This document shows, piece by piece, positions 1-64,000 of a DNA stretch of 64,000 nt. Both the position numbers and the translations under genes were made by a program. Location: NCBI RefSeq assembly GCF_902832845.1, contig NZ_CADFDB010000008.1, forward strand, positions 186,001-250,000, written 5' to 3'. Source of the DNA: Burkholderia metallica (lineage in GTDB: Bacteria > Pseudomonadota > Gammaproteobacteria > Burkholderiales > Burkholderiaceae). The notes below the pieces were generated by a model. It saw only the letters and a program-made list of their open reading frames with translations. It was not told the DNA's origin and made no database searches. How positions within the stretch are numbered: position 1 is the first letter of the stretch; every line of letters starts with the position of its first letter.

Positions 1-1704
1 CGCGCGAACGACGCGAACGGCATCGATGCGATCGCGCAGCGCTACGTGTGGTTCGACAAGCATCTCGAGAAGGTGGACCTGCTCGCGGCCGAGACGATCG
101 ACCGCGACGGTGTCGCGCATCCGGTCGGCGCGGACGGCATCCGCGACGTGCAGGAACCGCGCTCGGCGGGCGCGCCGACGTTTCAGGACGGGCTGTTGCG
201 CACGGTCGTGTTTCCCGGCGTCGAAGCCGGGTCGAGCACGCGCGTGGCGTTCCGCAAGACCCGCACGAAGCCGGTCAACCGCGGCTACTTCGGCTACACC
301 GTCGAGCCGTCGCGCGAGCCCGTCGACAGCCAGCGGCTGATCTTCGACGTGCCGGCCGACATGCCGCTGTACGCGGATGCACGCGGCTACGTCGCGCTGG
401 CGCCGGTCACCGCGAACGGCCGCACGCGCTACGAATTCGACTACCGGCACGGCCCGTACGACCGCATCGAGAGCGGTGCGGTGGGCTACGCGACCTACGG
501 CGACCGGCTCGTCGTGTCGACGCTGCCCGACTATGCGGCGTTCGCCGCGCGCTACCGCGACGCGGCCGTCGATCCGGGCGCGGACGATCCGGCCGTCGCG
601 CAACTGGCGCGTACGCTCACCGCGGGCGCCGCCGATCCGCGCGACAAGGCGCGCATCCTGTACGACTGGGTGCAGGCGAACATCCGCTACGTCGGACTGT
701 TTCTCGGCGAAACGGCCGCCGCGCCGCATCGCGTCACGGACATCCTGCGCAACCGCTACGGCGACTGCAAGGATCATGTCGCGCTGTTCGGCGCGCTGCT
801 CGCGGCGGTCGGCATCCGCAGCGAACCGGTGCTGCTCAATCTCGGGGCCGTCTATACGCTGCCGGCGGTGCCCGGTTACGGCGGCGGCGCGATCAATCAT
901 GCGATCACGTGGCTACCCGATCTCGGCCGCTATGCGGATACGACGACGGCCGGCATCGCGTTCGGCTACCTGCCGCCGATCGTGATGGACCGTCCCGCGC
1001 TGCTCGTCGATACGGGCGTGCTGTCGCGCACGCCGGCCACGCAGCCGCGCGCGCGCATCGCGCGGGTCGAGATCGATGCGGCCGGCCCGGGCGCCGCGCG
1101 GTTTCATGCGTACGTCGAGGACGACGGCTGGACGGCCGAACTCGAACGCAACCTGTTTCGCCGTGCGACGCCCGACGCCGTCGCGCAACTCGCGAACGAC
1201 CGTCTGCGGCGAAGCGGGCTGCGCGGGCGCGCGCAATTGTCGACCAGCGACCGGCGCGTGACCGACGGGCCGTTCGACGTGACGATGTCGGGCACGCTCG
1301 ATCATGTCGTGTGGCCCGACGGCACGACCGCGGTGCCCGCGCTGTCGAGCCTGACGGGCGGGATCGCGACGCAGGTCGAAGGCTGGCTGGCCGAACCCGT
1401 GCGCACGCAGCCGTGGGGCTGCATCGGCGGCACGTTCGACGAGACCGGCCAGATCGCGCTGCCGGCCAGCGTCGCGGTGACCGACCTGCCGGCCGATACC
1501 GCCGTGCACGACCGCTTCGTCGACTTCACGTCGCACTACGTATTCGACGCGGCCGCGCGCGTCGTGCAGGTCACGCGGCGCATGACGGCGGATTTCGGCC
1601 GTCAGGTGTGTACGCCGGACGAATTCACGGCGCTGCGCGCGTCGCTCGAACGCATCGAACGCGACACGCAGGCGCAGATCGTCGTGCGGGCGAAAGGGCG
1701 TTGA
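1..1704 (+). CDS. DUF3857 / transglutaminase-like protein, 5' end outside window
   Basis: The frame is open from base 1, so the true start lies upstream; the GTG at 46 is only an internal codon. The N-terminal part looks like a DUF3857 domain. It is followed by a transglutaminase-like core with the expected cysteine (YGDCKDH, Cys codon 766-768), histidine (INHAIT, His codon 898-900) and aspartate (YADTT, Asp codon 937-939). Proteins of this architecture are usually exported or envelope-associated, but their substrates are largely unknown. About 250 residues follow the core, of the beta-rich kind common in this family. The signal peptide cannot be judged because the N-terminus is missing. The family call is firm; the function is not known. 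Confidence 0.85.
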   Translation, partial: RANDANGIDAIAQRYVWFDKHLEKVDLLAAETIDRDGVAHPVGADGIRDVQEPRSAGAPTFQDGLLRTVVFPGVEAGSSTRVAFRKTRTKPVNRGYFGYTVEPSREPVDSQRLIFDVPADMPLYADARGYVALAPVTANGRTRYEFDYRHGPYDRIESGAVGYATYGDRLVVSTLPDYAAFAARYRDAAVDPGADDPAVAQLARTLTAGAADPRDKARILYDWVQANIRYVGLFLGETAAAPHRVTDILRNRYGDCKDHVALFGALLAAVGIRSEPVLLNLGAVYTLPAVPGYGGGAINHAITWLPDLGRYADTTTAGIAFGYLPPIVMDRPALLVDTGVLSRTPATQPRARIARVEIDAAGPGAARFHAYVEDDGWTAELERNLFRRATPDAVAQLANDRLRRSGLRGRAQLSTSDRRVTDGPFDVTMSGTLDHVVWPDGTTAVPALSSLTGGIATQVEGWLAEPVRTQPWGCIGGTFDETGQIALPASVAVTDLPADTAVHDRFVDFTSHYVFDAAARVVQVTRRMTADFGRQVCTPDEFTALRASLERIERDTQAQIVVRAKGR

Positions 1705-1758
1705 ACGGGCAGCGCAAGCGTGCGTGTCGCGTGTGGGCCGCCGGACAGGAGGGACATC

Positions 1759-1926
1759 ATGACGGAACGGGATCACGAGATCGCCGATCTCTCGAAGGAA
1801 TTGCTGGGCCGGATCGTGCAAGGCGCCGTCGCGAGCGGTGCGGTCGTCGATGTGGAGCAGTGCGTGGCGCTCGCCGTGCAGTGCGCGACGGCGTTGATCG
1901 ACAGGTTGGACGCGCGCACCGACTGA
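1759..1926 (+). CDS. small conserved-looking hypothetical protein (55 aa)
   Basis: The ATG at 1759 has a good Shine-Dalgarno (AGGAGGG, about 1748-1754), better than the upstream GTG at 1720. The product is short and mostly helical, with two cysteines in the second half (EQC and VQC) and a hydrophobic amphipathic stretch. There is no signal peptide or recognised domain. It lies 54 bp behind the DUF3857 gene on the same strand, so it may be the last gene of that transcript. I do not recognise a family. The strong ribosome site is the main reason for calling it a gene. Confidence 0.6.
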   Translation: MTERDHEIADLSKELLGRIVQGAVASGAVVDVEQCVALAVQCATALIDRLDARTD

Positions 1927-2045
1927 GTACTGCATTGCCGCGCGGCGGTGGGCCGGGAGAGGCCGGACCACGGACGCGACGCGACCGCGGCCGGCATCAC
2001 GCATCACGCATGACGCGTGACGCGTGACGCGCCCCGCGTCCCGCT

Positions 2046-3095
2046 TCACGCGTCGACTCGCACCTCGCCGTCCGCGCGCACCGCACCCGGCGGCTTGCCG
2101 ACCACGCGCTTGAACGCGCGGCTGAAGGCGGCGAGCGAGCCGTAGCCGAGCCGGTACGCGACGGCCTCGATCGTCTCGCGGTCGCGCGTGATCCATTGCG
2201 CGGCGAGCCGCATCCGCAGTTCGGTCAGATAGCGCACGGGCGTCATGCCGGTGGCCGCGAGAAAGCGTTCGGCGAACACCGAACGCGACACGCCTGCTTC
2301 GGTCGCGAGTTCCGCCACACTCCAGTTGCGCCCCGGGTCGCGATGCAGCGCGACGATCGCGCGACCGAGCTTCGGCTCGCGCAGCGCCTGCACCCAGCCC
2401 GCCGCGTCGCCGCATCCGCACTCGACCCAGCCGCGCACGATGAACGCCGCGACCACGTCCGCGAGCCGCGCGAGGATGCCCGCGAAGCCCGCGCGCGCCG
2501 AGCACGCTTCGCGCTCCATCGCGTCGAGCATCGGGCGGATCTCCGGGTAGCGCGCGAGCAGCGTGCCGACGTGCATCAACTCCGGCATCGTGCCGACCAG
2601 CGGCTGCATGCCGCCGAGATCGAGCTCCATGCACGCGCTGAAGATCAGCGCGTCGCCGGCGCCCGGCTCGGTCGTCGCGCCGGGTGCCGGCGACGTGCCG
2701 GTCGACGCCACCGACGCGACCGTGTCGCAGATCTTCGCGACCTCGAAGCCGTTGATCTCGCGACACGGCGCATCGGGGTCGGATACCAGCGCGTGCATCC
2801 CGCCGTGCGGCAGCAGGATCGCGTCGCCGGCCTCGAGCCGCATCGTGTCGCCCGACGCATTGCGCAGCAGCACGGGCCCGCGCCCGACGAAATGGAACTG
2901 CGCGCGGCCCGTCACATGGCCGAAGTTCAGCCCGAACGGCCGCGCGACCTGGATGCGGCGGTACTGCACGCCGCTCAGGCGCATCCCCAGCAGCAACTCG
3001 CTGACGAGGTCGTGCGCGTCGGGGATGGGAGGGAGCAGGGGCTCGGACATTTTGAGATTCGGACGATCGATCAACAAGAGCGGATTGTATGTCAT
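2046..3095 (-). CDS. AraC-family transcriptional regulator with cupin sensor domain
   Basis: The N-terminal half is a cupin-type ligand-binding domain (motifs VGRGPVLLR and LEAGDAILLPHGGMHAL, about residues 70-105). The last roughly 100 residues form a double helix-turn-helix of the AraC/XylS type (SVAELATEAGVSRSVFAERF, then the second helix pair ending YGSLAAFSRAFKRVVGKPPGAVR). The start at 3095 is preceded by AGGA at suitable spacing; a second ATG at 3050 is also possible. It is transcribed away from the DHA1 efflux gene at 3166. In this common arrangement the regulator controls the neighbouring pump, which is inference here. The effector is unknown. Confidence 0.9.
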   Translation of the reverse strand: MTYNPLLLIDRPNLKMSEPLLPPIPDAHDLVSELLLGMRLSGVQYRRIQVARPFGLNFGHVTGRAQFHFVGRGPVLLRNASGDTMRLEAGDAILLPHGGMHALVSDPDAPCREINGFEVAKICDTVASVASTGTSPAPGATTEPGAGDALIFSACMELDLGGMQPLVGTMPELMHVGTLLARYPEIRPMLDAMEREACSARAGFAGILARLADVVAAFIVRGWVECGCGDAAGWVQALREPKLGRAIVALHRDPGRNWSVAELATEAGVSRSVFAERFLAATGMTPVRYLTELRMRLAAQWITRDRETIEAVAYRLGYGSLAAFSRAFKRVVGKPPGAVRADGEVRVDA

Positions 3096-3165
3096 AGACC
3101 GTCCTGATGTGGTTCCTTACGATACGCTCTCGTCAGTATTTTCCCTAACCGACACGGAACCCCGC

Positions 3166-4377
3166 ATGAATCCCGGAACCTCCACGGCCGCCTCGACGGC
3201 GGCCCCCCGCGAACCGGCCTGGGGCGCGGTATTCGCGATGACGCTCGGCGTCTTCGGGCTCGTCACCGCCGAATTCCTGCCCGCCAGCCTGCTGACGCCG
3301 ATGGCCGAGAGTCTCGGCGTGACCGAAGGCGTGGCCGGGCAGGCCGTCACGGCCACCGCGACGGTCGCGCTCGTCACGAGCCTGCTGATCTCGGCGCTGA
3401 CGCGCACGATCGACCGGCGGCGCGTGCTGCTCGTGTTCTCGCTGCTGCTCGTCGCATCGAACCTGGCCGTCGCGTTCGCGCCCAACCTCGCGATGCTGCT
3501 GGTCGGCCGCGTCGTGCTCGGCGTCGCGCTCGGCGGTTTCTGGACGATGGCGACGGCCACCGCGATGCGGCTCGTGCCCACGGCGATGGTGCCGCGCGCG
3601 CTGTCGATCGTCTTCAGCGGCGTGGCGGTCGCCACCATCGCGTCCGCGCCGATGGGCAGCTACTTCGGACACCTGATCGGCTGGCGCAACGTGTTCCTGA
3701 TCGCGGCCGTGCTCGGCGGCCTCGCGTTCGTGTCGCAGGTCGTCACGCTGCCGTCGATGCCGCCGAGCGGCACGACGCGGCTGCGCACGCTTATCGACGT
3801 GCTGCGCCGGCCGACCGTCGGCCTCGGGATGTTCGCGACGATCCTCGTGTTCACCGGGCATTTCGCGTTCTTCACGTATCTGCGGCCGTTTCTCGAACAG
3901 GTCGCGGGCGTCGGCGTGAACGGGCTGTCGGCGATCCTGCTCGGCTACGGCATCGCGAACTTCGTCGGCACGTCGCTCGCCGGCCGCGTGCTCGAACACC
4001 GGTTGCGGCCGATGCTGATCGGGATGCCCGCGCTGATGGTCGTGCTCGGCGTCGCGCTCGTCGCGCTCGGCCGCGCGCCGATGGTCGACGCGGTGCTCGT
4101 CGCGTTGTGGGGGATGGCGTTCGGCGGCGTGCCCGTCGCGTGGTCGACGTGGGTCACGCGCACCGTGCCGGATGAAGCCGAGAGCGCGGGCGGCCTGATC
4201 GTCGCGGCGATCCAGCTCGCGATCGCGACGGGCGCGGCGGCCGGCGGCGTCGTGTTCGACGCGAACGGTGCGGCCGGCGTGTTCGTGGCCGCCGCCGTCG
4301 TGCTGGCCGTCGCGGTCGCGACGATCGTGACCGGCGTGCCGAAGCGCGTCGGCGTGGCGTCCGCGCTGGCGGAGTGA
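3166..4377 (+). CDS. DHA1-family MFS efflux transporter
   Basis: This is a 403-residue membrane protein with about 12 hydrophobic segments and the N-terminal pattern VTAEFLPASLLTPMA seen in the purine-nucleoside/drug exporter branch (NepI-like) of the major facilitator superfamily. The motif-A-like loop TRTIDRRRVLL between segments 2 and 3 and the motif VGRVVLGVALGGFW around segment 4 are visible. The open frame runs far upstream, but only the ATG at 3166 starts a credible N-terminus (short polar tail, then the first membrane segment). It is likely a proton-driven exporter. The substrate cannot be read from the sequence. The divergent AraC gene is the likely regulator. Confidence 0.88.
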   Translation: MNPGTSTAASTAAPREPAWGAVFAMTLGVFGLVTAEFLPASLLTPMAESLGVTEGVAGQAVTATATVALVTSLLISALTRTIDRRRVLLVFSLLLVASNLAVAFAPNLAMLLVGRVVLGVALGGFWTMATATAMRLVPTAMVPRALSIVFSGVAVATIASAPMGSYFGHLIGWRNVFLIAAVLGGLAFVSQVVTLPSMPPSGTTRLRTLIDVLRRPTVGLGMFATILVFTGHFAFFTYLRPFLEQVAGVGVNGLSAILLGYGIANFVGTSLAGRVLEHRLRPMLIGMPALMVVLGVALVALGRAPMVDAVLVALWGMAFGGVPVAWSTWVTRTVPDEAESAGGLIVAAIQLAIATGAAAGGVVFDANGAAGVFVAAAVVLAVAVATIVTGVPKRVGVASALAE

Positions 4378-4382
4378 TCGGC

Positions 4383-4408
4383 ACCGGCGGGCCGCCCGGC
4401 CCGCCGGT
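4383..4408. terminator. strong hairpin between convergent genes
   Basis: There are perfect 12-base inverted arms (ACCGGCGGGCCG / CGGCCCGCCGGT) around two bases, so about 11 bp of stem in practice. The hairpin sits between the convergent MFS and XRE genes and touches the stop of the latter. There is no T-tract on either strand, so it may act as a bidirectional structural stop rather than a classical intrinsic terminator. Confidence 0.55.
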
Positions 4409-5253
4409 CAGCGCAGCGGTGCGTGCGCGTCGAGCAGTTGCCGGTGGCGTGCTTCGGTCGCATCGTCGGCGGGGAACATGCACTCCATGCGCAGTTCCTG
4501 CGCGGCGGCGCTTTGCGGCGTGCCCACCGTCGTGACCAGCGAGAAGTAACGCAGCACGACGCCTTCGTGCACGAAGCCGATCGGGATGACCGGCAGCGAC
4601 GGCGCGGCGGCCGGCGCCGGCGGCGTGTTCCAGTCGCGCGGCGCGTCGGGGCTGGCGAGCAGGTCGTCGAGCAATTGCCGGGTTTCATCGTCGAGCACGC
4701 GGCCGACCGATTCCCGATGCACGCGCTGCAGCAGGCTGCGCGACACCGACTCCCAGTCGGCGAGGAACGGCCGCATGCCGTGCGGATCGAACATCAGGCG
4801 CAGCAGGTTGCGCGGGCCGTCGCGCGCGGCCATGTCGATGAAGCAGCCGAAAAAGCGCGGCGCCGCCTCGTTGGTCATCAGCACGTTCCAGTGGCGGTCC
4901 ATCACGATCGCCGGAAACGGCTCGTGCTGGCGCACGACCCGTTCGAGCGCGCGGATCACGCCGTGCATCTCCCGCGCATCCCACGGCGCTTCCGAATACA
5001 CCGGCGCATAGCCGGCCGCGAGCAGCAGCGCGTTGCGCTCGCGCAGCGGCACGTCCAGCGTCTGCGCGAGCGTCAGCAGCGTGTCGCGGCCCGGCACGCT
5101 GCGTCCGCTTTCGATGAAGCTGATCTGGCGCTGCGAGATCCCCGCATCGAGCGACAGGCCGAGCTGGCTCACGCCGCGCACGTCGCGCCAGTAGCGCAGC
5201 AACCGGCCCAGTTCGTGCGGCGGCGTGTGCGGATCGCGGCGGCTGGCGTTCAT
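4408..5253 (-). CDS. XRE-family regulator with MmyB-like ligand-binding domain
   Basis: An N-terminal helix-turn-helix of the XRE type (about residues 12-70, core SLDAGISQRQISFIESGRSVP) is followed by a roughly 170-residue domain of the MmyB-like type (FPAIVMDRHWNVLMTNEAAPRFF ... NLLRLMFDPHGMRP). That PAS-like sensor fold is found in actinobacterial and proteobacterial regulators of this size. It lies 51 bp downstream of the carboxymuconolactone-decarboxylase-like gene on the same strand, so the two may be co-transcribed. Members often control a nearby oxidoreductase or peroxidase-like gene; a role in controlling 5305-5862 is inference. Confidence 0.88.
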   Translation of the reverse strand: MNASRRDPHTPPHELGRLLRYWRDVRGVSQLGLSLDAGISQRQISFIESGRSVPGRDTLLTLAQTLDVPLRERNALLLAAGYAPVYSEAPWDAREMHGVIRALERVVRQHEPFPAIVMDRHWNVLMTNEAAPRFFGCFIDMAARDGPRNLLRLMFDPHGMRPFLADWESVSRSLLQRVHRESVGRVLDDETRQLLDDLLASPDAPRDWNTPPAPAAAPSLPVIPIGFVHEGVVLRYFSLVTTVGTPQSAAAQELRMECMFPADDATEARHRQLLDAHAPLR

Positions 5254-5304
5254 CGTGCCTTCTCCCTGGGTGTTCCGTGAGCGATGCGATCGACTCTACC
5301 GGAC

Positions 5305-5862
5305 TCACGCGGCGTTCGCCCGCCACGCGAATGCGTCGAACGGCGCTTCGAGCGCGGGCCGCGCGACGCTGCCGACGTAGTTCGTGATCGTCGAAGCGGC
5401 CACCACCGCGATCACTTCCAGCAACTGTTCGGCCGTGAAGCCGGCGTCGAAGAACGCCTGCCGGTCGGCATCGGCCAGCCGGCCGCGGGTGTCGATCAGC
5501 CTGCGCGCGGTGGCCGACAGCGCGGCCAGCGTCGCGTCGCCGGGCAGGCCGCCGCGCCGGATCGCGTCGACGTCGGCGTGGGTCACACCCTGTTTCAACG
5601 CAAGCGCGGTATGGAACGCGACCGGCCATTCGCTCGCGTTCGCGACCGCGTTGGTGAGCAGCAGCGTCTGGATCTGCGGCTCGGTGAGGCTGCTTGCGTG
5701 CACGCGCTCGAACAGCCCGATGAAGCCGTTGATCAGCACCGGCGACGCGGCCATGGCCGCCGCGACGTTCGGGATCACGCCGAAGGTCTGCTGGAGTTGC
5801 TGGAGGACGGGCCTGGATGCGGCCGGCGCCGAGTCGATCGTATGAAGCGGATAGGCGGACAT
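5305..5862 (-). CDS. carboxymuconolactone decarboxylase / AhpD-like family protein
   Basis: This is a 185-residue protein of the CMD/AhpD alkylhydroperoxidase-like fold (LQQTFGVIPNVAAAMAASPVLINGFIGLF, then TLLLTNAVANASEWPVAFHT). The position where AhpD-type enzymes carry a CxxC pair reads NASEWPVAFHT and has no cysteines, so classical thiol peroxidase activity is not expected. The start at 5862 is the first ATG that fits the family; the longer open frame upstream overlaps the neighbouring gene. It probably forms a unit with the XRE regulator behind it. The substrate is unknown. Confidence 0.85.
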   Translation of the reverse strand: MSAYPLHTIDSAPAASRPVLQQLQQTFGVIPNVAAAMAASPVLINGFIGLFERVHASSLTEPQIQTLLLTNAVANASEWPVAFHTALALKQGVTHADVDAIRRGGLPGDATLAALSATARRLIDTRGRLADADRQAFFDAGFTAEQLLEVIAVVAASTITNYVGSVARPALEAPFDAFAWRANAA

Positions 5863-5993
5863 GGTGTCTCCGGGTGACGCGCGCCGCCGGCATGGCGGCG
5901 CGACACCCGAAGCGTAGGCGCGGCCGTGTCGCGCGCCAATTACATGCGATGTCATCGTGCGGTGCGCGCGAGGCCGGCCGTCGCGCGTAGCGG

Positions 5994-6755
5994 TCAACCG
6001 CCTTGCCGGATCATCTCCGCGAGCGTATTCATCGCCTGCAGGTACGGATACGGCCCGTGGCTGATGCGGGCCACGCCGCATTGCGCGAATTCGGCGAGCG
6101 TCGGCGTGGCCGCGACGCGCATCACGTTCACCGGCAGCGGCGACGCGGCCGTCAGCGCGCGAATGAGCGCCGGCGAGCGCAGCCCGGGCACGAACAGGCC
6201 GTCGGCGCCGGCCGCGGCGTACGCGTGCGCGCGGGCCAGCGCGGCGTCGAGCAGGCGCTCGTCGTGCGTGTCGGCCGGCGCCTTGAAGAACACGTCGGAC
6301 CGCGCGTTGATGAAGTAATTCGCGCCCGCGCGATCCGCGGCTTGCCGTGCGGCCGCGAGGCGGGCCGCTGCCGCGTCGACGTCGCGCAATTCGCCCGTCG
6401 CCGGGAAGCTGTCTTCGAGATTGCAGCCGACCGCGCCGGCCTCGATGCTCAGTGCGATCGTTTCGCCGACGTCCTCCGGCCGCTCGCCGTATCCGCTTTC
6501 GAGATCGACGGAGACGGGCAGGTCGGTCGCGCGCGTGATCCGTGCGAGCACTTCCATCATCAGCGCACGCGGCATCTGCTCGCCGTCGACGAAGCCGTTG
6601 GCTGCCGCGACGGACCAACTGCCGGTGGCCAGCGCGACGGCGCCCGCGTCGGCCGCCGTGCGCGCGCTGCCGGCGTCCCACACGTTGAACAACGCCAGCG
6701 GCTGGCCCGCGCGGTGAAGCGACCGGAAATACTCACCTTTGTCATTGCTGCTCAT
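5994..6755 (-). CDS. isocitrate lyase / PEP mutase-family protein
   Basis: This 253-residue protein has the TIM-barrel fold of the phosphoenolpyruvate mutase/isocitrate lyase superfamily. Recognisable parts are the N-terminal LFNVWDAGSARTAADAG, the metal-binding acidic motif SVDLESGYG and the VGCNLEDS strand. Reactions in this family form or break C-C or C-P bonds next to a carboxylate with Mg2+. The short versions found in such accessory operons have no assigned substrate. Its ATG overlaps the stop of the upstream enoyl-reductase-like gene (ATGA), so translation is probably coupled. It likely belongs to the regulon of the divergent TetR protein. Confidence 0.85.
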   Translation of the reverse strand: MSSNDKGEYFRSLHRAGQPLALFNVWDAGSARTAADAGAVALATGSWSVAAANGFVDGEQMPRALMMEVLARITRATDLPVSVDLESGYGERPEDVGETIALSIEAGAVGCNLEDSFPATGELRDVDAAAARLAAARQAADRAGANYFINARSDVFFKAPADTHDERLLDAALARAHAYAAAGADGLFVPGLRSPALIRALTAASPLPVNVMRVAATPTLAEFAQCGVARISHGPYPYLQAMNTLAEMIRQGG

Positions 6756-7798
6756 GCTTGCTCCTCGTTGTGGAAAACCGGATCGGTCGTCGTGCCGAAC
6801 GATACTGCCACCGAATCGAGCGCCGCGAGGAAATCGCGTGCGTCGAACAGCTCGCCGAGACTGCGCACGCCGCCCGATACCACGGTGTCACCCGTGACCA
6901 CGCGCACGGCCGCTTCGACGATGATCGGTGCGCTGACCGCGTAGATGTCGCGCCCGGACGCCGTCGCGCGGTGCGTCGTACCGTGCTGCACGACGATCGC
7001 GTCCATTGCGAACTGCTGCGCCGAGCGGCCCAGCACGTCGGTCGGCACGGGCGGCGGCGTGGCCGCATCGCGCACGTCGCGCAGCGCGCGCGTGGCGAGC
7101 CACGATTCGATCGTATCGATGCGCAGATGGCGCGACAGCGTCATCACTTCCGAAAACGGCAGCAGCGTCACGTCGACGCGGCCGATCGGCGGCGGGAACG
7201 GCCACGCGCGTTCGCGTGCGGCCGACGGCACCGGCATCGGCTTGCCGTCCTTTTGCACGAGCCGCACCGCGCGGTTGCGCTCGCCCGTCACGCGCGTGCC
7301 GCGGGTCGGGTGCCAGCGATCGAGCCCCGTCGCGACATCGACGCGCTCGATCGGCCGGTTCGTGTCCGCGACGGCGGTCACGAGCAGGTCGGCAAGGCCG
7401 CCGTAGAACGCCGCGGCCGGCACGACGGTCACGCCCACGGCGCGCGCCCGGGTATCGCAGTGTTCGGCCAGCGCCAGCACCGACGGTTGTTCGGCGCTCA
7501 GGTCGAGATACGGGATGCCGGCCCGCAGCGCGGCGTCGGCCAGCGGCAGCGCGGTGTCGAGGAACGGGCCCGCGCAGTTGATCACCGCATCGGCGCCGCG
7601 GAGCGCGGCGTCGAGTGCGGCCGGATCGTCGACCGCGGCGACGCGTGCGGTTGCCGGATCGCCGCCCGCTTGCGCGAGCCGTGCGGCGTCGCGGCCGATG
7701 CGGATCGCGCCCAGGCCGCGCCGCGCCAGTTCCGCGACGACGAACCGGCCGGTGTGGCCCGTCGCGCCATAGACTGCAACCGTCATTCGATCGTCCAT
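6752..7798 (-). CDS. saccharopine-dehydrogenase-like / trans-acting enoyl reductase-family protein
   Basis: The N-terminal Rossmann motif YGATGHTGRFVVAEL and the layout resemble the NAD(P)-binding saccharopine dehydrogenase-like superfamily, which includes trans-acting enoyl reductases. The frame stays open up to 7855, but the ATG at 7798 (MDDRM) is chosen because the TetR-operator-like repeats at 7812-7843 would otherwise lie inside the gene. It probably reduces or oxidises a small carbonyl or enoyl substrate with NAD(P)H. The actual substrate is unknown. It is first in a two-gene operon with the PEP-mutase-like gene and is divergent from the TetR gene at 7911. Confidence 0.82.
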   Translation of the reverse strand: MDDRMTVAVYGATGHTGRFVVAELARRGLGAIRIGRDAARLAQAGGDPATARVAAVDDPAALDAALRGADAVINCAGPFLDTALPLADAALRAGIPYLDLSAEQPSVLALAEHCDTRARAVGVTVVPAAAFYGGLADLLVTAVADTNRPIERVDVATGLDRWHPTRGTRVTGERNRAVRLVQKDGKPMPVPSAARERAWPFPPPIGRVDVTLLPFSEVMTLSRHLRIDTIESWLATRALRDVRDAATPPPVPTDVLGRSAQQFAMDAIVVQHGTTHRATASGRDIYAVSAPIIVEAAVRVVTGDTVVSGGVRSLGELFDARDFLAALDSVAVSFGTTTDPVFHNEEQA

Positions 7799-7811
7799 GA
7801 TCCACTCGGAT

Positions 7812-7843
7812 ACAGAACGGTCTGTTTTATAGTACAGACCTGT
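7812..7843. promoter_or_regulatory. candidate TetR operator, two palindromes
   Basis: There are two adjacent dyads. ACAGA/TCTGT flank four bases at 7812-7825, and ACAG/CTGT flank two bases at 7834-7843. They share the half-site ACAG(A) and sit between the enoyl-reductase-like and TetR genes, where an autoregulatory TetR protein would bind. Confidence 0.55.
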
Positions 7844-7910
7844 AGCGTGCGTCAAGCACGCGGTGCTATGATCCGGTCACTGTTGCAGTGCGGGCGGCCG
7901 TCACGGCCGA

Positions 7911-8510
7911 ATGGGGATGAGAAAGGAAACGGGTACACCAGCGAGCGCGCCCGATACGCGCGAACGCATTCTGCAAACGGCCAGCGAGCTGTTCTACCGG
8001 GAGGGCACGCGCGCGGTCGGCGTGGACCTGATCGTCGCGCAGGCGGGCGTCGCGAAGACGAGCCTCTATCGGCATTTCGCGACGAAGGACGACCTGATCG
8101 AAGCGTTCCTGCTGCGCGAGGACGCCGATTTCTGGGCGCATTGGGATGCGGTGGCCGCGCAGTACCGGCGCACGCCGCGCGAGGAGCTGGATGCGCAACT
8201 GCAATGGATCGGCGAACGCATTGCGCGCCCCGGCTATCGCGGCTGCCCGCAGATCAACATCGCCGCCGAATACGCGGACGGCAACCATCCGGCCCGCAAG
8301 GTCGCCGTCGCGCACAAGCAGGAACTGCGGCGCCGGCTGACGGAGCTGGGGGGCGCGTTGGGGCTCGACGAACCGGAGACCTTCGCATTGCGGCTCGCGA
8401 CGGTCATCGACGGGGCGCTCAGCAGCGGGCGTGCGCTGCACGAGTACGGGCCCGTGCGTTTCCTGCAGGAATTCGCGCAGCTGCTGCTGCCGAAGAAGGG
8501 CCGGAAGTAA
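7911..8510 (+). CDS. TetR/AcrR-family transcriptional regulator
   Basis: This 199-residue protein has a canonical TetR helix-turn-helix in the first 60 residues (RERILQTASELFYREG, then AGVAKTSLYRHFATKDDLI). The all-helical C-terminal ligand domain contains the motif GCPQINIAAEYADGNHPAR, typical of the subfamily that responds to small organic molecules. ATGs at 7911 and 7917 are both possible; neither has a strong ribosome site. It is divergent from the enoyl-reductase-like/PEP-mutase-like operon, which it very likely represses through the dyads at 7812-7843. Confidence 0.9.
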   Translation: MGMRKETGTPASAPDTRERILQTASELFYREGTRAVGVDLIVAQAGVAKTSLYRHFATKDDLIEAFLLREDADFWAHWDAVAAQYRRTPREELDAQLQWIGERIARPGYRGCPQINIAAEYADGNHPARKVAVAHKQELRRRLTELGGALGLDEPETFALRLATVIDGALSSGRALHEYGPVRFLQEFAQLLLPKKGRK

Positions 8511-8532
8511 GCGGCACGCGGCTCGGTGCCGC
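8511..8532. terminator. hairpin between convergent tetR and marR genes
   Basis: Inverted arms GCGGCAC / GTGCCGC (7 bp, 8-base loop) fill the short gap between the two convergent stops. There is no T-tract, so the call is structural. Confidence 0.4.
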
Positions 8533-8540
8533 GCGCCGCG

Positions 8541-9008
8541 TCAGTCGCGCGAACCCGGATCGACCGACAGCGTGCGCAACTGGCCGCGCAACTGGTCGAC
8601 TTCGCCCGGCGCGAAAGGCTGCTCGATCTCGGCATGCGTGCGCTGCCACACCGGGAATGCTTCGGCGAGCAGCGCGTGGCCGGCGGGCGTCAGTTCGAGC
8701 AGCCGGCTGCGCCGGTCGTCCGGGTCCTGCACGATCGTGACGAGGCCGCGCCGCTCGAGCGGCTTCAGCGCGGCCGTGAGCGTGGTGCGGTCCATCGCGA
8801 GCAGCGACGCGACCGATTTCATCGGCGCCGGCTGCGGCCGGTTCAACGACATCAGCAGCGAAAACTGGCCGTTGGTCAGATCCAGCGGGCGCAGCGCATC
8901 GTCGAAGATCCGCGCGAGGTTGCGCGCCGCGCGCTGCATGTGCAGGCACAGGCAGCAATCGCGCACCATCAGCGTCGTCTCGAAGGGGAGCATTTCTTTT
9001 CGTGCCAT
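8541..9008 (-). CDS. MarR-family transcriptional regulator
   Basis: This 155-residue protein has a winged-helix core (SVASLLAMDRTTLTAALKPLERRGLVTIVQDPDDRRSRLLELTPAG, about residues 65-110); DPDDRRSR is the DNA-contacting wing motif of MarR proteins. The N-terminus carries three cysteines in a short span (DCCLCLHM, about residues 17-24), which could act as a redox or metal switch. That idea is inference. It is divergent from the YCII and GST genes, with a perfect palindrome between them, consistent with repression of a detoxification unit. Confidence 0.92.
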   Translation of the reverse strand: MARKEMLPFETTLMVRDCCLCLHMQRAARNLARIFDDALRPLDLTNGQFSLLMSLNRPQPAPMKSVASLLAMDRTTLTAALKPLERRGLVTIVQDPDDRRSRLLELTPAGHALLAEAFPVWQRTHAEIEQPFAPGEVDQLRGQLRTLSVDPGSRD

Positions 9009-9019
9009 GTTGCAATTGT

Positions 9020-9031
9020 GTTGATATCAAC
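9020..9031. promoter_or_regulatory. candidate MarR operator
   Basis: A perfect 12-bp palindrome, GTTGATATCAAC, lies 12 bp upstream of the marR start and between marR and the YCII gene. TTGATATCAA-like sites are typical of MarR-family operators. Confidence 0.6.
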
Positions 9032-9089
9032 CTATCTTGTCAAGGTCGGGGCGCGGCAGTCCGCCGCGTCCGTCATCGGAGGAGACGGC

Positions 9090-9458
9090 ATGAGTGCGCA
9101 ACAGCAGTTGTATCTCGCGGTATTTCTCGGAAGCAAGGATAGCCCCGCCATGAAAGCGTGGATGGTGCTGTCGGACGACGAGCGGCGCACGCGCGAGCGC
9201 GACGGCATCGCCGCCTGGCATGCGTGGGTCGAGCGGCATCGCGATGCGATCGTCGAGCTGGGCGGCCCGCTCGGCAAGACCAAGACCATCGACGCGGGCG
9301 GCATCCACGACACGGCGAACGAGATGAGCGGCTTTACCGTCGTGCGGGCGGCGTCGCACGACGCGGCGGCCGCGCTGTTCGAAGGCCATCCGCATTTCAC
9401 GCTGTTCCCGGGCGTGGCGATCGACGTGATGCCGGTGCTGGCGATTCCCGGCGCCTGA
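9090..9458 (+). CDS. YCII-related domain protein
   Basis: The ATG at 9090 follows a strong ribosome site (GGAGGAG). The 122-residue product has the dimeric alpha/beta ferredoxin-like fold of YCII-related proteins (MSAQQQLYLAVFLGSKDS ... GGPLGKTKTID ... FEGHPHFTLFPGVAIDVMPV). Family members are small, often act beside sigma factors or glutathione transferases, and have no general assigned reaction. It lies 93 bp before the GST gene and is divergent from marR. The family is clear; the function is not. Confidence 0.88.
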   Translation: MSAQQQLYLAVFLGSKDSPAMKAWMVLSDDERRTRERDGIAAWHAWVERHRDAIVELGGPLGKTKTIDAGGIHDTANEMSGFTVVRAASHDAAAALFEGHPHFTLFPGVAIDVMPVLAIPGA

Positions 9459-9551
9459 ACGACGCGCGATGCCGGCCACCGTGCGTCGCTTCATTCGATG
9501 CGCATGGCCCGCATGCGGACATTTTCCCGACATTCCGGATGGAGACTGGCG

Positions 9552-10169
9552 ATGAAGCTTTACGGATTTGCCGGCACCCGCACGCAACGCGCGCTGTGGG
9601 GGCTGAAGGAGCTGGATGCGGATTTCGAATTCGTGTCGGTCAACCTGCTCCAGGGCGAGCACAAGCGGCCCGACTTTCTGCGCCTCAATCCGGCCGGCAA
9701 GGTGCCCGTGCTGGTGGACGGCGACCTCGTGATTCCCGAGTCGGCCGCGATCGTGTTGTACCTCGCGGACAAATACCCGGAGAAGGCGCTGCTGCCGGTC
9801 GATCCGGCGCTGCGCGCGCAAGCCTATCGGTGGGTGATGTTCGCGGTGACGGAGCTCGAGCAGCCGCTGTGGCGGATCACGCGGCATTCGTTCATCTATC
9901 CGCCGGAGAAGCGTTCGCCGGCCGACATCGAGCTGGCGCGCGAGGATTTCAGCACGATGGCTGCGATTCTCGACGCGCATCTGGACGGGCGCGCGTTCAT
10001 CGTCGGCGATTCGCTGACGGTGGCCGATTGCGTGACGGCCTACCTGATCGACTGGGCGAGCGAATGCCACCTGATCGAACCGTTCCCGCACCTGCGCGCG
10101 TATCTCGAACGGCTGTATGCGCGGCCGAAGGCGCCGCAGCGGATCGCGGAGGCGAGGAAGGCGGCGTGA
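9552..10169 (+). CDS. glutathione S-transferase family protein
   Basis: This 205-residue cytosolic GST has an N-terminal thioredoxin-like domain (MKLYGFAGTRTQRALWGLKEL, with the cis-proline segment NPAGKVPVL and the gamma-glutamyl-binding IPESAAI). The C-terminal helical domain carries the usual N-capping motif (FIVGDSLTVADC). It has Ser/Thr rather than Cys near position 8 of the active site, so glutathione conjugation or peroxidase chemistry is more likely than a Cys-type reaction. A GGAGA ribosome site precedes the ATG. With YCII and MarR it forms an apparent electrophile- or oxidant-responsive unit. Confidence 0.92.
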   Translation: MKLYGFAGTRTQRALWGLKELDADFEFVSVNLLQGEHKRPDFLRLNPAGKVPVLVDGDLVIPESAAIVLYLADKYPEKALLPVDPALRAQAYRWVMFAVTELEQPLWRITRHSFIYPPEKRSPADIELAREDFSTMAAILDAHLDGRAFIVGDSLTVADCVTAYLIDWASECHLIEPFPHLRAYLERLYARPKAPQRIAEARKAA

Positions 10170-10198
10170 CGAGCGGCGCCCGCTCGGGTGCGGCGTGG

Positions 10199-10223
10199 CC
10201 GGCCGCTACGTTTGCGCGGCCGG
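10199..10223. terminator. hairpin between convergent GST and HAD genes
   Basis: There is a perfect 8-bp stem, CCGGCCGC / GCGGCCGG, with a 9-base loop, midway between the two convergent stops and without a clear T-tract. Confidence 0.45.
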
Positions 10224-10295
10224 TGAACGGCGGTCGGCCGCACGTCACGACGGTGACGCGTGCGTTGCGGTTGCGGCTGCGGCGCTCGCGGGTGC

Positions 10296-11018
10296 TCACA
10301 CCACCTCATCAGGCCCACCAAGCGCGCGACACAGCATCGACAGATCACTGAATGTGAGATGCCGCGCCGCGGCCTGCTGCGGCACCCGCTCCGTTTCCGG
10401 ATGCGTATCGCGAACCACCCACGCCGCCTGAAGCCCCGCATTCAACGCGCCTATGACATCGAGGTGGTAATCGTCGCCGACGTGCAGCAGTTCCGCCGGC
10501 CGCACGTCGAGCGCTTGCGCGGCCGCATGAAATATCCCGGGCTCCGGCTTCGCGACCCCGAACGTCTGCGCGCTGAGCGTCGCACGAAAGAATTCGCCGC
10601 CGCCGGTCAGCCGGAGATCCGCGTTGCCGTTGGTCACCGCGACCAACGGAAACCGTGCGCTCAACCACGCGAGCGCCGGCAATGCATCCTCATAGAATTC
10701 GACCCGGTTGCGCGCCGCATAGAACGCTGCGTACGCAGGCTCGGTGAGCGCGACATCTTCGTTCGCGCGCTCCAGCGCCAGCCGGATCGAGCCGATTCTC
10801 ATCGCGCGGAAGTCGTCGGCAAGCTCCGGGCACAATCGTTCGTATTCCTCACGCAACTCGCTCAGTGCCTGCGGTGTGGACAGCACGCTCTCCGTGCCCG
10901 GCGCGTGCTCGACCAGCCACGCGCGAAGCGACGCTTCGGCCCGTACGACGGACGGCCCGAACGGCCACAGGGTGTCGTCCAGGTCGAACGAGAGGGCGGA
11001 AGCTTGGGTGACACGCAT
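10296..11018 (-). CDS. HAD-superfamily hydrolase
   Basis: The HAD nucleophile motif is plain (LSFDLDDTLWPFG, DxDxT near residue 15). Motif II (VAVTNGN), motif III lysine (GVAKPEPGIF) and motif IV (HVGDDYHLDVIGA) follow in order. The length of 240 residues fits phosphoglycolate phosphatase-like or 2-haloacid dehalogenase-like HADs. The ATG at 11018 is chosen over the GTG at 11051 because it places the nucleophile at the family-typical distance and avoids overlap with the upstream gene. It is likely a phosphatase of unknown substrate. It may be co-transcribed with the ornithine-cyclodeaminase-family gene. Confidence 0.9.
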   Translation of the reverse strand: MRVTQASALSFDLDDTLWPFGPSVVRAEASLRAWLVEHAPGTESVLSTPQALSELREEYERLCPELADDFRAMRIGSIRLALERANEDVALTEPAYAAFYAARNRVEFYEDALPALAWLSARFPLVAVTNGNADLRLTGGGEFFRATLSAQTFGVAKPEPGIFHAAAQALDVRPAELLHVGDDYHLDVIGALNAGLQAAWVVRDTHPETERVPQQAAARHLTFSDLSMLCRALGGPDEVV

Positions 11019-11038
11019 GGCGGTTGAAGAAAAGTCGT

Positions 11039-12010
11039 TTACCAGGGCCACGGAATGGAGCGTCCGGTGCCGTGTTCGAGGGCCTGCCGATACAGGAAGC
11101 GTGCGACGGTCAGGTCCTGAAGCGCGAGCCCGGTCATGTCGAAGACGGTGATCTCGTGCGGCGCGCGGTCGACCGGCGTCGTTCCGGCGAGGATGTCACC
11201 GATTTCAGTGCATGGCAAATCCGGCGCCCACTGGCACTCGCCGATGCTGCGCGCCTGATCGTGATCGTCCACGACGATGCGCGCGCGTTCCAGCACGCCG
11301 GCCGGAAGCTCGCGCTTGCCGGCGGTATCGGCGCCGACGCAGGTCAGGTGGGTGCCCGGCCGAACCGCGTCCGCTTCGAACAGCGGGCCGCCGCCCGGCG
11401 TTGCCGTGATGACCACGTCGCTGTCGGCCACCGCGTCGTTCCGGTCACGCGCCACGCCGATCGCGCACCGTTCCCGGAACGCGGATTCGAACCGCGGGTC
11501 CGGCTCGCCGCCGACGTTCACGTATTGCACCGTGCACCGTTGCCGCAACAGCGCGAGCGCGTAGTCGAGCTGCACGCGCGCCTGCACGCCGGTGCCGAAC
11601 ACGCAGATGCGCGTGCTGTCGCGACGCGCGAGCAGTTGCAGCCCGAGGCCGCCGGCGGCACCGGTTCGCGCGGTGGTGATCGCATTGCCGTCCATGATGC
11701 ACAGCGGACGGCCCGTCGCCGGGTCGAACAAGGCGACGGTGGCCTGATGCGGTTCGCCGCCGAGCGCACGGTTGCCGGGCCAGAATCCGGCTGCCTTGAA
11801 ACCGAGCAGATCCTGGCCGGCGACGTCGCCCGACTTGATGCCGAATACGCCGCCGGTATGCAGCTTCTCGCGGACCACCGGGAACACGCGTCCGGCCCGT
11901 TGGCTGTGCAGCACGAAGGCTTCGCGCACCGCCGCCGTCACTTGCTCGGCGTGGAGAGCGGGTTCGACCGCATCGCGGTCGAGCAGCAGGAGTCGGGCGT
12001 CTGTCGGCAT
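11039..12010 (-). CDS. ornithine cyclodeaminase / mu-crystallin family protein
   Basis: The Rossmann segment CVFGTGVQARVQLDYALALL and the substrate-lysine region (GIKSGDVAGQDLLGFKAAGF) place it in the ornithine cyclodeaminase/mu-crystallin family. That family also includes alanine dehydrogenases, ketimine reductases and iminosuccinate reductases. The open frame extends to a TTG at 12040; the ATG at 12010 fits the family N-terminus better. It lies directly behind a D-threonine-aldolase-like gene. The pairing resembles BhcC plus BhcD (beta-hydroxyaspartate aldolase and iminosuccinate reductase), but BhcA and BhcB homologues are absent here, so the reaction is left open. Confidence 0.85.
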   Translation of the reverse strand: MPTDARLLLLDRDAVEPALHAEQVTAAVREAFVLHSQRAGRVFPVVREKLHTGGVFGIKSGDVAGQDLLGFKAAGFWPGNRALGGEPHQATVALFDPATGRPLCIMDGNAITTARTGAAGGLGLQLLARRDSTRICVFGTGVQARVQLDYALALLRQRCTVQYVNVGGEPDPRFESAFRERCAIGVARDRNDAVADSDVVITATPGGGPLFEADAVRPGTHLTCVGADTAGKRELPAGVLERARIVVDDHDQARSIGECQWAPDLPCTEIGDILAGTTPVDRAPHEITVFDMTGLALQDLTVARFLYRQALEHGTGRSIPWPW

Positions 12011-12056
12011 GTTCGGGCAAGCGCTGATGGCGCCACGCAAATCGAGGTTTTTAAAT

Positions 12057-12076
12057 TTTGTCCAGATTTGGACAAA
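12057..12076. promoter_or_regulatory. inverted repeat upstream of ornithine-cyclodeaminase-family gene
   Basis: Perfect 8-base arms TTTGTCCA / TGGACAAA flank four bases, in an AT-rich gap between the D-threonine-aldolase-like gene and the ornithine-cyclodeaminase-family gene. It looks like a repressor operator, possibly of GntR type, and implies that the downstream gene has its own promoter. No matching regulator gene is adjacent. Confidence 0.5.
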
Positions 12077-12117
12077 TAGTCAATTCATCGCCAGGCCCAC
12101 GCGGCGGCGCGCTCAGG

Positions 12118-13248
12118 TCACCACCCGTAGAAGCGCGGCCACGTCTGCGCGCTGCCGTCTTCGCCGATCGCCTGATACTCGGGATGTTGCGCGCCCGTCG
12201 CGCACGCATGATTCGGCAGGATGCGCAGGCGGGTGCCGATCGGAAACCGTTGCGCGATGCCGGAATCGGGCGAACCCGCGCGCGACACGATTCCATGCTC
12301 CTGGTTGGCTGCGCTCATCACGTAGTCGCCGAGCACGTCGCCGTGTTCGGTGCACACCTGTCCGTAGCCGAAATCGTGCGCCTGGCGCTGCGTGCCGCGA
12401 TCGCGGCTCATCGCCATCCAGCCCGCATCGACGATCGCCCAGCCTTTCTCTTCCTGGTGCCCGATGACGGTGGTCAGCACCGACAGCGCGAGGTCGGACA
12501 GGCTGCACACGCCGATGTTGTGCATCACGAGGTCGAACATCACGTACACGCCCGCACGTACCTCGGTCACGCCGTCGAGGTGTTTCGCCGCGAGCGCGGT
12601 GGGCGTCGAACCGATGCTCACGACCGGGCAGGGCAGCCCGGCGGCGCGCAGACGCTGCGCGGCCCGCACGGTGCGGCTGCGTTCCTGCTCGGCGATGGCC
12701 GCCAGCGCTTCGGGCGTGTCGTATTCGTAGCTGGAGCCCGCGTGGGCGAGCACCCCGCCGAGCGCCATCCCGCCGTCGGCCAGTGCGCGGCCCACGTCGA
12801 TCAGCAGATCGGCGTCGGGCGGAATCCCCGAGCGGTGGCCGTCGACGTCGACCTCGATCCATACGTCGAAGCGCTCGCCGTGCGCGCGCCCGAATTCGGC
12901 GATCGCGTGCGCGGCCGGCAGGCTGTCGGCGACCAGCTTCAGGTCGCAACCCCGCCGGCGCAGCGCGAGCGCCTGGCCCAGCTTCGCGGGCACCATGCCG
13001 ACCGCGTAGACGATGTCGCGGATGCCGTGAGCGAAGAACTGCTCGGCTTCCTTGAGCGTCGACACGGTGATGCCCTGCGCGCCCGCTGCAAGCTGCGCCT
13101 CGACGACGTGCGCGCATTTGGTGGTCTTGACGTGCGGCCGGAACGTCACGCCGAGTGCATCCAGATGCGCTTGCATGCGGCCGATGTTGCGGCGCATGCG
13201 ACCGACGTCGATCAGGGCGGCCGGGGTGTTGAGGGTATGAAGGTCCAC
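12118..13248 (-). CDS. PLP-dependent D-threonine aldolase / D-serine dehydratase-like enzyme (DSD1 family)
   Basis: This 376-residue fold-type III PLP enzyme has the cofactor lysine in RPHVKTTK (about residue 40). The C-terminal metal site PNHACAT has His and Cys two apart, as in eukaryotic-type D-serine dehydratase and related aldolases. Family reactions are retro-aldol cleavage of D-threonine or beta-hydroxyaspartate, or D-serine dehydration. The start is a GTG at 13248 with a distant GAGG. It is transcribed toward the ornithine-cyclodeaminase-family gene. A decayed LysR gene sits upstream, possibly its former regulator. Confidence 0.88.
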   Translation of the reverse strand: MDLHTLNTPAALIDVGRMRRNIGRMQAHLDALGVTFRPHVKTTKCAHVVEAQLAAGAQGITVSTLKEAEQFFAHGIRDIVYAVGMVPAKLGQALALRRRGCDLKLVADSLPAAHAIAEFGRAHGERFDVWIEVDVDGHRSGIPPDADLLIDVGRALADGGMALGGVLAHAGSSYEYDTPEALAAIAEQERSRTVRAAQRLRAAGLPCPVVSIGSTPTALAAKHLDGVTEVRAGVYVMFDLVMHNIGVCSLSDLALSVLTTVIGHQEEKGWAIVDAGWMAMSRDRGTQRQAHDFGYGQVCTEHGDVLGDYVMSAANQEHGIVSRAGSPDSGIAQRFPIGTRLRILPNHACATGAQHPEYQAIGEDGSAQTWPRFYGW

Positions 13249-13326
13249 GATGCGTTGCCTCGGAGGAAGCGGATTGTCGATGCGGACACTGTAGAGGCGT
13301 CGACGGATTTCGGGTTTAACGCAGCG

Positions 13327-13572
13327 CTAATTCGGCATTAAGCCGCGTTTAATCGTCGGAATCGGAATCGTGCGGCCCGCGGTGCGCGTCATGCGCTGCC
13401 GCGCGCAACGGCCGGTGCGCGACGGCAGCAGCGCCGTCACCGGCACGGGCAGCAGATGCCGGTCGGGCGGCAGCCGGACGAGCGTGCCGTTCGCCGGCAG
13501 CGGGGCAACGACGCGCAGCATGCGCTGGACGTCGCTGCGGGTGCGTCGATCCGGATCGCGGCCCCCGGGCTA
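13327..13572 (-). pseudogene. C-terminal remnant of a LysR-family regulator
   Basis: Reading on the minus strand, the stretch RVVAPLPANGTLVRLPPD followed by HLLPVPVTALLPSR matches the usual C-terminal end of LysR effector domains (pattern: ...GxLVRLLPDWxLPPVPVxALYPSRR). Only about 50-60 codons remain. The expected tail after PSR continues better in another frame (HRPLRAAAHDA), which suggests a frameshift. A stop closes the frame upstream (near 13571), and no HTH domain is found. It fills most of the 331-bp gap between the thioredoxin-reductase-like and D-threonine-aldolase-like genes. The rest of the gap shows AT-rich repeats (TTTAACGC ... GCGTTTAA) near 13313-13351. Confidence 0.45.
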
Positions 13573-13579
13573 TGCACCG

Positions 13580-14494
13580 TTACCGGCCGAGCCCGACTAT
13601 CAGCGACCGGTGCGCGGCCACCCCGGCCATCACACCCGACGCCGATGCGAACGTCGCATTAGTCATCGGCGTCGACGCGTCGCCGGCCGCGAAGACGCCG
13701 GCGACGCTCGTCTGCTTGCCCGCATCGACGCGCACGACCGGCCCCAGCGGCCCGTCGTCGAATGCGCAGCCGAGTTGCTGCGCGAGATCGCTCGCCATCG
13801 CCGTGCGCGCGCCGACGAACAGCGCATCGACGGGCACGACCTGCCCGTCGGCGAGCCGCAATGCTTCGATACGCGGCGCGTCGCCGAGGATGGCCACGAC
13901 CGGCGAGCGCTCGATGCGCACGCCGCGCGCATCGAGCAACGCGGCTTCTTCGTCGTTCGCTTCGACCACGCCCTGCGTGAACCACGTCGTCGGGCCCCAG
14001 TCGGGAATCAGGATCGCCTGATGCACGGACAGCGCATGCGTGGCGAGCACGCCGAGCCGCCGGCCGCTCACCTCGTAGCCGTGGCAATACGGGCAATGCA
14101 GCACGCTGACGCCCCAGCGCTCGGCGAGCCCCGGCAGCGCCGGCAGTTCGTCGCGGATGCCGGTCGCGAGGATCAACCGGTCGGCGCTCGCACGGCTGCC
14201 GTCGGCCAGCGTCACGTGGAAGCGGCCGTCGGCATCGCGCGCGGCGGTGCGCACGTCGCCTGCAATCCGCCGCACGGTCGGATACGCGGCGAGTTGCGCG
14301 GCGGCGTTCGCGACGATCTGCGCGGGCGGCTTGCCGTCCTGCCCGAAAAAGCCGTGCGCGTGCGCGGCAAAGCGGTTGCGCGGCCGGCCGGCGTCGATCA
14401 CGAGCACGCGGCGGCGCGCCCGCGCCAGTTGCATCGCCGCCGACAGCCCCGCAAAGCTGCCGCCGATCACGATCACTTCATGGTGGTCATGCAT
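13580..14494 (-). CDS. thioredoxin-reductase-like NAD(P)/FAD-dependent oxidoreductase
   Basis: This 304-residue protein has an FAD Rossmann motif at the N-terminus (VIVIGGSFAGLSAAMQLAR), the redox pair CPYC in VLHCPYCHGYE, and the C-terminal FAD motif GVFAAGDAS. It is therefore a short thioredoxin-reductase-class protein. The NADPH-binding glycine motif is weak (GRRLGVLATHALSVHQA), so it may use another electron source or partner. The ATG at 14494 (MHDHHEVIVIGG) is used; the longer frame to 14599 runs across the operator region. It is divergent from an Rrf2 regulator, a common redox-responsive arrangement. Confidence 0.87.
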   Translation of the reverse strand: MHDHHEVIVIGGSFAGLSAAMQLARARRRVLVIDAGRPRNRFAAHAHGFFGQDGKPPAQIVANAAAQLAAYPTVRRIAGDVRTAARDADGRFHVTLADGSRASADRLILATGIRDELPALPGLAERWGVSVLHCPYCHGYEVSGRRLGVLATHALSVHQAILIPDWGPTTWFTQGVVEANDEEAALLDARGVRIERSPVVAILGDAPRIEALRLADGQVVPVDALFVGARTAMASDLAQQLGCAFDDGPLGPVVRVDAGKQTSVAGVFAAGDASTPMTNATFASASGVMAGVAAHRSLIVGLGR

Positions 14495-14567
14495 GCACCC
14501 GCTCCTTGTCCTGAACCTGCGTGAATGACGAACGTGTTCCGCTGGCGGCCAACTCATGAAACACGAG

Positions 14568-14606
14568 AAGTTGCATGATAGGGCGATGGTATCATTCATG
14601 CAACTT
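14568..14606. promoter_or_regulatory. candidate Rrf2 operator
   Basis: Perfect 11-base inverted arms AAGTTGCATGA / TCATGCAACTT are separated by 17 bases, inside the divergent promoter region of the thioredoxin-reductase-like and rrf2 genes. An autoregulatory Rrf2 dimer is the expected ligand. Confidence 0.6.
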
Positions 14607-14636
14607 CAAAAGTTTCGAGAGAAGGGAGTTCCGCCC

Positions 14637-15077
14637 GTGAGAACCGACAGCCGTTTGTCGCGCATGCTGCATGCGCTGATCCACATGGACCAGGCCGACG
14701 GCCCGATGACGTCCGACGCGATCGCGACGATGCTGTGCACGAATCCGGTCGTCGTGCGGCGCCTGCTCGGCGGCCTGCGCGACTGCGGCTACGTGCAGTC
14801 GGAGAAGGGGCACGGCGGCGGCTGGGTGCTGAGCGTCGCGCTCGACGACATCACGCTGCTCGACGTCTATCGCGCGGTGGGCGAGCCGCCGCTGTTCTCC
14901 GATCTCGTCACCGACGACGACGCCGAATGCCTGGTGGAGCAGGCGGTGAACGCGCACCTGTCGGCCACGCTGAAGGAGGCCGAGACGACGCTGCTCGCGC
15001 GCTTCGGCGAAGTCACGCTCGGCATGCTGTCGCGCGAATTCGAAGCGAAGGCGGCCCCGCGGCGCAAGCCGCGCTGA
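14637..15077 (+). CDS. Rrf2-family transcriptional regulator
   Basis: This 146-residue winged-helix protein starts with the family signature RTDSRLSRMLHALIHM and contains TSDAIATMLCTNPVVVRRLLGGL (recognition helix) and the wing segment SEKGHGGGWVLS. The GTG at 14637 is chosen because AAGGGAG stands 9-10 bases upstream and the family N-terminus begins there. One cysteine lies in the helix-turn-helix and others occur at DCGY and AECL, but the three-cysteine cluster of Fe-S Rrf2 proteins (IscR/NsrR) is not present. It probably represses the divergent thioredoxin-reductase-like gene and itself via the 14568-14606 repeat. Confidence 0.9.
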   Translation: MRTDSRLSRMLHALIHMDQADGPMTSDAIATMLCTNPVVVRRLLGGLRDCGYVQSEKGHGGGWVLSVALDDITLLDVYRAVGEPPLFSDLVTDDDAECLVEQAVNAHLSATLKEAETTLLARFGEVTLGMLSREFEAKAAPRRKPR

Positions 15078-15338
15078 TGCGCCGCAGCATCGCGGCCGGC
15101 CGTCGATGACGTGGCGTTCGACGCAATCCGGCACGGCGCGAAACCGGCGTGCCGACATGTTCTGTCCCCCAACTTCTGCCCGGTTCGCCCGCCACAGGGC
15201 AAAATACGGGTTTTCCGCACCCGCGAGGGCGCGACCGAATCACGCGCCGGGCGGCGCCAGCGCGCAATCCGCACGCCGCCGCCGGGCGCCCAGGCAAGAT
15301 CGCTCGCCATGTCGCGAGCCCACAGGAGTCCAGACCCC

Positions 15339-15926
15339 ATGCCCGAATCCAACCTGTCCTTCTTCGGCCGGCTGTCGCTGGCCGTCGGCACGTTCTTCTC
15401 CGTGCTCGGCAACCGCGAGTTCGCGGCCGGCGTGCTGCGCGTGCGCGACGGCGCCCCGGCACCGGTCGCGCCGGCACCCGCTGCCGCCCCGGCCCCGGCC
15501 CCGGCCGCCGCCCCCGTGAAAGCGCCGGCGCCCGAACTGCGCGAAGCGAGCCCGCAGGCCGCGCTGCAACTGCTCGGTCTGCTGCAGCGCGATGCGCGCT
15601 TCATCGACTTCGTCGAGGAAGACATCGCCGGCTACGCGGACGCCGACATCGGCGCCGCCGCCCGCCTCGTGCACGACGGCTGCCGCGCCGCGCTGCGCGA
15701 ACACTTCACGATCGTGCCGGTGCGCGACGAAGCCGAAGGCAGCCGCGTCACGCTGCCGGCCGGCTTCGACGCGACGGCCGTGCGCGTGACGGGCAACGTG
15801 GTCGGCTCGGCGCCGTTCAGCGGCACGCTCAGCCATCGCGGCTGGCGCGTGGCCGACGTGCGCCTGCCGAAGCTGACGGGCAGCCACGACGCTTCCGTCG
15901 TCGCACCGGCGGAGGTGGAACTGTGA
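15339..15926 (+). CDS. DUF2760 domain protein
   Basis: This 195-residue protein has a short N-terminal amphipathic segment (SFFGRLSLAVGTFFSVLG), an Ala/Pro-rich linker of about 25 residues, and a globular DUF2760-type domain from about residue 65 (ALQLLGLLQRDARFIDFVEEDIAGYADADIGAAARLVHDGC). AGGAG precedes the ATG. Its TGA overlaps the GTG of the next gene, so it is translationally coupled to the first Hsp70. DUF2760 genes recur beside two atypical Hsp70 genes in proteobacteria. The protein may be their co-factor or client-binding partner, but no function is established that I know of. Confidence 0.85.
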   Translation: MPESNLSFFGRLSLAVGTFFSVLGNREFAAGVLRVRDGAPAPVAPAPAAAPAPAPAAAPVKAPAPELREASPQAALQLLGLLQRDARFIDFVEEDIAGYADADIGAAARLVHDGCRAALREHFTIVPVRDEAEGSRVTLPAGFDATAVRVTGNVVGSAPFSGTLSHRGWRVADVRLPKLTGSHDASVVAPAEVEL

Positions 15927-17764
15927 GCGATCCGCGCTATTCGATCGGTATCGACCTCGGTACGACACACTGCGCGCTGTCGTATGTCGACAGCGCCGCG
16001 AGCGACGGCGAAGCCATCACGCAGCAGGTGCTGCCGATCGCGCAGCTCACCGCGCCCGGCGCGCTGGAGTCGCGCGACCTGCTGCCGTCGTTCCTCTATC
16101 TGCCGCATGAAAGCGAACTCACGCAGGGCGACCTGACGCTGCCGTGGACGGCCTCGCGCGGCTTCGCGGTCGGCGAGATGGCGCGCACGCGCGGCGCCGG
16201 CACGCCGATCCGCCTCGTGTCGAGCGCGAAGAGCTGGCTGTGCCACCCGGGCGTCGATCGCCGCGCGGCGATCCTGCCGAGCGATGCGCCGCCGGAAGTG
16301 TCGCGCGTGTCGCCGCTGGAAAGCTCGATCCGCTACCTGACGCACCTGCGCGAAGCGTGGGATCACGCGCATCCCGACGCACCGTTCGCCGACCAGGACG
16401 TGACGGTCACGATCCCCGCGTCGTTCGACCCGGCCGCGCGCGAACTGACGGCGGAAGCCGCACGCGCCGCCGGCTACTCGCGGATGACGCTGCTCGAGGA
16501 GCCGCAGGCCGCGCTGTACAGCTGGATCCAGAAGAGCCAGGGCGGCTGGCGCAAGCAGGTGCAGGTCGGCGACCTGATCCTGTGCGTGGACGTCGGCGGC
16601 GGCACGACCGACCTGTCGCTGATCGCGGTCGTCGAGCGCGACGGCAATCTCGAACTGCATCGCGTGGCGGTCGGCGAGCACATCCTGCTCGGCGGCGACA
16701 ACATGGACCTCGCGCTCGCGCATGTGGTCGCGCGCAAGCTCGCGCAGCAGGGCACGCAGGCCGATCCATGGCAACTGCGCGCGCTCACGTACGCATGCCG
16801 CTCGGCGAAGGAAACGCTGCTGTCCGATCCGGCGACCGACGCGGTGCCGCTCGTCGTGCCGAGCCGCGGCTCGAAGCTGATCGGCGGGTCGATCCGCACG
16901 GAGCTCACGCGCGCGGAACTCACGCAGACGATCCTGGAAGGCTTCTTCCCGCAGGTCGATGCGGCCGCGCGCCCGGTGAGCCGCGCGCGCGTCGGCCTGA
17001 CGCAGCTCGGCCTGCCGTATGCGCAGGACGCGGGCGTCACGCGCCATCTCGCGGCGTTCCTCGGCCGCCAGGTCGCGGCGCTCGACACGCTCGAAGGCGT
17101 GCAGCGCACGCTGCCGCCGGGCGCGACGTTCCTGCATCCGACCGCCGTGCTGTTCAACGGCGGCGTGTTCAAGTCGACGCTGCTCACGCAGCGCGTGCTC
17201 GATACGCTCAACAGCTGGCTCGCCGCCGAAGGCGCGCCGCCCGCGCGCCTGCTCGAAGGCGCGGATCTCGACCTCGCGGTCGCGCGTGGCGCCGCGTACT
17301 ACGGCTACGTGAAGCGCGGCCGTGGCGTGCGCATTCGCGGCGGCACGGCGCGCGCGTACTACGTCGCGATCGAATCGGCGATGCCCGCGGTGCCGGGGCT
17401 CGAACCGCCGGTGCAGGCGCTGTGCGTCGCGCCGTTCGGGATGGAGGAAGGCTCGGACGCGGCGCTGCCGCCGCAGGAGTTCGGCCTCGTCGTCGGCGAA
17501 CCGGTGCAGTTCCGCTTCTTCGGTTCGTCGGTGCGCCGCCAGGACCAGGTCGGCACGCTGCTCGACTACTGGTCGCCCGAAGAGCTGCAGGAACTGGAAG
17601 AAATCCAGGCGACGCTGCCGGCCGAAGGGCGCACCGTCGGCGAAGTCGTGCCGGTGAAGCTGCATGCGCGCGTGACCGAAGCCGGCACGCTCGAACTCGA
17701 GGCGATCCCGAGCGGCACGAACGAGCGCTGGAAGGTCGAGTTCGACGTGCGCGGCGCCGCCTGA
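15923..17764 (+). CDS. atypical Hsp70-family protein (first copy)
   Basis: This 613-residue protein has the actin-like ATPase motifs of Hsp70: phosphate 1 (SIGIDLGTTHCALSY), phosphate 2 (LCVDVGGGTTDLSLIAV) and the adenosine-side FNGGVFKS. The usual peptide-binding domain is replaced by a shorter beta-rich part after about residue 470. The GTG start overlaps the DUF2760 stop. The gene ends 5 bp before the second Hsp70, so the three form one operon. No DnaJ or GrpE partner gene is nearby. It is probably a dedicated ATP-driven chaperone for a narrow set of clients; that is inference from the divergent substrate part and the fixed neighbourhood. Confidence 0.9.
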   Translation: MSDPRYSIGIDLGTTHCALSYVDSAASDGEAITQQVLPIAQLTAPGALESRDLLPSFLYLPHESELTQGDLTLPWTASRGFAVGEMARTRGAGTPIRLVSSAKSWLCHPGVDRRAAILPSDAPPEVSRVSPLESSIRYLTHLREAWDHAHPDAPFADQDVTVTIPASFDPAARELTAEAARAAGYSRMTLLEEPQAALYSWIQKSQGGWRKQVQVGDLILCVDVGGGTTDLSLIAVVERDGNLELHRVAVGEHILLGGDNMDLALAHVVARKLAQQGTQADPWQLRALTYACRSAKETLLSDPATDAVPLVVPSRGSKLIGGSIRTELTRAELTQTILEGFFPQVDAAARPVSRARVGLTQLGLPYAQDAGVTRHLAAFLGRQVAALDTLEGVQRTLPPGATFLHPTAVLFNGGVFKSTLLTQRVLDTLNSWLAAEGAPPARLLEGADLDLAVARGAAYYGYVKRGRGVRIRGGTARAYYVAIESAMPAVPGLEPPVQALCVAPFGMEEGSDAALPPQEFGLVVGEPVQFRFFGSSVRRQDQVGTLLDYWSPEELQELEEIQATLPAEGRTVGEVVPVKLHARVTEAGTLELEAIPSGTNERWKVEFDVRGAA

Positions 17765-17769
17765 GCACG

Positions 17770-20520
17770 ATGAAGCGTTATACGGTCGGGATCGACCTCG
17801 GCACGAGCAATACGGTCGTCGCGTACGTCGAGGCCGGTTCCGACGCGATCCGCGTGTTCGACGTCGAGCAGCTGGTCGGCCCCGGCGCGGTGGCCGCGCA
17901 GCCGCTGCTGCCGTCGGTGCGCTATCACCCGGCGGCCGGCGAGCTCGCGGCGCACGCGTTGCGGTTGCCGTGGCAGGCGGCCGGCGCACGTGACGGCGGC
18001 GCGGGTGACGCGCCGCCGCCCGTGATCGGCCGCTATGCGCGCACGCTCGGCGCGCAGGTGCCGGGCCGGCTCGTCACCAGCGCGAAGAGCTGGCTGTCGC
18101 ACGCGTCGGTCGACCGGCTCGCGGCGATCCTGCCGTGGGGCGCGGCCGACGGCGTCGACAAGGTGTCGCCGGTCGACGCGAGCGCGAGCTATCTCGCGCA
18201 CGTGCGCGATGCGTGGGACGCGCGTTTTCCCGATGCGCCGCTCGCGAAGCAGGACGTGATCCTGACGGTGCCTGCGTCGTTCGACGACGGCGCGCGCGCA
18301 CTGACGGTCGAGGCCGCCAGACGCGCGAAGCTGCCCGCGCTGCGGCTGCTGGAAGAGCCGCAAGCCGCGTTCTACGACTGGCTGTACGGTCAGCGCGACA
18401 CGCTGCGCGACACGTTCGCCGCCGCGCGGCGCGTGCTGATCTGCGACGTCGGCGGCGGCACGACCGACCTCACGCTCGTCGATGTCGCGCCGGGCGACGA
18501 CGGCGAGCCGACCTTCACACGCGTCGGCGTCGGCAATCACCTGATGCTCGGCGGCGACAACATGGACCTCGCGCTTGCGCGGCTGGTCGAAACGCGCCTC
18601 ACCGAGCCCGGCACGCGGCTCTCCGCCGCGAGCCTGTCGCAGCTCGTCGAGCGCTGCCGCGCGGCGAAGGAGCGGCTGCTCGGCGACGACGCGCCCGAAT
18701 CCGTCAACGTCACGCTGCTCCGCGCGGGCAGCAAGCTGGTCGGCGGCGCGCGTTCGGCCGAGCTGACGCGGCGGGAAGTCGAGCAGATCGTCGTCGAAGG
18801 TTTCTTTCCGCAGGTCGAAGCCGGCGAGTTGCCGCGCCGTGCGCGCGCCGCGATCGTCGAATTCGGGCTGCCGTATGCGAGCGATGCGGCTGTCACGCGG
18901 CACGTCGCCGCGTTCCTGAATCGTCATGCGGAAGGCCCGCTGCCCGACACGCTGCTGCTCAACGGCGGCGTGTTCCGCGCGGGCGCGCTCGCCGGCCGTC
19001 TCGCGCAGACGCTCGGCGCGTGGCGCGGCGCGCCGCTCGACGTGCTGCACAACGCGCATCCGGACGTCGCGGTCGCGCGCGGCGCGGTGGCCTACGGGCT
19101 CGCGCGCGCCGGGCACGCACCGCGCATCGGCGGCGGCTCCGCGCGCAGCTATTTCCTCGTGCTCGACGGCGCCGCCGCCGCCGATGCGGCTGCGCGCGGC
19201 GTCTGCCTGCTGCCGCGCGGCGCGCAGGAGGGGCACGAGATCCGGCTCGACGATCGCACGTTCGCGCTGCAACTCGGGCAGCCGGTGCGCTTCCACCTCG
19301 TGTCGACGGTGGCGGACACCGCGTACCGGCCCGGCGATCTCGTCGATCTCGACGGCGGCGATTTCGTGCGGCTGCCGCCGATCGCGACGGTCGTCGATGC
19401 GAAGGCGGCCGGCGCTGCGCGCGAAACGCCGGTGAAGCTCAGCGCGTCGCTGACCGAAGTCGGCACGCTCGAAATGCACTGCATCGCGACCGACGACACG
19501 GCGCGCCGCTGGCGGCTCGAATTCCAGTTGCGCGGCGATACACCCGCGCAAGGCGACGATGCGCCCGCGCGGCATCCGCGTCTCGACCAGGCGATCGAGC
19601 TGATCGAGCGTTCGTTCGGCAGCAAGGCCGCCGGCGTCACGCCGAAAGACACGCGACGGTTGCGCGCGCAACTGGAACACGTGCTCGGCCCGCGCGACGC
19701 GTGGGACGTCGCACTCGCGCGCGAACTGTTCGACGCGTTGCTGGCGCGCGCGCGGCGGCGCCGGCGCTCGGCCGATCACGAACGCGCGTGGCTGAACCTC
19801 GCCGGCTATTGCCTGCGCCCGGGCTTCGGCCATCCGCTCGATGCATGGCGCATCGAGCAGCTGTGGCCGCTGTTCGACGACGGCATTCAATATGTGAACG
19901 ACGGCCAGGTGTGGTCGGAGTGGTGGACGCTGTGGCGGCGCGTGGCCGGCGGCCTCGACGACGATGCGCAGACGCAGGTGCGCGACGCGATCGCGTTCCT
20001 CGAACCGACCGACGACAAGCGGCGCAAGCTGCCGTTCGATCCGGGCAAGGTCGGGCCGGCCGACATGACGCGGCTGTCTGCTTCGCTCGAACGATTGCCG
20101 GTCGAGCGCAAGGTCGAGCTGGCCGAACGGCTGATCGCGCAATTGCAGAAGCCGGCCGAGCGTGCGCTGTGCGCGTGGGCGCTCGGGCGCATCGGTGCGC
20201 GGCGGCCGTTCTACGGCAGCGCGCACAGTGTCGTGCCTGCGGAAGTCGCGAAGGGCTGGCTCGATGCGCTGTTCGCGCTCGACTGGAAGCAGGTCGAACC
20301 TGCCGCGTTCGCGGCCGCGCAGATCGCGCGGATGACCGGCGACCGTTCACGCGACCTGCCGGACGACACGCGCGACGCGGTGATCAAGCGCCTGTCGGCC
20401 GCGAATGCGTCGACGGCGTGGATCGACATGGTGCGCGAGGCGATTGCATTCGACGAAGCCGACACGGTGCGCGTGTTCGGCGAAACGCTGCCGGCGGGGT
20501 TGAAGCTGCTGGCCGGGTGA
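17770..20520 (+). CDS. atypical long Hsp70-family protein with C-terminal helical extension
   Basis: This 916-residue protein has Hsp70 ATPase motifs (TVGIDLGTSNTVVAY; ICDVGGGTTDLTLV; LLNGGVFRA) in the first roughly 430 residues and a beta-rich middle. A 300-residue, mostly helical C-terminal extension follows (from about residue 600: AIELIERSFGSKAAGVTPKD ... WSEWWTLWRRVAGG), of the DUF3731 kind. Canonical DnaK is about 640 residues, so the extension is the distinctive feature. It is co-transcribed with DUF2760 and the first Hsp70 and is about 35-40 percent similar to the latter by eye in the ATPase part, which suggests an old duplication with specialisation. Confidence 0.9.
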   Translation: MKRYTVGIDLGTSNTVVAYVEAGSDAIRVFDVEQLVGPGAVAAQPLLPSVRYHPAAGELAAHALRLPWQAAGARDGGAGDAPPPVIGRYARTLGAQVPGRLVTSAKSWLSHASVDRLAAILPWGAADGVDKVSPVDASASYLAHVRDAWDARFPDAPLAKQDVILTVPASFDDGARALTVEAARRAKLPALRLLEEPQAAFYDWLYGQRDTLRDTFAAARRVLICDVGGGTTDLTLVDVAPGDDGEPTFTRVGVGNHLMLGGDNMDLALARLVETRLTEPGTRLSAASLSQLVERCRAAKERLLGDDAPESVNVTLLRAGSKLVGGARSAELTRREVEQIVVEGFFPQVEAGELPRRARAAIVEFGLPYASDAAVTRHVAAFLNRHAEGPLPDTLLLNGGVFRAGALAGRLAQTLGAWRGAPLDVLHNAHPDVAVARGAVAYGLARAGHAPRIGGGSARSYFLVLDGAAAADAAARGVCLLPRGAQEGHEIRLDDRTFALQLGQPVRFHLVSTVADTAYRPGDLVDLDGGDFVRLPPIATVVDAKAAGAARETPVKLSASLTEVGTLEMHCIATDDTARRWRLEFQLRGDTPAQGDDAPARHPRLDQAIELIERSFGSKAAGVTPKDTRRLRAQLEHVLGPRDAWDVALARELFDALLARARRRRRSADHERAWLNLAGYCLRPGFGHPLDAWRIEQLWPLFDDGIQYVNDGQVWSEWWTLWRRVAGGLDDDAQTQVRDAIAFLEPTDDKRRKLPFDPGKVGPADMTRLSASLERLPVERKVELAERLIAQLQKPAERALCAWALGRIGARRPFYGSAHSVVPAEVAKGWLDALFALDWKQVEPAAFAAAQIARMTGDRSRDLPDDTRDAVIKRLSAANASTAWIDMVREAIAFDEADTVRVFGETLPAGLKLLAG

Positions 20521-20614
20521 GCGGCGCCGCGGGCGCCGGTATCGTTCGGATGCCGGAGCATTCCGCAGCGTTGCCGATGCGGGCCGACACTCGCCGATTC
20601 AATGCCCTTCGAAC

Positions 20615-20653
20615 GAAAAAACGGCAGCCGTTGCATCGCATCGGCAGCCGTTT
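20615..20653 (-). terminator. intrinsic terminator of ctlX
   Basis: Read on the minus strand, arms AAACGGC / GCCGTTT with an inner GCCG/CGGC pairing around an 11-base loop are followed by a run of T. It lies about 20-60 bp past the ctlX stop. Two copies of CGGCAGCCG create the stem. Confidence 0.65.
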
Positions 20654-20673
20654 GCGCTTTGTGAGCCTGCCGG

Positions 20674-21678
20674 TCAGATTTGCGCCGTCGTCTCGCGTGG
20701 CGATGCGGCCGATTCCACGGCGATCGCATCCGGCGCGGCCGCCCGCCGCGCGAGATGAATCCCCGCGAGCATGCAGCGCACCGATCCGCCGGCCAGTTCG
20801 ATCGTCGGCACGTCGAGCGGCAGTAACCGCGCGGAGCGCTCGATCGTCGCGCGCTGGTCAAGTGTGAGGCAATCGAACGCCCGCCGCGACAGCGCAAGCA
20901 CACGCCCGTTTCTTCCCGACAATTCCAGCGTATTGCCCGCGAAGTTCGCGATCTGCGACTGATCGAGCGCGATCACCGCGCGACCCGTTTCAGTCAGGCG
21001 TTGCGCGATCTCGGCACGACGCCGGCTGTCGGCGATCAGGTCGAGGCCCACCATCGCGAACTCGGTCGCGACGCTCATCATCACGTTCGTGTGATAGATC
21101 GGCCGCCCGTCGGCATCGGCCGTATCGAAGCAGATCGGCTCGAAATTGAAGTGCGTGCAGAAGCGTTCGAGCGCGACCGGATCGGCGCGGCGCGAACGCG
21201 CGGTGTATGCGATCCGTGCGACGTGATCTAGCACCATCGCGCCGGTGCCTTCGAGGAACACGTCGTCGTATTCGAGGCCCGAATAGTCGATCACGTCCTG
21301 CACGCGGTACTCGGCCTTCAGCATCTCGATCACGTCCGCGCGCCGCTCGCGGCGGCGGTTCGGGCTCGCCATCGGATACAGCGCGACGTGGCCGCCCGGG
21401 TGCGTCGAAAACCAGTTGTTCGGGAACACGGAATCGGGCGTGTCGCGCTCGCCGTGATCGTCGAACACATGCACGCGCACGCCCGCATCGGCGACCGTCT
21501 GCGCGGCGGCCGTGACTTCGTCGCACGCGGCGGCCGATACGCGCGACTCCGGGCCGCCCGCACCGCCGCCGGCCGTGCGCTGGAACGCGTTGTCGGCCGC
21601 GGTCTGCGGGTTCGGCAGGAAGCGGTGCGGCCGGATCATCACGACGGCGGCCGGCGCCTGGATCGATACGAGGTTCAT
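20674..21678 (-). CDS. ctlX: citrulline utilization hydrolase CtlX (guanidino/amidino hydrolase superfamily)
   Basis: This 334-residue amidinotransferase-fold enzyme has the motifs VFPNNWFSTHPGGHVALYPM, EGTGAMVLDH and IYHTNVMMSV. The cysteine in GGSVRCMLAGIHL near residue 310 is the expected nucleophile. CtlX-type proteins hydrolyse citrulline to ornithine, CO2 and ammonia. The ATG at 21678 gives the family-typical N-terminus (MNLVSIQAPAAVVMIRPHRF). It lies 59 bp behind an ornithine cyclodeaminase gene and ends at a good terminator. With that enzyme it would turn citrulline into proline. Confidence 0.88.
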   Translation of the reverse strand: MNLVSIQAPAAVVMIRPHRFLPNPQTAADNAFQRTAGGGAGGPESRVSAAACDEVTAAAQTVADAGVRVHVFDDHGERDTPDSVFPNNWFSTHPGGHVALYPMASPNRRRERRADVIEMLKAEYRVQDVIDYSGLEYDDVFLEGTGAMVLDHVARIAYTARSRRADPVALERFCTHFNFEPICFDTADADGRPIYHTNVMMSVATEFAMVGLDLIADSRRRAEIAQRLTETGRAVIALDQSQIANFAGNTLELSGRNGRVLALSRRAFDCLTLDQRATIERSARLLPLDVPTIELAGGSVRCMLAGIHLARRAAAPDAIAVESAASPRETTAQI

Positions 21679-21737
21679 GAAAGACGGGAGCGAAGGGCAG
21701 GAAAGCGGGCGGCGCGCCGGCCGCCCGTGGATGACGG

Positions 21738-22817
21738 TCAGCGCGCGAGCGCGGCGACGGCTTCGGTCACGTACGCCGCGTGACCCTGCGCGATCGCGGC
21801 CGGGTCGTCGATCAGCGCGAACAGGTTCTTCGGGTCGACGGCCGGCGGAATCAGCGCGATCTCGACGCCCGCGTTGTGCTGCTGCGCGAGCGCATACAGG
21901 TAGCGCAGCGCCGAGTAGTCTTCCAGCGCGAAGCCGACCGAGTCGAACACCGTGACTTCGTCCGCGCGATCGCGGCCGGTCGTCTCGCGCTGCAGCACGC
22001 GCCACAGCTCGGTGACGGGGAAGTCGGCCGGCATCTGCTGGATCTCGCCTTCGATGCGCGACTGCGGCTCGAATTCGACGAACACGCGGCCCGCATGCAG
22101 CACGCCCGCTTCGAGTTCGGTCTTGCCGGGGCAATCGCCGCCGACGGCGTTCACGTGCATGCCGGGCTCGATCATGTCGGTCGTGACGATCGTCGCGTAC
22201 GCCTTGTCGGCGGTGACGGTCGTCACGATGTCGGCGCCGCGCACCGCGTCGGCGGTCGACGCGGCACGCACGACGCGCAGTTCAGGGTACGCGGCGAGGT
22301 TCCGCACGAGCTTCTCGGTCGCGTGCGGATCGACGTCGAACACGCGGATTTCGTCGATGCCGAGCAGCGTGTGAAACGCGATCGCCTGGAATTCGCTCTG
22401 CGCGCCGTTGCCGATCAGCGCCATCGTGTGCGAATCGGGGCGGGCGAGGACTTGCGCGGCGAGCACCGACGTCGCGGCCGTGCGCAGCGCGGTGGTCAGC
22501 GTCAGTTCGGCCAGCAGCAGCGGGTAGCCGGTATCGACTTCGGCCAGCGCGCCGAACGCCATCACCGTGTGCATGCCGCGCGCGGCGTTGACGGGGTGGC
22601 CGTTCACGTACTTGAACGCGAACAGCGACGCGTTCGCGACGGGCATCAGTTCGATCACGCCGTCGCGCGAGTGGCACGCGACGCGCGGCGACTTGTCGAA
22701 GTCGGCCCAGTGCAGGTAATCGGCGCGCAGCGTGTCGACGAGTTCGCGCAGGAACGTCGTGACGCCGGTTTGGGCGATCAGTCGCGCGGTGGCGGGAACG
22801 TCGAGGAAGCGGGTCAT
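21738..22817 (-). CDS. ocd: ornithine cyclodeaminase
   Basis: This 359-residue protein matches the long, true ornithine cyclodeaminase branch: VDTGYPLLLAELTLTTALRTAA, the NAD Rossmann motif MALIGNGAQSEFQA, and DIVTTVTADKAYATIV. The reaction is L-ornithine to L-proline plus ammonia with bound NAD+. Compared with the 11039-12010 homologue it keeps the longer N- and C-terminal parts expected of Ocd. It is first in the operon before ctlX and is divergent from an Lrp/AsnC-type regulator, so the unit is probably induced by an amino acid such as ornithine, citrulline or arginine (inference). Confidence 0.9.
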   Translation of the reverse strand: MTRFLDVPATARLIAQTGVTTFLRELVDTLRADYLHWADFDKSPRVACHSRDGVIELMPVANASLFAFKYVNGHPVNAARGMHTVMAFGALAEVDTGYPLLLAELTLTTALRTAATSVLAAQVLARPDSHTMALIGNGAQSEFQAIAFHTLLGIDEIRVFDVDPHATEKLVRNLAAYPELRVVRAASTADAVRGADIVTTVTADKAYATIVTTDMIEPGMHVNAVGGDCPGKTELEAGVLHAGRVFVEFEPQSRIEGEIQQMPADFPVTELWRVLQRETTGRDRADEVTVFDSVGFALEDYSALRYLYALAQQHNAGVEIALIPPAVDPKNLFALIDDPAAIAQGHAAYVTEAVAALAR

Positions 22818-22993
22818 CGGTCTGTCTCCATATTCAGTGCCGGTACGGGTGTCCTGGCGCTCGGGTCGACCGGGCGGTGTTTCGGCGCGGGTCCGGGCCT
22901 TGTGGAAAGCGGCGGCGCGGCGTGTTCAGCCGGTCGATGGAGTCATTATTTCCGCGAGTCGAGCCAACAAAAAGACGGCAAAAGTGGCAGATT

Positions 22994-23001
22994 TATCGAT
23001 A
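22994..23001. promoter_or_regulatory. AT-rich palindrome in the ocd-lrp divergent region
   Basis: TATCGATA sits in the 295-bp divergent gap between flanking TGGCA and TGCCA blocks (22985-23016). Lrp-type regulators favour such AT-rich dyads, so this is a candidate binding site. No clear -10/-35 pair was identified for either gene. Confidence 0.35.
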
Positions 23002-23112
23002 GACTTGGCAAAATGCCAGCCAGATCCGGCAGTTTGTTCAGTTCGCATGGATCGAAATGCACGACGTCCGGCATGCTGGCGGCCGGCTCACGCTCAACAG
23101 GAAGGCCCGTTC

Positions 23113-23544
23113 ATGATCACGCTCGACGACGTCGACCGACAGCTCATCGCGCTGCTGCGCGACAACGCGCGACTGCCCGTCGTCGCGCTGGCGAAGGAAC
23201 TGCGCGTCGCGCGCGCGACCGTGCAGAACCGGCTGACGCGGCTGGAGAAGAACGGCGTGATCGTCGGCTATACGGTGCGGCTCAAGCCGGCGGCGGAGCG
23301 GCACCGCATTCGCGCGCTGATGTCGATCGCCGTGCAGGGCAATCGCGGCGCGGAAGTGGTGAAGGTGCTGCGCGGGCATCCGAACGTCGCGTCGATCCAC
23401 AGCACCAACGGGCGCTGGGATCTCGTCGCCGAACTGCATGCGGATTCGCTCGAGCACTTCGATCGCGTGCTCGGCGCGATCCGGCTGATCGACGGGATCG
23501 CGAGTACCGAGACGAGTATTTTGCTGTCGACGCACAAGGCGTGA
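23113..23544 (+). CDS. Lrp/AsnC-family regulator of the ctlX-ocd operon
   Basis: This 143-residue protein has an N-terminal helix-turn-helix (DDVDRQLIALLRDNARLPVVALAKELRVARATVQNRLTRLEKNG) and a C-terminal RAM ligand-binding domain (ALMSIAVQGNRGAEVVKVL ... WDLVAELHADSLEHFD). It is divergent from ocd-ctlX. Lrp proteins typically activate adjacent amino-acid genes when bound to the amino acid. The ATG at 23113 begins the canonical family sequence; the longer open frame upstream lies within the promoter region. Confidence 0.92.
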   Translation: MITLDDVDRQLIALLRDNARLPVVALAKELRVARATVQNRLTRLEKNGVIVGYTVRLKPAAERHRIRALMSIAVQGNRGAEVVKVLRGHPNVASIHSTNGRWDLVAELHADSLEHFDRVLGAIRLIDGIASTETSILLSTHKA

Positions 23545-23890
23545 CGCGGGTATCCCGGCGACGCCGCGGCGGCCGTACGAAAGGGCGGGCCGGCGCGAAG
23601 TGCGCGGCCGGGCGTCGTTTCCGTTGCGATCGCAGCCGTTGCATACATGGCGTTTACCCGGGCCCGATTCCGTCGTAATACGAGCCAGTCGATTTCCGCA
23701 GAACGGGAATCGTTTCATCCGCCCGGAGTGTGGAATGCGGCGTACCGAGCGGCAACCGGGATATTCAACCCTTCCGGCTTTTCATTCGGCGATATTCTCG
23801 GGAATTACACTAATCCGCATCACAAAGTCAAAACTTGGGCCCGCTTGAACTGGTTCGGCATGCTAATCTGAATCGGCAATAAAAAAACGC
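23545..23890. other. gene-free, less GC-rich stretch before the ICMT-like gene
   Basis: From about 23650 the base composition drops, with AT-rich words such as TCGGGAATTACACTAATCC and a run of seven A just before 23891. The only open frame (23647-23871) has no ribosome site and no recognisable product. I see no RNA or repeat. It probably holds the promoter of the methyltransferase gene. Confidence 0.4.
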
Positions 23891-24613
23891 ATGAATGACG
23901 GGGTCGACAAGATGACACAGGTCACACAGGATGCCGGAAGGCGGGGGGAATGTGCGCAAGACGCCCGGATGCCGCATGCCGCGGAGGCGGAAGGGGCGTC
24001 GGAGCCGATCAATCTGGTCGAACTGGGCGCTCGCGTGTGCTCGGTGACCGTGCTAGGCCTGTTTGCCTATCTGGCTTATCTACCGTGGCGCCAGAATCCG
24101 GGCCGGATCACGTTGATCCTGCTGCTGGTCTCCGCGGCACTGACCGTGGGATTGTCGGCATTCGCGAAATTGCCGAAGCGGCGCGACTGGCATCCGGTCG
24201 CGGTGTGCTTTTCCGTTGGCGGCTCGTTCTACTGCCTCGCCTATCAACTGGACGCCAGTACCCAACTGATTCCCGAGTGGGCCGGCGCAACTTTGCAATT
24301 TTGCGGGATTGCGTGCCAGCTGTGCGCGAAACTGTCACTGGGGCGCTCGTTCGGTCTGCTGCCCGCCAATCGCGGGGTCGTTTCGGTCGGTGCGTACCGG
24401 TTCGTGCGTCACCCGATCTATGCGTCCTACCTGTTGTCCGAAATCGGTTTCCTGCTCGCCAACTACAGCGCGCGAAACGTGTTCATGATCACCACCTGGA
24501 TGCTGCTGCAGATCGGGCGGATCAGTCTCGAGGAAAGGGTGTTGTCGGAAGATGCGGATTATCGTGCGTACAAGGAGAAGGTGCGGTACCGGCTGATTCC
24601 GGGCGTGTTTTGA
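23891..24613 (+). CDS. ICMT/PEMT-like membrane methyltransferase
   Basis: This 240-residue protein has about five to six hydrophobic segments. Its C-terminal signature is typical of isoprenylcysteine carboxyl methyltransferase-like proteins: GAYRFVRHPIYASYLLSEIG, then RISLEERVLSEDADYRAYKE and VRYRLIPGVF. These conserved RHP and EE residues bind S-adenosylmethionine at the membrane. Bacterial members methylate lipids or small molecules, and most are uncharacterised. The first 40 residues are polar and poorly conserved, and a later start (MTQVTQ at 23912) is possible. The gene and its upstream region are visibly less GC-rich than the neighbours, which may indicate transfer. Confidence 0.82.
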   Translation: MNDGVDKMTQVTQDAGRRGECAQDARMPHAAEAEGASEPINLVELGARVCSVTVLGLFAYLAYLPWRQNPGRITLILLLVSAALTVGLSAFAKLPKRRDWHPVAVCFSVGGSFYCLAYQLDASTQLIPEWAGATLQFCGIACQLCAKLSLGRSFGLLPANRGVVSVGAYRFVRHPIYASYLLSEIGFLLANYSARNVFMITTWMLLQIGRISLEERVLSEDADYRAYKEKVRYRLIPGVF

Positions 24614-24721
24614 CGCGCAGGCCGGGCGCGCGCCATGCGCGTCCGCGATGACGCACATGGGCACGCGATGTCGCGCCGCGATCGGGCCGATCCCGTGTCG
24701 AGGTGCAGGTACCGCCACAGG

Positions 24722-25315
24722 TCAGGCGCGGGCCGCCGGTTCCGGAAACACCGGCTCGCCCAGCGTCAGCATCAACCGGTTCGCCCACGCGAAGATCGCG
24801 ACCGCGTGCGACAGGTCGAGAATCTCCTCATGCGTCAGCCCTTCGGCTTCCAGCGCCGCGATGTCGGTCGTGTCGACCGTATCGGGCCGCTCCGTCAGCG
24901 CGATCGCATAGCGGACGATCGCGCGTTCGCGCGCCGTCGTGCCGGCCGTGGCCGGATCGTCGAACACCTGCTCGATCGCGTCGGTGCGTTTCGCGAGCTG
25001 CGCGAAGCGCTGCGCATGCACCGACGCGCAATACACGCAGCCGTTCACGCGCGACACGGCCGTGCTCGCCAGTTCGCGCTCCGCGCGCGACAGCCCGCCC
25101 GGGCCGTACATGATCGCGTTGAATACGCCGGAACGTTGCCGCAGGATCTCGGGCAAGTGGACGAGCAGCAGGTAATAGTCGGACGTCTTCGCTTGCGGAT
25201 GGCTCGCGTCGAGCACCGCAAGCTGATCGGGCGTCGCCGCATCGAGCGAAACCGTGTCGAGCCATGCACACCAGCCGAGCGTGTCGGACGTGAAGCCGTG
25301 AGTGGCCGTCGTCAT
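24722..25315 (-). CDS. alkylhydroperoxidase-like CMD-domain protein
   Basis: This 197-residue AhpD-fold protein has an intact thiol pair and proton-relay histidine (SRVNGCVYCASVHAQRF: CxxC plus H), so peroxidase-type chemistry is plausible. Resemblance is to the Avi_7169-type alkylhydroperoxidase domain proteins that occur paired with a second CMD protein. Its ATG overlaps the stop of the upstream CMD gene (ATGA). It is last in a four-gene operon: LysR, flavin monooxygenase-like, CMD, CMD. Confidence 0.85.
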   Translation of the reverse strand: MTTATHGFTSDTLGWCAWLDTVSLDAATPDQLAVLDASHPQAKTSDYYLLLVHLPEILRQRSGVFNAIMYGPGGLSRAERELASTAVSRVNGCVYCASVHAQRFAQLAKRTDAIEQVFDDPATAGTTARERAIVRYAIALTERPDTVDTTDIAALEAEGLTHEEILDLSHAVAIFAWANRLMLTLGEPVFPEPAARA

Positions 25316-25842
25316 GCGGCCTCCCGGGTGGCATGGGCCTGCAGTGCGCGTGCGGCAACGGCAACCCGCAACTGATATGCGACGAACGCGACGAGCTGCG
25401 ACAGCGCGACGATCGCGGGCGTCGTGAGTCCGGCCGACTTCAGTGCGTCGAGATCGGACGGGCGCGCGTCGACGGGGGAGCGCGTCAGCAGGCGCGCATG
25501 CGCAAGGATCGCGCCGATGCGGCGGGGCAATGCGTCGAATGCATCGGCATCTGCCCGTGCGATATCGTCGGGCGTGCCGCCTGCGTCGATCAGTCGTGCC
25601 CGATAAGCATCGGCCAATGCGTGCGCGTTCGACGCGTGTGCGACATAGCGTGCCGCGTGCAGTCGTTCGGCAAGCGAAAGATCGGGCAACGCGGGATCGA
25701 ACAGCGCGGCTTCGCTCAGCCGCGTATGCAGCCGCACCTTGTCGCGCGCACGGCGCAGCGCGGCGACCGCATCGTCGGCGCGCAGGCCGGCGATCGCGTC
25801 GATCGTGTCCGGCGCATCGGCCGGCGTGATGGATTCGGTCAT
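25312..25842 (-). CDS. CMD-domain protein (partner type)
   Basis: This 176-residue all-helical protein of the carboxymuconolactone decarboxylase-like fold resembles the Avi_7170-type CMD proteins (DTIDAIAGLRADDAVAALRRARDKVRLHTRLSEAALF). It contains no cysteines, so unlike its neighbour at 24722-25315 it cannot act as a thiol peroxidase; it may be a structural or substrate-binding partner. The ATG at 25842 is preceded by GGAA. Its stop overlaps the start of the next gene, so the two products are probably made in equal amounts. Confidence 0.8.
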   Translation of the reverse strand: MTESITPADAPDTIDAIAGLRADDAVAALRRARDKVRLHTRLSEAALFDPALPDLSLAERLHAARYVAHASNAHALADAYRARLIDAGGTPDDIARADADAFDALPRRIGAILAHARLLTRSPVDARPSDLDALKSAGLTTPAIVALSQLVAFVAYQLRVAVAARALQAHATREAA

Positions 25843-25886
25843 CTTTCGGATTCCTTTCGTCGTCAATGTGATCGATGGACGCGCGT

Positions 25887-27317
25887 TCACGCGTCGGCGT
25901 CGCGCCATTCGTCGCCTTGCAGCTCGGCGTTCGCATACGCGACGAGCGCGTCGTAGTGACGATCGCGGTCCGCGTCGAACAGCCGGCTCGCAATCCCGCG
26001 CGCGAGTCGCGCGGCGCCCGCGCTGATGGCCGGGATATCGCCGGACAGCTTGCCGTGGCTCAGGCTCGCCGCGTGGTTGAAGCAGTGGATGCGCGTGACG
26101 GCCGCGCATGCGCCGGGCTCGCGTTCCTGGAACGCGAACGCGGGGCCCAGATCGGGCGACTCGGCGAGTTCGTCGAGCCACGTGCCCGGTTCCGGTCGAT
26201 AGCGATCCTTCCAGCGCCGCACCTGCGCGCCGAACGACGCGAATTCCGCGCGGGTCGTCCAGTCCGAATGGAAACCGGTCGCGAAGATCAGGAAGTCGAC
26301 CGTATGGCGGCCGCGCGGCGTCGTCACGTCGAGGCCCCCCGCGTGTTCGGCGAGCGTCTCGATCGGGCTGCCTGCATGAAAATGCGCATGGTCGTGACGC
26401 GACACGCGCAGCACGCTGTCGCGTGGCGGCGGCGTCTGCGACGTCAGCGCGTAGTGCATGAAGCGCCACTTCGTCGCGTCGTCGAGATCGGCATAGCCGT
26501 GCACGAGGCCCGGGCTGCCGATGCCCGTCAGCTTGTTGATGCGCGGAATGTCCGCGCGGCGGAAGAACAGGTCGACGCGTGCGGCGCCGGCTTCGAGCGC
26601 GGTGCCCGCATTGTCGAACGCGGATGCGCCCGCGCCGACCACGCCGACACGCTTGCCCGCGAGCGCCGCGAAATCGATCGGCTCGGACGAATGCGCCCAG
26701 CGCGTGCGCGGCGCGCGTTGCGCGACGGGCGGCACGTACGGGCCGCCGAGGCCGTCGCGGCCGGTCGCGAGTACCACGTGCCGCGCGAGCAGCGTCCGCG
26801 CTTCACCGTTGCCGCGCACGTCGAGCGCGAGCAGGCCGTCGTCGCGCGGACGCAGCGCGACGAGCGTGGTGTCGTTGCGCACCGGCAGGTCGAGCACGCG
26901 CCGGTACCAGCGCAGGTAGTCCATCCATTGCGTGCGCGGAATCTTGTAGAGCGCGTCCCACGCGTCGCGGCCGTGTTGCGCTTCGAACCATGCGCGGAAC
27001 GTCAGCGCGGGCAGCCCGAGCGCGGGCCCGGCGAGCTGCTTCGGCGAGCGCAGCGTGTCCATCCGCGCGAACGTGACCCACGGCCCTTCGTAGCCGGCCG
27101 GCGCGCGGTCGATCACGCACTGGTTGTCGATGCCGAGCAGGCGCAGTTCGGCGGACGCCGCGAGCCCGGCCATGCCGCCGCCGACGATCGCGACGTCGAG
27201 CACGCGCGTGCCGTCGGCTTCGCGCGGCGGCACCCATGACGGCGCGGGCAGGTCGAGCCAGCGCAGGTCTTGCGCGAGGCGCGCTTCGAGTGCATTCAAT
27301 GCGGCGGGCGTCGTCAT
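25887..27317 (-). CDS. flavin-dependent monooxygenase-like NAD(P)-binding protein
   Basis: This 476-residue flavoprotein has two dinucleotide-binding motifs: FAD at about residue 43 (VAIVGGGMAGLAASAEL) and NADPH at about residue 230 (VGVVGAGASAFDNAG). DFLIFATGFHSDW near residue 345 is the usual ATG motif of flavin monooxygenases. Related proteins do N- or S-oxidation or Baeyer-Villiger reactions. It is sandwiched between a LysR gene (overlapping ATGA at 27314-27317) and two CMD genes, and lies opposite an ABC importer. It probably oxidises the compound that the importer brings in; the compound is unknown. Confidence 0.85.
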   Translation of the reverse strand: MTTPAALNALEARLAQDLRWLDLPAPSWVPPREADGTRVLDVAIVGGGMAGLAASAELRLLGIDNQCVIDRAPAGYEGPWVTFARMDTLRSPKQLAGPALGLPALTFRAWFEAQHGRDAWDALYKIPRTQWMDYLRWYRRVLDLPVRNDTTLVALRPRDDGLLALDVRGNGEARTLLARHVVLATGRDGLGGPYVPPVAQRAPRTRWAHSSEPIDFAALAGKRVGVVGAGASAFDNAGTALEAGAARVDLFFRRADIPRINKLTGIGSPGLVHGYADLDDATKWRFMHYALTSQTPPPRDSVLRVSRHDHAHFHAGSPIETLAEHAGGLDVTTPRGRHTVDFLIFATGFHSDWTTRAEFASFGAQVRRWKDRYRPEPGTWLDELAESPDLGPAFAFQEREPGACAAVTRIHCFNHAASLSHGKLSGDIPAISAGAARLARGIASRLFDADRDRHYDALVAYANAELQGDEWRDADA

Positions 27318-28330
27318 GCGGCCTCCGCGCGCGTACGGCGTGCACGCGTCGCGCGGGCGGCACCGCGCGGCGTACGTTCGGTGCGCAGCCGGTCGCCGCG
27401 CAGCAGTGCGTCGTGCGCGGCAGCGTCGTGAAAGACCACGTCGTCGAGCAACGTGCGCGTCGTCCGGTGCAACGCATCGAGCAGCGCATCGACGGCCGCC
27501 GTGCGCGCCTTGCCGGCCGGCGTCGCGACGCCGAACGCGAACGGAATGTCGACATCGAGCGGGCGCGCGACCACCCCGTCCACCGGCAGCGCGACGCCCG
27601 TCGCCGGATCGACGATGCCGATGCCGATGCCCGCGCGTGCGGCCATCACCGCATTCAGCGACGCATTGGTTTCGATGAACACGCGGGCATCGACGCGCGC
27701 GGCCGCGAACGCCGCGTCGATCCGCTGGCGCAGCCGGTGCCGGTTCGCGACCGTCACGATGCGGCGGCGCGCGAGATCGCGCAGCGCGATGCGCGGCTGC
27801 GCCGCGAGCGGGTCGCCGGCGGGCAGCACGGCGACGCACGGCGTTTGCGCGATCCAGTGCACGTCGAGCCCCGCATGCGCCATCGGCAGCGTGACGACGC
27901 CGACATCGGCCGTGCCGGCCAGCACTTCGTGCACGACGTGCTCGGCCGATTCGCTGCGCAACTGGTAATGCGGCGCGTGGGCGCCGTCGGGCAGTGCGGC
28001 GAGCGCGGCCGGCACGAGCGTGGCCGCGAGCGAAGGCGTCGCCGCGATGCGCACGGGTTCGGCCGTGTCGTCGCCGAGCGCCCGGGCGCGTGCCTCGATC
28101 GCGCGCAGGCCGACCAGCGAGCGTTCGACTTCCTCGTAGAGCAGGAACGCGCGCCGCGTCGGCGTGACGCGCGGGCCGTGCCGGTCGAACAGCGCGTAGC
28201 CGAGATCGGCTTCGAGCTCCTGGATCTGTCGCGTGACGGCCGGCTGCGAGCGGCCGAGCAGTTCGCCCGCGCCGGTCACGCTGCCGGCCGACATGACCGC
28301 GGAAAAGGCTTCGAGTTGATGCAGCTCCAT
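27314..28330 (-). CDS. LysR-family regulator, first gene of a monooxygenase operon
   Basis: This 338-residue protein has a LysR helix-turn-helix at residues 1-60 (MELHQLEAFSAVMSAGSVTGAGELLGRSQPAVTRQIQELE) and a periplasmic-binding-like effector domain. The last 30 residues form an unusual Arg/Ala-rich tail (GAARATRARRTRAEAA). Unlike most LysR genes, it is the promoter-proximal gene of the operon it presumably controls, with its stop overlapping the monooxygenase start. It is divergent from an ABC importer, so it may control both directions. Confidence 0.88.
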   Translation of the reverse strand: MELHQLEAFSAVMSAGSVTGAGELLGRSQPAVTRQIQELEADLGYALFDRHGPRVTPTRRAFLLYEEVERSLVGLRAIEARARALGDDTAEPVRIAATPSLAATLVPAALAALPDGAHAPHYQLRSESAEHVVHEVLAGTADVGVVTLPMAHAGLDVHWIAQTPCVAVLPAGDPLAAQPRIALRDLARRRIVTVANRHRLRQRIDAAFAAARVDARVFIETNASLNAVMAARAGIGIGIVDPATGVALPVDGVVARPLDVDIPFAFGVATPAGKARTAAVDALLDALHRTTRTLLDDVVFHDAAAHDALLRGDRLRTERTPRGAARATRARRTRAEAA

Positions 28331-28684
28331 GACGCGTTCCGATGATGCGATTTGCGCATTGTAGGAGCGCGAGCATGCGCGATTCATATAATGATTTTTG
28401 CTATCGACAGCGCGAATCCTGCGAACGGCACGCGCGTCGCGAGCGCCGGTCCCGCGCGAGCGTGCGTCGGTTGCGACCGATGACATGAACGAAACGCCAA
28501 TCGAATCAATGCGATGCGACGCGCGCCGCTGCATCGCGCGACGCGGGTGGGCGCAGCGCCGTTCGCGGGACTCGTCCGCTTCGCGCCGCGCGCGATATCG
28601 ATATGCGCAAAACTTCGTTGGATCGTCCTGAACCGGATGGTTACATGCCCTCACTCTTTTCGACTGACTGAAGCTGGGGGACGC
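28331..28684. other. 354-bp divergent control region between lysR and ABC importer
   Basis: It contains the LysR-type box at 28345-28359 and a perfect TATAAT at 28387-28392 that could serve as a -10 for the rightward ABC operon, although I see no good -35 at the right distance. The rest is GC-rich without an open frame that has a ribosome site. A GGGGG run precedes the ATG at 28685. Confidence 0.4.
28345..28359. promoter_or_regulatory. LysR-type box
   Basis: ATGCG and CGCAT flank five bases. The outer TGC...GCA gives the T-N11-A layout recognised by LysR proteins, 15 bp from the lysR start codon. Confidence 0.5.
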
Positions 28685-29878
28685 ATGAACGTTTCGGGGA
28701 ACGACGCACGCGGCGCATGGCGGCGCGTGCTGGGCACGGTGGCGGCGCTCGCGGCCGCATGGGGCTTGTCGACGGGCGGCGCGCTCGCGGCCGGCGTGTC
28801 GGGCGAGCCGGTGGTGATCGGCGTGAGCGGGCCGCTCACGGGCCAGGACGCGCAGTACGGCGAACAATGGAAACGCGGCTTCGATCTCGCACTCGACGAG
28901 ATCAACGGCAGCGGCGGCATTCACGGCCGGCCGCTCGCGATCGACTTCCAGGACAGCCGCAGCGACCCGCGTCAGGCGGTGGCGATCGCGCAGAAGTTCG
29001 TCGCCGATCCGCGCATCGCGATCGAGCTGGGCGACTTCTCCAGCGCGACGTCGATGGCCGCGTCGCCGATCTACCAGCGCGGGCAACTGATCCAGTTCGG
29101 CTTCACGAACTCGCATCCGGACTTCACGAAGGGCGGCGACTACCTGTGGAGCACCGCGCTCAGCCAGGCCGAGGAACAGCCGCTGCTCGCGCGCTACGCG
29201 GTGAAGGAACTCGGCTTCAAGCGGATCGCGGTGCTGTACCTGAACACCGACTGGGGCCGCACCAGCAAGGACATCTTCGCGAAGGCGGTGACGGGGCTCG
29301 GCGCACAGGTCGTCGCGGCCGAAGGCTATCAGCCGACCGAAAAGGACTTCCGTTCGACGCTCGTACGGATCGGTGCAGCGAAGCCCGACTCGATCGTGCT
29401 GATCTCGTACTACGCGGACGGCGCGCAGATCGTGCGCCAGGCGCGCACGTCGGGCGTCACGCTGCCGATCGCGGCGGTCGGCTCCGTGTATTCGCCGAAA
29501 TTCCTCGAACTGGGCGGCGCGGCCGTCGACGGCGTCTATACGGAATCGAACTTCTTCCCGGCCGAGCCGCGCCCCGAGGTGCAGGCGTTCGTGCAGCGCT
29601 ATCGCGCGAAATTCCATGCCGATCCCGATTCGTTCGTCGCCCGCGCGTACGACGCGCTGATCCTGTCGGCCGAGGTGCTGCGCCGCTACGGCACCACGCG
29701 CCAGGCCGCGCACGATGGCTTCGCGAAGATCGCCGACGTGCCGAGCGTGATCTTCGGCAAGGTGCGCTTCGACCCGCAGACGCGCCGCGTCGCGGGCGCG
29801 CGCACCGTGTATCTCGTCGTGAAGCAGGGGCAGTGGGCGCTGTGGGACGGCGCGAAGCCGCAGCTCGCGGCGCGCTGA
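28685..29878 (+). CDS. ABC transporter substrate-binding protein (branched-chain amino acid/amide type)
   Basis: This 397-residue exported protein has an N-terminal signal peptide (Arg-containing start, then hydrophobic segment, cut near ALAAG, about residue 36) and a periplasmic-binding fold type I ([42 protein letters not shown]) of the LivJ/FmdD-like HAAT family. It binds the ligand and delivers it to the fused permease encoded next. It starts the operon with the permease and two ATPases. The ligand is unknown; neighbouring oxidative genes suggest a carbon- or nitrogen-source amide or aromatic compound rather than leucine. Confidence 0.9.
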
Positions 29879-29912
29879 ACCTGAACCGAATGCACGCAAC
29901 GGACGCATCGTG

Positions 29913-31724
29913 ATGGCTTCCTGGCTCGACTACACGCTCAACGGCCTCATCGTCGGCAACATCTACGCGCTGCTCGCGGTCGGGCTCGCGCTGATCTTCG
30001 GCGTGTCGCACCTGATCAACTTCGCGCACGGCTCGGTCTACATGGTCGGCGCGTTCATCGGCTGGCTGTGCCTGACGCGCTTCGGGCTGCCGCTGCCGGT
30101 CGCGCTCGCGGCGGTCGTCGTCGGCTGCGGCGCGCTCGGCGTCGCGATCGAGCGGATCGGGTTGCGGCCGCTGCGCCACGCGGCACGCATCGCGCCGCTG
30201 CTCGCGACGATCGGCATCAGCTTCATCCTCGACCAGCTCGCGCAGCTCGCGTTCGGCGCGGACCCGCGCGCGGTGCCGACGCCGCTGCCCGACTGGCATC
30301 TGCGGATCGCCGGCGCGACGCTCGGCTCGCTCGACCTGCTGATCGCGGGCATCGGCATCGCGGCGGCCGCGCTGCTGTACGGCTTCCTGCGCTTCACGCG
30401 GCTCGGCTGGGCCGTGCGCGCGACCGCGCAGGATCGCGACGCGGCGCTGCAGATGGGCGTCGACGTCGACCGCGTGAACCAGACCGTGTTCGCGATCGCG
30501 TGCGCGCTCGGCGGCGTGAGCGGGCTGCTGGTCGGCATGTACTACAACAGCATCGATCCGGCGATGGGCTTCCAGGCGACGCTGAAGGGCGTGGTCGCGC
30601 TGCTGATCGGCGGGCTCGGCAACGTGCCGGGCGCGATCGCCGGCAGCCTGCTGCTCGGTCTCGTCGAAAGCTACGGCGTCGCGCTGTTCGGCACCAGCTA
30701 TCGCGACCTGTTCGCGTTCGGACTGCTGATCGTGTTTCTCGTCTGGCGGCCGAACGGGTTGTTCAGCGCGAACCGCGCGTTGCCGCCCGAGCCGATGACG
30801 GGTACCTTCCTCGCGGCCGCGAAGGCCGTGCGCGTGCCGCGCCCGCTGCTCGTCGGGCTGATCGCGCTGGCGGCAGTGCTGCCGTGGCTCGGTGCGTCGC
30901 CGTACGTGCTGCAGACGCTGACCAACGCGTGGCTGTACGGGCTGCTCGCGCTGAGCCTCACGCTCGTCGCGGGCACGGTCGGGCAGATCTCGCTCGGCCA
31001 TGCCGCGCTGCTCGTGATCGGCGCGTATGCGTCGGCGCTGCTGTCGTCGGATCTCGGCTGGTCGCCGGCCGTGACGATTCCGTGCGCGGGCGCGATCACC
31101 GCCGTGCTCGGCACGCTGCTCGTCTATCCGGCGTTCCGGCTGCGCGGGCACTACGTGTCGATCGCGACGCTCGGCATCGGCGAAGTGGTGAGCCTCGTGA
31201 TCCTGAACTGGGACGGCCTGACGCGCGGCCCGCTCGGCATCACCGGCATCGCGCCGCTGCCGTGGGCGACCACCGCACGTGCCGCGTATTGGTTCACGTT
31301 CGCGGTGCTCGTCGTATTCGCGCTCGTGCAGGTCCGGCTGCTGCGCTCGCATCTCGGCCGCACGCTGCGCGCGGTGCGCGAGGACGACGTCGCCGCGCGC
31401 GCGCACGGCATCGCGCCGAACCGCTACAAGGCGATCGCGTTCGCGGTGGGTGGCGTCGCGGCCGGCGTGAGCGGCGGCATTGCCGCGCATCTGTACAGCT
31501 ACATCAATCACCAGACCTTCGACTCGCAGGTGTCGATCCTCGCGCTGACGATGGTGATCCTCGGCGGGCTCGGCAACGTGCTCGGCGGCATCGCAGGCGC
31601 GATCGCGCTGATCGGGCTGCCCGAACTGTTCCGCTGGGCGGCCGACTACCGGATGCTGATCTATGGCCTCGTGCTGTTGCTGCTCGTCCGGTTCCGGCCG
31701 CAAGGCCTGCTCGGCACGGTGTGA
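29913..31724 (+). CDS. fused LivH-LivM-type ABC permease
   Basis: This 603-residue membrane protein combines two permeases that are usually separate. Residues 1-290 are LivH-like ([33 protein letters not shown] ... [14 protein letters not shown]) and residues 300-603 are LivM-like ([37 protein letters not shown] ... [11 protein letters not shown]). About 16 or more membrane segments are expected. A GTG at 29910 directly precedes the ATG at 29913. The single chain would replace the usual heterodimer, working with the two ATPases that follow. Confidence 0.9.
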
Positions 31725-31735
31725 GGAGACACGCG

Positions 31736-32593
31736 ATGACGACCCTTCGACCCTTGCTCGACGTGCAGGGCCTGACGCGCCGGTTCGACGGCGTGACCGC
31801 GCTCGACGGCGCGAGCCTGACGCTCGCCGACGGCGAGCTGCTGAGCGTGATCGGACCGAACGGCGCGGGCAAGTCGACGCTGTTCAACCTGATCGCGGGC
31901 GCCGACCGGCCCGATGCCGGCCGCGTGACGTTCGACGGCCGCGACATCACGGGCACCGCGCCTGAGCGGCTCGCGGCGCTCGGCCTCGCGCGCACGTTCC
32001 AGCATGGCCGCGTGTTCGGCAACCTGAGCGTGCTCGACAACGTGCTGATCGGCGCGCATGCGCGGCTGCGCGCGGCGCGGCCGGGCTGGCCCGTGCTCGG
32101 CGCGGCCGCCGAGGTGCTGCGCGCGCTCGTGCGGCCCGCGGCGGTGCGGCGCGAGGAAGCTGCACTGCGCGACGAGGCGCGCGCGATCGTCGCCGGGTTC
32201 GGCGAACGGCTCACGCCGCGCATCGATCACCCGGCGCACAGCCTGTCGTATGCGAACCGGCGGCGTGTGGAGATCGGCCGCGCGCTCGCGCTGCACCCGC
32301 GCCTGCTGCTGCTCGACGAACCGACGGCCGGGATGAACGAGACGGAGACGGCCGAGATGCTGCAACTGATCCAGTCGCTGAAGGCGCGCGGCCTGACGAT
32401 TTTGCTGATCGAGCACAAGCTCGAACTCGTGATGCGCGTGTCCGACCGCGTGATGGTGCTCGACAACGGCGTGAAGATCGCCGAAGGCGCGCCGCGCGAC
32501 GTGAGGCACGATCCGCGCGTGATCGAGGCGTACCTCGGCCGTCGCCATGCGGGCGGCGCGCCGGCCGAGCGCGCGGCGCAGGCGGCCGCATGA
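31736..32593 (+). CDS. LivG-type ABC ATPase
   Basis: This 285-residue ATPase has Walker A GPNGAGKST, Walker B LLLLDEPTAGMN with catalytic Glu, and switch His in LLIEHKLELV. The signature region reads LSYANRRRVEIGRAL instead of the common LSYGQQRRLEIARAL, so the signature glycine is replaced by Ala, which may weaken ATP sandwiching at one site. GAGGAGA provides a ribosome site. It overlaps the next ATPase gene by four bases. Confidence 0.9.
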   Translation: MTTLRPLLDVQGLTRRFDGVTALDGASLTLADGELLSVIGPNGAGKSTLFNLIAGADRPDAGRVTFDGRDITGTAPERLAALGLARTFQHGRVFGNLSVLDNVLIGAHARLRAARPGWPVLGAAAEVLRALVRPAAVRREEAALRDEARAIVAGFGERLTPRIDHPAHSLSYANRRRVEIGRALALHPRLLLLDEPTAGMNETETAEMLQLIQSLKARGLTILLIEHKLELVMRVSDRVMVLDNGVKIAEGAPRDVRHDPRVIEAYLGRRHAGGAPAERAAQAAA

Positions 32594-33372
32594 GCGCACC
32601 GACTTCCGGACCCGACACGACCACGACCATCACCACGACCATGACCGATGCGCTGCTGAAACTCGAACACCTCGACACGTTCTACGGGCCGGTGCAGGTG
32701 CATTTCGACGTGAACGTCGAAGTCGGCCGCGGACAGATCGTCAGCCTGCTCGGCGGCAACGCGAGCGGCAAGTCGACGACGATGAAGCTGATTCTCGGCT
32801 TGATGCGGCCGCGCCGCGGCGTCGTGCGCTTCGATGGCCACGACGTGACGACGCTCGCGACACCGCAGCGCGTGCGGCGCGGGATAGCGGCCGTGCCCGA
32901 GGCGCGGCGGCTGTTCGGCGACATGAGCGTGCGCGAAAATCTGCTGATGGGCGCGTACACGCGCGGCGACCGCGCGGCGGTGGCGGAAGACTATGAGCGC
33001 GTGCTCGACCTGTTTCCTCGGGTACGCGAGCGGCTGACGCAGCGGGCGGGCACGCTGTCGGGCGGCGAGCAGCAGATGCTTGCGATGGCGCGGGCGCTGA
33101 TGGCGCGACCGAAGCTGATCTGCATGGACGAACCGACGATGGGGCTGTCGCCGCTCTACGTCGACAAGGTGCTGGCGTTGATCGATACGATCAACCGGCA
33201 GGGCGTGACCGTGTTCATGGTCGAGCAGAACGCGAGCCTCGCGCTGGAGATCGCGCATTACGGGTACGTGCTGCAGACGGGGCGCGTCGTGCTCGAAGGG
33301 CCCGCGACCGCGCTGCTCGACGACGAGCGCGTGCGCGATGCGTATCTGGGCGGAGAGGCGGTGGCGGTATAG
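32590..33372 (+). CDS. LivF-type ABC ATPase
   Basis: This 260-residue ATPase has Walker A GGNASGKST, signature LSGGEQQMLAMARAL, Walker B LICMDEPTMGLSP and MVEQNASLALEIA. It is the partner of the LivG-type protein. The overlapping ATG at 32590 is used; it adds an odd Thr-rich N-terminal tail (TTTTITTT), and the ATG at 32641 is an alternative that begins the conserved domain. It is last in the importer operon, with no terminator hairpin seen directly downstream. Confidence 0.9.
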   Translation: MSAPTSGPDTTTTITTTMTDALLKLEHLDTFYGPVQVHFDVNVEVGRGQIVSLLGGNASGKSTTMKLILGLMRPRRGVVRFDGHDVTTLATPQRVRRGIAAVPEARRLFGDMSVRENLLMGAYTRGDRAAVAEDYERVLDLFPRVRERLTQRAGTLSGGEQQMLAMARALMARPKLICMDEPTMGLSPLYVDKVLALIDTINRQGVTVFMVEQNASLALEIAHYGYVLQTGRVVLEGPATALLDDERVRDAYLGGEAVAV

Positions 33373-33459
33373 CGGGCGTGGCGAAAAATTGGCATGCACG
33401 CCTGATTGTCGGGTAGATTGACGTTCGGTCGCCATGACCGCCACCGGGAGCGCCGCACC

Positions 33460-33906
33460 ATGTTGACGTATTCCATTCAGAAAGTCGGCTACGATTTCAA
33501 GCAGCTCGATCCGCAGGGAGAGACGGACTACGCGTCGTTTACCCGTGCGTTCGACGCATTCCCGTGGGCCGCGCAGCATGCCGAATGGAACGACACGCAG
33601 GACGGCCCGTTGCCGGCGCTCGTGCTGCAGCAGGCCGACGATCAGCGCGAGCTGTGGGTGACCGCGCTGAGCGACGCGCACGCGGGCGGCTTTCAGCTGA
33701 ACGCGGTGTCGATGCGGATGAAGAAGGGGCTGTTCGGGATCGGCAAGGGGAAGCTGGAGCAGCATGTCGACACGATCGACGTCGACGCGCGCGCGGACGT
33801 CGATACGCTGTGCCGGCTGTTCTGCGATCGTCGGTACGACGAGCTGGACCGGCGGGTGGCGACGCATGCGCAGCGCAATCGTTTCGACGACGACCGTGAC
33901 GACTGA
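33460..33906 (+). CDS. conserved-looking hypothetical protein (148 aa)
   Basis: This is a soluble acidic protein of 148 residues with no signal peptide, cysteine cluster or recognised motif. A ribosome site (GGGAG) stands before the ATG at 33460. The N-terminus MLTYSIQKVGYDFKQLDPQGETDYASF and the central RELWVTALSDAHAGGFQLNA look like an alpha/beta fold, and the C-terminus is highly charged. It is separate from the ABC operon (88 bp gap) and convergent with the sensor kinase gene. I do not recognise a family. Confidence 0.7.
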   Translation: MLTYSIQKVGYDFKQLDPQGETDYASFTRAFDAFPWAAQHAEWNDTQDGPLPALVLQQADDQRELWVTALSDAHAGGFQLNAVSMRMKKGLFGIGKGKLEQHVDTIDVDARADVDTLCRLFCDRRYDELDRRVATHAQRNRFDDDRDD

Positions 33907-33945
33907 GTGTTTGCCGCGCCGCGCGCGCCGACGCTCACGGTCGGC

Positions 33946-35367
33946 TCACGCGTTCCCGGCATCGCGCTGCGCCGCGCGCGGAAACGTCAGCACCACTGAA
34001 AACCCGCCCGCGTCGGGAAACGCGAACCCCACGCGCCCGCCATGCGCCTTCATCACTTCCTGCACGATCGCGAGCCCGAGGCCCGACCCGGTGCGCCGTT
34101 CGCTGCCGTCCGGCGCGATCCGCACGAACGGCTGCAGCGCGGCATCCCAGTGCTCGCGCGCAATCCCGCGGCCGTTGTCGGTGACGGTCAGCGTGACCGC
34201 GCCGTCGGCGTGATGCGCGGTGGCGACCGACACGACGATGTCGTCCGCATGCCCGTGCAGCAGCGCGTTGTGCAGCACGTTCGACAGCGCTTCCTGCAGG
34301 CTGATCGCATCGCCGTCGATCCACGCATGCGGCGCGTCGCTCGCGAATGCCACGGCGACATCGCGCTCGCCGGCGAGCGGAATCGTGCGGCCGAGCACCT
34401 CCTTCGCGAGCGCGACGAGTTCGACCGGTTGCAGCGGGACGGCCTCGGTCCGATGAATCACCATCGCATGATTGAGCAACTGGCCGGTGAGCCGCCCGAC
34501 GTCCGAACTGGTCGCGCGCAGCGCGTCGAGCCGTGCCGCGTGGCGGGCGGGATCGGCTTCGCCGTCGAGCAGCTCGATCTGCGCGTCGAGCCGCGCGAGC
34601 GGCGTGCGCATCTGGTGCGCGGCGTCGGCGATGAAGCGCTGCATCGCGTTGATCCGCTCGGCGAGGCGGTGCATCAGCCCGTTGATCGACCCGATGATCG
34701 CGTCGATCTCGCTCGGCGTGTCGACGGCCACCGGCCGCAGGTCGGCCGGGTCGCGCGCGGCGATGATCGCGCCGATCTGCGCGAGCGGGCGCAGGCCGCG
34801 CCGGATCGCGAGGCCGCTCGCGCCGATCGCGAGCACGCTCATCAGCAGGATCAGCGTCCACACCTTGAAACTCATGTCGTTCGTGAGCTGCTGGCGCGCA
34901 TTCGTGGTCTGCGCAACGGTGACGAGCGCCCAGCCCGGCGTGCTCTCCTCGGGCATGTAGCGCGCGATGGTCGCGGTGCGGACCCGGTGCCCCTGGTACA
35001 GGCCGGTCGCGAACGCGGGCCCCTGTTTCGCGGCGGCGAGCGTCACGGGGCTCGCGAGATCGTGGTAGCCGGCCACGACGATGCCGCGCGAGTCGACGAC
35101 CTTGTAGTAGACGAGGTCGTAGCGCGACAGCGTCGACAGCGCGGCCACCGGCGGATTCAGCGCGAGCACGCCGCCTTGCACGTAGAGGTTTTCCGCGACC
35201 TGGATCGATGCGCCGGCGAGCAGCTGGTCGTACGCGCGTTCGGCGGCGACCCCCGCGTAGTAGCGCGCGATCGCGGCGAGCGCGAGCGCGCCGGTCGCGA
35301 CGACGAGCGCGATGAAGAGCAGCGTGCGCCCGAACAGCGTCTTCGGAAACCAGTCAGTGCGCGGCAA
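33946..35367 (-). CDS. TctE-type sensor histidine kinase
   Basis: This 473-residue protein has an N-terminal membrane helix (about 10-35), a periplasmic TctE-like sensor domain (about 36-165), a second membrane helix (about 172-192), HAMP, a His box (DAAHQMRTPLARLDAQI) and an ATPase with N box (LSNVLHNALLHG) and G boxes (DNGRGIA, GSGLGLAIV). It starts with TTG at 35367, overlapping the response regulator gene by 14 bases. TctDE systems usually control tricarboxylate uptake. No TctABC genes are here, so the neighbouring orphan binding protein or ACS transporter may be the target (inference). Confidence 0.9.
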   Translation of the reverse strand: MPRTDWFPKTLFGRTLLFIALVVATGALALAAIARYYAGVAAERAYDQLLAGASIQVAENLYVQGGVLALNPPVAALSTLSRYDLVYYKVVDSRGIVVAGYHDLASPVTLAAAKQGPAFATGLYQGHRVRTATIARYMPEESTPGWALVTVAQTTNARQQLTNDMSFKVWTLILLMSVLAIGASGLAIRRGLRPLAQIGAIIAARDPADLRPVAVDTPSEIDAIIGSINGLMHRLAERINAMQRFIADAAHQMRTPLARLDAQIELLDGEADPARHAARLDALRATSSDVGRLTGQLLNHAMVIHRTEAVPLQPVELVALAKEVLGRTIPLAGERDVAVAFASDAPHAWIDGDAISLQEALSNVLHNALLHGHADDIVVSVATAHHADGAVTLTVTDNGRGIAREHWDAALQPFVRIAPDGSERRTGSGLGLAIVQEVMKAHGGRVGFAFPDAGGFSVVLTFPRAAQRDAGNA

Positions 35368-36019
35368 TCTGATACCCCATCCCGCGCGCGGTGCGGATCT
35401 CGACGGAGCTGCCCTGCAGCTTCCTGCGCACGCGCGTCACGTACTGTTCGACCGCGTTCGCGGTCGGCTCGTTGCCGAAGCTGAACAACTGGTTCAGTAG
35501 TTCGTCTTTCGAGAAGATTCGTTGCGGTCGGCTCGCGAGGATTTCGAGCAGCGCGAATTCCTGACGCGACAGCGACAGCGGCTGGCCGTCGAGTTCCGCG
35601 AGACGGCTGCTGCGGTCGATCACGAGGCCGCCGAGCGTCAGCACGTCGTTCGCGTGGCCGCTGTTGCGGCGCAGGAGCGCCTGCACGCGCGCATCGAGTT
35701 CGCGGTAATCGAACGGTTTCACCAGGTAGTCGTCGGCGCCGAGACCGAGGCCGCTCACGCGGTCGTCGATCGCCGAGCGCGCGGTGACGAGCAGCACCGG
35801 CGTCGTGCTGCCCGATGCGCGCAGATGGCGCAATACCGAGAAGCCGTCCATGCCGGGCAGGTTCGCGTCGAGCACGACGAGGTCGAAGCGCTCGACGCGC
35901 AGCAGCCCGTTCGCGGTCGCGCCGTCGGTTTCGAGATCGACGGCGTGGCCGAGCCGCGCGAGGCGGCTGCGGATCGCCGCGCCGATTTCGGCATCGTCCT
36001 CCACGACGAGAATGCGCAT
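35354..36019 (-). CDS. OmpR/TctD-type response regulator
   Basis: This 221-residue protein has a receiver domain with acidic pocket (VEDDAE), the phosphorylatable Asp in VVLDANLPGMDGFSVL (about residue 51) and Lys in DYLVKPFD, followed by a winged-helix OmpR domain (LSRQEFALLEILASRPQRIFSKDELLNQLF). It is transcribed first, then the sensor kinase by overlap. The binding target is probably in the 237-bp gap toward the divergent leader/binding-protein genes. Confidence 0.92.
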   Translation of the reverse strand: MRILVVEDDAEIGAAIRSRLARLGHAVDLETDGATANGLLRVERFDLVVLDANLPGMDGFSVLRHLRASGSTTPVLLVTARSAIDDRVSGLGLGADDYLVKPFDYRELDARVQALLRRNSGHANDVLTLGGLVIDRSSRLAELDGQPLSLSRQEFALLEILASRPQRIFSKDELLNQLFSFGNEPTANAVEQYVTRVRRKLQGSSVEIRTARGMGYQIAAH

Positions 36020-36164
36020 GGTGCCGTTTCGCAGATGGGTGGTTAGGGGTTTTCCCGGGGGCGGGATGTCAGCATTTTCTCAGACTCGGTCGATAACCTG
36101 TGTCGAGCCGGATGCAGTACGCAAGGACGGCATTAATACCAGAAATATTCAAGGAGACGGCAAC

Positions 36165-36260
36165 ATGCAGCAAGTCAGGGGCACGACGAACGCGCGGCGT
36201 CGCGCGACGCGGGCCGGCGCGTGGCCGTGTGCCGCCCGTCGTACGGCGGCGCGCGCATGA
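36165..36260 (+). CDS. 31-residue leader cistron coupled to substrate-binding protein
   Basis: The ATG at 36165 has a clear ribosome site (AAGGAG at 36151-36156). It is followed by 31 codons rich in Arg and Ala (MQQVRGTTNARRRATRAG...) and a TGA that overlaps the ATG of the next gene (ATGA, 36257-36260). The binding-protein gene itself has no good ribosome site, so translation of this cistron probably feeds ribosomes into it. The peptide may have no function of its own. An alternative is that the sequence carries a frameshift and the two frames were once joined. Confidence 0.55.
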   Translation: MQQVRGTTNARRRATRAGAWPCAARRTAARA

Positions 36261-37273
36261 CGACGTCGCCGCGCCGCCGCGCATTGCTCGCCGCCGGGCT
36301 CGGCATGCTGGCCGCGCCGGCGTTCGTGCGCGCGAAGCCGCTCACGGTGCGGATCTCGAAAGGCTATGGCGTGCTGTACCTGCCGCTGCTCGTGATGGAG
36401 AAGCAGCGGCTGTTCGAGCGGCACGCGGCGCGCCACGGCGTGCGCGACGTGGCGGTCGACTGGGTGCTGCTCGACGGCGGCAATTCCGTCAACGACGCGA
36501 TGATGGCCGGCACGCTCGACTTCGCCGGGGCCGGCGCGCCGGGCTTCATCGAGCTGTGGGCGCGGGCGCGCGGCATTCCGAACGTCGAGGTGATCGGCAT
36601 CAGCGGGCTGTCGACCACGTCGCTGTCGCTGAACGCGAACCGGCCGGGCCTGACGTCGCTGCGCGACTTCACGCGCGCCGACCGGATCGCGGTGCCCGGC
36701 ATCCGCACGTCGCTGTCGGCGGTCGTGCTGCAGATGGTCGCGAGCCGGCAGCTCGGCCCCGCGCATTTCGCGCAGCTCGATTCGATCACCGTGAACCTGC
36801 CGCATCCGCAGGCGATGCAGGCGTTGATCCGCCGCGAGAACGGCGTGACCGCGCACTTCACGTCGCCGCCGTTCTCGACGCTGGAACTGCGCGAGCCGGG
36901 CATCCACCGCGTCGTGAATTCGGTCGACGTGCTCGGCCCGATGACGCTCGACGTCGTGTTCGCGCCGAAGCGGCTCGTCGATACGGCGCCCGCGCTGGCC
37001 GTCGCGTTTCTCGGCGCGCTCGACGAAGCGAACCGCCTGATCGCGCAGGACCCGCGCGCGGCGGCCGCGCTCTATGCGGCGTCGTCGGGCGTCGGCGTGT
37101 CGCACGACGACGTGATGCGGATGCTCGCCGCGCCGGACACGCGCTTCTCGGTGCTGCCGAACCAGCTGATGGACTACGTCGAATTCCTGTACCTGGCCGG
37201 CACGATCAAGGCCAAGCCGCGCGCGTGGCACGAGATGTTCGCGCCGATGCTCGACGACTACCGGTCGGGCTGA
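36257..37273 (+). CDS. orphan ABC substrate-binding protein (SsuA/THI5/NMT1-like)
   Basis: This 338-residue protein has an export signal with adjacent arginines (MTTSPRRRALLAAGLGMLAAPAFVRAK), close to a Tat-type layout. The mature part has the NMT1/SsuA-like binding fold (YGVLYLPLLVMEKQRLFERHAA ... DGGNSVNDAMMAGTLDFAGAGAPG). Ligands of the family are sulfonates, nitrate, thiamine precursors or aromatic acids. No permease or ATPase gene is adjacent; an ACS-type transporter follows 100 bp later. It may serve as a sensory input for the divergent TctDE-type system. Confidence 0.85.
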   Translation: MTTSPRRRALLAAGLGMLAAPAFVRAKPLTVRISKGYGVLYLPLLVMEKQRLFERHAARHGVRDVAVDWVLLDGGNSVNDAMMAGTLDFAGAGAPGFIELWARARGIPNVEVIGISGLSTTSLSLNANRPGLTSLRDFTRADRIAVPGIRTSLSAVVLQMVASRQLGPAHFAQLDSITVNLPHPQAMQALIRRENGVTAHFTSPPFSTLELREPGIHRVVNSVDVLGPMTLDVVFAPKRLVDTAPALAVAFLGALDEANRLIAQDPRAAAALYAASSGVGVSHDDVMRMLAAPDTRFSVLPNQLMDYVEFLYLAGTIKAKPRAWHEMFAPMLDDYRSG

Positions 37274-37373
37274 TGCCGCCGCTTCCTTTCATCGAAATCC
37301 GTCGCGCCCGTGCAAGCGTCGCGGGCGGCGCCGATTCAACCGATATACAACCGATTCACGCAAGGAGCCTGAA

Positions 37374-38684
37374 GTGAACGCTACCGACACCCTGGACCCC
37401 GCGTCCGCCGAAGAACAGCGCATCATGTCGAAGATGGCGCGGCGCCTGATGCCCATCCTCGTCGTGATGTTCCTGATCGCGTTCATCGACCGGCAGAACG
37501 TCGGTTTCGCGAAGCTGCAGATGGTGCACAGCCTTGGGATGACGGAAGCCGCGTTCGGGCTCGCGTCGTCGCTGTTCTTCATCGGCTACCTGCTGTTCGA
37601 GGTGCCGAGCACGCTCGCGCTGCATCGCTACGGCGCGCGCGTGTGGCTGGCGCGGATCATGCTGACGTGGGGGCTCATCACGGTGCTGATGGGCTTCACG
37701 ACGTCGATGCCCGCGTTCTGCGCGCTGCGCTTCGTGCTCGGTATCGCCGAAGCCGGCTTCTATCCGGGCGTGATCTACTACCTGACGCTGTGGTTTCCGC
37801 AGAGCTATCGCGCGAAGGTGCTCGGCATCTTTACGCTCGGCAGCGCGCTCGCGAACATGCTCGGCTCGCTGGTCGGCGGCGTGCTGCTGAGCCTGAACGG
37901 CGTGTGGGGGCTCGCGGGCTGGCAGTGGGTGTTCGTGGCGACGGGCATCCCGGCGGTGATCGTCGCGATCGTCGTGTTCCGCGTGCTGCCCGCATCGGTG
38001 CGCGACGCGCGTTTCCTCGACGAGCGCGAGAAGCAGATCGTCGAGGCCGCGCTCGAACGCGAGAAGCCCGCGAAGGCCGAGCACGGCCAGCCGTGGAAGG
38101 CGCTGCTCGATCCGCGCGTGATGCTGTTCGCGGCGACCTATATGCTGATGTCGACGTCGCTGTACGGCGTGACGTACTGGCTGCCGACGCTCGTGAAGTC
38201 GTTCGGCGTGTCGAGCAGCACGAACGGCTTCCTGAGCATGCTGCCGTGGGCGCTCGCCGTGCTGCTGCTGCTGTGGCTGCCGGCGAAGCTGCGCCGCGCG
38301 AAGAGCATCCTGCGCACGATCGCGATCGTCGCGGCGCTTGGCGCGCTCGGCTTCCTGCTGAGCCTCGTATTGCCGTCGACGCCGCTGCGCTTCATCGCAC
38401 TGGTGCTCGGCGGCGCGTGCATCCCGCTGCTGTATCCGTGCTTCTGGTCGATGCCGCCGCGCTACTTCACCGGCGCACGGGCGGCGGCGAGCGTCGCGGC
38501 GATCAACTCGATCGGCAACCTCGGCGGCTTCTTCAGCCAGAACCTGATGCCGTTTGCCGGCAAGGTGACGGGCACTGCATTCGGGCCGATGATCGTGCCG
38601 ATCGTGTGTCTCGCGCTGCTCGGGATCGGCGCGCTGGTCGCGTGGATGCGCTCGGAGCGCGGGATGGTGACGGCGCGCGCGTGA
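37374..38684 (+). CDS. ACS-family MFS transporter (organic anion:proton symporter)
   Basis: This 436-residue protein with 12 predicted membrane segments has the ACS-family signature IAFIDRQNVGFAKLQM, and FALGIAEAGFYPG-like sequence appears as VLGIAEAGFYPGVIYYLTLWFP. Such transporters import organic anions such as tartrate, phthalate, glucarate or 4-hydroxyphenylacetate with protons. It starts with GTG preceded by AAGGAG. It follows the orphan binding protein on the same strand. The specific substrate is unknown. Confidence 0.9.
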   Translation: MNATDTLDPASAEEQRIMSKMARRLMPILVVMFLIAFIDRQNVGFAKLQMVHSLGMTEAAFGLASSLFFIGYLLFEVPSTLALHRYGARVWLARIMLTWGLITVLMGFTTSMPAFCALRFVLGIAEAGFYPGVIYYLTLWFPQSYRAKVLGIFTLGSALANMLGSLVGGVLLSLNGVWGLAGWQWVFVATGIPAVIVAIVVFRVLPASVRDARFLDEREKQIVEAALEREKPAKAEHGQPWKALLDPRVMLFAATYMLMSTSLYGVTYWLPTLVKSFGVSSSTNGFLSMLPWALAVLLLLWLPAKLRRAKSILRTIAIVAALGALGFLLSLVLPSTPLRFIALVLGGACIPLLYPCFWSMPPRYFTGARAAASVAAINSIGNLGGFFSQNLMPFAGKVTGTAFGPMIVPIVCLALLGIGALVAWMRSERGMVTARA

Positions 38685-38848
38685 CGGCGTGCGGTGACCG
38701 CTTCATCAAGCGGTTGCCGACGAACGGGGAGCCGGCCGCTGCGTGCGGGTTCGACAGCAGGTACGCGAGCGCGTGGAGGTCGCCATCCACGCGTTGACCG
38801 CCGTCGCCGATCGGCCGGCGACGGCGTATCGTCGCCTTCGCCGGGTGC

Positions 38849-40639
38849 CTACCCGCGCGGCCCGCCAACTCCGCCCTGCGCGGTCGCCACCTGCGCAGGC
38901 GACAGCGGAATCTCCACTTCGACCGTCGTCCCCTCGCCGAGCGTCGTCGCGATCCGCAGCGTGCCGCCGACGAGATACGCGCGCTCGCGCAACCCGACCA
39001 GCCCGAACGAGCCCGACTTGCGCGGCGCGCGCGGATCGAATCCCGCGCCGTCGTCGCGAATCGTCAGCTCGATCGTATCGTTCGCATGCACGAGTGCGAC
39101 GCTCGCATGCGATGCGGCCGCATGCCGCGCGACGTTCGCGAGCGCTTCCTGCGCGATGCGGAACACCGCGGTCGCGTAAGGCTCGTCGAGTTGCAGCGCT
39201 GGCGGGGCGACATGCAGTGCGCAGTCGATGCCGTGACGATGCCGGAAATCCTCGACGAGCCATTGCATCGCCGCGGCGAAGCCGAGATCGTCGAGCATCA
39301 GCGGACGCAGGTCCGATGCGATGCGGCGCGTCGCGGCCACCGCATCGCGCGCCAGCGCGTGCATCGCCGCGATCTTGCGCGCGAGCTGCGCGTCGTCCTG
39401 CGGTACGCGATCGATCAGCCATTCGAGATCGTTCTTCAGCGTCGCGAGCGTCTGCGCGAGTTCGTCGTGCAGCTCGCGCGCGATGCGGCGCTGCTCGGCT
39501 TCGCGTGCGCTCGCACTGATCGCGGCGATCTCGCGCAATTCCTCGCGCGACGCCTGCAGCGCCCGTTCCGCGCGTACGCGGTCCTCGACTTCGCGCCGCA
39601 GGTCGCGGTTCGACGCGCTCAGTTGCGCGGTGCGCGCGGCGACGCGCTGTTCGAGCCGTTCGTTCGCATCGTTCAGTTGCGCGCTCTGCTGCACGACGAG
39701 CCGATGCTGGAAGCGTGCGCCGGCCAGCGCGCGCACCGTCTGCGCATGCAGCCGGCCGTTCTCGAACAGCATCGCGAACAGCACGACGCCCGACGCGACG
39801 AGGCCGTATGCGCGCCCCGCGTAGAAGCCGAGATCGAAGCGCCCGTGATTCAGCATCGACGACAGCGCGATGTCGAACAGCCACGCGACGAGCACCGTCA
39901 TCACCCACAGGTCGAGCACCGACTGGCGCCGCCGCCGCTGCCACATCAGCATCAGCGCAACCAGGTTCAGCCCCCAGACGATCGTGATCGCGTTCGTCAT
40001 CGTCGCGGCCATCCGGTTGCCGTCCATGATGCGCGGCAGCAGGTCGTGGCCGGCCGTCGCGAGCAGCGCGAGCGCGGCCGTCGCGCCGCTTGCGGCCGCG
40101 ATGCACAGCCCCACCGGAATCGCCGCGCGGCGCTGCGGGGCCACGGTCGGGCCAGTCGTTCGCGAGGTCGCGCGCAGCAGCGCGTACGCGGCGACCGCCA
40201 GCGGAAAGCCGCCGTGCCAGAACAGGTACAGCCACGCGGTGGTCTGGTCGCGGGCGCCGAGCAGGCCGGTCGGCGCGAACAGCCCGGGAAAGGTCAGCAT
40301 GTGGGTGCCGGCCATGAAGCCCGTGAACAGGTAGCCGCCCGCGAGCACGAGCAGCGGTCTCTGGCGCAGGATCGCGTACTGGCCGAGCAGGAGGCCGGCC
40401 GTCACCATGTCGTTGACGACGATCGCCGACTGGTACACGGGGATGAACGCCCCGCCCGGCGCGAGCGGCCGGCCCGCGAACGGCGCCAGCGCGGCGAAGA
40501 TCACCGCGGAGACGAGCACGGTCGCGAGCGCGAGCCGCCGTTCGCGCCGGCCCGGCGGCAGCGACGACATGAACAGGCGCGACGCGTCCGGGGGCACGTC
40601 GTCCGGCGGCGAGGGCGGGACGCGGAAGGCGGCCGTCAT
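38849..40639 (-). CDS. MASE4-type membrane histidine kinase
   Basis: In this 596-residue protein the first 290 residues contain about eight hydrophobic segments and look like a MASE4 sensor (AFIPVYQSAIVVNDMVTAGLLLGQYAIL). A coiled coil (about 310-370) leads to a HisKA_3 domain (REAEQRRIARELHDELAQTLATLK) and a NarX/DegS-type ATPase (DDGAGFD, GSFGLVGLRERA). The last residues are Gly/Ala-rich. The ATG overlaps the end of the response regulator gene by four bases. The signal is unknown; MASE4 senses membrane-accessible or redox stimuli in other systems, which is speculative here. Confidence 0.88.
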   Translation of the reverse strand: MTAAFRVPPSPPDDVPPDASRLFMSSLPPGRRERRLALATVLVSAVIFAALAPFAGRPLAPGGAFIPVYQSAIVVNDMVTAGLLLGQYAILRQRPLLVLAGGYLFTGFMAGTHMLTFPGLFAPTGLLGARDQTTAWLYLFWHGGFPLAVAAYALLRATSRTTGPTVAPQRRAAIPVGLCIAAASGATAALALLATAGHDLLPRIMDGNRMAATMTNAITIVWGLNLVALMLMWQRRRRQSVLDLWVMTVLVAWLFDIALSSMLNHGRFDLGFYAGRAYGLVASGVVLFAMLFENGRLHAQTVRALAGARFQHRLVVQQSAQLNDANERLEQRVAARTAQLSASNRDLRREVEDRVRAERALQASREELREIAAISASAREAEQRRIARELHDELAQTLATLKNDLEWLIDRVPQDDAQLARKIAAMHALARDAVAATRRIASDLRPLMLDDLGFAAAMQWLVEDFRHRHGIDCALHVAPPALQLDEPYATAVFRIAQEALANVARHAAASHASVALVHANDTIELTIRDDGAGFDPRAPRKSGSFGLVGLRERAYLVGGTLRIATTLGEGTTVEVEIPLSPAQVATAQGGVGGPRG

Positions 40640-41280
40640 GCGTCGCCGCCGGGGTCGAGGTCGTGGCGCACCGCGTAGCGAACCAGCGCGGCCTCGTGCG
40701 GCAGCGCCATCTTCTCGAGAATCCGTGTCTTGTACGTGCTGACCGTCTTCGCGCTCAGCGCGAGTTCGGCCGCGATCCGCGTGACGGTCTGGCCGGCGAC
40801 GATGCGGCGCATCACGTCGAGTTCGCGCGCGGACAGCCGCTCGTGCGGCAGCACCGCGGCCGGCGCGCGCAACGTGAGCGCGAGGCTTTCGGCCGCCGAC
40901 GGGCTCACGTACACGCCGCCCGCCGCGACCTTGCCGACGGCCTCCACGAGTTCGGCTGCTGCGCTGTCCTTCGTCAGATAGCCGGTGGCGCCGGCCTTGA
41001 ATGCGCGCGCCGCGTACTGCGCTTCCGCATGCATCGTCAGCACGAGCGTGCGCAGCGACGGCGCGTGGTGCTTCACCAGCCGGATCAGCTCGATGCCGGT
41101 CGGCGCGGGCATCGACAGATCGAGCAGCAGCACGTCGGCGGCGCCGCGTTCGGCCAGCGCGAGCGTGGCCGCGCCGTCGCTCGCCTCGCCGACGATCTCG
41201 AAACCGCCGGCCGTTTCCAGGATGTGGCGCAGTCCGTCCCGCATGACTGCGTGATCGTCAGCCAGAATTACCCTGATCAT
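40636..41280 (-). CDS. NarL/FixJ-type response regulator
   Basis: This 214-residue protein has a receiver domain (LADDHAVMRDGL; Asp in VLLLDLSMPAPTG about residue 54; Lys in TGYLTKDSA) and a LuxR-type helix-turn-helix (LSARELDVMRRIVAGQTVTRIAAELALSAKTVSTYKTRIL). It is translated first and couples to the MASE4 kinase through ATGA. Target genes are unknown; an inverted repeat in its own upstream region (41375-41421) is a candidate. Confidence 0.92.
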   Translation of the reverse strand: MIRVILADDHAVMRDGLRHILETAGGFEIVGEASDGAATLALAERGAADVLLLDLSMPAPTGIELIRLVKHHAPSLRTLVLTMHAEAQYAARAFKAGATGYLTKDSAAAELVEAVGKVAAGGVYVSPSAAESLALTLRAPAAVLPHERLSARELDVMRRIVAGQTVTRIAAELALSAKTVSTYKTRILEKMALPHEAALVRYAVRHDLDPGGDA

Positions 41281-41374
41281 CGAGCGATCCTCTTCGGGAT
41301 GGCGCCGCGCACGGTCGTGCGGCGATTGCCGCGGCCGTTCTTCTGACCAATATATTCCGCCGAATCCGAAAACG

Positions 41375-41421
41375 GTACACATCCGGGAAATTTTCGACGC
41401 GAACGAGCGCTGAATGTGTAC
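41375..41421. promoter_or_regulatory. inverted repeat in the 319-bp gap before the response regulator gene
   Basis: Perfect arms GTACACAT (41375-41382) and ATGTGTAC (41414-41421) lie three helical turns apart in the only AT-rich part of the 41281-41599 gap. It may be a control site for the response regulator gene; nothing else was seen in the gap. Confidence 0.35.
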
Positions 41422-41599
41422 TGAAGCGAAATAATCGACGGGAAAGATACGCGGCGCAGCCGGCGCGAATCCGGGTATTCCCCGATGACCGCGGTGGCGG
41501 GAGCGGGCGGGCGCCGTGCGTCGCGCGCCGCGCCGCGAACCGTCCCGAATCGGGACTAAACTGGTGCCCGATGCCACTTCCGCCCCGAGGAGCCCTGCG

Positions 41600-42052
41600 A
41601 TGATCGATCTTGCCGATGTCCTGCCGTCCGCACTGCCTGCCGCCGTCGCATGGGCCGAAGCCGAGGCGGCACGCGGGATCGCGCAGGGCGCGCCGCTGAC
41701 GCCCGCGCAAGCCGACGACGCGCGCACGGTCGGCGTCGCGCAACCGGAGCGGATTCGTTTGGTGACCGTCGAGCGCATGCCGTTCCCCGAGACGCCTTCG
41801 CTCGCCGCGATCGCGCGCGACACGGGGCTGCTGTCGCCGGGGACGATCGGGCTCACGCTCGGTCACGTGGTGTACGTGCTGCGCGGGCAGGATACGCGCC
41901 GCCTGCTGACCCACGAATTCCGCCATGTGCATCAGTACGAGGCCGCCGGATCGATCGGCGCGTTTCTGGCGCGCTATCTGCAGGAAATCGCGACGGTCGG
42001 CTACCACGATGCGCCGCTCGAGGCCGATGCGCGACAGCACGAGTTCGATTGA
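41600..42052 (+). CDS. small HEXXH-motif protein, putative metallopeptidase-like
   Basis: In this 150-residue soluble protein, residues 105-109 read HEFRH, a HEXXH zinc-binding motif, inside LLTHEFRHVHQYEAAGS. A downstream acidic stretch (DAPLEADARQHE, about 137-148) could supply the third ligand. A GAGGAG ribosome site precedes the ATG. The segment GTIGLTLGHVVYVL before the motif resembles the strand that precedes the zinc helix in DUF4157-like and minimal gluzincin folds. There is no signal peptide. It lies 90 bp upstream of the DedA fusion. Enzyme activity is predicted only from the motif. Confidence 0.7.
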   Translation: MIDLADVLPSALPAAVAWAEAEAARGIAQGAPLTPAQADDARTVGVAQPERIRLVTVERMPFPETPSLAAIARDTGLLSPGTIGLTLGHVVYVLRGQDTRRLLTHEFRHVHQYEAAGSIGAFLARYLQEIATVGYHDAPLEADARQHEFD

Positions 42053-42142
42053 TCCGCCACGCCGGCGCGAGCGCGCGCCTCTCACGATGAACGCTCCCCC
42101 TGCCATTGCCGGCCCCGCGTTCGCCCCGCCCTGGAGCGGAGG

Positions 42143-44161
42143 ATGAGCGACACGATCCACGCATGGATCGGCGCGATCGGCACCCATCCGCTGCTCGTGC
42201 TCGCGATCGTGTTCGTGACGGCCTGCGCGGAGGCGATCGCGCTGATCGGCACGATCGTGCCGGCGGGCGCCGTGATGTTCGCGGCCGGCGCGCTGATCGG
42301 CGCGGGCGCGCTCGACGGCTGGACGACGATCGGCGTCGCGGCGGTCGGCGCCGTGGTCGGCGACGGAATCAGCTACGAGCTCGGGCGGCGCTACCGCGGG
42401 ATGATCCGCGACGCGTGGGCGCGCTTCGGCTATGCGGCCGCGTACGCGCGCGGCGAGGAATTCGTGCTGCGTCACGGGATGAAGAGCATCGTGCTCGCGC
42501 GCTTTCTGGCGCCGGTGCGCGCGGTCGTGCCGGTCGTCGTCGGCTGCGCGACGCTGCCGCGCCGGTCGTTCTATCCGGTCAACGTCGTGTCGGCGCTCGT
42601 CTGGGCGCCCGTGCACGTCGCGCCGGGCATCCTGTTCGGGGCGTCGGCCGCGCTGGCCGCGGCGATCAGCGTGCGGGTCGCCGCGATCCTGCTGGTCGTC
42701 GCGGCGCTGGTCGCGCTCGTGTGGGTCGGCGTGCGCGTCGCGCTGCGGCGCGGCTGGCCGCTGCTGCGACGGGCGTTCGTCGAAAGCGTGCACGCGTGCG
42801 CGCGCCGCTGGCCGCGGTTCGGCGCGCGGCTGCACGACGCGATCGCCTATGTGCGCGGGCTGCCGGGCGCGGTGCCCGTGTTCGCGCTGCTGTTCGTCGG
42901 CTGCGTGTGGCTGTTCGCGGGGCTCGTGCAGGATGTCGTCGCGAACGATCCGCTGATGCATGCGGACATTGCGCTGTATGCGTTCCTGCAGAACCTGCGC
43001 ACGCCGCCGGTGGATGCCGCGATGCGCGCGCTGGCCGTGCTGCACGGACACGATACGGGGCTGATCGTCGCGGCCGCGTTTCTCGTCTGGCTGATGATCC
43101 ATCGCTGCTGGCTGACGGCCGCGTGGTGGCTCACGACGGTGGGGGTGGCGGTCGTGCTCGTGCCGGTGTTCGGCGCGGGCGTGCCCGGCGCGACGCCGGC
43201 GAGCCTGCCGCCCGGCGCGCTGCACGTGCCGCTGCCCGATGCCGAAGCCGCGTTCGCGATTCTCGCGAGCAGCGGCCTCGGCTGGGTGCTCGCGCGCGAC
43301 CGGCCCGCGCGATGGCGGATTCCGGTCGTGACGGCGGTGGTGCTGTGGATCGTGCTCGGCGGCTTCGCGCGGCTGTATGTCGGCGACACGTGGCTGTCGG
43401 GCCTGCTCGGCGGCTGGAGCCTCGGGCTGGCCTGGTTCGCGTTGCTGGCCGGTGCGTATGCGTACTGGCGCGTGCGCGAGCACGTGCAGCCGAGGGGCGC
43501 GGTCGTCGCGGTGGCGGTGGTGCTCGCGACGGCCGGCGTATGGACGGTGCCCGCGCAATGGCAGCTCGATCGCGCGGCGCGCCCGCACGTCGGCGACGTG
43601 GTCGCGATGACGGTCGATCAGTGGTTGCACGGCGGATGGCTGCGCGTGCCGCTGCGCCGCACCGAGATCGGCGGCGATCGCGAGGAATATCTGCCGCTGC
43701 AATGGAGCGCGACGTCGGACACGCTCGACCGGCATCTCGCGCAGGCCGGCTGGCAGCGCGCGACGCCGTGGTCGCCGGCCACCGCGCTGCGCTGGCTGTT
43801 GCCGCAGGCGCCGGCCGACACGCTGCCGGTGCTGCCGCGCTACACGCACGGCGAAAGCACGCGGCGCGTGTTCGTCCGCGTCGATCCGGGCCGGCCGGAA
43901 AGCCGTCTCGTGCTGCGGCTGTGGCGTTATCCGTACGTGTTGCAGGACGCGCTCGGCTTGCGACCGCTGTGGTACGGCGCGCTGTATCGCGAGACGCTGC
44001 ACCGGCCGGCGCGGCTGATGACGATCGTGCGCACGACGCCCGTCGACGACGCGGCGACGATTGCGCAGGCGCTGGCGGTCGAGCCGACGCTCGCGCATCC
44101 GCCGGCGGGGATGGCGGCCGCGCCGACGCAGATGCTGCTGGTGTGGATGGTCAGCCCGTGA
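42143..44161 (+). CDS. DedA - PAP2 phosphatase - LssY C-terminal fusion membrane protein
   Basis: This 672-residue protein has three parts. Residues 1-200 are DedA/SNARE-associated (FVTACAEAIALIGTIVPAG, GYELGRRYRG-like ISYELGRRYRG, and LARFLAPVRAVVPVVVG). Residues 235-440 are a membrane PAP2-type lipid phosphatase domain, although the catalytic motifs are degenerate: the KxxxxxxRP segment reads DRPARW and the SGH motif is replaced by SSGLGWV. Residues 480-672 are an LssY-type C-terminal domain. DedA proteins act in lipid flipping and membrane homeostasis, and LssY is linked to secreted lipase/phosphatase loci. A strong ribosome site (GGAGCGGAGG) precedes the ATG. Confidence 0.85.
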   Translation: MSDTIHAWIGAIGTHPLLVLAIVFVTACAEAIALIGTIVPAGAVMFAAGALIGAGALDGWTTIGVAAVGAVVGDGISYELGRRYRGMIRDAWARFGYAAAYARGEEFVLRHGMKSIVLARFLAPVRAVVPVVVGCATLPRRSFYPVNVVSALVWAPVHVAPGILFGASAALAAAISVRVAAILLVVAALVALVWVGVRVALRRGWPLLRRAFVESVHACARRWPRFGARLHDAIAYVRGLPGAVPVFALLFVGCVWLFAGLVQDVVANDPLMHADIALYAFLQNLRTPPVDAAMRALAVLHGHDTGLIVAAAFLVWLMIHRCWLTAAWWLTTVGVAVVLVPVFGAGVPGATPASLPPGALHVPLPDAEAAFAILASSGLGWVLARDRPARWRIPVVTAVVLWIVLGGFARLYVGDTWLSGLLGGWSLGLAWFALLAGAYAYWRVREHVQPRGAVVAVAVVLATAGVWTVPAQWQLDRAARPHVGDVVAMTVDQWLHGGWLRVPLRRTEIGGDREEYLPLQWSATSDTLDRHLAQAGWQRATPWSPATALRWLLPQAPADTLPVLPRYTHGESTRRVFVRVDPGRPESRLVLRLWRYPYVLQDALGLRPLWYGALYRETLHRPARLMTIVRTTPVDDAATIAQALAVEPTLAHPPAGMAAAPTQMLLVWMVSP

Positions 44162-44445
44162 GCGGGTGGTGAGCTGCTTGTGTGTGACGCGTGATGTCTT
44201 GCGCGTGCGCTGGTTGCGCCGGGACGGCGGATAGGCGCGTGCCGATGCTTGAGCAACACGAGCAGGGTTTTCAGCGTCGGGTTGCCGTTGGGGGGCAGCA
44301 CGCGATACAGCGATTCGCGGCGGATGCCGGCTTCGGCGGCGACGGTGCCGAGCGGGCCGTACGCTTGCGCGACCGTGCGCAGCGCAATCAGGCCGGTCGC
44401 GCGATTGTCGGGGGCGTCGAGCGGACTCCATCGCCACGCAGACAA
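44151..44445 (-). pseudogene. frameshifted orphan antitoxin (HTH addiction-module antidote type)
   Basis: The frame from 44445 contains the core of addiction-module antidote proteins: LIALRTVAQAYGPLGTVAAEAGIRRESLYRVL, then NGNPTLKTLLVLLK. After the last lysine (about 44248) the family sequence continues only in another frame (IGTRLSAVPAQPAHA), ending at a TGA at 44151-44153. A one-base shift has therefore broken the gene. The N-terminal roughly 25 residues usual in the family are also missing, and no toxin gene is adjacent. Confidence 0.6.
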
Positions 44446-44562
44446 TTAATGGCCCGATGGCGGGCGCGTGCGGTGGGTGGCGTGTCCGGGCGGAACGACG
44501 TGAACGACGAACCTGTCGGCGCCGGCGCGTTGCGCGCGGCGAGCCGACAGGTTCTGCCGGCA

Positions 44563-45117
44563 TTACTGCTTCGCCGGCGCAGCCGTCGCGATCTTGTCGA
44601 GTGCGGCCGGGATGTAGGTGTCGAGCTGCGTGGTCACCGCTTCGTAGAAGTCGATCGGCTTGCCCCACGCGTCGGGCACGTCGACGTGCTTCCCGGACGC
44701 ATATTCGGCGAGCGTGAATACCTTGCCGGCGGCCGACGGATAGAGCGCGAGCACCTTTTCCTTGTGTTTGTCGGTCATCGTCAGGATCACGTCGGAATGC
44801 CGGACGTCGTTAGCGTTCAACTGCACCGACCTGTGCGCGGACGTGTCGATGCCGCGGCGCTTCATCAGGATCACGCCGTTCTCTTCGGGCTTTTCGTCGT
44901 ACGGATCTTCGTCGACCGCGCGCGAAATCACCGCGACATGCGCATGGCGCTGCGCGATCAACTGGCCGGCGATCGCTTCGGCCATCACGCTGCGCCCGGT
45001 GTTGCCCGTGTCGACGAACGCCACCTTCTTCGGCTCTTCGGCGAATGCCGGCGTCGCGCACTGGATGCCGACGCAGCAGAGCAGCGCCAGGGTGGTGAGG
45101 GTGTACCTTCTTTTCAT
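44563..45117 (-). CDS. exported low-molecular-weight protein tyrosine phosphatase homologue lacking catalytic Cys
   Basis: This 184-residue protein has a clear Sec signal peptide (MKRRYTLTTLALLCCVGIQCATPAFA, cut near residue 26). The mature part has the LMW-PTP fold: VAFVDTGNTGRSVMAEAI near residues 32-49, and the general-acid loop DVPDAWGKPIDFYEAV near 145-160. The P-loop normally reads CxGNxCRS; here the catalytic Cys is Asp (D36) and the second Cys is Gly. It therefore cannot form the phospho-cysteine intermediate and is either a binding protein or a hydrolase with different chemistry. Export is also unusual for the family. Confidence 0.8.
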   Translation of the reverse strand: MKRRYTLTTLALLCCVGIQCATPAFAEEPKKVAFVDTGNTGRSVMAEAIAGQLIAQRHAHVAVISRAVDEDPYDEKPEENGVILMKRRGIDTSAHRSVQLNANDVRHSDVILTMTDKHKEKVLALYPSAAGKVFTLAEYASGKHVDVPDAWGKPIDFYEAVTTQLDTYIPAALDKIATAAPAKQ

Positions 45118-45580
45118 GATGTCTCCTCGAGGGTGGGGGCGCCCCGGCGGCGCGCCGGGGCTTGAGGGAGATCATGACGGCCGCTTGCGACGGAAAAAAA
45201 TAAACGTCTGGTTTTCGCAAGATAGCGTCGCTTCGTGGCAAGCCGGCCCGGTGGCGCCGCATGCACGTTGAGCCCAATCGGGGAAGTCGCGAGCCACGGT
45301 CCCGTTCGTGGTGCGTGACTGCGGCATCGTCACGCCGTCACCGCCACCTGTTCCGGCGCTGATGCTGCCAGCGTCCGCAGTGCGTCGCGCGCACAGCCAC
45401 GCATTCGACCGCGTGTTGCCCGCCCGGCTGCCGCCGCATGCGAATCCGCCGACGGTGCCGATGTGCGAGCCAATGTGCGGCACGTTGCTCGCAGCGCCGC
45501 GCAACGAGGCGGCGGCCGTTCGTGAATCACGGTACGATCGCTGACCCGGCTGCCGACATTTCCATCACGAGAGACCCCGC
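45118..45580. other. 463-bp gap without a recognisable gene
   Basis: An open frame on the minus strand (45172-45504) has no ribosome site, an odd composition (many Cys, Gly and Thr) and no recognised motif; the plus-strand frame at 45308-45544 is similar. An A-rich stretch near 45193-45205 lies upstream of the phosphatase-like gene and may be part of its promoter. Nothing else stands out. Confidence 0.35.
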
Positions 45581-46090
45581 ATGATCACGATTCGCCCGAT
45601 GACCGACGACGATTTCCCGCGCTTCTGGCCGACCTACCGCGCGATCGTCGCTGCTCAGGAAACCTATGCATTCGATCCGGCGCCGACGCAGGACGCGGCG
45701 CGCGCACTGTGGCTCGATGCGCCGCTGTGCACGTGGATCGCCGAAGAGCATGGCGTGCTGCTCGGTTCGTATTACCTGAAGGCGAACGCGGCGGGGCCCG
45801 GCAATCACGTGAGCAACTGCGGCTACATGGTGAGCGAGGACGCGCGCGGTCGCGGCGTCGCGCGCCTGATGTGCGAACACTCGCAGCAGGTCGCGCGCGA
45901 GCGCGGCTTCCTCGCGATGCAGTTCAACTCGGTCGTCTCGACGAACGAGGTGGCGGTCGCGCTGTGGCAGAAGCTCGGATTCGACATCGTCGGCCGCCTG
46001 CCGCGCGCGTATCGTCACGCGCGGCTCGGCTTCGTCGACTGCCTCGTGATGTACAAGTGGCTCGGCGGCCCGCAGGCCGCTGAAGCCTGA
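45581..46090 (+). CDS. GNAT-family N-acetyltransferase
   Basis: This 169-residue protein has the acetyl-CoA-binding motif A of GNAT enzymes (VSEDARGRGVARLMCEHSQQVARERGF, Q/RxxGxG/A at about 90-100) and the strand NSVVSTNEVAVALWQKLGFDIVGRLP. It is a soluble single-domain enzyme. The acceptor (amine, antibiotic or protein) is not predictable. It starts at an ATG with a GAGAG-like ribosome site and is convergent with the M29-like peptidase gene; the 19-bp gap contains a small GGCCG/CGGCC stem. Confidence 0.9.
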   Translation: MITIRPMTDDDFPRFWPTYRAIVAAQETYAFDPAPTQDAARALWLDAPLCTWIAEEHGVLLGSYYLKANAAGPGNHVSNCGYMVSEDARGRGVARLMCEHSQQVARERGFLAMQFNSVVSTNEVAVALWQKLGFDIVGRLPRAYRHARLGFVDCLVMYKWLGGPQAAEA

Positions 46091-46109
46091 GGCCGCCGCG
46101 GCCGGGTCG

Positions 46110-47063
46110 TCAGACGGCGAACGCGCCGTCGAACACGATCCGTTCGTCGAGCGCGAGCGTGCCGCGCGCAAAGATCAGGTCGAGATGGTGGCTGCCGTTT
46201 TCGCCGCCGCCGAGCCCGAGGTGCAGGCCCGGATGACGTTCCTCGAACCCCGCGTTGCGGCCGTACAGCCCGCGAATCCCGAGGTTCGTGCCGATGCCGA
46301 ATTCCTCGATCCGCCGGTGATTCGCATGCCGGTCGAGATAGGTCGAGAAATCGCGCCGGAAGCCTTCGTCGTCGGTGTCGAAATCGACGATCGTGCTGTT
46401 CTCGACGCGCAGGGTCGCCAGGCGTTCGACGACCTTGTACTTGATCGCGAACGGCACGGTGCCGAGAAACGTGCCGCTGAACACGACCGAGCCGTTGAGG
46501 TCGGTCACGTGCGTCGCGATCTCGCCGGGCACGACGTCGAGGTTGCCCATGCCGTCCACGCTCGTCCATTTCTGGTCGGGCGCAAGCGAGCCCGTGAGCG
46601 TGTTGCCGGCTTCGTCGACGAAGCGGATCTGCGACGCGCGCGAGGCCGCGTCGATCAGCCGGCCGTTGCGTGCGGCGATGTCGTCGAGCGATTCGGCGAA
46701 CGCCTCGTCGAGATGCGGGCCGTAATCCTTGAACAGTACCGACTTGCTCCAGTGCTCGACGATCGCGGGGCGGATCGCCGCGAGGAACGGCGGGCCGCTC
46801 GGCGACGGCTTCGGCAGGCACGACGAGTCGTACAGCAGCACGAACAGATCGGCGCGATCGAGCGCGGCGGCGATGTCGGCGGGCGGCGTGCTTTCGAGGC
46901 AGAGGGTGGTCGCGTCGAGCGAATCGGGCAGGGCGGAGAAGGCGCGCAACGCGATGTCGCGGTTGCGGATGTCATGGCCGACCAGCAGTTTTCCCGATTC
47001 GCCGCGCGCCAGCTTGTCGCGCAGCGCGGGGTGGAAGCCCAGCGCGCGGTGCAGGTTCAGCAT
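46110..47063 (-). CDS. M29 (aminopeptidase T/S)-like metallopeptidase
   Basis: This 317-residue protein resembles the C-terminal catalytic half of M29 aminopeptidases and keeps all expected metal ligands: E181 (VVPGEIATH), E254 (EEFGIGTN), H281 (GLHLGLGGG) and the HxD pair H293/D295 (SHHLDLIF). Full-size M29 enzymes are about 400 residues, so this is a short form. It has no signal peptide and acts in the cytoplasm. It is downstream of a 40-codon peptide gene with a hairpin between them and an Lrp-type regulator further up. In this setting it may trim or otherwise process the peptide (inference). An ordinary amino-peptide catabolic role is the alternative. Confidence 0.75.
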   Translation of the reverse strand: MLNLHRALGFHPALRDKLARGESGKLLVGHDIRNRDIALRAFSALPDSLDATTLCLESTPPADIAAALDRADLFVLLYDSSCLPKPSPSGPPFLAAIRPAIVEHWSKSVLFKDYGPHLDEAFAESLDDIAARNGRLIDAASRASQIRFVDEAGNTLTGSLAPDQKWTSVDGMGNLDVVPGEIATHVTDLNGSVVFSGTFLGTVPFAIKYKVVERLATLRVENSTIVDFDTDDEGFRRDFSTYLDRHANHRRIEEFGIGTNLGIRGLYGRNAGFEERHPGLHLGLGGGENGSHHLDLIFARGTLALDERIVFDGAFAV

Positions 47064-47080
47064 GCGTGTCTCCGGAAACG

Positions 47081-47104
47081 GCGGAAGGGCCGCAGCCCTT
47101 CCGC
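47081..47104 (-). terminator. 10-bp hairpin between peptide gene and M29-like gene
   Basis: Perfect arms GCGGAAGGGC / GCCCTTCCGC with the loop CGCA (or its complement) lie between the stop of the 40-codon gene and the start of the peptidase gene. There is no T-tract, so it would act as a partial terminator or as an mRNA end-protecting stem, giving more peptide message than enzyme message. Confidence 0.6.
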
Positions 47105-47121
47105 GAGAACGGTTGGCCCGC

Positions 47122-47244
47122 TCAGACCGGCCAGAGCGCGGTGCCGAACGGCACCACGGCGTCCTCGACCATCATGTCGACGGCCTCGGGATGCGTGTCT
47201 TCCTGCATCCAGTCAAGCAATTCGATCTGCTGAGTATCCTGCAT
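47122..47244 (-). CDS. 40-residue peptide, candidate RiPP-like precursor
   Basis: The ATG at 47244 has a perfect ribosome site (AGGAGG, 6 bases upstream). The product starts MQDTQQIELLDWMQEDTH and ends PFGTALWPV. It has nine acidic residues, no Lys, Arg, Cys or Ser, two Trp and a hydrophobic C-terminal end. It is far too acidic for a membrane peptide and has no signal sequence. An acidic leader-like N-terminal part plus a short hydrophobic core-like C-terminus is the layout of many RiPP precursors. Promoter, ribosome site and downstream hairpin all argue that it is expressed. I do not recognise a family. A regulatory leader cistron is the main alternative. Confidence 0.6.
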   Translation of the reverse strand: MQDTQQIELLDWMQEDTHPEAVDMMVEDAVVPFGTALWPV

Positions 47245-47595
47245 GTGAATCCTCCTGTGGTGAACATGAGCGTTTCAACATGAAAACGTGGCAGAAAAAT
47301 GGCCACTCCTCATTTCGCATTTCGTGAATGCGCGACGAGTGGCGTTGATATTAGTCTGACGAATTTGCGAATGCAATGCGTTGCAAGGTTTTTAGCCGAC
47401 GCGTGCTAAACAGCGGGGATTTTCGCTCGTGTGCGGTCAAGCACGGTTAAAGCGAATGACGGATTCGACGTCGTTTTTTTAATGACCGGATTCGGAATCG
47501 CCGCATCGCATTCGGCGTTTTTTCATCGGCAATTCAATCGGCTCGATCGTTGCGATCATTGCAATCGGCGACGCGCCGGCAATTCGACGCGCGTA
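47245..47595. other. 351-bp AT-richer leader region between lrp and the peptide gene
   Basis: It contains the promoter at 47348-47376, an untranslated region of about 95 bases, TTGC/GCAA dyads around 47365-47386, and runs such as seven T near 47474. The base composition is clearly lower in GC than that of the flanking genes. No other open frame with a ribosome site was seen. Confidence 0.5.
47348..47376 (-). promoter_or_regulatory. sigma70-type promoter of the 40-residue peptide gene
   Basis: On the minus strand the -35 TTGCAT (47371-47376) and the -10 TAATAT (47348-47353) are 17 bases apart, close to the sigma70 consensus and about 100 bases upstream of the peptide start codon. Confidence 0.6.
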
Positions 47596-48051
47596 TCAGC
47601 CGAGCAGCGCCTTGCCGATCGGTTTGGCCGGCTCGGAGCGCAGCACCAGCGACGTTGTGACCGCGCCGAAGCGGGCAATCGCGTCGATGAGGGTTTCCAG
47701 TTGCCCCGGTGTCGGCACGAGCACTTTCAGCAGGAAGCAATCGTCGCCGGTCATCCGGTGCACTTCGATGACGTGCGGCATCTCGGCGAACGCGCGCAGC
47801 GCGGGCTTGATATGTTCGTGCGTCGTCTTCAGCCGGATGATGGCCATCATCCCCAACCCGAGCGCGGCCGGGTCGATCCGCGCGCCGTAGCCCGCGATGA
47901 TGCCGCGCTCTTCCAGCCGCTTGACGCGCTCCGACGTGGCGGGCTGCGACAGCCCGATGCGCCGGCCCACTTCGGACAGCGGCATCCGCGCGTTTTCCTG
48001 CAGCGCTTCGAGGATCGAAAGATCCAGGCGATCGAGTTCTCCGTTCGACAT
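47596..48051 (-). CDS. Lrp/AsnC-family regulator
   Basis: This 151-residue protein has a helix-turn-helix (LDRLDLSILEALQENARMPLSEVGRRIGLSQPATSERVKRLEERG) and a RAM domain with the ligand-pocket segment MTGDDCFLLKVLVPTPGQLE. It is typical Lrp, distinct from the one at 23113. It is divergent from an alpha/beta hydrolase gene and upstream of the peptide/M29-like unit on the same strand, so it could control either. A 30-bp dyad lies at 48076-48105 in the divergent gap. Confidence 0.92.
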   Translation of the reverse strand: MSNGELDRLDLSILEALQENARMPLSEVGRRIGLSQPATSERVKRLEERGIIAGYGARIDPAALGLGMMAIIRLKTTHEHIKPALRAFAEMPHVIEVHRMTGDDCFLLKVLVPTPGQLETLIDAIARFGAVTTSLVLRSEPAKPIGKALLG

Positions 48052-48075
48052 GTCCGCGTTCCCGTTGCCGTTAAT

Positions 48076-48105
48076 TCATCGGCATATTGTCTCAATATCC
48101 GATGA
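48076..48105. promoter_or_regulatory. dyad in the lrp-hydrolase divergent region
   Basis: Outer arms TCATCGG / CCGATGA and inner arms ATATT / AATAT (one base offset) surround a GTCTC centre, 25 bp from the lrp start. It is a candidate autoregulatory Lrp site. Confidence 0.55.
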
Positions 48106-48169
48106 TTTGCCATTCCCGGCCGGTTTGCGGCAGGCCAGACTGCGAGCTCGCTTAATCGTGGAGACGGAG

Positions 48170-48757
48170 ATGGATCAGACGATCGTGATCGTGCCGGGGA
48201 TCGGCAACTCGGGCCCGGCGCATTGGCAGAGCCACTGGGAGGCCGCGTTGCCGGGCGCCATCCGCATAGCGCCCGCGTCGTGGGATGCGCCCGACCTGCG
48301 CGACTGGATCGCGGCGCTCGATGAAGCCGTCGTGCAGGCCGCCACGCCGCCGGTGTTGATCTGTCATTCGCTGGGCTGCCTGCTGTTCGCGCACTGGCGG
48401 GCGGCGTCGGCGCGTGTCGTGCGCGGCGTGTGGCTCGTTGCGGTGCCCGATCCGGGCGGTCCGCGATTTCCGGCCGCGGCCGCTGCATTCGCGGATCTGC
48501 CGGATGGCGATTTCGGCGGCGTGCCGGTGCTGGCGATCGCCAGTTCGAACGACGGGTACGACCCGTCCGGGCGCGGCATCGCGTGGGCGAGCGAGCGTGG
48601 CGCGACGCCGCTGCTGCTCGGCCCGCGCGGCCATCTGAATGCGGAAGCGGGATTGGCGGAGTGGCCCGAAGGGCGCGCGTTGTTCACGGCCTTCGCGGCA
48701 GGGTTGCGCGGAGAGTGCAGGCCGGCGATTTCCGTTCTCCCGCGCGGCGCGTCGTGA
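48170..48757 (+). CDS. RBBP9/YdeN-family alpha/beta hydrolase
   Basis: This 195-residue small alpha/beta hydrolase of the RBBP9 family has the N-terminal motif VIVPGIGNSGPAHWQSHWE, nucleophile serine in LICHSLGC (about residue 68), Asp region (SSNDGYDP) and catalytic His in GPRGHLNAEAG (about residue 154). It is a serine hydrolase, probably esterase-like. It is divergent from the Lrp gene and 153 bp upstream of an MFS transporter on the same strand. The natural substrate is unknown. Confidence 0.9.
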   Translation: MDQTIVIVPGIGNSGPAHWQSHWEAALPGAIRIAPASWDAPDLRDWIAALDEAVVQAATPPVLICHSLGCLLFAHWRAASARVVRGVWLVAVPDPGGPRFPAAAAAFADLPDGDFGGVPVLAIASSNDGYDPSGRGIAWASERGATPLLLGPRGHLNAEAGLAEWPEGRALFTAFAAGLRGECRPAISVLPRGAS

Positions 48758-48910
48758 ACGCATTCCGGCCCGCGACGGCTCGCGTATGATCGACCGACGG
48801 AACCGGAAGCCTCGACCGTCGGAATCGACGCGCGCGCGACAGACGACACACGTTGCGCCGACGCGACTCACCACGGCTTCGACCGACATCAGAAGACAAG
48901 GAGACACTCG

Positions 48911-50179
48911 ATGCGCACAGCGCCGCAACCGGAGCGTGCCGGCCCGTCGCGGCCGGACGCCGGCGCGACCCGATCCCGCCCCGACCGTGACCCCGAACGC
49001 ATCGCTGCGTGGCGGCTCGCGATCGGCCTGTCGCTCGGCAGCGCGATCGCGCTCGGCCTCGCGCGCTTTTCGTATGCACTGCTGCTGCCGCCGATGAAGG
49101 CCGATCTCGGCTGGACCTTCGCGCAGGCCGGCGCGCTGAACACCGCGAACGCGGCCGGTTATCTGATCGGCGCGCTCGCGTTTCCGTGGCTGTCGCGGCG
49201 CTGGCGCGCACGCACGCTGCTCGCGGCCGGCTGCGTGCTGACCGCGTTGCTGATGGCCGCATGCGGGCTGTCGTCGGGCATGCACGCGCTGCTCGTGCAG
49301 CGGCTCGCAACCGGCGTCGGCAGCGCGCTGATCTTCATCAGCGGCGGCGTGCTGGCCGCGCGGCTCGCGTCGGCGTCGCCGCGCGATGCGGGCTTGCTGC
49401 TCGGGCTCTACTACGGCGGCACCGGGTGGGGCATCGTCGCGTCGTCGCTGCTCGTGCCGGCCACGCTTTCGCACGGTGACCATGGCTGGCAGCCCGCGTG
49501 GTTTGCGCTCGCGTTCGCCTGCGTGTTGTTCTCGGTGGTGGCCGTGTCGGCCGCGCGCCGCATCGAGCGCGCGCACGCGGCACCGGGCGCGCCGCGCGAC
49601 GGCGCGGTGCCGGCGGCGACGGCGAGCCCCGTGCGCTTCGCGCTCGCGCTGGCCGGCTACGGGCTGTTCGGCGTCGGCTATATCGGCTACATGACGTTCA
49701 TCGTCGCGCTGCTGCGCGGCGCGGGCATGAGCGGCACGGTGGTCGCCGCGTTCTACGTGATGCTCGGCGTCGCGACCGTCGTGTCGGCGCGGCTCTGGTC
49801 GGGGCTGCTCGACCGGATGCGCGGCGGCCAGGCGCTCGCCGTGCTCAACGCGCTGCTCGGCATCGCGACGCTGATGCCGGCGCTGTTCGTGCATCCGGCG
49901 GCCGCGTTCGCGTCGGGCGTGCTGTTCGGCGCGACGTTCCTGTCGGCGGTGGCGTCGACGACGGCCTTCGTGCGTCACAACCTGCCGACCGACGGCTGGG
50001 CGAAGGGGATCAGCGCGTTCACGACGGTCTTTGCGTTCGGGCAGATCGCCGGGCCGGTCGCGATCGGCTGGGTCTCGGACAGCGCGGGGCTCGCGCGCGG
50101 GCTCGTGTATTCGGCGCTGACGCTGTTCGCGGGTGCCGCGCTCGCGGCCGGGCAGCGCGCGTTGCGGGCCGCCGCGTAG
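48911..50179 (+). CDS. YbfB/YjiJ-family MFS transporter
   Basis: This 422-residue membrane protein has 12 predicted segments after a 35-residue polar, proline/arginine-rich N-terminus. It carries the YbfB/YjiJ-type motifs ALGLARFSYALLLPPMKADLGWTFAQAGALNTANAAGYLIGAL and YYGGTGWGIVASSLL. AAGGAG precedes the ATG. The substrate is unknown. It lies between the hydrolase and the iac cluster and is convergent with iacG. It is not obviously part of auxin catabolism, though export of an intermediate cannot be excluded. Confidence 0.88.
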   Translation: MRTAPQPERAGPSRPDAGATRSRPDRDPERIAAWRLAIGLSLGSAIALGLARFSYALLLPPMKADLGWTFAQAGALNTANAAGYLIGALAFPWLSRRWRARTLLAAGCVLTALLMAACGLSSGMHALLVQRLATGVGSALIFISGGVLAARLASASPRDAGLLLGLYYGGTGWGIVASSLLVPATLSHGDHGWQPAWFALAFACVLFSVVAVSAARRIERAHAAPGAPRDGAVPAATASPVRFALALAGYGLFGVGYIGYMTFIVALLRGAGMSGTVVAAFYVMLGVATVVSARLWSGLLDRMRGGQALAVLNALLGIATLMPALFVHPAAAFASGVLFGATFLSAVASTTAFVRHNLPTDGWAKGISAFTTVFAFGQIAGPVAIGWVSDSAGLARGLVYSALTLFAGAALAAGQRALRAAA

Positions 50180-50208
50180 TCACGCGCGACTAGCGGTGAA
50201 CGCGCCGC

Positions 50209-50754
50209 TCACCGCACGCACGCGGTGCGCGACACGCGATGAAACGCCCGGCTGAAGTAGATCAGGCTGTCGCCGTCGTCGCGCACGCGGATCGTGCTGG
50301 CTTCGATGAACATCACCGAATGCGAGCCGACGTCCTTCATGTCGGCGATCGTGCCCTGCAGGCTCGCGAGCGCGTCGCGCAGCACCGGCACGTCCTGCTC
50401 GCCGCGTTCCCACACGGGCAGGTCGAAGCGCCGTTCCATCGGCAGGTCGGTGAGCCCCGCGAAGTGTCGCGCGAGTTGCTCGTGTTCGGCCGGCAGCACG
50501 TTGATGCAGACATGCCGGTTGCGCTCGAAGGTCGCGTGCATCGCGCTCGAACGGTTCATGCACACGAGCAGCGTCGGCGGCGTATCGGTGACGGAGCACA
50601 CGGCGCTCGCGGTGATCCCGCAGCGGCCGTGCGGCCCGGCGGTGGTGATCACGTTGACGGCCGCGCCGAGGTGGGCCATCGCTTGCCGGAAGGCCTTCTG
50701 CGCGTCGGTCGGCTCGACGCGTGCCGGTCGCGGGATATCGGTCGTGGAAGACAT
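50209..50754 (-). CDS. iacG: flavin reductase IacG
   Basis: This 181-residue HpaC-type flavin reductase has AFRQAMAHLGAAVNVITTAGPHGRCGITASAVCSVTDTPPTLLVCMNR, the FMN/FAD-binding split barrel. In iac systems IacG supplies reduced flavin to the acyl-CoA-dehydrogenase-like monooxygenase IacA that starts oxidation of indole-3-acetic acid. The ATG at 50754 begins the conserved N-terminus. Here it stands apart from the other iac enzyme genes, separated by the divergent response regulator gene, so it probably has its own promoter in the 50755-51107 gap. Confidence 0.85.
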   Translation of the reverse strand: MSSTTDIPRPARVEPTDAQKAFRQAMAHLGAAVNVITTAGPHGRCGITASAVCSVTDTPPTLLVCMNRSSAMHATFERNRHVCINVLPAEHEQLARHFAGLTDLPMERRFDLPVWERGEQDVPVLRDALASLQGTIADMKDVGSHSVMFIEASTIRVRDDGDSLIYFSRAFHRVSRTACVR

Positions 50755-51107
50755 GGGCGCTCCTGAGTGAACGAAAGCGGCGATCGTGCGGCGCCGCCGG
50801 TGCAGCGCCGGATCGCCGACGACGACCCAAGCGTACGTCGCGAAAACGCCGGCGACCATTCGCACGATTGACGACGGAGATGGCGTTCTCGCCAACGCGT
50901 CTAAAGGTTCTACCTAGATGCACGGCGCGGCGCGCGAAAAAAAGCGCGATTGCCCGCTCGTGCGGGACGTGAAGGGGTTCTCAGCGGGTTTTCGGCTCGT
51001 TATGATGTGCCGCACACCCCCAGCGAACGACGTGCGCGGCGTGCCGACAACCGGCCTCGTCTGCGCAGCGTGCGATACCCCTTCCAATATTCAGCGAGAC
51101 ACCCGCG
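50755..51107. other. 353-bp divergent region between iacG and the response regulator gene
   Basis: It holds a TTGACG hexamer (50868-50873), a small dyad AGGT-TCT-ACCT near 50905-50915 and a run of A at 50938-50943. No second promoter hexamer could be placed with confidence. Promoters for iacG (left) and the response regulator (right) are expected here. Confidence 0.35.
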
Positions 51108-51740
51108 ATGACGTCACCCGCACCGATCGTATACATCGTCGACGACGACAGCGGCATGCGGACATCGCTCGCGTGGCTGCTCGAATCGGTCGGCATCGCG
51201 TCCGAAGGATTCGCGAACGCGGCCGATTTTCTCGCGCGCTTCGACGTGAACCTGCCCGCGTGCCTCGTGCTCGACGTGCGGATGCCGGAGAAGAGCGGCT
51301 TCGACGTGCAGGCGGAACTGAACGCGCGCGGCGCGACGCTGCCGGTGATCTTCGTCAGCGGCCATGGCGATATCCCGATGTCCGTGCGCGCGCTGCAGAA
51401 CGGCGCGATCGATTTCGTCGAGAAGCCGTACAACTCGCAGCAGATGCTCGAACGCGTGCAACGCGCGCTGCGGCTCGCGCAGCAGCGCCATGCGGTCAGC
51501 CAGCGTCACCGCGAACTGCGTCAGCGGCTCGATGCGCTGACCGCGCGCGAGAAGGAAGTGCTGCGCGGCGTGGTGGACGGCAAGGGCAGCAAGCAGATCG
51601 CATCGGATCTGTCGATCAGCGTGAAGACCGTCGACGTGCATCGCGCGAGCATCAAGGAGAAGCTCGGCGCGACGTCGATCGCCGCGCTCGTGCGCGACGT
51701 GATGGTCGTGTGGGGCGACGGCGGCGACGCGGCGCGCTAG
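51108..51740 (+). CDS. FixJ/TodT-type response regulator of the iac cluster
   Basis: This 210-residue protein has a receiver domain (YIVDDDSGMRTSLAWLL; Asp in CLVLDVRMPEKSGFDVQ about residue 56; Lys in FVEKPYNSQQ) and a LuxR-type helix-turn-helix (TAREKEVLRGVVDGKGSKQIASDLSISVKTVDVHRASIKEKLG). The P. phytofirmans iac cluster is controlled by a two-component system thought to respond to IAA. The matching PAS-domain kinase is at 56182, on the far side of iacEHIBA, so regulator and kinase flank the operon they would control. Confidence 0.85.
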   Translation: MTSPAPIVYIVDDDSGMRTSLAWLLESVGIASEGFANAADFLARFDVNLPACLVLDVRMPEKSGFDVQAELNARGATLPVIFVSGHGDIPMSVRALQNGAIDFVEKPYNSQQMLERVQRALRLAQQRHAVSQRHRELRQRLDALTAREKEVLRGVVDGKGSKQIASDLSISVKTVDVHRASIKEKLGATSIAALVRDVMVVWGDGGDAAR

Positions 51741-51779
51741 CGCGGCGACGCGGCCTCGGCGACGCCCGGCGCGCCGTGT

Positions 51780-52523
51780 TCAGCGCATGTACAACCCGCC
51801 GTTGATGTCCCAGCACGCGCCGTTCGCGAAATGCGCGTCGCCCGACGCGAGCAGCACGGCCGCATCCGCGACGAAGCCGGCCGAGCCGAGCTTGCCGCCG
51901 GGCAGGCTCGCGAGTACCTGGCGCAGCTTCTCCGGCGCGACGCTTTCGTACACGATCGGCAAGTCGAGCGGGCCCGGCGAGATCGCGTTGACGGTCACGC
52001 CCTGCGCGGCGAGGTCGCGCGCGAACACCTTGGTCAGCGTCAGCGTGCCGCCCTTTGCGGCCGCGTAGTGCGCGCCTGTCGCCGAGCCGCCGTTCTGCCC
52101 GGCGAGCGACGCGATGTTGACGATGCGGCCCGCGCCGCGCGCGGCGAAATACTGGCCGAATACCTGGCAGCCGAACAGCACGCTGCGCAGGTTCACGTCG
52201 ATCACCTGGTCGAACTGCTCGGCCGTGATCTCCATCGCGGGCACGACCTTCGATGCCCCCGCGTTGTTCACCAGCACGTCGATTGCGCCCCAGCGCGCGA
52301 CGAGCGCATCGCGCGCGGCTTCGAAATCGCGTTTGGACGTGACGTCGAGCGGCAGCGCGATCGCGCGTTCGCCGCACGGGTCGAGTTCGCGCGCATGCGC
52401 ATGGATCGCATCGGCCGCGATATCGGCCAGTGCGACGCGGTAGCCGGCCGCATGAAAGCGTTCGGCGATGACGGCGCCGAGGCCGCGCGCGGCGCCGGTG
52501 ACGAGGACGACTCGGTCTGACAT
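51780..52523 (-). CDS. iacE: short-chain dehydrogenase/reductase IacE
   Basis: This 247-residue SDR has the cofactor motif VTGAARGLGAVIAE (TGxxxGxG), NNAGASK, and catalytic Ser/Tyr/Lys in NIASLAGQ ... GAHYAAAKGG. In iac pathways IacE takes part in converting the first hydroxylated product of IAA toward dioxindole-3-acetate. Its context (iacH 59 bp upstream, then iacI, iacB, iacA) matches that role. It is last in the leftward operon and convergent with the response regulator gene. Confidence 0.87.
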   Translation of the reverse strand: MSDRVVLVTGAARGLGAVIAERFHAAGYRVALADIAADAIHAHARELDPCGERAIALPLDVTSKRDFEAARDALVARWGAIDVLVNNAGASKVVPAMEITAEQFDQVIDVNLRSVLFGCQVFGQYFAARGAGRIVNIASLAGQNGGSATGAHYAAAKGGTLTLTKVFARDLAAQGVTVNAISPGPLDLPIVYESVAPEKLRQVLASLPGGKLGSAGFVADAAVLLASGDAHFANGACWDINGGLYMR

Positions 52524-52582
52524 GGTGCGTGTTTCCGTGGTTCGCGGGCGCGTACCGCATACCGCCGCGCCCGCATCGTGAT

Positions 52583-53707
52583 TCATGCGGCGAGTGCCGC
52601 TTCGAAGTGGGCCGCGATCGCGCAGACCTGCTCGTCCGCGCCCTTGCGCCCGACGATCTGCAGGCCGGCCTTCAACGGCGAACCGGCGAGCGGCAGCGGC
52701 AGGCTGAGCGCCGGATGGCCGCTCAGGTTGAACGGCCGGATCAGCGACGACATCGCGATTACCGACACGCCGTCGCGGGCCTGCTGCAATGTGATCGGCA
52801 GCGCGGGCAAGGTCGGCAGCACGATCACGTCCGCGTGGTCGAGCGCGGTGTCGACCTGCGCGGTGAAGCGGGCGCGCACGGCTTCGGCTTCCTGCAATGC
52901 CGCGGGCGTCGTCGTTGCAGCGGCGCGCAGTCGCGCATCGAGGTCCGCGCCAAGTTTGCCGGTCGCGACCAGATGACCGGACGCGCGCGACGTTTCCGCG
53001 TTGATCACGGTGAGCCCGGCCGCGAACGCAGCCGGCATCTCGTCGAGCGCGAGCGCATGCGAGCGAAGACCCGACGCGCGCACGGCCGCGTCGAGCGCGG
53101 CGGCGATCGCCGGATCGGCGTCGACGAAGATGTGCGCGACCGTGCAACCCGCGGCGGCGGCCGCTGCTTGCGTCCGGTCGAAGTCCGGCGCGATCGCGGC
53201 CATCACCGCGACCAGCGTGCGGATATCGCGTGCGAACGGCCCGACGCAATCGAGCGTGGTCTCGGCCGGCGCGACGCCGTGCCGCGATACGCGGCCGAAC
53301 GTCGGCTTCAGCCCGGCCACGCCGCAGCATGCGGCCGGCCCACGAATCGAGCCGCCCGTGTCGGTGCCGAGCGCCGCGTCGACCGCGCCGAGCCCGACGA
53401 GCGATGCGGAGCCGCTCGACGAGCCGCCGGGAATGCGCGCGGCGTCCTGCGGATTGACGGGCGTGCCCGTGTAGTCGTTGATGCCGGTCATGCCGAACGC
53501 GAGCTCGTGCATGTTCGCCTTGCCGGCGATCTGCCAGCCGGCGTCGAGCAGCAGGCGGACCACGTCCGCGTGTTGCGCGGCCGGCGGCGCGTCGGCCAGC
53601 GCGCGGCTCGCCGCGCGGGTCGGATGGCCCGCGATGTCGATCGTGTCCTTGATCGCGATCGTGGGGCCGGGGCCGCCGAGCGTGAAGGTGTCGATGAAGC
53701 CTGTCAT
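52583..53707 (-). CDS. iacH: amidase-signature hydrolase IacH
   Basis: This 374-residue amidase-signature enzyme has the catalytic Lys in TIAIKDTIDIAG (about residue 20), Ser-cisSer-Lys partners in IPGGSSSGSAS (about 95) and the nucleophile region GTDTGGSIRGPAACCG (about 118). IacH-type amidases hydrolyse an amide-like ring-opened or lactam intermediate in the route from dioxindole-3-acetate to catechol. The length is shorter than GatA-like amidases (about 480), as expected for this branch. It lies between iacI (31 bp upstream) and iacE. Confidence 0.87.
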   Translation of the reverse strand: MTGFIDTFTLGGPGPTIAIKDTIDIAGHPTRAASRALADAPPAAQHADVVRLLLDAGWQIAGKANMHELAFGMTGINDYTGTPVNPQDAARIPGGSSSGSASLVGLGAVDAALGTDTGGSIRGPAACCGVAGLKPTFGRVSRHGVAPAETTLDCVGPFARDIRTLVAVMAAIAPDFDRTQAAAAAAGCTVAHIFVDADPAIAAALDAAVRASGLRSHALALDEMPAAFAAGLTVINAETSRASGHLVATGKLGADLDARLRAAATTTPAALQEAEAVRARFTAQVDTALDHADVIVLPTLPALPITLQQARDGVSVIAMSSLIRPFNLSGHPALSLPLPLAGSPLKAGLQIVGRKGADEQVCAIAAHFEAALAA

Positions 53708-53738
53708 GGTCGGGTTCGTGCGAAAACGGAAGGAAGCA

Positions 53739-54260
53739 TCAGGACCGTGGCGCGGCGGCGAGCGGCCACGGGCCGTCGAGCACGCGTTCGGTGCGGAAAT
53801 GGCGGATCGGCCATGCGGCGCCGTCGCCGGCCGGCGCGAAATCGACGGTCAGCCGTGCGGCGATCAGCTCGGCCGTGCCGTCGCCGTAACGCGACGCCTG
53901 CAGCATGATCCAGCGGCCGCGCGCGTGCGTGAGGCCGGCGTCGATTTCGATCGATTCCGACGTCAGGAAATGCAGGTTCGCCGAGAAATGCGGATCGGGC
54001 GGCAGGTAGCGGCCGAGCATCGCGACGATCGCGGCCGTGCCTTCGACGCGGCCGAACTTGCGCGCGTACTGCGGGCCGATGCCTTCCCATACGGCGTCGG
54101 CGGTGAACAGTTCCGCGAGCGACGGGCCGTCGCCGGCATTCTCGGGCACGTCGCACAGCGCCATGTAACGCGTGATCGTCGCGCGCACCGCGCGCTCTGC
54201 ATCGAGCGCCGCCACGCGCTGCGCGAGCGCGTCGATCAGGCCGGGCGCGAGGTCGGTCAT
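53739..54260 (-). CDS. iacI: SnoaL/NTF2-like protein IacI
   Basis: This 173-residue protein of the SnoaL/NTF2-like cone fold has ITRYMALCDVPENAGDGPSLAELFTADAVWEGIGPQYARKFGRVEG and HFLTSESIEIDAG. It is also related to small dioxygenase subunits. IacI has been linked to conversion of an early hydroxy-indole acetate product in characterised iac pathways. It lies 8 bp after iacB and 31 bp before iacH, so it is co-translated in the iacABIHE operon. Confidence 0.83.
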   Translation of the reverse strand: MTDLAPGLIDALAQRVAALDAERAVRATITRYMALCDVPENAGDGPSLAELFTADAVWEGIGPQYARKFGRVEGTAAIVAMLGRYLPPDPHFSANLHFLTSESIEIDAGLTHARGRWIMLQASRYGDGTAELIAARLTVDFAPAGDGAAWPIRHFRTERVLDGPWPLAAAPRS

Positions 54261-54268
54261 CGCGCGTC

Positions 54269-54646
54269 TCACGCCGCGGGCTTCGCGGCCGGCGGCACGG
54301 TCAGCGCGCGGCCGACCCGCGCCTCGATCTTGCCGTAGCGCCACAGGTTGTATTCGCCGACCGGCGTCGTGCGATACAGGTTGCACACGGCGACCGTCGT
54401 GTCGAAGTCGGCGACGTCGGCCATGATGTAGAAGGTCCACGGCGCGCCGTCGGCCTGACCGACCACGAGGCGGTCGTCGTCCATCACGCCGAGCACGCGC
54501 ACGCCGGGCATCGCTTCGACGGCGGCGAGCATCGCGCCGTACGCCTGCCACACTTCGCCGATCTTCTCGCGCGGCAGGTCGAAGAAGTTTTGCGACACGC
54601 CGCAGCAGAACAGGACGCGCAGCGGCAGCGGATTCGAATCGGACAT
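54269..54646 (-). CDS. iacB: small protein IacB
   Basis: This 125-residue protein starts MSDSNPLPLRVLFCCGVSQNFFDLP and contains KIGEVWQAYGAMLAAVEAMPGVRVLGVMDDDRLVVG. It is assigned as IacB by position between iacA and iacI and by its size. The sequence suggests a ferredoxin-like alpha/beta fold, as in small EthD or chlorite-dismutase-like subunits. Its biochemical role in IAA breakdown is not settled. The ATG at 54646 is chosen over the upstream one at 54679 because the conserved part begins there. Confidence 0.75.
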   Translation of the reverse strand: MSDSNPLPLRVLFCCGVSQNFFDLPREKIGEVWQAYGAMLAAVEAMPGVRVLGVMDDDRLVVGQADGAPWTFYIMADVADFDTTVAVCNLYRTTPVGEYNLWRYGKIEARVGRALTVPPAAKPAA

Positions 54647-54739
54647 ATCGGGTTCTCCAGAGAAATCGGTGGGGCGCATGAACCGGCCGGCGACGGGGCT
54701 TCGGCTTCGTGCGCGTCAGAAAAAATCGGTCGACGCAGG

Positions 54740-55933
54740 TTACAGATAACCGGGAAACGGCGCGATGCCGGTGAACACCGCGCCGGCGCCGTCGAAGTTG
54801 CCTTCGCCGAGAAACGCGTGCTGCGTGACGACCATCGCGTCGCGCAGCAGCCGCTGCAGCGGGTGCGTGCGATAGATCGCCGCCGTGCCGCCGAGGCGGT
54901 ATGCGCGTTCGACGACGCTCGCGCCTTCGCGTGCGATATGCGTGGCCGCGAGCCGCAGCAGGCTGACCTGCTCGGGCGTCACCGGGTTGCCGGCGAGGAT
55001 CGATTGCCACACGGTGTCGGTGGCGTCGTAGAAGAACGCGCGCGCCGAGCGCAGTTGCGCTTCGGCCTTCGCGAGCTCGATCCGGTAGTACGCGCGATCG
55101 GCCAGACGCGGCGCGCCGGTGGTCGTCTGCCGGCCGCCCGACATGCGGTTCACGACGTCGAGCGCCGCGCGCGCGAGCCCGAGGTTCACGACGGCCAGCA
55201 CCTGCGCCGCATACGCGACGGTCGGGTAGCGGTACAGCGGCTCGTCGACGGTCGGCTCGCCGCCGCGCACGAAGGTCCACGCTTCGGGCACGAAGCGGTC
55301 GTCCACGCGCAGGTCGTGGCTGCCGGTGCCCTGCATGCCGACCACGCTCCAGTTCTCGACGATCTCGACGTCGGTCGCGCGGAACACGGCCGTGCGCGGC
55401 TTGTTCGGCGCGGCGTCCTGCGCGCCCGGCACGGCGATGCCGACGCCGAGCCAGTCGGCGCCCTTGCAGCCGCTCGCGAATTTCCACGTGCCGTTCACGC
55501 GCCAGCCGCCCGGCGCGGCCTGCGCGGGCTGCACCGGGAACAGGCCGCCCGCGAACACCTGGTCGGGGCCGCCGGCGTACAGCTCGGCCTGGGTCTCGAG
55601 CGGCAGCGCGGCGAGATACACGTTCGCGGAGCCGAAGCTCGCGACCCACGCGGCCGAGCCGTCGGCGGTCGCGATGCGTTCGATCATGTCGAGGAACGCG
55701 CCCGGCGCGAGCGCATCGCCGCCGAAGCGGCGCGGCGTGCCCGCGCGATAGATGCCGGCCTGCTTGAACAGCGCGATCACGTCGCGCGGCACGTGCGACA
55801 GGCGGTCGAATTCGTCGCGGCGCGCGGCGACGGTCTCGATCACCGCGTCGAGCGCCGACAACGGCGCGGCCGACGTGCGTGCCCCGGGCGGAGCGCTCGG
55901 CGCGGGTTCGATGGCGAGGGCGGCTTGCGGCAT
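54740..55933 (-). CDS. iacA: acyl-CoA dehydrogenase-like flavin monooxygenase IacA
   Basis: This 397-residue acyl-CoA dehydrogenase-fold oxygenase resembles two-component flavin hydroxylases (HpaB/HsaA branch): DVIALFKQAGIYRAGTPRRFGGDALAPGAFLDMIERIATADGSAAWVASFGS and MQGTGSHDLRVDDRFVP. IacA oxidises IAA at the indole ring with reduced flavin from IacG, the first step of the pathway. It is first in the leftward iacABIHE operon and divergent from the sensor kinase gene. The N-terminal 25 residues are Pro/Ala-rich and variable. Confidence 0.88.
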   Translation of the reverse strand: MPQAALAIEPAPSAPPGARTSAAPLSALDAVIETVAARRDEFDRLSHVPRDVIALFKQAGIYRAGTPRRFGGDALAPGAFLDMIERIATADGSAAWVASFGSANVYLAALPLETQAELYAGGPDQVFAGGLFPVQPAQAAPGGWRVNGTWKFASGCKGADWLGVGIAVPGAQDAAPNKPRTAVFRATDVEIVENWSVVGMQGTGSHDLRVDDRFVPEAWTFVRGGEPTVDEPLYRYPTVAYAAQVLAVVNLGLARAALDVVNRMSGGRQTTTGAPRLADRAYYRIELAKAEAQLRSARAFFYDATDTVWQSILAGNPVTPEQVSLLRLAATHIAREGASVVERAYRLGGTAAIYRTHPLQRLLRDAMVVTQHAFLGEGNFDGAGAVFTGIAPFPGYL

Positions 55934-56047
55934 GGATGTCTCCTGGGCGGATAAGGGTGCGAATGCGGGGCGGCATGCGTGCCGGGCGGGTTTCGGGCCG
56001 GCGGCACGACGATGCAGCCAGTCTAGAAACGCCGAAAACGCGCAGCA

Positions 56048-56075
56048 ATTGGTGCGTTGGGCCGCGCCACTGGTG
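56048..56075. promoter_or_regulatory. direct repeats upstream of iacA
   Basis: ATTGGTG (56048-56054) and ACTGGTG (56069-56075) are spaced exactly 21 bp apart, two helical turns, in the divergent region between iacA and the sensor kinase. The spacing suits a tandem-bound activator such as the FixJ-type response regulator. Confidence 0.35.
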
Positions 56076-56181
56076 ACGTTCCGTGCCGCACTAAAGAAAT
56101 CTTCAGATGCGGGCGGCGCGCGCCGGTGCTATGTTGGGTTTCCGGCCGCGCGATGCCGCGCGGCCTCATCCTGTGCCGATC

Positions 56182-57660
56182 ATGAGCTTCCCCGACGAAG
56201 ACGATTTCCACCGGCTGCTCGACGCGCTGACGACCTGCGTGCTGCTGCACGACGCGCACACCCGGGCGATCGTGTGGGCGAACCGCGCCGCGTGCATCGC
56301 GCTCGGCTTTTCCGTCGAGGAGCTGTTGCCGCTGAAGGCGCCGGACATGACGCGCCCCGAGCCGAAATACCAGCGCGAAATCGCCGTGAGCGCGTGGGAT
56401 CGCGCGCGCGTCGACGGGCCGCAGGTGTACGAGTGGTGCTACCGGTCGCGCACGGGCGTCGACATGCTGTCCGAGGCGACCGCCACCTACGTGCCGCTGC
56501 GCGGGCGCGACGTCGTGATGGTGCAGTTCCGCGACATCAGCGCGGAAGAGGCGGTGCGCCAGCAACTGCGCCGCTACGAGGCGCGGCTGCGCGAGTTCAT
56601 GCAGGACCTCGACGAAGGCATCGCGGTCGTGACGCCGCACGGCGGCGTGCAGTTCATCAGCGAGTCGGGCCGCCGCGTGCTCGGGCTCGCGCCCGACGAA
56701 GCGCTCGGCGCGGTGCTCGACTACTGCTCGGAAGCCGACCGCGACCGGCTCGTCGCGCAACTGCGCGATGCGCCCTCCGCGCATCCGTCGGCGCCGCAGC
56801 GCTACCGGATCGTGCGGCGCGACGGCTCGCCGTGCTGGTTGCGCATCCTGTGCCGGCAGGTCGAGATCGCGGACGATCTCGACGGGCTGCTCGTGCAGTT
56901 TCGCGACGTGAGCGACGAAGTCGCGATCGAGGACGCGCGCCGGGCCGAAGCGCGCATGCTCGAACACGCGGGCCGCTACAACGCGATGGGCGAGATGGCG
57001 AGCGTGATCGCGCACGAGCTGAGCCAGCCGCTCGCGGCCGTGCGCAATTTCATCGAAGGCGCGGTGCAGCGGCTGAACGCGCGCGGCGCGATCGACGACG
57101 CGATCTGGGGGCTGCGCAGCGCCGACCGGCAGGCCGAGCATGCGGCGCTGATCATCAAGAGCGTGCGCGAGTTCATCGTGAAGCGCGAGCCGGTCGTCGC
57201 GCTCGCCGATCTGCGCGACATCCTCGCGGACGTCGCGTATTTCATCGAGCTGCGCGCGAGGGAGGCCGGCGTGACGGTCGCGATCGTGCAGGCCGATGCG
57301 CCGCTGCCGATCCGCTGCGAGCGCGTGCTGATCGGGCAGGTGATCCTGAATCTCGCGTTCAACGCGATCGAGGCGTTCGCCGGTTGCGAACAGGTGCCGC
57401 GCACGCTGACGCTCGGCACCGCGAATGTCGGCGGCCAGGCCGAACTGCGCGCGATCGACAACGGCCCGGGGATTGCGGCCGATGCGCACGACCGGCTGTT
57501 CGACGGGTTCTCGTCGTCGAAAGCCGGCGGTAACGGAATCGGGCTGTCGCTGTGCAAGAGCATCGTGACGCGCCACGGCGGGCGGATCGCGGCGAGCCCG
57601 GCCGACGGCGGCGGCCTCGACTGCCGCGTGACGCTGCCGCTCGCCGGTGCGCACGCGTAG
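56182..57660 (+). CDS. PAS-PAS soluble histidine kinase of the iac cluster
   Basis: This 492-residue protein without membrane segments has two PAS domains (about 8-125 and 135-255), then a His box (MGEMASVIAHELSQPLAAVRNF, His near 282) and an ATPase (N box LNLAFNAIEAF, G1 DNGPGIA, G2 GGNGIGLSLCKSIV). A cytoplasmic ligand such as IAA or a metabolite is the likely signal. It is divergent from iacA. The partner is the FixJ-type regulator at 51108, by analogy with the two-component system of P. phytofirmans iac. Confidence 0.87.
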   Translation: MSFPDEDDFHRLLDALTTCVLLHDAHTRAIVWANRAACIALGFSVEELLPLKAPDMTRPEPKYQREIAVSAWDRARVDGPQVYEWCYRSRTGVDMLSEATATYVPLRGRDVVMVQFRDISAEEAVRQQLRRYEARLREFMQDLDEGIAVVTPHGGVQFISESGRRVLGLAPDEALGAVLDYCSEADRDRLVAQLRDAPSAHPSAPQRYRIVRRDGSPCWLRILCRQVEIADDLDGLLVQFRDVSDEVAIEDARRAEARMLEHAGRYNAMGEMASVIAHELSQPLAAVRNFIEGAVQRLNARGAIDDAIWGLRSADRQAEHAALIIKSVREFIVKREPVVALADLRDILADVAYFIELRAREAGVTVAIVQADAPLPIRCERVLIGQVILNLAFNAIEAFAGCEQVPRTLTLGTANVGGQAELRAIDNGPGIAADAHDRLFDGFSSSKAGGNGIGLSLCKSIVTRHGGRIAASPADGGGLDCRVTLPLAGAHA

Positions 57661-57704
57661 CGGCTGCGTCGCGTCACGGCCGGGCGGCGGCGCGCGGCGC
57701 ACGA

Positions 57705-58091
57705 TCAGCGCCCCAGCGCCCGCGCGGTCCGGCCGCCGATGCCGAAGTCGGTGTTCGGAATGTCCTTGATGATCACGCGCGTGGCCTGCAGCGGTGCATC
57801 GAGCACGTGCGCGCCGGCATCGGACAGCGCGGCGATCAGCGCGCGCTTCTGGTCGTCGGTGCGGCCGGCGATCAGGATCGCGACGATCACCGGCAGCGAC
57901 GGCGGTGCGCCATCGGCGGCGCTGCGGCCGCCGAGGCCGACATGCGTCGCCGGCAATTCGGTGAGCAGCACGCGCACGGATTCGGCCGGCGCGCCGATCG
58001 CGTCGACGGTCGCAGCGGTCAGCCGTGCAATCAGTTCGGCCTTGCGGGCGTCGTCGTGGCCGGCCGGCAGGAAAACTTCGAGGGTGGGCAT
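57705..58091 (-). CDS. tandem tautomerase-family protein of the iac cluster
   Basis: In this 128-residue protein two 4-oxalocrotonate-tautomerase-like units appear fused in one chain. The first begins MPTLEVFLPAGHDDARKAELIARLTAATVDAIG, with Pro2 as catalytic base. The second begins near residue 68 (LPVIVAILIAGRTDDQKRALIAALSDAGAHVL), where the proline is internal and cannot be the amino-terminal base. A tautomerase-superfamily gene is one of two extra genes shown in P. phytofirmans to be needed for removal of dioxindole-3-acetate. It lies 65 bp behind iacD on the same strand. Confidence 0.8.
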   Translation of the reverse strand: MPTLEVFLPAGHDDARKAELIARLTAATVDAIGAPAESVRVLLTELPATHVGLGGRSAADGAPPSLPVIVAILIAGRTDDQKRALIAALSDAGAHVLDAPLQATRVIIKDIPNTDFGIGGRTARALGR

Positions 58092-58156
58092 GGTCGTCCG
58101 GAAAGGTGAAGGTGACCGGTTCACCTTTGCGTGTGCAGCGGTGAACCGGCCACGGC

Positions 58157-58657
58157 TTACAGCAGGAAGCCGATCGCGCTGAGCGCTTCGGTCGAGTCGA
58201 TCAGGCGCACGACCTTCTCGGCGATCCGCATCTCGCCTTCGGCATCGATGTGCAGCTTGTGCGTGACGTCGGCCGCGAACAGCGTCGCGACGCCGCGCTT
58301 GTACGCGACGACGACCTGCGCCGATTTCAGCTCGACGGTGTCGGCGCTGCCGCTTTCCAGCGTGAAGCGCGACACGGTGCGCACCGTGCGCGCCGCGTCG
58401 GTCGCCGACGCCGAGTAGCCGGACACCATTCGCTGCACGCGCTTCTCGCGCATGTCGTGGTCGTCGTACACGTAGTTCAGCGTCGCCGCGAAATCGGTCG
58501 TGTCGGGGTCGATCGGCACCACGTAGTGGCCGGCCGGGGCCCACAGGTCGAGCCACGCGCGGTAGTCGCGGCGGTCGAGCATCTCGGCTTCGCGCCACAC
58601 GAATTCGACCGCGCGGGCGAAGGTCTGCTCGGAAAAGAGGGCGTTGCGGTCGTCCAT
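58157..58657 (-). CDS. iacD: aromatic-ring dioxygenase small subunit IacD
   Basis: This 166-residue ring-hydroxylating dioxygenase beta subunit (SnoaL-like cone fold) has FVWREAEMLDRRDYRAWLDLWAPAGHYVVPIDP and RMVSGYSASATDAART. It pairs with IacC as the oxygenase component. Its ATG shares a base with the iacC stop (TGATG), giving tight coupling and equal subunit synthesis. Confidence 0.88.
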   Translation of the reverse strand: MDDRNALFSEQTFARAVEFVWREAEMLDRRDYRAWLDLWAPAGHYVVPIDPDTTDFAATLNYVYDDHDMREKRVQRMVSGYSASATDAARTVRTVSRFTLESGSADTVELKSAQVVVAYKRGVATLFAADVTHKLHIDAEGEMRIAEKVVRLIDSTEALSAIGFLL

Positions 58658-59940
58658 CACTGTTGCTCCATCATCTTGCGCCATTGCTGGTAGGCCTCGC
58701 GCATGCCGGTTTCGTCGGTCGCATGCGCGGTCTTTTCGCCGTTCGCGGCGGTCGTCTCGCGGTTCAGCCCGCGATTCACGAGGATCGGCACGTCGGGGCC
58801 CGCATGCGCGCCGCGCTGCACGCGTTCCCATGCTTCCGCGTCGTCGGGGCTGCCGAAGCCGAACGGGCCCTGGAAGTGCTCGTGGATGCGCAGCCGTTCG
58901 CGGTTCGCTTCGTCCGGGCCGCCGTCCATCGCGAGCGCGACGTGACGGATCTCGGTTTCGTTCGCCGAGATCGGCCGCAGCACGCGGAAGAACGCCATCG
59001 ACAGCGCGAGGTTCGGGAACAGGTTCAGATTGAAGCCGACACCCAGCAGCGAACGCACGATGCGGCGCACTTCGTCGGGCGAATGGCGCTCGGCGAGCTT
59101 CGCCGCGAGCGGCGCGAAGCGCTCGGGCAGCGGCGCGCCGTCGTCGTCGTCGAGGTCGATCAGTTCGGGCATCAGCACCGCGAGGCTGTGGCCGTTACCG
59201 AGCCCGCGGCAGAACGCGTGCTCGCTCGTCATGAAGCTCGTGATCGCGGCGGCCGTTTCGTCGTCGATCGATTTCATCCACGACTTGTGCACGACCGGGA
59301 AGTGATAGAGGTCGGTCGTGTTCTCGAGCTGGATCTTCCAGTTGCCCTTGAACTTGAACTTGTGCTCGCCGTTCGCCTTGATCGGGTAGCCGGCGCCCTG
59401 CTTCATGAACAGGTCGATCCACGGCTTCGCGCCGCCGAGGAAATCCTCGAGCGGTTCGATCGCGTCGTTGAAGCTCGCGAAGATCAGCCCCTGGTACACG
59501 CCGACGCGCAGCTTCACGAGCGGCAGCTCGCCTTTCTCGCACACGCCTTCGTAGCCGTCGCCGTACGGCAGCGCGCGCAGCGTGCCGTCGAGCGCGTACG
59601 ACCAGCTGTGATACGGACACGTGAAGCCCTTCGCGTTGCCCTTGTGCGATTCGCACACGGTCGCGCCGCGGTGGCGGCAGCGGTTCTGCAGCACGTTGAT
59701 GTCGCCGGTCCTGTCGCGCACGACGATCACCGGCTGGCGGCCGATCGTCGTCGTGACGAAGTCGCCCGGGTTCGGCAGCTCGCTTTCGTGCGCGACCCAG
59801 ATCCAGGTGCGGTAGAAGATGCGCTCGAGCTCGGCTTCGAACAGCGCGGGATCGTGATACATCGCTGGCGCGATGCGGTCGGGCTGCGCGAGGCCATGCA
59901 ACGCGCGGGTGTCGATCGTCTGGTAGGCAATGTCGCTCAT
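58657..59940 (-). CDS. iacC: Rieske dioxygenase large subunit IacC
   Basis: This 427-residue oxygenase alpha subunit has the Rieske cluster motif CRHRGATVCESHKGN ... CPYHSWSY (CxH-x17-CxxH, about residues 86-108) and the mononuclear iron site DLYHFPVVHKSW (two His, about 212-217). IacCD with reductase IacF converts the late intermediate of IAA degradation toward catechol. It is divergent from the LysR gene at 60080, with a clear dyad between them. Confidence 0.9.
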   Translation of the reverse strand: MSDIAYQTIDTRALHGLAQPDRIAPAMYHDPALFEAELERIFYRTWIWVAHESELPNPGDFVTTTIGRQPVIVVRDRTGDINVLQNRCRHRGATVCESHKGNAKGFTCPYHSWSYALDGTLRALPYGDGYEGVCEKGELPLVKLRVGVYQGLIFASFNDAIEPLEDFLGGAKPWIDLFMKQGAGYPIKANGEHKFKFKGNWKIQLENTTDLYHFPVVHKSWMKSIDDETAAAITSFMTSEHAFCRGLGNGHSLAVLMPELIDLDDDDGAPLPERFAPLAAKLAERHSPDEVRRIVRSLLGVGFNLNLFPNLALSMAFFRVLRPISANETEIRHVALAMDGGPDEANRERLRIHEHFQGPFGFGSPDDAEAWERVQRGAHAGPDVPILVNRGLNRETTAANGEKTAHATDETGMREAYQQWRKMMEQQ

Positions 59941-60019
59941 CGTTGTCGTGGGGAAAGAGTCGCGAAAGGGGGCCGCGTCGCGCGCGGTATCGAGTACCCA
60001 GTCTCGTCTTCCGCTACAT

Positions 60020-60049
60020 ATCCGTCAAATTGATCTAAAATTGGCGGAT
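60020..60049. promoter_or_regulatory. LysR operator between iacC and lysR
   Basis: Inverted arms ATCCGTCAA (60020-60028) and TTGGCGGAT (60041-60049) match at eight of nine positions, with AT-rich sequence inside. The location, centred about 45 bp before the lysR start and 95 bp before iacC, is typical for a LysR recognition site. Confidence 0.6.
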
Positions 60050-60079
60050 CAATAAATACGGCAAATGATGGAGGCTACG

Positions 60080-61000
60080 ATGACGTCGGTCGATCATCTC
60101 GATCTGAACCTGCTGCGCGTGTTCCAGGCGATCGTCGAGGAGCGCAGTCTGACGAAGGCCGGCGAGCGTCTCGCGCTGTCTCAGCCGGCCGTCAGCTATT
60201 CGCTCGGCCGGTTGCGCACGCTGTTCGACGATCCGCTGTTCGTGCGCACGCGCTCGGGCATGCAGCCGACGCCGGTCGCACTGGAACTCGCGGGCATCGT
60301 CGGCAAGGCGCTCGACATGGTGCGCGTGGCGCTGCGCTATGCGGAGCGCTTCGATCCGGCCACCAGCACGCGCACGTTCCGGCTGTCGCTGTCGGACGCG
60401 GGCGAGATGGCGTACCTGCCGGCGATCTGCCAGGCGCTGCGCGAGCGGGCGCCGCGCGTGACGCTCAGCGTGCAGCCGCTGCCGGTGGAGGAGATCGAGG
60501 AAGCGCTGCGCGCGAGCCGGCTCGATTTCGCGATCGGCAACCTGCCCGAGCTGATGCCGCGCACGCGGCACCAGGTGCTGTTCGAGGAAACCTACGTGTG
60601 CATGACGGGGCGCCGGCGCGGGTTGCCGGCGGCGGCCGCGCTGAGCCTCGAGCAGTTCGTGCGTGCCGCGCACGTGAACGTGAAGTCGGTCGAGCACAGC
60701 CATCATGCACTCGACGACGCGCTGCGCGCGCAGGGCGTGGGCCGCAACATCGCGCTCGAAGTGCCGCACTTCGTCGCGTTGCCGAGCGTGCTGTCGGTCA
60801 CCGATCTGTACGCGACGCTGCCGAAGCGGCTCGCGCAGATCCTGAACCGCGACAACGCGTTTCGCCTGTACGACTTGCCCGTCGTGCTGCCGCCCGCGCC
60901 GGTGACGATGCACTGGCACGAGCACTTTCATGAAGACGAGGGGAATGCGTGGATGCGTTCGCTGCTGACCGAGCTCGTCGAGCGGTTCGACGATGCGTGA
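60080..61000 (+). CDS. LysR-family regulator of the iac cluster
   Basis: This 306-residue protein has a helix-turn-helix (DLNLLRVFQAIVEERSLTKAGERLALSQPAVSYSLGRLRTLF) of the NodD/NahR-like LysR branch (DDPLFVRTRSGMQPT). The ATG at 60080 has GGAGG 5-6 bases upstream; the earlier ATGs at 60065 and 60068 do not. In P. phytofirmans a LysR protein in this cluster is reported to respond to dioxindole-3-acetate. It most likely controls iacCD, the tautomerase and perhaps iacF and the MFS gene. Confidence 0.9.
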   Translation: MTSVDHLDLNLLRVFQAIVEERSLTKAGERLALSQPAVSYSLGRLRTLFDDPLFVRTRSGMQPTPVALELAGIVGKALDMVRVALRYAERFDPATSTRTFRLSLSDAGEMAYLPAICQALRERAPRVTLSVQPLPVEEIEEALRASRLDFAIGNLPELMPRTRHQVLFEETYVCMTGRRRGLPAAAALSLEQFVRAAHVNVKSVEHSHHALDDALRAQGVGRNIALEVPHFVALPSVLSVTDLYATLPKRLAQILNRDNAFRLYDLPVVLPPAPVTMHWHEHFHEDEGNAWMRSLLTELVERFDDA

Positions 61001-61023
61001 TGCGTGATGCGTTGCGCCGCCGG

Positions 61024-62013
61024 TCAAAGATCGAGCACGAGCACCGGCGAACGCGCCCGCGACACGCAACAGCAGATCACCGTGTTGCTCGCGCGCTCGG
61101 CCTTGCTGAGACAGTGGTCGCGATGATCGGGCTCGCCGTCGATCACCGGCACCATACAGGTGCCGCACACGCCTTCGCCGCAGGACGTGTCGACTTCGAT
61201 GCCGATGCGCGCGAGCGCGTCGACGATCGACGCGTCGGGCGCGACGCGCACCGATTGGCCGCTGCGTTGCAGGCGCACTTCGAAGCCGTCGGCCGGGCCG
61301 TCGCCGGCTTCGACGCGGCCCGCATCGGCGGCGACGGGGTCTGCCGCGAAACGTTCGAGATGGATCGCATCGTCGGGCACGCGCGTCGCGGCTGCCGCGA
61401 CGACCGCGTCCATGAACGGCCCCGGGCCGCACGTATAGACATGCGCGTGCGCATCGACCGCTTCGACGCAGCGGCCCAGTTCGGCCGCGAGCGCATCGGG
61501 CTCGACGCCGTAGTGAAACGTCACGTGCGACGCGAACGGCTCGGCCGCCAGTTCGTCGACGAACGCCGCATGCTCGCGGCTGCGCGCGAAGTAGTGCAGC
61601 CGGTAGCGCGCGCCGCGCTTGTGCAGCGCATACGCCATCGACAGCAACGGCGTGATGCCGATGCCGGCCGCGATCAGCACGTGCTCGCTCGCGTCGTTCG
61701 CCAGACGAAACAGGTTGCGCGGCGCGCCGATCGACAGCTCCGCACCCACCCGCACGTCGTCGTGCAGCGAGCGCGAGCCGCCGCGCGACTGCGCCTCCTT
61801 CTTCACCGCGAAGAGATAGCTGCCGCGCTCGTCCGGGTTGCCGCACAGCGAGTATTGCCGCGTGATGCCGGACGGCGCGGTGACGTCGATATGGGCGCCC
61901 GGTTCGTACGCGTCGAACGGCTGGCCGTCGACGCGCGAAACCCGGAAACAGCGGATGTCCTGCGCCGCGTCGATCAGCGCGTCGATCCGGACCTGGTGGC
62001 GGTGTGCTTGCAT
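61024..62013 (-). CDS. iacF: phthalate-dioxygenase-reductase-type IacF
   Basis: This 329-residue reductase has an FMN-binding domain (YEPGAHIDV, RQYSLCGNP), a NAD-binding domain (IAAGIGITPLLSMAYAL, YTCGPGPFMDAV) and a C-terminal plant-type 2Fe-2S ferredoxin (DTSCGEGVCGTC ... CC). It passes electrons from NADH to the Rieske centre of IacC. It lies 158 bp downstream of the MFS gene on the same strand and is convergent with lysR. Confidence 0.9.
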   Translation of the reverse strand: MQAHRHQVRIDALIDAAQDIRCFRVSRVDGQPFDAYEPGAHIDVTAPSGITRQYSLCGNPDERGSYLFAVKKEAQSRGGSRSLHDDVRVGAELSIGAPRNLFRLANDASEHVLIAAGIGITPLLSMAYALHKRGARYRLHYFARSREHAAFVDELAAEPFASHVTFHYGVEPDALAAELGRCVEAVDAHAHVYTCGPGPFMDAVVAAAATRVPDDAIHLERFAADPVAADAGRVEAGDGPADGFEVRLQRSGQSVRVAPDASIVDALARIGIEVDTSCGEGVCGTCMVPVIDGEPDHRDHCLSKAERASNTVICCCVSRARSPVLVLDL

Positions 62014-62170
62014 GGGGCAATCCGTGGGGTAAGGAAAACACGGCGCGGCAGGGCCCGCGCCGTCATGCGATCGAGAATAGGGACGGGCATCGCATAAATC
62101 AAATCGATAAAAAAACGATGCCTGAATCAGCCGGATGGATGATGGTCGCGACGCAAAATGTGCGCCGTAT

Positions 62171-63568
62171 TTAGCGCGCGGCGATCGCGCTGGCTGCTTC
62201 GGCCGCGTGCGGTGCGGCTGCCGACGCATGACCGCGTTCGCGATCGAGGCTGCGGCGATAGTGCCGGCACCCGGCGGCGAGCAGTAGCGCGGCGAGCGTG
62301 GCCGCCGCGACGTTGACGATCGACATCGAATGGCCGACCGCCGCCGGCGCGCCGAACACGCGGTCGGTGAACAGCGCGACGACGGTCGTGCCGATTCCGA
62401 GCGCGATCAGGTTCGACACGAGCAGGAACAGCGCGGAGATCTGCGCGCGCATCTGGTTCGGCGCGAGCGTCTGCATCGCGGCGGTCGACGTCGGCATCGG
62501 GAACGACGCGAAGAACATCGCGACGACCAGCGTCGCGAGCGACGCCTGCAGGCTGTCGAGCTGCGTGAACAGCGTCGCGGGGATCACCATGCACGCGGCG
62601 CCGATCGCGCCGGCGCGCATCGGCGCATCGGCACGGCCGCGCCGCAGCAGCCAGTCGTTGAGCCAGCCGCCGCAGAACACGCCGGCCGTGTTCGCGACCA
62701 GCAGCACGATGCCGAGCGTGTAGCCGGCTTCGACGGCCGTCATTCCGAAGCGGCGGATATAGAACGCGGGCGTCCAGCTCAGCAGGCAGTACAGCGTCAT
62801 CGCGTAGAACGAGAAGCCGAGGTAGTGACACGAGAAGGTCGCGCGATGCGTGCCGACGAAGCGCAGCGAATCGCGCATCGACACGCGCCGCACGGCGCCC
62901 GAGCGATCCTGCGCGAGCCCCTTGCGCTGCGGGTCGCGCACGGTCGCGGCGAACAGCAGCGCAACGAGGATCCCCGGCAGCCCGACGATCAGGAACGTGA
63001 CCTGCCACGCATGCACCTGCCCGACGACCGGCAGCGTGAACGCGCTCGCATGCTTGAGCAGCGCGATCACGTAGCCGCCGATCAGGAACGCAACGCCGCC
63101 GCCGATGAACGAGCCGAGCGAATACACGGCGATCGCGCGGCCGAGCTTCTCCTTCGGGAAGTAGTCGGCGAGCATCGAATACGCGCCGGGCGACAGCGCG
63201 GCCTCGCCGACGCCCACCCCCATGCGCGCGATGAACATCTGTACGAAATGCTGGCTCATCCCGCACGCGGCGGTCGCGACGCTCCACAGCGCGATGCCGA
63301 GCGAGATGATCCGCGGGCGCGCGTAGCGGTCGGCGAGATACGCGACGGGCAGCCCCATCACCGCATAGAACAGCGAGAACGCGAAGCCGTTCAGCAGGCT
63401 GAACTGCGTGTCGGACAGGTGCAGGTCGCGCTTGATCGGTTCGATCATCAGCACGAGGACCTGGCGGTCGACGAACGAAAAGACGTACGCGAGCATGCAG
63501 ATGACGACGACATACCATTCGTACGTATAGCGCTTGCCGTCGGCAGCGCGGGCCGTGGATGCGGACAT
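62171..63568 (-). CDS. MFS transporter of the iac cluster
   Basis: This 465-residue MFS protein of the spinster/ACS-like branch has about 12 segments (YVFSFVDRQVLVLMIEPIKRDLHLSDTQFSLLNGFAFSLFYAVMGLPVAYLADRYARP). A major-facilitator gene in the P. phytofirmans cluster is needed, with the tautomerase-like gene, for removal of dioxindole-3-acetate; this is the positional counterpart. It could import IAA or move an intermediate. The ATG at 63568 fits the first membrane segment. The C-terminus is a 30-residue Ala-rich tail. Confidence 0.85.
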   Translation of the reverse strand: MSASTARAADGKRYTYEWYVVVICMLAYVFSFVDRQVLVLMIEPIKRDLHLSDTQFSLLNGFAFSLFYAVMGLPVAYLADRYARPRIISLGIALWSVATAACGMSQHFVQMFIARMGVGVGEAALSPGAYSMLADYFPKEKLGRAIAVYSLGSFIGGGVAFLIGGYVIALLKHASAFTLPVVGQVHAWQVTFLIVGLPGILVALLFAATVRDPQRKGLAQDRSGAVRRVSMRDSLRFVGTHRATFSCHYLGFSFYAMTLYCLLSWTPAFYIRRFGMTAVEAGYTLGIVLLVANTAGVFCGGWLNDWLLRRGRADAPMRAGAIGAACMVIPATLFTQLDSLQASLATLVVAMFFASFPMPTSTAAMQTLAPNQMRAQISALFLLVSNLIALGIGTTVVALFTDRVFGAPAAVGHSMSIVNVAAATLAALLLAAGCRHYRRSLDRERGHASAAAPHAAEAASAIAAR

Positions 63569-63980
63569 GCGGATTCTCCAGGAGCGGGCGGGGGAAACGC
63601 GCGGGGCGGCGGCCTTGCGGGCCGCGCGCCTGCGCGGCGCGAAAGCGTGCGGGGGCACGTGTCGGAGACGCAGCGTAGTCGGCCAAATTCGGCCGCCATA
63701 GCCGGAGTGACAGCGCCGCCACACGGGCATCTACCGACCCGGATAAAGAAAACACCAGGGTCGTGCGCGCGGGCCGCCGCGCAGCGCGCCTGCGGCGGGG
63801 CGCGTGCACATCATGCGACGCATCTATAAGCGTTATAGAGCGCATTGCGTCGACGTCCGAAATTGTCGTTCCTAGACTCGGCCCGTTTTCGATCGGCAGC
63901 GCCGGCCCGTTGCGGCGAGCGCGCCTCACACCACGCGGCGCGCAGCCGAACGGCGCCGGCACTTCTACGGGACGACCAAC
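63569..63980. other. 412-bp divergent region at the right edge
   Basis: Besides the dyad at 63823-63839 it contains CGGCC-AAATTC-GGCCG near 63679-63695. The plus-strand frame at 63763-63984 has no ribosome site and overlaps the next start, so it is not called as a gene. Confidence 0.35.
63823..63839. promoter_or_regulatory. LysR-type dyad at the right edge
   Basis: Perfect 7-base arms TCTATAA / TTATAGA flank GCG. The T-N11-A layout is that of a LysR box. It lies in the gap between the iac MFS gene and the gene starting at 63981. Confidence 0.5.
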
Positions 63981-64000
63981 ATGAACCAACCGAACGGGCG
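63981..64000 (+). CDS. start of a gene cut by the window end
   Basis: An ATG followed by AACCAACCGAACGGGCG (MNQPNG) opens at 63981, divergent from the MFS gene and preceded by GGGACG. Only six codons are visible, so no product can be named. Confidence 0.35.

Follow-up and report, generated by a model that had tools for sequence, protein, structure and literature searches.

A gene for a short acidic peptide and a gene for a predicted metalloenzyme of the CgnB/M29 fold occur together in several bacterial groups, and the enzyme therefore probably turns the peptide's end into a small product. The pair was studied in a window of 64,000 nucleotides from Burkholderia metallica (contig NZ_CADFDB010000008.1, positions 186,001 to 250,000). 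As in RiPP pathways, a short putative precursor gene is linked to a dedicated enzyme gene, and we favor, with reasonable confidence, a minimal two-gene RiPP-like precursor-maturase pair in which the enzyme acts at the peptide end PFGTA(L/M)W. All parts of the locus described in a sequence-only reading were confirmed by the sequence and its ORFs, in place and on the minus strand (Table 1). Its proposal of a RiPP-like locus was borne out for the dedicated pairing of peptide and enzyme and for the recurrent order of precursor, hairpin, and enzyme; modification and release of the peptide are steps that we infer.

Table 1. Features of the peptide-enzyme locus, numbered from the first letter of the window
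Feature	Position	Strand	Evidence
-35-like hexamer TTGCAT	47371..47376	-	Sequence; conserved across 29 aligned Burkholderia upstream regions
-10-like hexamer TAATAT, 17 bases from the -35-like hexamer	47348..47353	-	Sequence; conserved in the same 29-region Burkholderia alignment
Shine-Dalgarno AGGAGG of the peptide gene	47251..47256	-	Sequence
40-aa peptide gene, putative precursor (stop included)	47122..47244	-	ORF (ATG start codon at 47244, stop at 47122); conserved C-terminal part DAVVPFGTALWPV
Hairpin between the two genes, 10 pairs, 4-base loop, no T-run	47081..47104	-	Fold; stem conservation
GGAG, Shine-Dalgarno of the enzyme gene	47070..47073	-	Sequence; invariant in 22 aligned sequences
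317-aa gene for a CgnB/M29-fold metalloenzyme (stop included)	46110..47063	-	ORF, alignment, AlphaFold2 model, fold matches, profile alignment to CgnB

The 40-codon frame is a real gene and is kept by purifying selection. Across 36 different DNA versions from Burkholderia, variation was found at position 3 in 25 of the 40 codons and at positions 1 and 2 in 8 and 6, respectively, and pN/pS was 0.138. The frame is therefore not a chance one, and the comparison of synonymous and non-synonymous rates, proposed earlier as a check, gave the pattern of a coding gene. The versions had been chosen by an HMM without the C-terminal motif (104 copies, 36 DNA versions, 17 peptides). Over 45 distinct Burkholderia gene pairs, the peptide had a pN/pS of 0.161 and the enzyme one of 0.213; selection on the two genes is purifying. 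By halves of the peptide, values of 0.10-0.12 (second) and 0.12-0.14 (first) were obtained; the second half lies just slightly below the first because synonymous change is also low there. The perfect AGGAGG reported ahead of the frame was found, with AGGAGA in its place in most other Burkholderia loci compared.

The absence of Cys, Ser, Lys, and Arg from the 40-residue peptide was likewise confirmed, and Tyr occurs in none of 28 aligned peptides. In this alignment L9, W12, M25, T35, and W38 are invariant. Conserved C-terminal residues had been anticipated for a precursor, and a strongly conserved C-terminal stretch was indeed present: the end reads PFGTA(L/M)W, in its longer form (V/I)PFGTA(L/M)W, where T35 and W38 never vary, and the chain stops one or two residues past the conserved W. 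The relatives are 37-45 aa long, end in TA(L/M)W(P/A)x, and have a net charge of -7 to -10 over the whole peptide. No usable match to the peptide was obtained in Pfam, NCBIfam, or PHROGs, and a phage collection yielded zero matches at E 0.01.

Conservation of the peptide frame beside the enzyme, on which the earlier proposal depended, was seen in all six genera found. In addition to Burkholderia and Pseudomonas, the pair is present in Paraburkholderia, Photorhabdus, Xenorhabdus, and Chromobacterium. It occurs in about a third of the sampled Pseudomonas species genomes (peptide in 105 of 298, enzyme in 107) and in most Burkholderia genomes (50 and 51 of 65), yet has no meaningful match in Pfam or NCBIfam. 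The two enzyme-only Pseudomonas genomes hold remnants, one of 28 residues (G493) and one of 127 residues with a stop (G702). The Burkholderia genomes gave 54 peptide matches, 54 near-full enzyme matches, and one 84-residue enzyme match, the last from an 82%-complete assembly (G057). A genome scan returned 80 enzyme loci, and the peptide was present at 78 of them (28/28 in Burkholderia, 50/52 elsewhere); at both loci without it the contig ends beside the enzyme. A genome search retrieved 67 enzyme loci (G000 counted twice); at 66 of them the peptide precedes the enzyme in the same orientation, with 60-80 nt between the match ends, and at the sole exception (L166) the sequence stops 5 nt beyond the match.

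Five of the 65 Burkholderia genomes contain a second copy of the pair, with 50-53% identity for the peptide and 47-49% for the enzyme; the two genes were duplicated as a pair. The divergence of the peptides also parallels that of the enzymes (Mantel r = 0.927, p = 0.0001, n = 22 pairs). In the enzyme tree, Xenorhabdus groups with Chromobacterium, not with Photorhabdus, and Paraburkholderia humisilvae groups with Pseudomonas; the peptides repeat these affinities (E-T-F; A-M-W-P-F). Should the peptide be converted to a product, an undescribed ribosomal metabolite would be shared by common bacteria associated with soil, plants, and insects. In full-text searches, which covered few subscription journals, no paper on the pair was recognized by title or abstract; the supplement of the crocagin paper may hold some of the peptides.

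Upstream of the peptide gene, a sigma70-like promoter with 17-bp spacing had been proposed. The hexamers and their spacing are present and conserved, and the islands ATTGC.. and TAatATC stand out in the alignment of the 29 Burkholderia upstream regions. The match to the sigma-70 consensus is weak, however, and a default sigma-70 scan gave no site above threshold here (0 found, 0.2 expected), so that the promoter call is based on the upstream conservation. The hairpin described after the peptide stop was found as well and begins 17 nt past the stop codon. The 61-nt stretch containing it folds with -33.2 kcal/mol (z = -3.25; 2 of 200 shuffles as good), and its stem hardly varies among 22 Burkholderia sequences. 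All eight loci folded have a hairpin between the peptide and enzyme genes, the other seven with unrelated hairpin sequences at the same place. The recurrence of the intergenic hairpin suggests that the peptide is made in excess of the enzyme.

A short frame with a strong Shine-Dalgarno sequence, followed by a hairpin and then a gene, would also suit a cis-acting leader ORF (attenuator) that controls the enzyme via the hairpin. We give this explanation hardly any weight, because two Xenorhabdus loci (L130 and L136) have the peptide gene downstream of the enzyme gene; the swapped order largely refutes it. The amino acid conservation of the peptide across genera also argues against an attenuator, as does the spacing between the peptide stop and the likely enzyme start, which varies from 57 to 203 nt across loci.

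The AlphaFold2 model of the enzyme had a pLDDT of 92.7 and a pTM of 0.89. With Foldseek, eight PDB chains matched the model at E <= 0.001, those of AmpS, CgnB, NicX, and CgnE; two of these four kinds of structure, CgnB and CgnE, belong to the crocagin RiPP pathway. The matches were moderate (TM-scores 0.51-0.59, rmsd 6.0-8.6 A), with 13-16% identity in the structural alignments to CgnB and CgnE, and the best VIA-align Z for the fold was obtained with NicX (21.4). As modeled, the fold of the enzyme is the one common to M29 aminopeptidases, the dioxygenase NicX, and the crocagin proteins CgnB and CgnE. In a PDB sequence search with one family profile, CgnB and CgnE were the top two entries, at non-significant E values of 0.3 and 0.5 and with 42-53 positions aligned. 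They were unlisted with the profile of the 28-homologue alignment alone, and searches with the enzyme alone or with that profile gave chance matches only.

The term M29-like in the sequence-only reading is thus right for the fold but does not extend to the Pfam M29 model, PF02073, which none of the 28 family members reached at E <= 1 and which had zero matches in the genome carrying the window. For the enzyme itself, Pfam, NCBIfam, and PHROGs gave no usable match. A distant clade with a CCG tail (L172, L203, and L204) is related to the enzyme family; its member L172 reaches PF02073 at E 5e-4, under the curated cut-off. PADLOC returned a weak Cas2 match for the enzyme (E 0.002, 39 residues) that was absent from the one Pseudomonas homologue scanned and was taken as chance. 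Compared with the peptidases of family M29 (AmpS, AmpT, and PepS), whose fold it has in common, the enzyme is 80-96 residues shorter than the solved chains and is paired with a peptide gene.

Five metal ligands had been assigned to the enzyme. Those expected are present, but their number is six: the putative ligand positions E181, E254, E275, H281, H293, and D295 are the same in all 28 aligned homologues and also in all 10 sequences of an alignment with three distant relatives. The metal residues given for CgnB in the available text of the crocagin report are Glu161, Glu252, Glu274, His280, His291, and Asp293 (PMC10070186). The metal site of the enzyme was judged from its sequence, in which positions equivalent to all six of these ligands appear to be conserved; E275, H281, H293, and D295 align directly with CgnB metal residues, and E181 and E254 are paired by order and spacing only.

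An M29 fold with all ligands, the tight pairing of the two genes, and the hydrophobic C-terminus of the peptide could together mean that the enzyme is a peptidase degrading a harmful or unwanted peptide, in the manner of a toxin-antidote system or of signal-peptide degradation. M29 enzymes, however, are exopeptidases. The peptide is acidic and, unlike a fast-changing toxin, is under purifying selection in both halves, and PADLOC gave no match for it and only the weak Cas2 match for the enzyme. Degradation therefore seems very unlikely to us. Aminopeptidase activity of the enzyme cannot be assumed either, because CgnB and CgnE, which have the same M29-like fold, showed none according to the available text (PMC10070186).

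The overall fold of the enzyme is also that of NicX, a 2,5-dihydroxypyridine dioxygenase, and the enzyme might be an Fe(II) dioxygenase of this type that opens an aromatic ring of the peptide, that of the conserved Trp. This is improbable, although slightly less so than degradation. In the part of the NicX report available, a mononuclear iron is bound via His265, Ser302, His318, and Asp320 (PMC7910607), whereas the enzyme has the Glu/Glu/Glu/His/His/Asp set of CgnB, the two sets being compared here by residue type. The same text mentions no peptide partner for NicX, in contrast to the enzyme studied here.

The likeness to the crocagin pathway of Chondromyces crocatus, as far as it is covered by the available text (PMC10070186), lies in the M29-like fold of CgnB and CgnE, which have no Pfam assignment, and in the set of metal ligands. 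The identity of 13-16% found here compares with 21-42% reported there among single-copy homologues. Crocagin has two CgnB/E copies, whereas this system has one enzyme per locus, with no second copy in 27 neighborhoods. Unlike in the crocagin cluster, no CgnC-, CgnD-, CgnI-, or CgnL-type gene was recognized among the neighbors, most of which are unannotated. The precursor CgnA is described as basic, 21 aa long, and ending in IYW; the acidic peptide studied here has neither the C-terminal Tyr-Trp nor the basic leader, and its strong conservation further sets it apart from the crocagin precursor. The two CgnB/E copies, the CgnC dioxygenase, and the Tyr-Trp precursor end that mark a crocagin-like cluster were thus not found. 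Crocagin needs CgnC, CgnD, and CgnE, which counts against a reading with a single enzyme. A likeness in another respect is offered by PQQ, where PqqA is a short, strongly conserved precursor peptide giving one conserved small product; the enzymes of that pathway are different from the one here.

In the precursor-maturase reading, one promoter would give the peptide mRNA, and the hairpin would end or stabilize most transcripts, leaving the peptide in excess of the enzyme. The acidic N-terminal part of the peptide, with the invariant L9 and W12, may serve as an enzyme-binding leader. The enzyme would be CgnB-like, with six ligands and probably a dinuclear Zn/Co site, and would hold (V/I)PFGTA(L/M)W in or near this site for a metal-assisted (Lewis-acid or hydrolytic) reaction. 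The reaction would most likely take place at the T35-A-L-W38 end, where it is placed by analogy with CgnB, which is proposed in the available text to act beside the Trp of crocagin (PMC10070186). General proteases or the enzyme itself could then release a small Trp-containing product.

In the model of an enzyme-linker-peptide read-through (Xenorhabdus L130), the pLDDT of the peptide was <50 except for fusion residues 398-410 around L..W (block mean 64), and these low values do not support C-terminal docking at the enzyme. That only the N-terminal L..W block gained some confidence would agree with an unmodified peptide that permanently accompanies the enzyme as a small subunit or activator, the enzyme's substrate being some other small molecule or peptide. 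The conservation of much of the peptide, N-terminal part included, suits a protein subunit and counts against a precursor, and the 1:1 co-occurrence and coevolution fit a subunit equally well. On the other hand, the invariant T35 and W38 are at the extreme C-terminus, the recurrent intergenic hairpin suggests more peptide than enzyme, and CgnB and CgnE, two of the closest relatives of known structure, serve a RiPP precursor. We therefore regard a subunit as unlikely, if a more serious alternative than the others.

For the precursor-maturase pair, a bolder version is possible, although we hold it with less than even confidence: a new RiPP class in which one dinuclear metalloenzyme of CgnB type, acting alone and with no oxygenase as partner, matures (V/I)PFGTA(L/M)W in an acidic precursor. 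One conserved small molecule (a signal, cofactor, or metallophore, not a diversified antibiotic) would then be common to Burkholderia, Pseudomonas, Photorhabdus, Xenorhabdus, and Chromobacterium, and the two-gene cassette would have spread horizontally. If the peptide is converted to a product at all, the pair would be a simple setting for learning what a CgnB-type metal site does; the crocagin authors state in the available text that the role of this site needs further study (PMC10070186).

Among 27 loci, with ORFs picked mechanically as the longest and most neighbors unannotated, no third gene was common to all genera compared. Longest-ORF calling in G+C-rich DNA sometimes takes the wrong strand, and an antisense ORF displaced the enzyme in L084 and L143. 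Nor did an oxygenase, exporter, or leader protease emerge as a common neighbor in this set, which counts against the RiPP reading, although linked genes for export or leader removal are usual rather than required in RiPP systems. An operon with an lrp, MFS, or GNAT gene was rejected: lrp was present at 14 of 28 loci in one Burkholderia series (L084-L111) and at 0 of 15 in another (L069-L083), these loci being partly from the same species; lrp, MFS, and GNAT genes were all absent from eight listed non-Burkholderia loci. The neighbor groups that span genera were the enzyme, antisense ORFs over the pair (9 loci), an amino acid permease, and a sodium:solute symporter pair. The permease, assigned by Pfam, lies close to the pair at 8 of 11 Pseudomonas loci and 2 of 3 Xenorhabdus loci, on differing sides and at differing distances, and the symporter pair is at L069 and L129 (Pfam on L129 only); both were taken as probable chance neighbors. 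The enzyme also matches three Burkholderia records labeled as plasmids, >3 Mb in size and without annotation at the site, which are probably second chromosomes.

Every part of the locus named in a sequence-only reading (the hexamers, AGGAGG, the 40-codon frame, the hairpin and the frame of the CgnB/M29-fold enzyme) was found, all on the minus strand. That reading had also assigned a sigma70-like promoter with 17-base spacing. Hexamers and spacing are present, and when 29 Burkholderia upstream regions are aligned the -35/-10 pair forms conserved islands amid variable DNA. The match to the sigma-70 consensus is only weak, however, and a default promoter scan reported no sigma-70 site at this position. 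The promoter is credible because of its conservation, not its consensus fit. An Lrp/AsnC-family regulator gene lies upstream of the pair in the same direction (window 47596-48051, minus strand); of the 28 Burkholderia loci L084-L111, 14 have this regulator close to the pair, and of eight loci from other genera none does.

Features of the locus and of related loci (the first six rows are window positions)
Feature	Position	Strand	Basis
-35-like hexamer TTGCAT	47376-47371	-	sequence
-10-like hexamer TAATAT, 17 bases after TTGCAT	47353-47348	-	sequence
AGGAGG	47256-47251	-	sequence
Peptide frame, 40 codons	47244-47122	-	sequence
Hairpin, 10-bp stem and four-base loop, begins 17 nt past peptide stop codon	47104-47081	-	sequence
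Enzyme frame, 317 codons	47063-46110	-	sequence
AA_permease gene	L134:2683-4104		Pfam
AA_permease gene	L129:7224-8792		Pfam
AA_permease gene	L130:10069-10932		Pfam
Distant clade, same fold family, 376-397 aa	L172:7969-9159	+
Distant clade, same fold family, 376-397 aa	L203:8353-9534	-
Distant clade, same fold family, 376-397 aa	L204:8501-9628	+
Second, diverged Burkholderia pair	L064, L065, L066, L067, L068

As a check, the earlier reading had proposed looking for a peptide frame conserved beside enzyme homologues with coding-type substitution, and this pattern was observed. The 104 Burkholderia copies (some genomes fetched repeatedly) reduce to 36 different DNA versions, which encode 17 different peptides. 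Among the 36 versions the third position varied in 25 of 40 codons, the first in 8 and the second in 6, with a pN/pS of 0.138. The same ratio, taken over 45 distinct gene pairs of equal length, was lower in the peptide (0.161) than in the enzyme (0.213). Judged by these substitutions, the 40-codon frame is a gene. Residues 28-38, DAVVPFGTALW, were constant across the 36 versions (peptides picked by HMM), and pN was 0.0138 in the second half compared with 0.0512 in the first. The pN/pS of the second half was only slightly lower (0.100 versus 0.124) because synonymous change was low there as well: pS in codons 21-40 (window 47125-47184) was 0.138, about three times lower than the 0.412 of the first half, as though a constraint acted on the DNA or RNA as well as on the protein.

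L9, W12, M25, T35 and W38 were invariant in 28 peptides from six genera; T35 and W38 thus bear out the conserved C-terminal residues sought by the same check. Exceptions within the C-terminal motif were VPVGTAMW (Xenorhabdus), VAFGTAMW (some Pseudomonas), IPFATALW (second Burkholderia pair), GTSMW (L133) and GTAFW (L120). Past the conserved W the tail has P or A, then ends or adds a single residue that varies (V, L, F, I, M or H).

A genome-collection scan with the enzyme returned 80 loci of 209 relatives. Among these listed matches (28 Burkholderia, 2 Paraburkholderia, 12 Photorhabdus, 5 Xenorhabdus, 4 Chromobacterium and 29 Pseudomonas), the peptide HMM found a partner at 28/28 Burkholderia and 50/52 other loci; at the remaining two, the contig begins 184 nt before the enzyme match (L121) or ends 5 nt past it (L132). 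A separate genome search placed a same-strand peptide upstream at 66 of 67 enzyme loci. At the exception, L166, the sequence ends 5 nt past the match on the enzyme's 3' side, which is the side bearing the peptide in two Xenorhabdus loci. The enzyme profile matched 8 of 398 sampled Pseudomonadota genomes (G459 by a distant relative only), and the distribution is therefore patchy.

Searches of 65 Burkholderia genomes gave 54 peptide matches in 50 genomes and 55 enzyme matches in 51; the one surplus enzyme match covers 84 residues and lies in G057, whose assembly is 82% complete with about 1,100 contigs. A second, diverged pair, with 50-53% identity in the peptide and 47-49% in the enzyme, is present in five of the 65, and G026 has this pair only. 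Profile searches of 298 Pseudomonas genomes found the enzyme in 107 and the peptide in 105. In the two genomes with the enzyme alone, what matches is a remnant: 28 residues in G493 (L206) and 127 residues, with a stop, in G702 (L205). Neither gave a peptide match at E <= 0.001; a 17-residue piece upstream of the G702 remnant, scoring E 0.93 with the peptide model, is possibly a decayed peptide. From these remnants, peptide and enzyme seem to have been lost together. In G669 the enzyme match is broken into two pieces and the peptide still matches. G496 and G566 additionally carry a distant enzyme relative, near which no peptide match was found (E <= 10).

Peptide distances tracked enzyme distances (Mantel r 0.927, p 0.0001, n = 22). 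In the enzyme tree, where long branches including L065 and L131 make some joins unsure, Xenorhabdus joins Chromobacterium, not Photorhabdus (96/93), and Paraburkholderia humisilvae joins Pseudomonas (100/99). Because peptide signatures (ETF instead of TH; AMWPF) agree with these groupings, horizontal transfer of a two-gene cassette is suggested. No third gene was common to all genera in 27 neighbourhoods compared. An amino-acid permease lay no more than about 5 kb from the pair, on differing sides, in 8/11 Pseudomonas and 2/3 Xenorhabdus loci, and a sodium:solute symporter was near the pair in a single locus each of Burkholderia and Xenorhabdus.

Gene order bears on the role of the peptide. 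Two Xenorhabdus loci, L130 and L136, have the peptide gene downstream of the enzyme gene; at other loci 57 to 203 nt separate the peptide stop from the likely enzyme start. The swapped order would break a cis-acting leader ORF, which is thereby largely refuted, and is compatible with a substrate or a subunit. The strongest rival, an unmodified small subunit, thus accommodates the swap, and we regard it as rather improbable. An intergenic hairpin was present in 8/8 folded loci of six genera (z -1.8 to -4.3), with unrelated sequences; the Burkholderia stem hardly varies and shows one compensatory change. In L065, a T-run follows the hairpin of the second pair, close to a true terminator.

The crocagin precursor of Chondromyces crocatus is bound by CgnB and CgnE, and it is proposed that CgnB, following oxidation by CgnC, catalyses an elimination next to the C-terminal Trp with the help of metal (PMC10070186). 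The enzyme studied here resembles the CgnB part in structure and may work alike; in contrast, two CgnB/E copies and a Tyr-Trp core, which define a crocagin-like cluster, are both absent from the pair, and no CgnC was seen beside it. CgnB/E homologues are reported from about 100 genomes, including Beta- and Gammaproteobacteria, and putative precursors of single-copy homologues are given in supplementary data (PMC10070186). Some of our loci may be among these, and the pair is therefore not taken as categorically new. The enzyme does not belong to Pfam M29, and its ligands did not support assigning it to NicX. The distant clade (L172, L203, L204) retains the same six ligands and shares a C-terminal CCG motif (DDCCGLLR, RSCCGTN, DDCCGVM); no peptide of the kind described here was found beside its genes.

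In general, a precursor and its maturase is the best-supported explanation of the pair, and probably the right one. The crocagin precursor is bound by both CgnB and CgnE, and CgnB is proposed to act beside a Trp; here a single CgnB-like enzyme that retains all its ligands adjoins a peptide whose conserved end holds an invariant Trp. The acidic L..W part would be a leader recognised by the enzyme, which would perform metal-assisted chemistry on the TA(L/M)W end. Docking was tried with a structure model of a fused enzyme-peptide read-through from a Xenorhabdus locus. Within the peptide, pLDDT reached at least 50 only at fusion residues 398-410 around L..W (block mean 64) and stayed below 50 elsewhere, so that the model leans at most mildly to leader binding over active-site docking.
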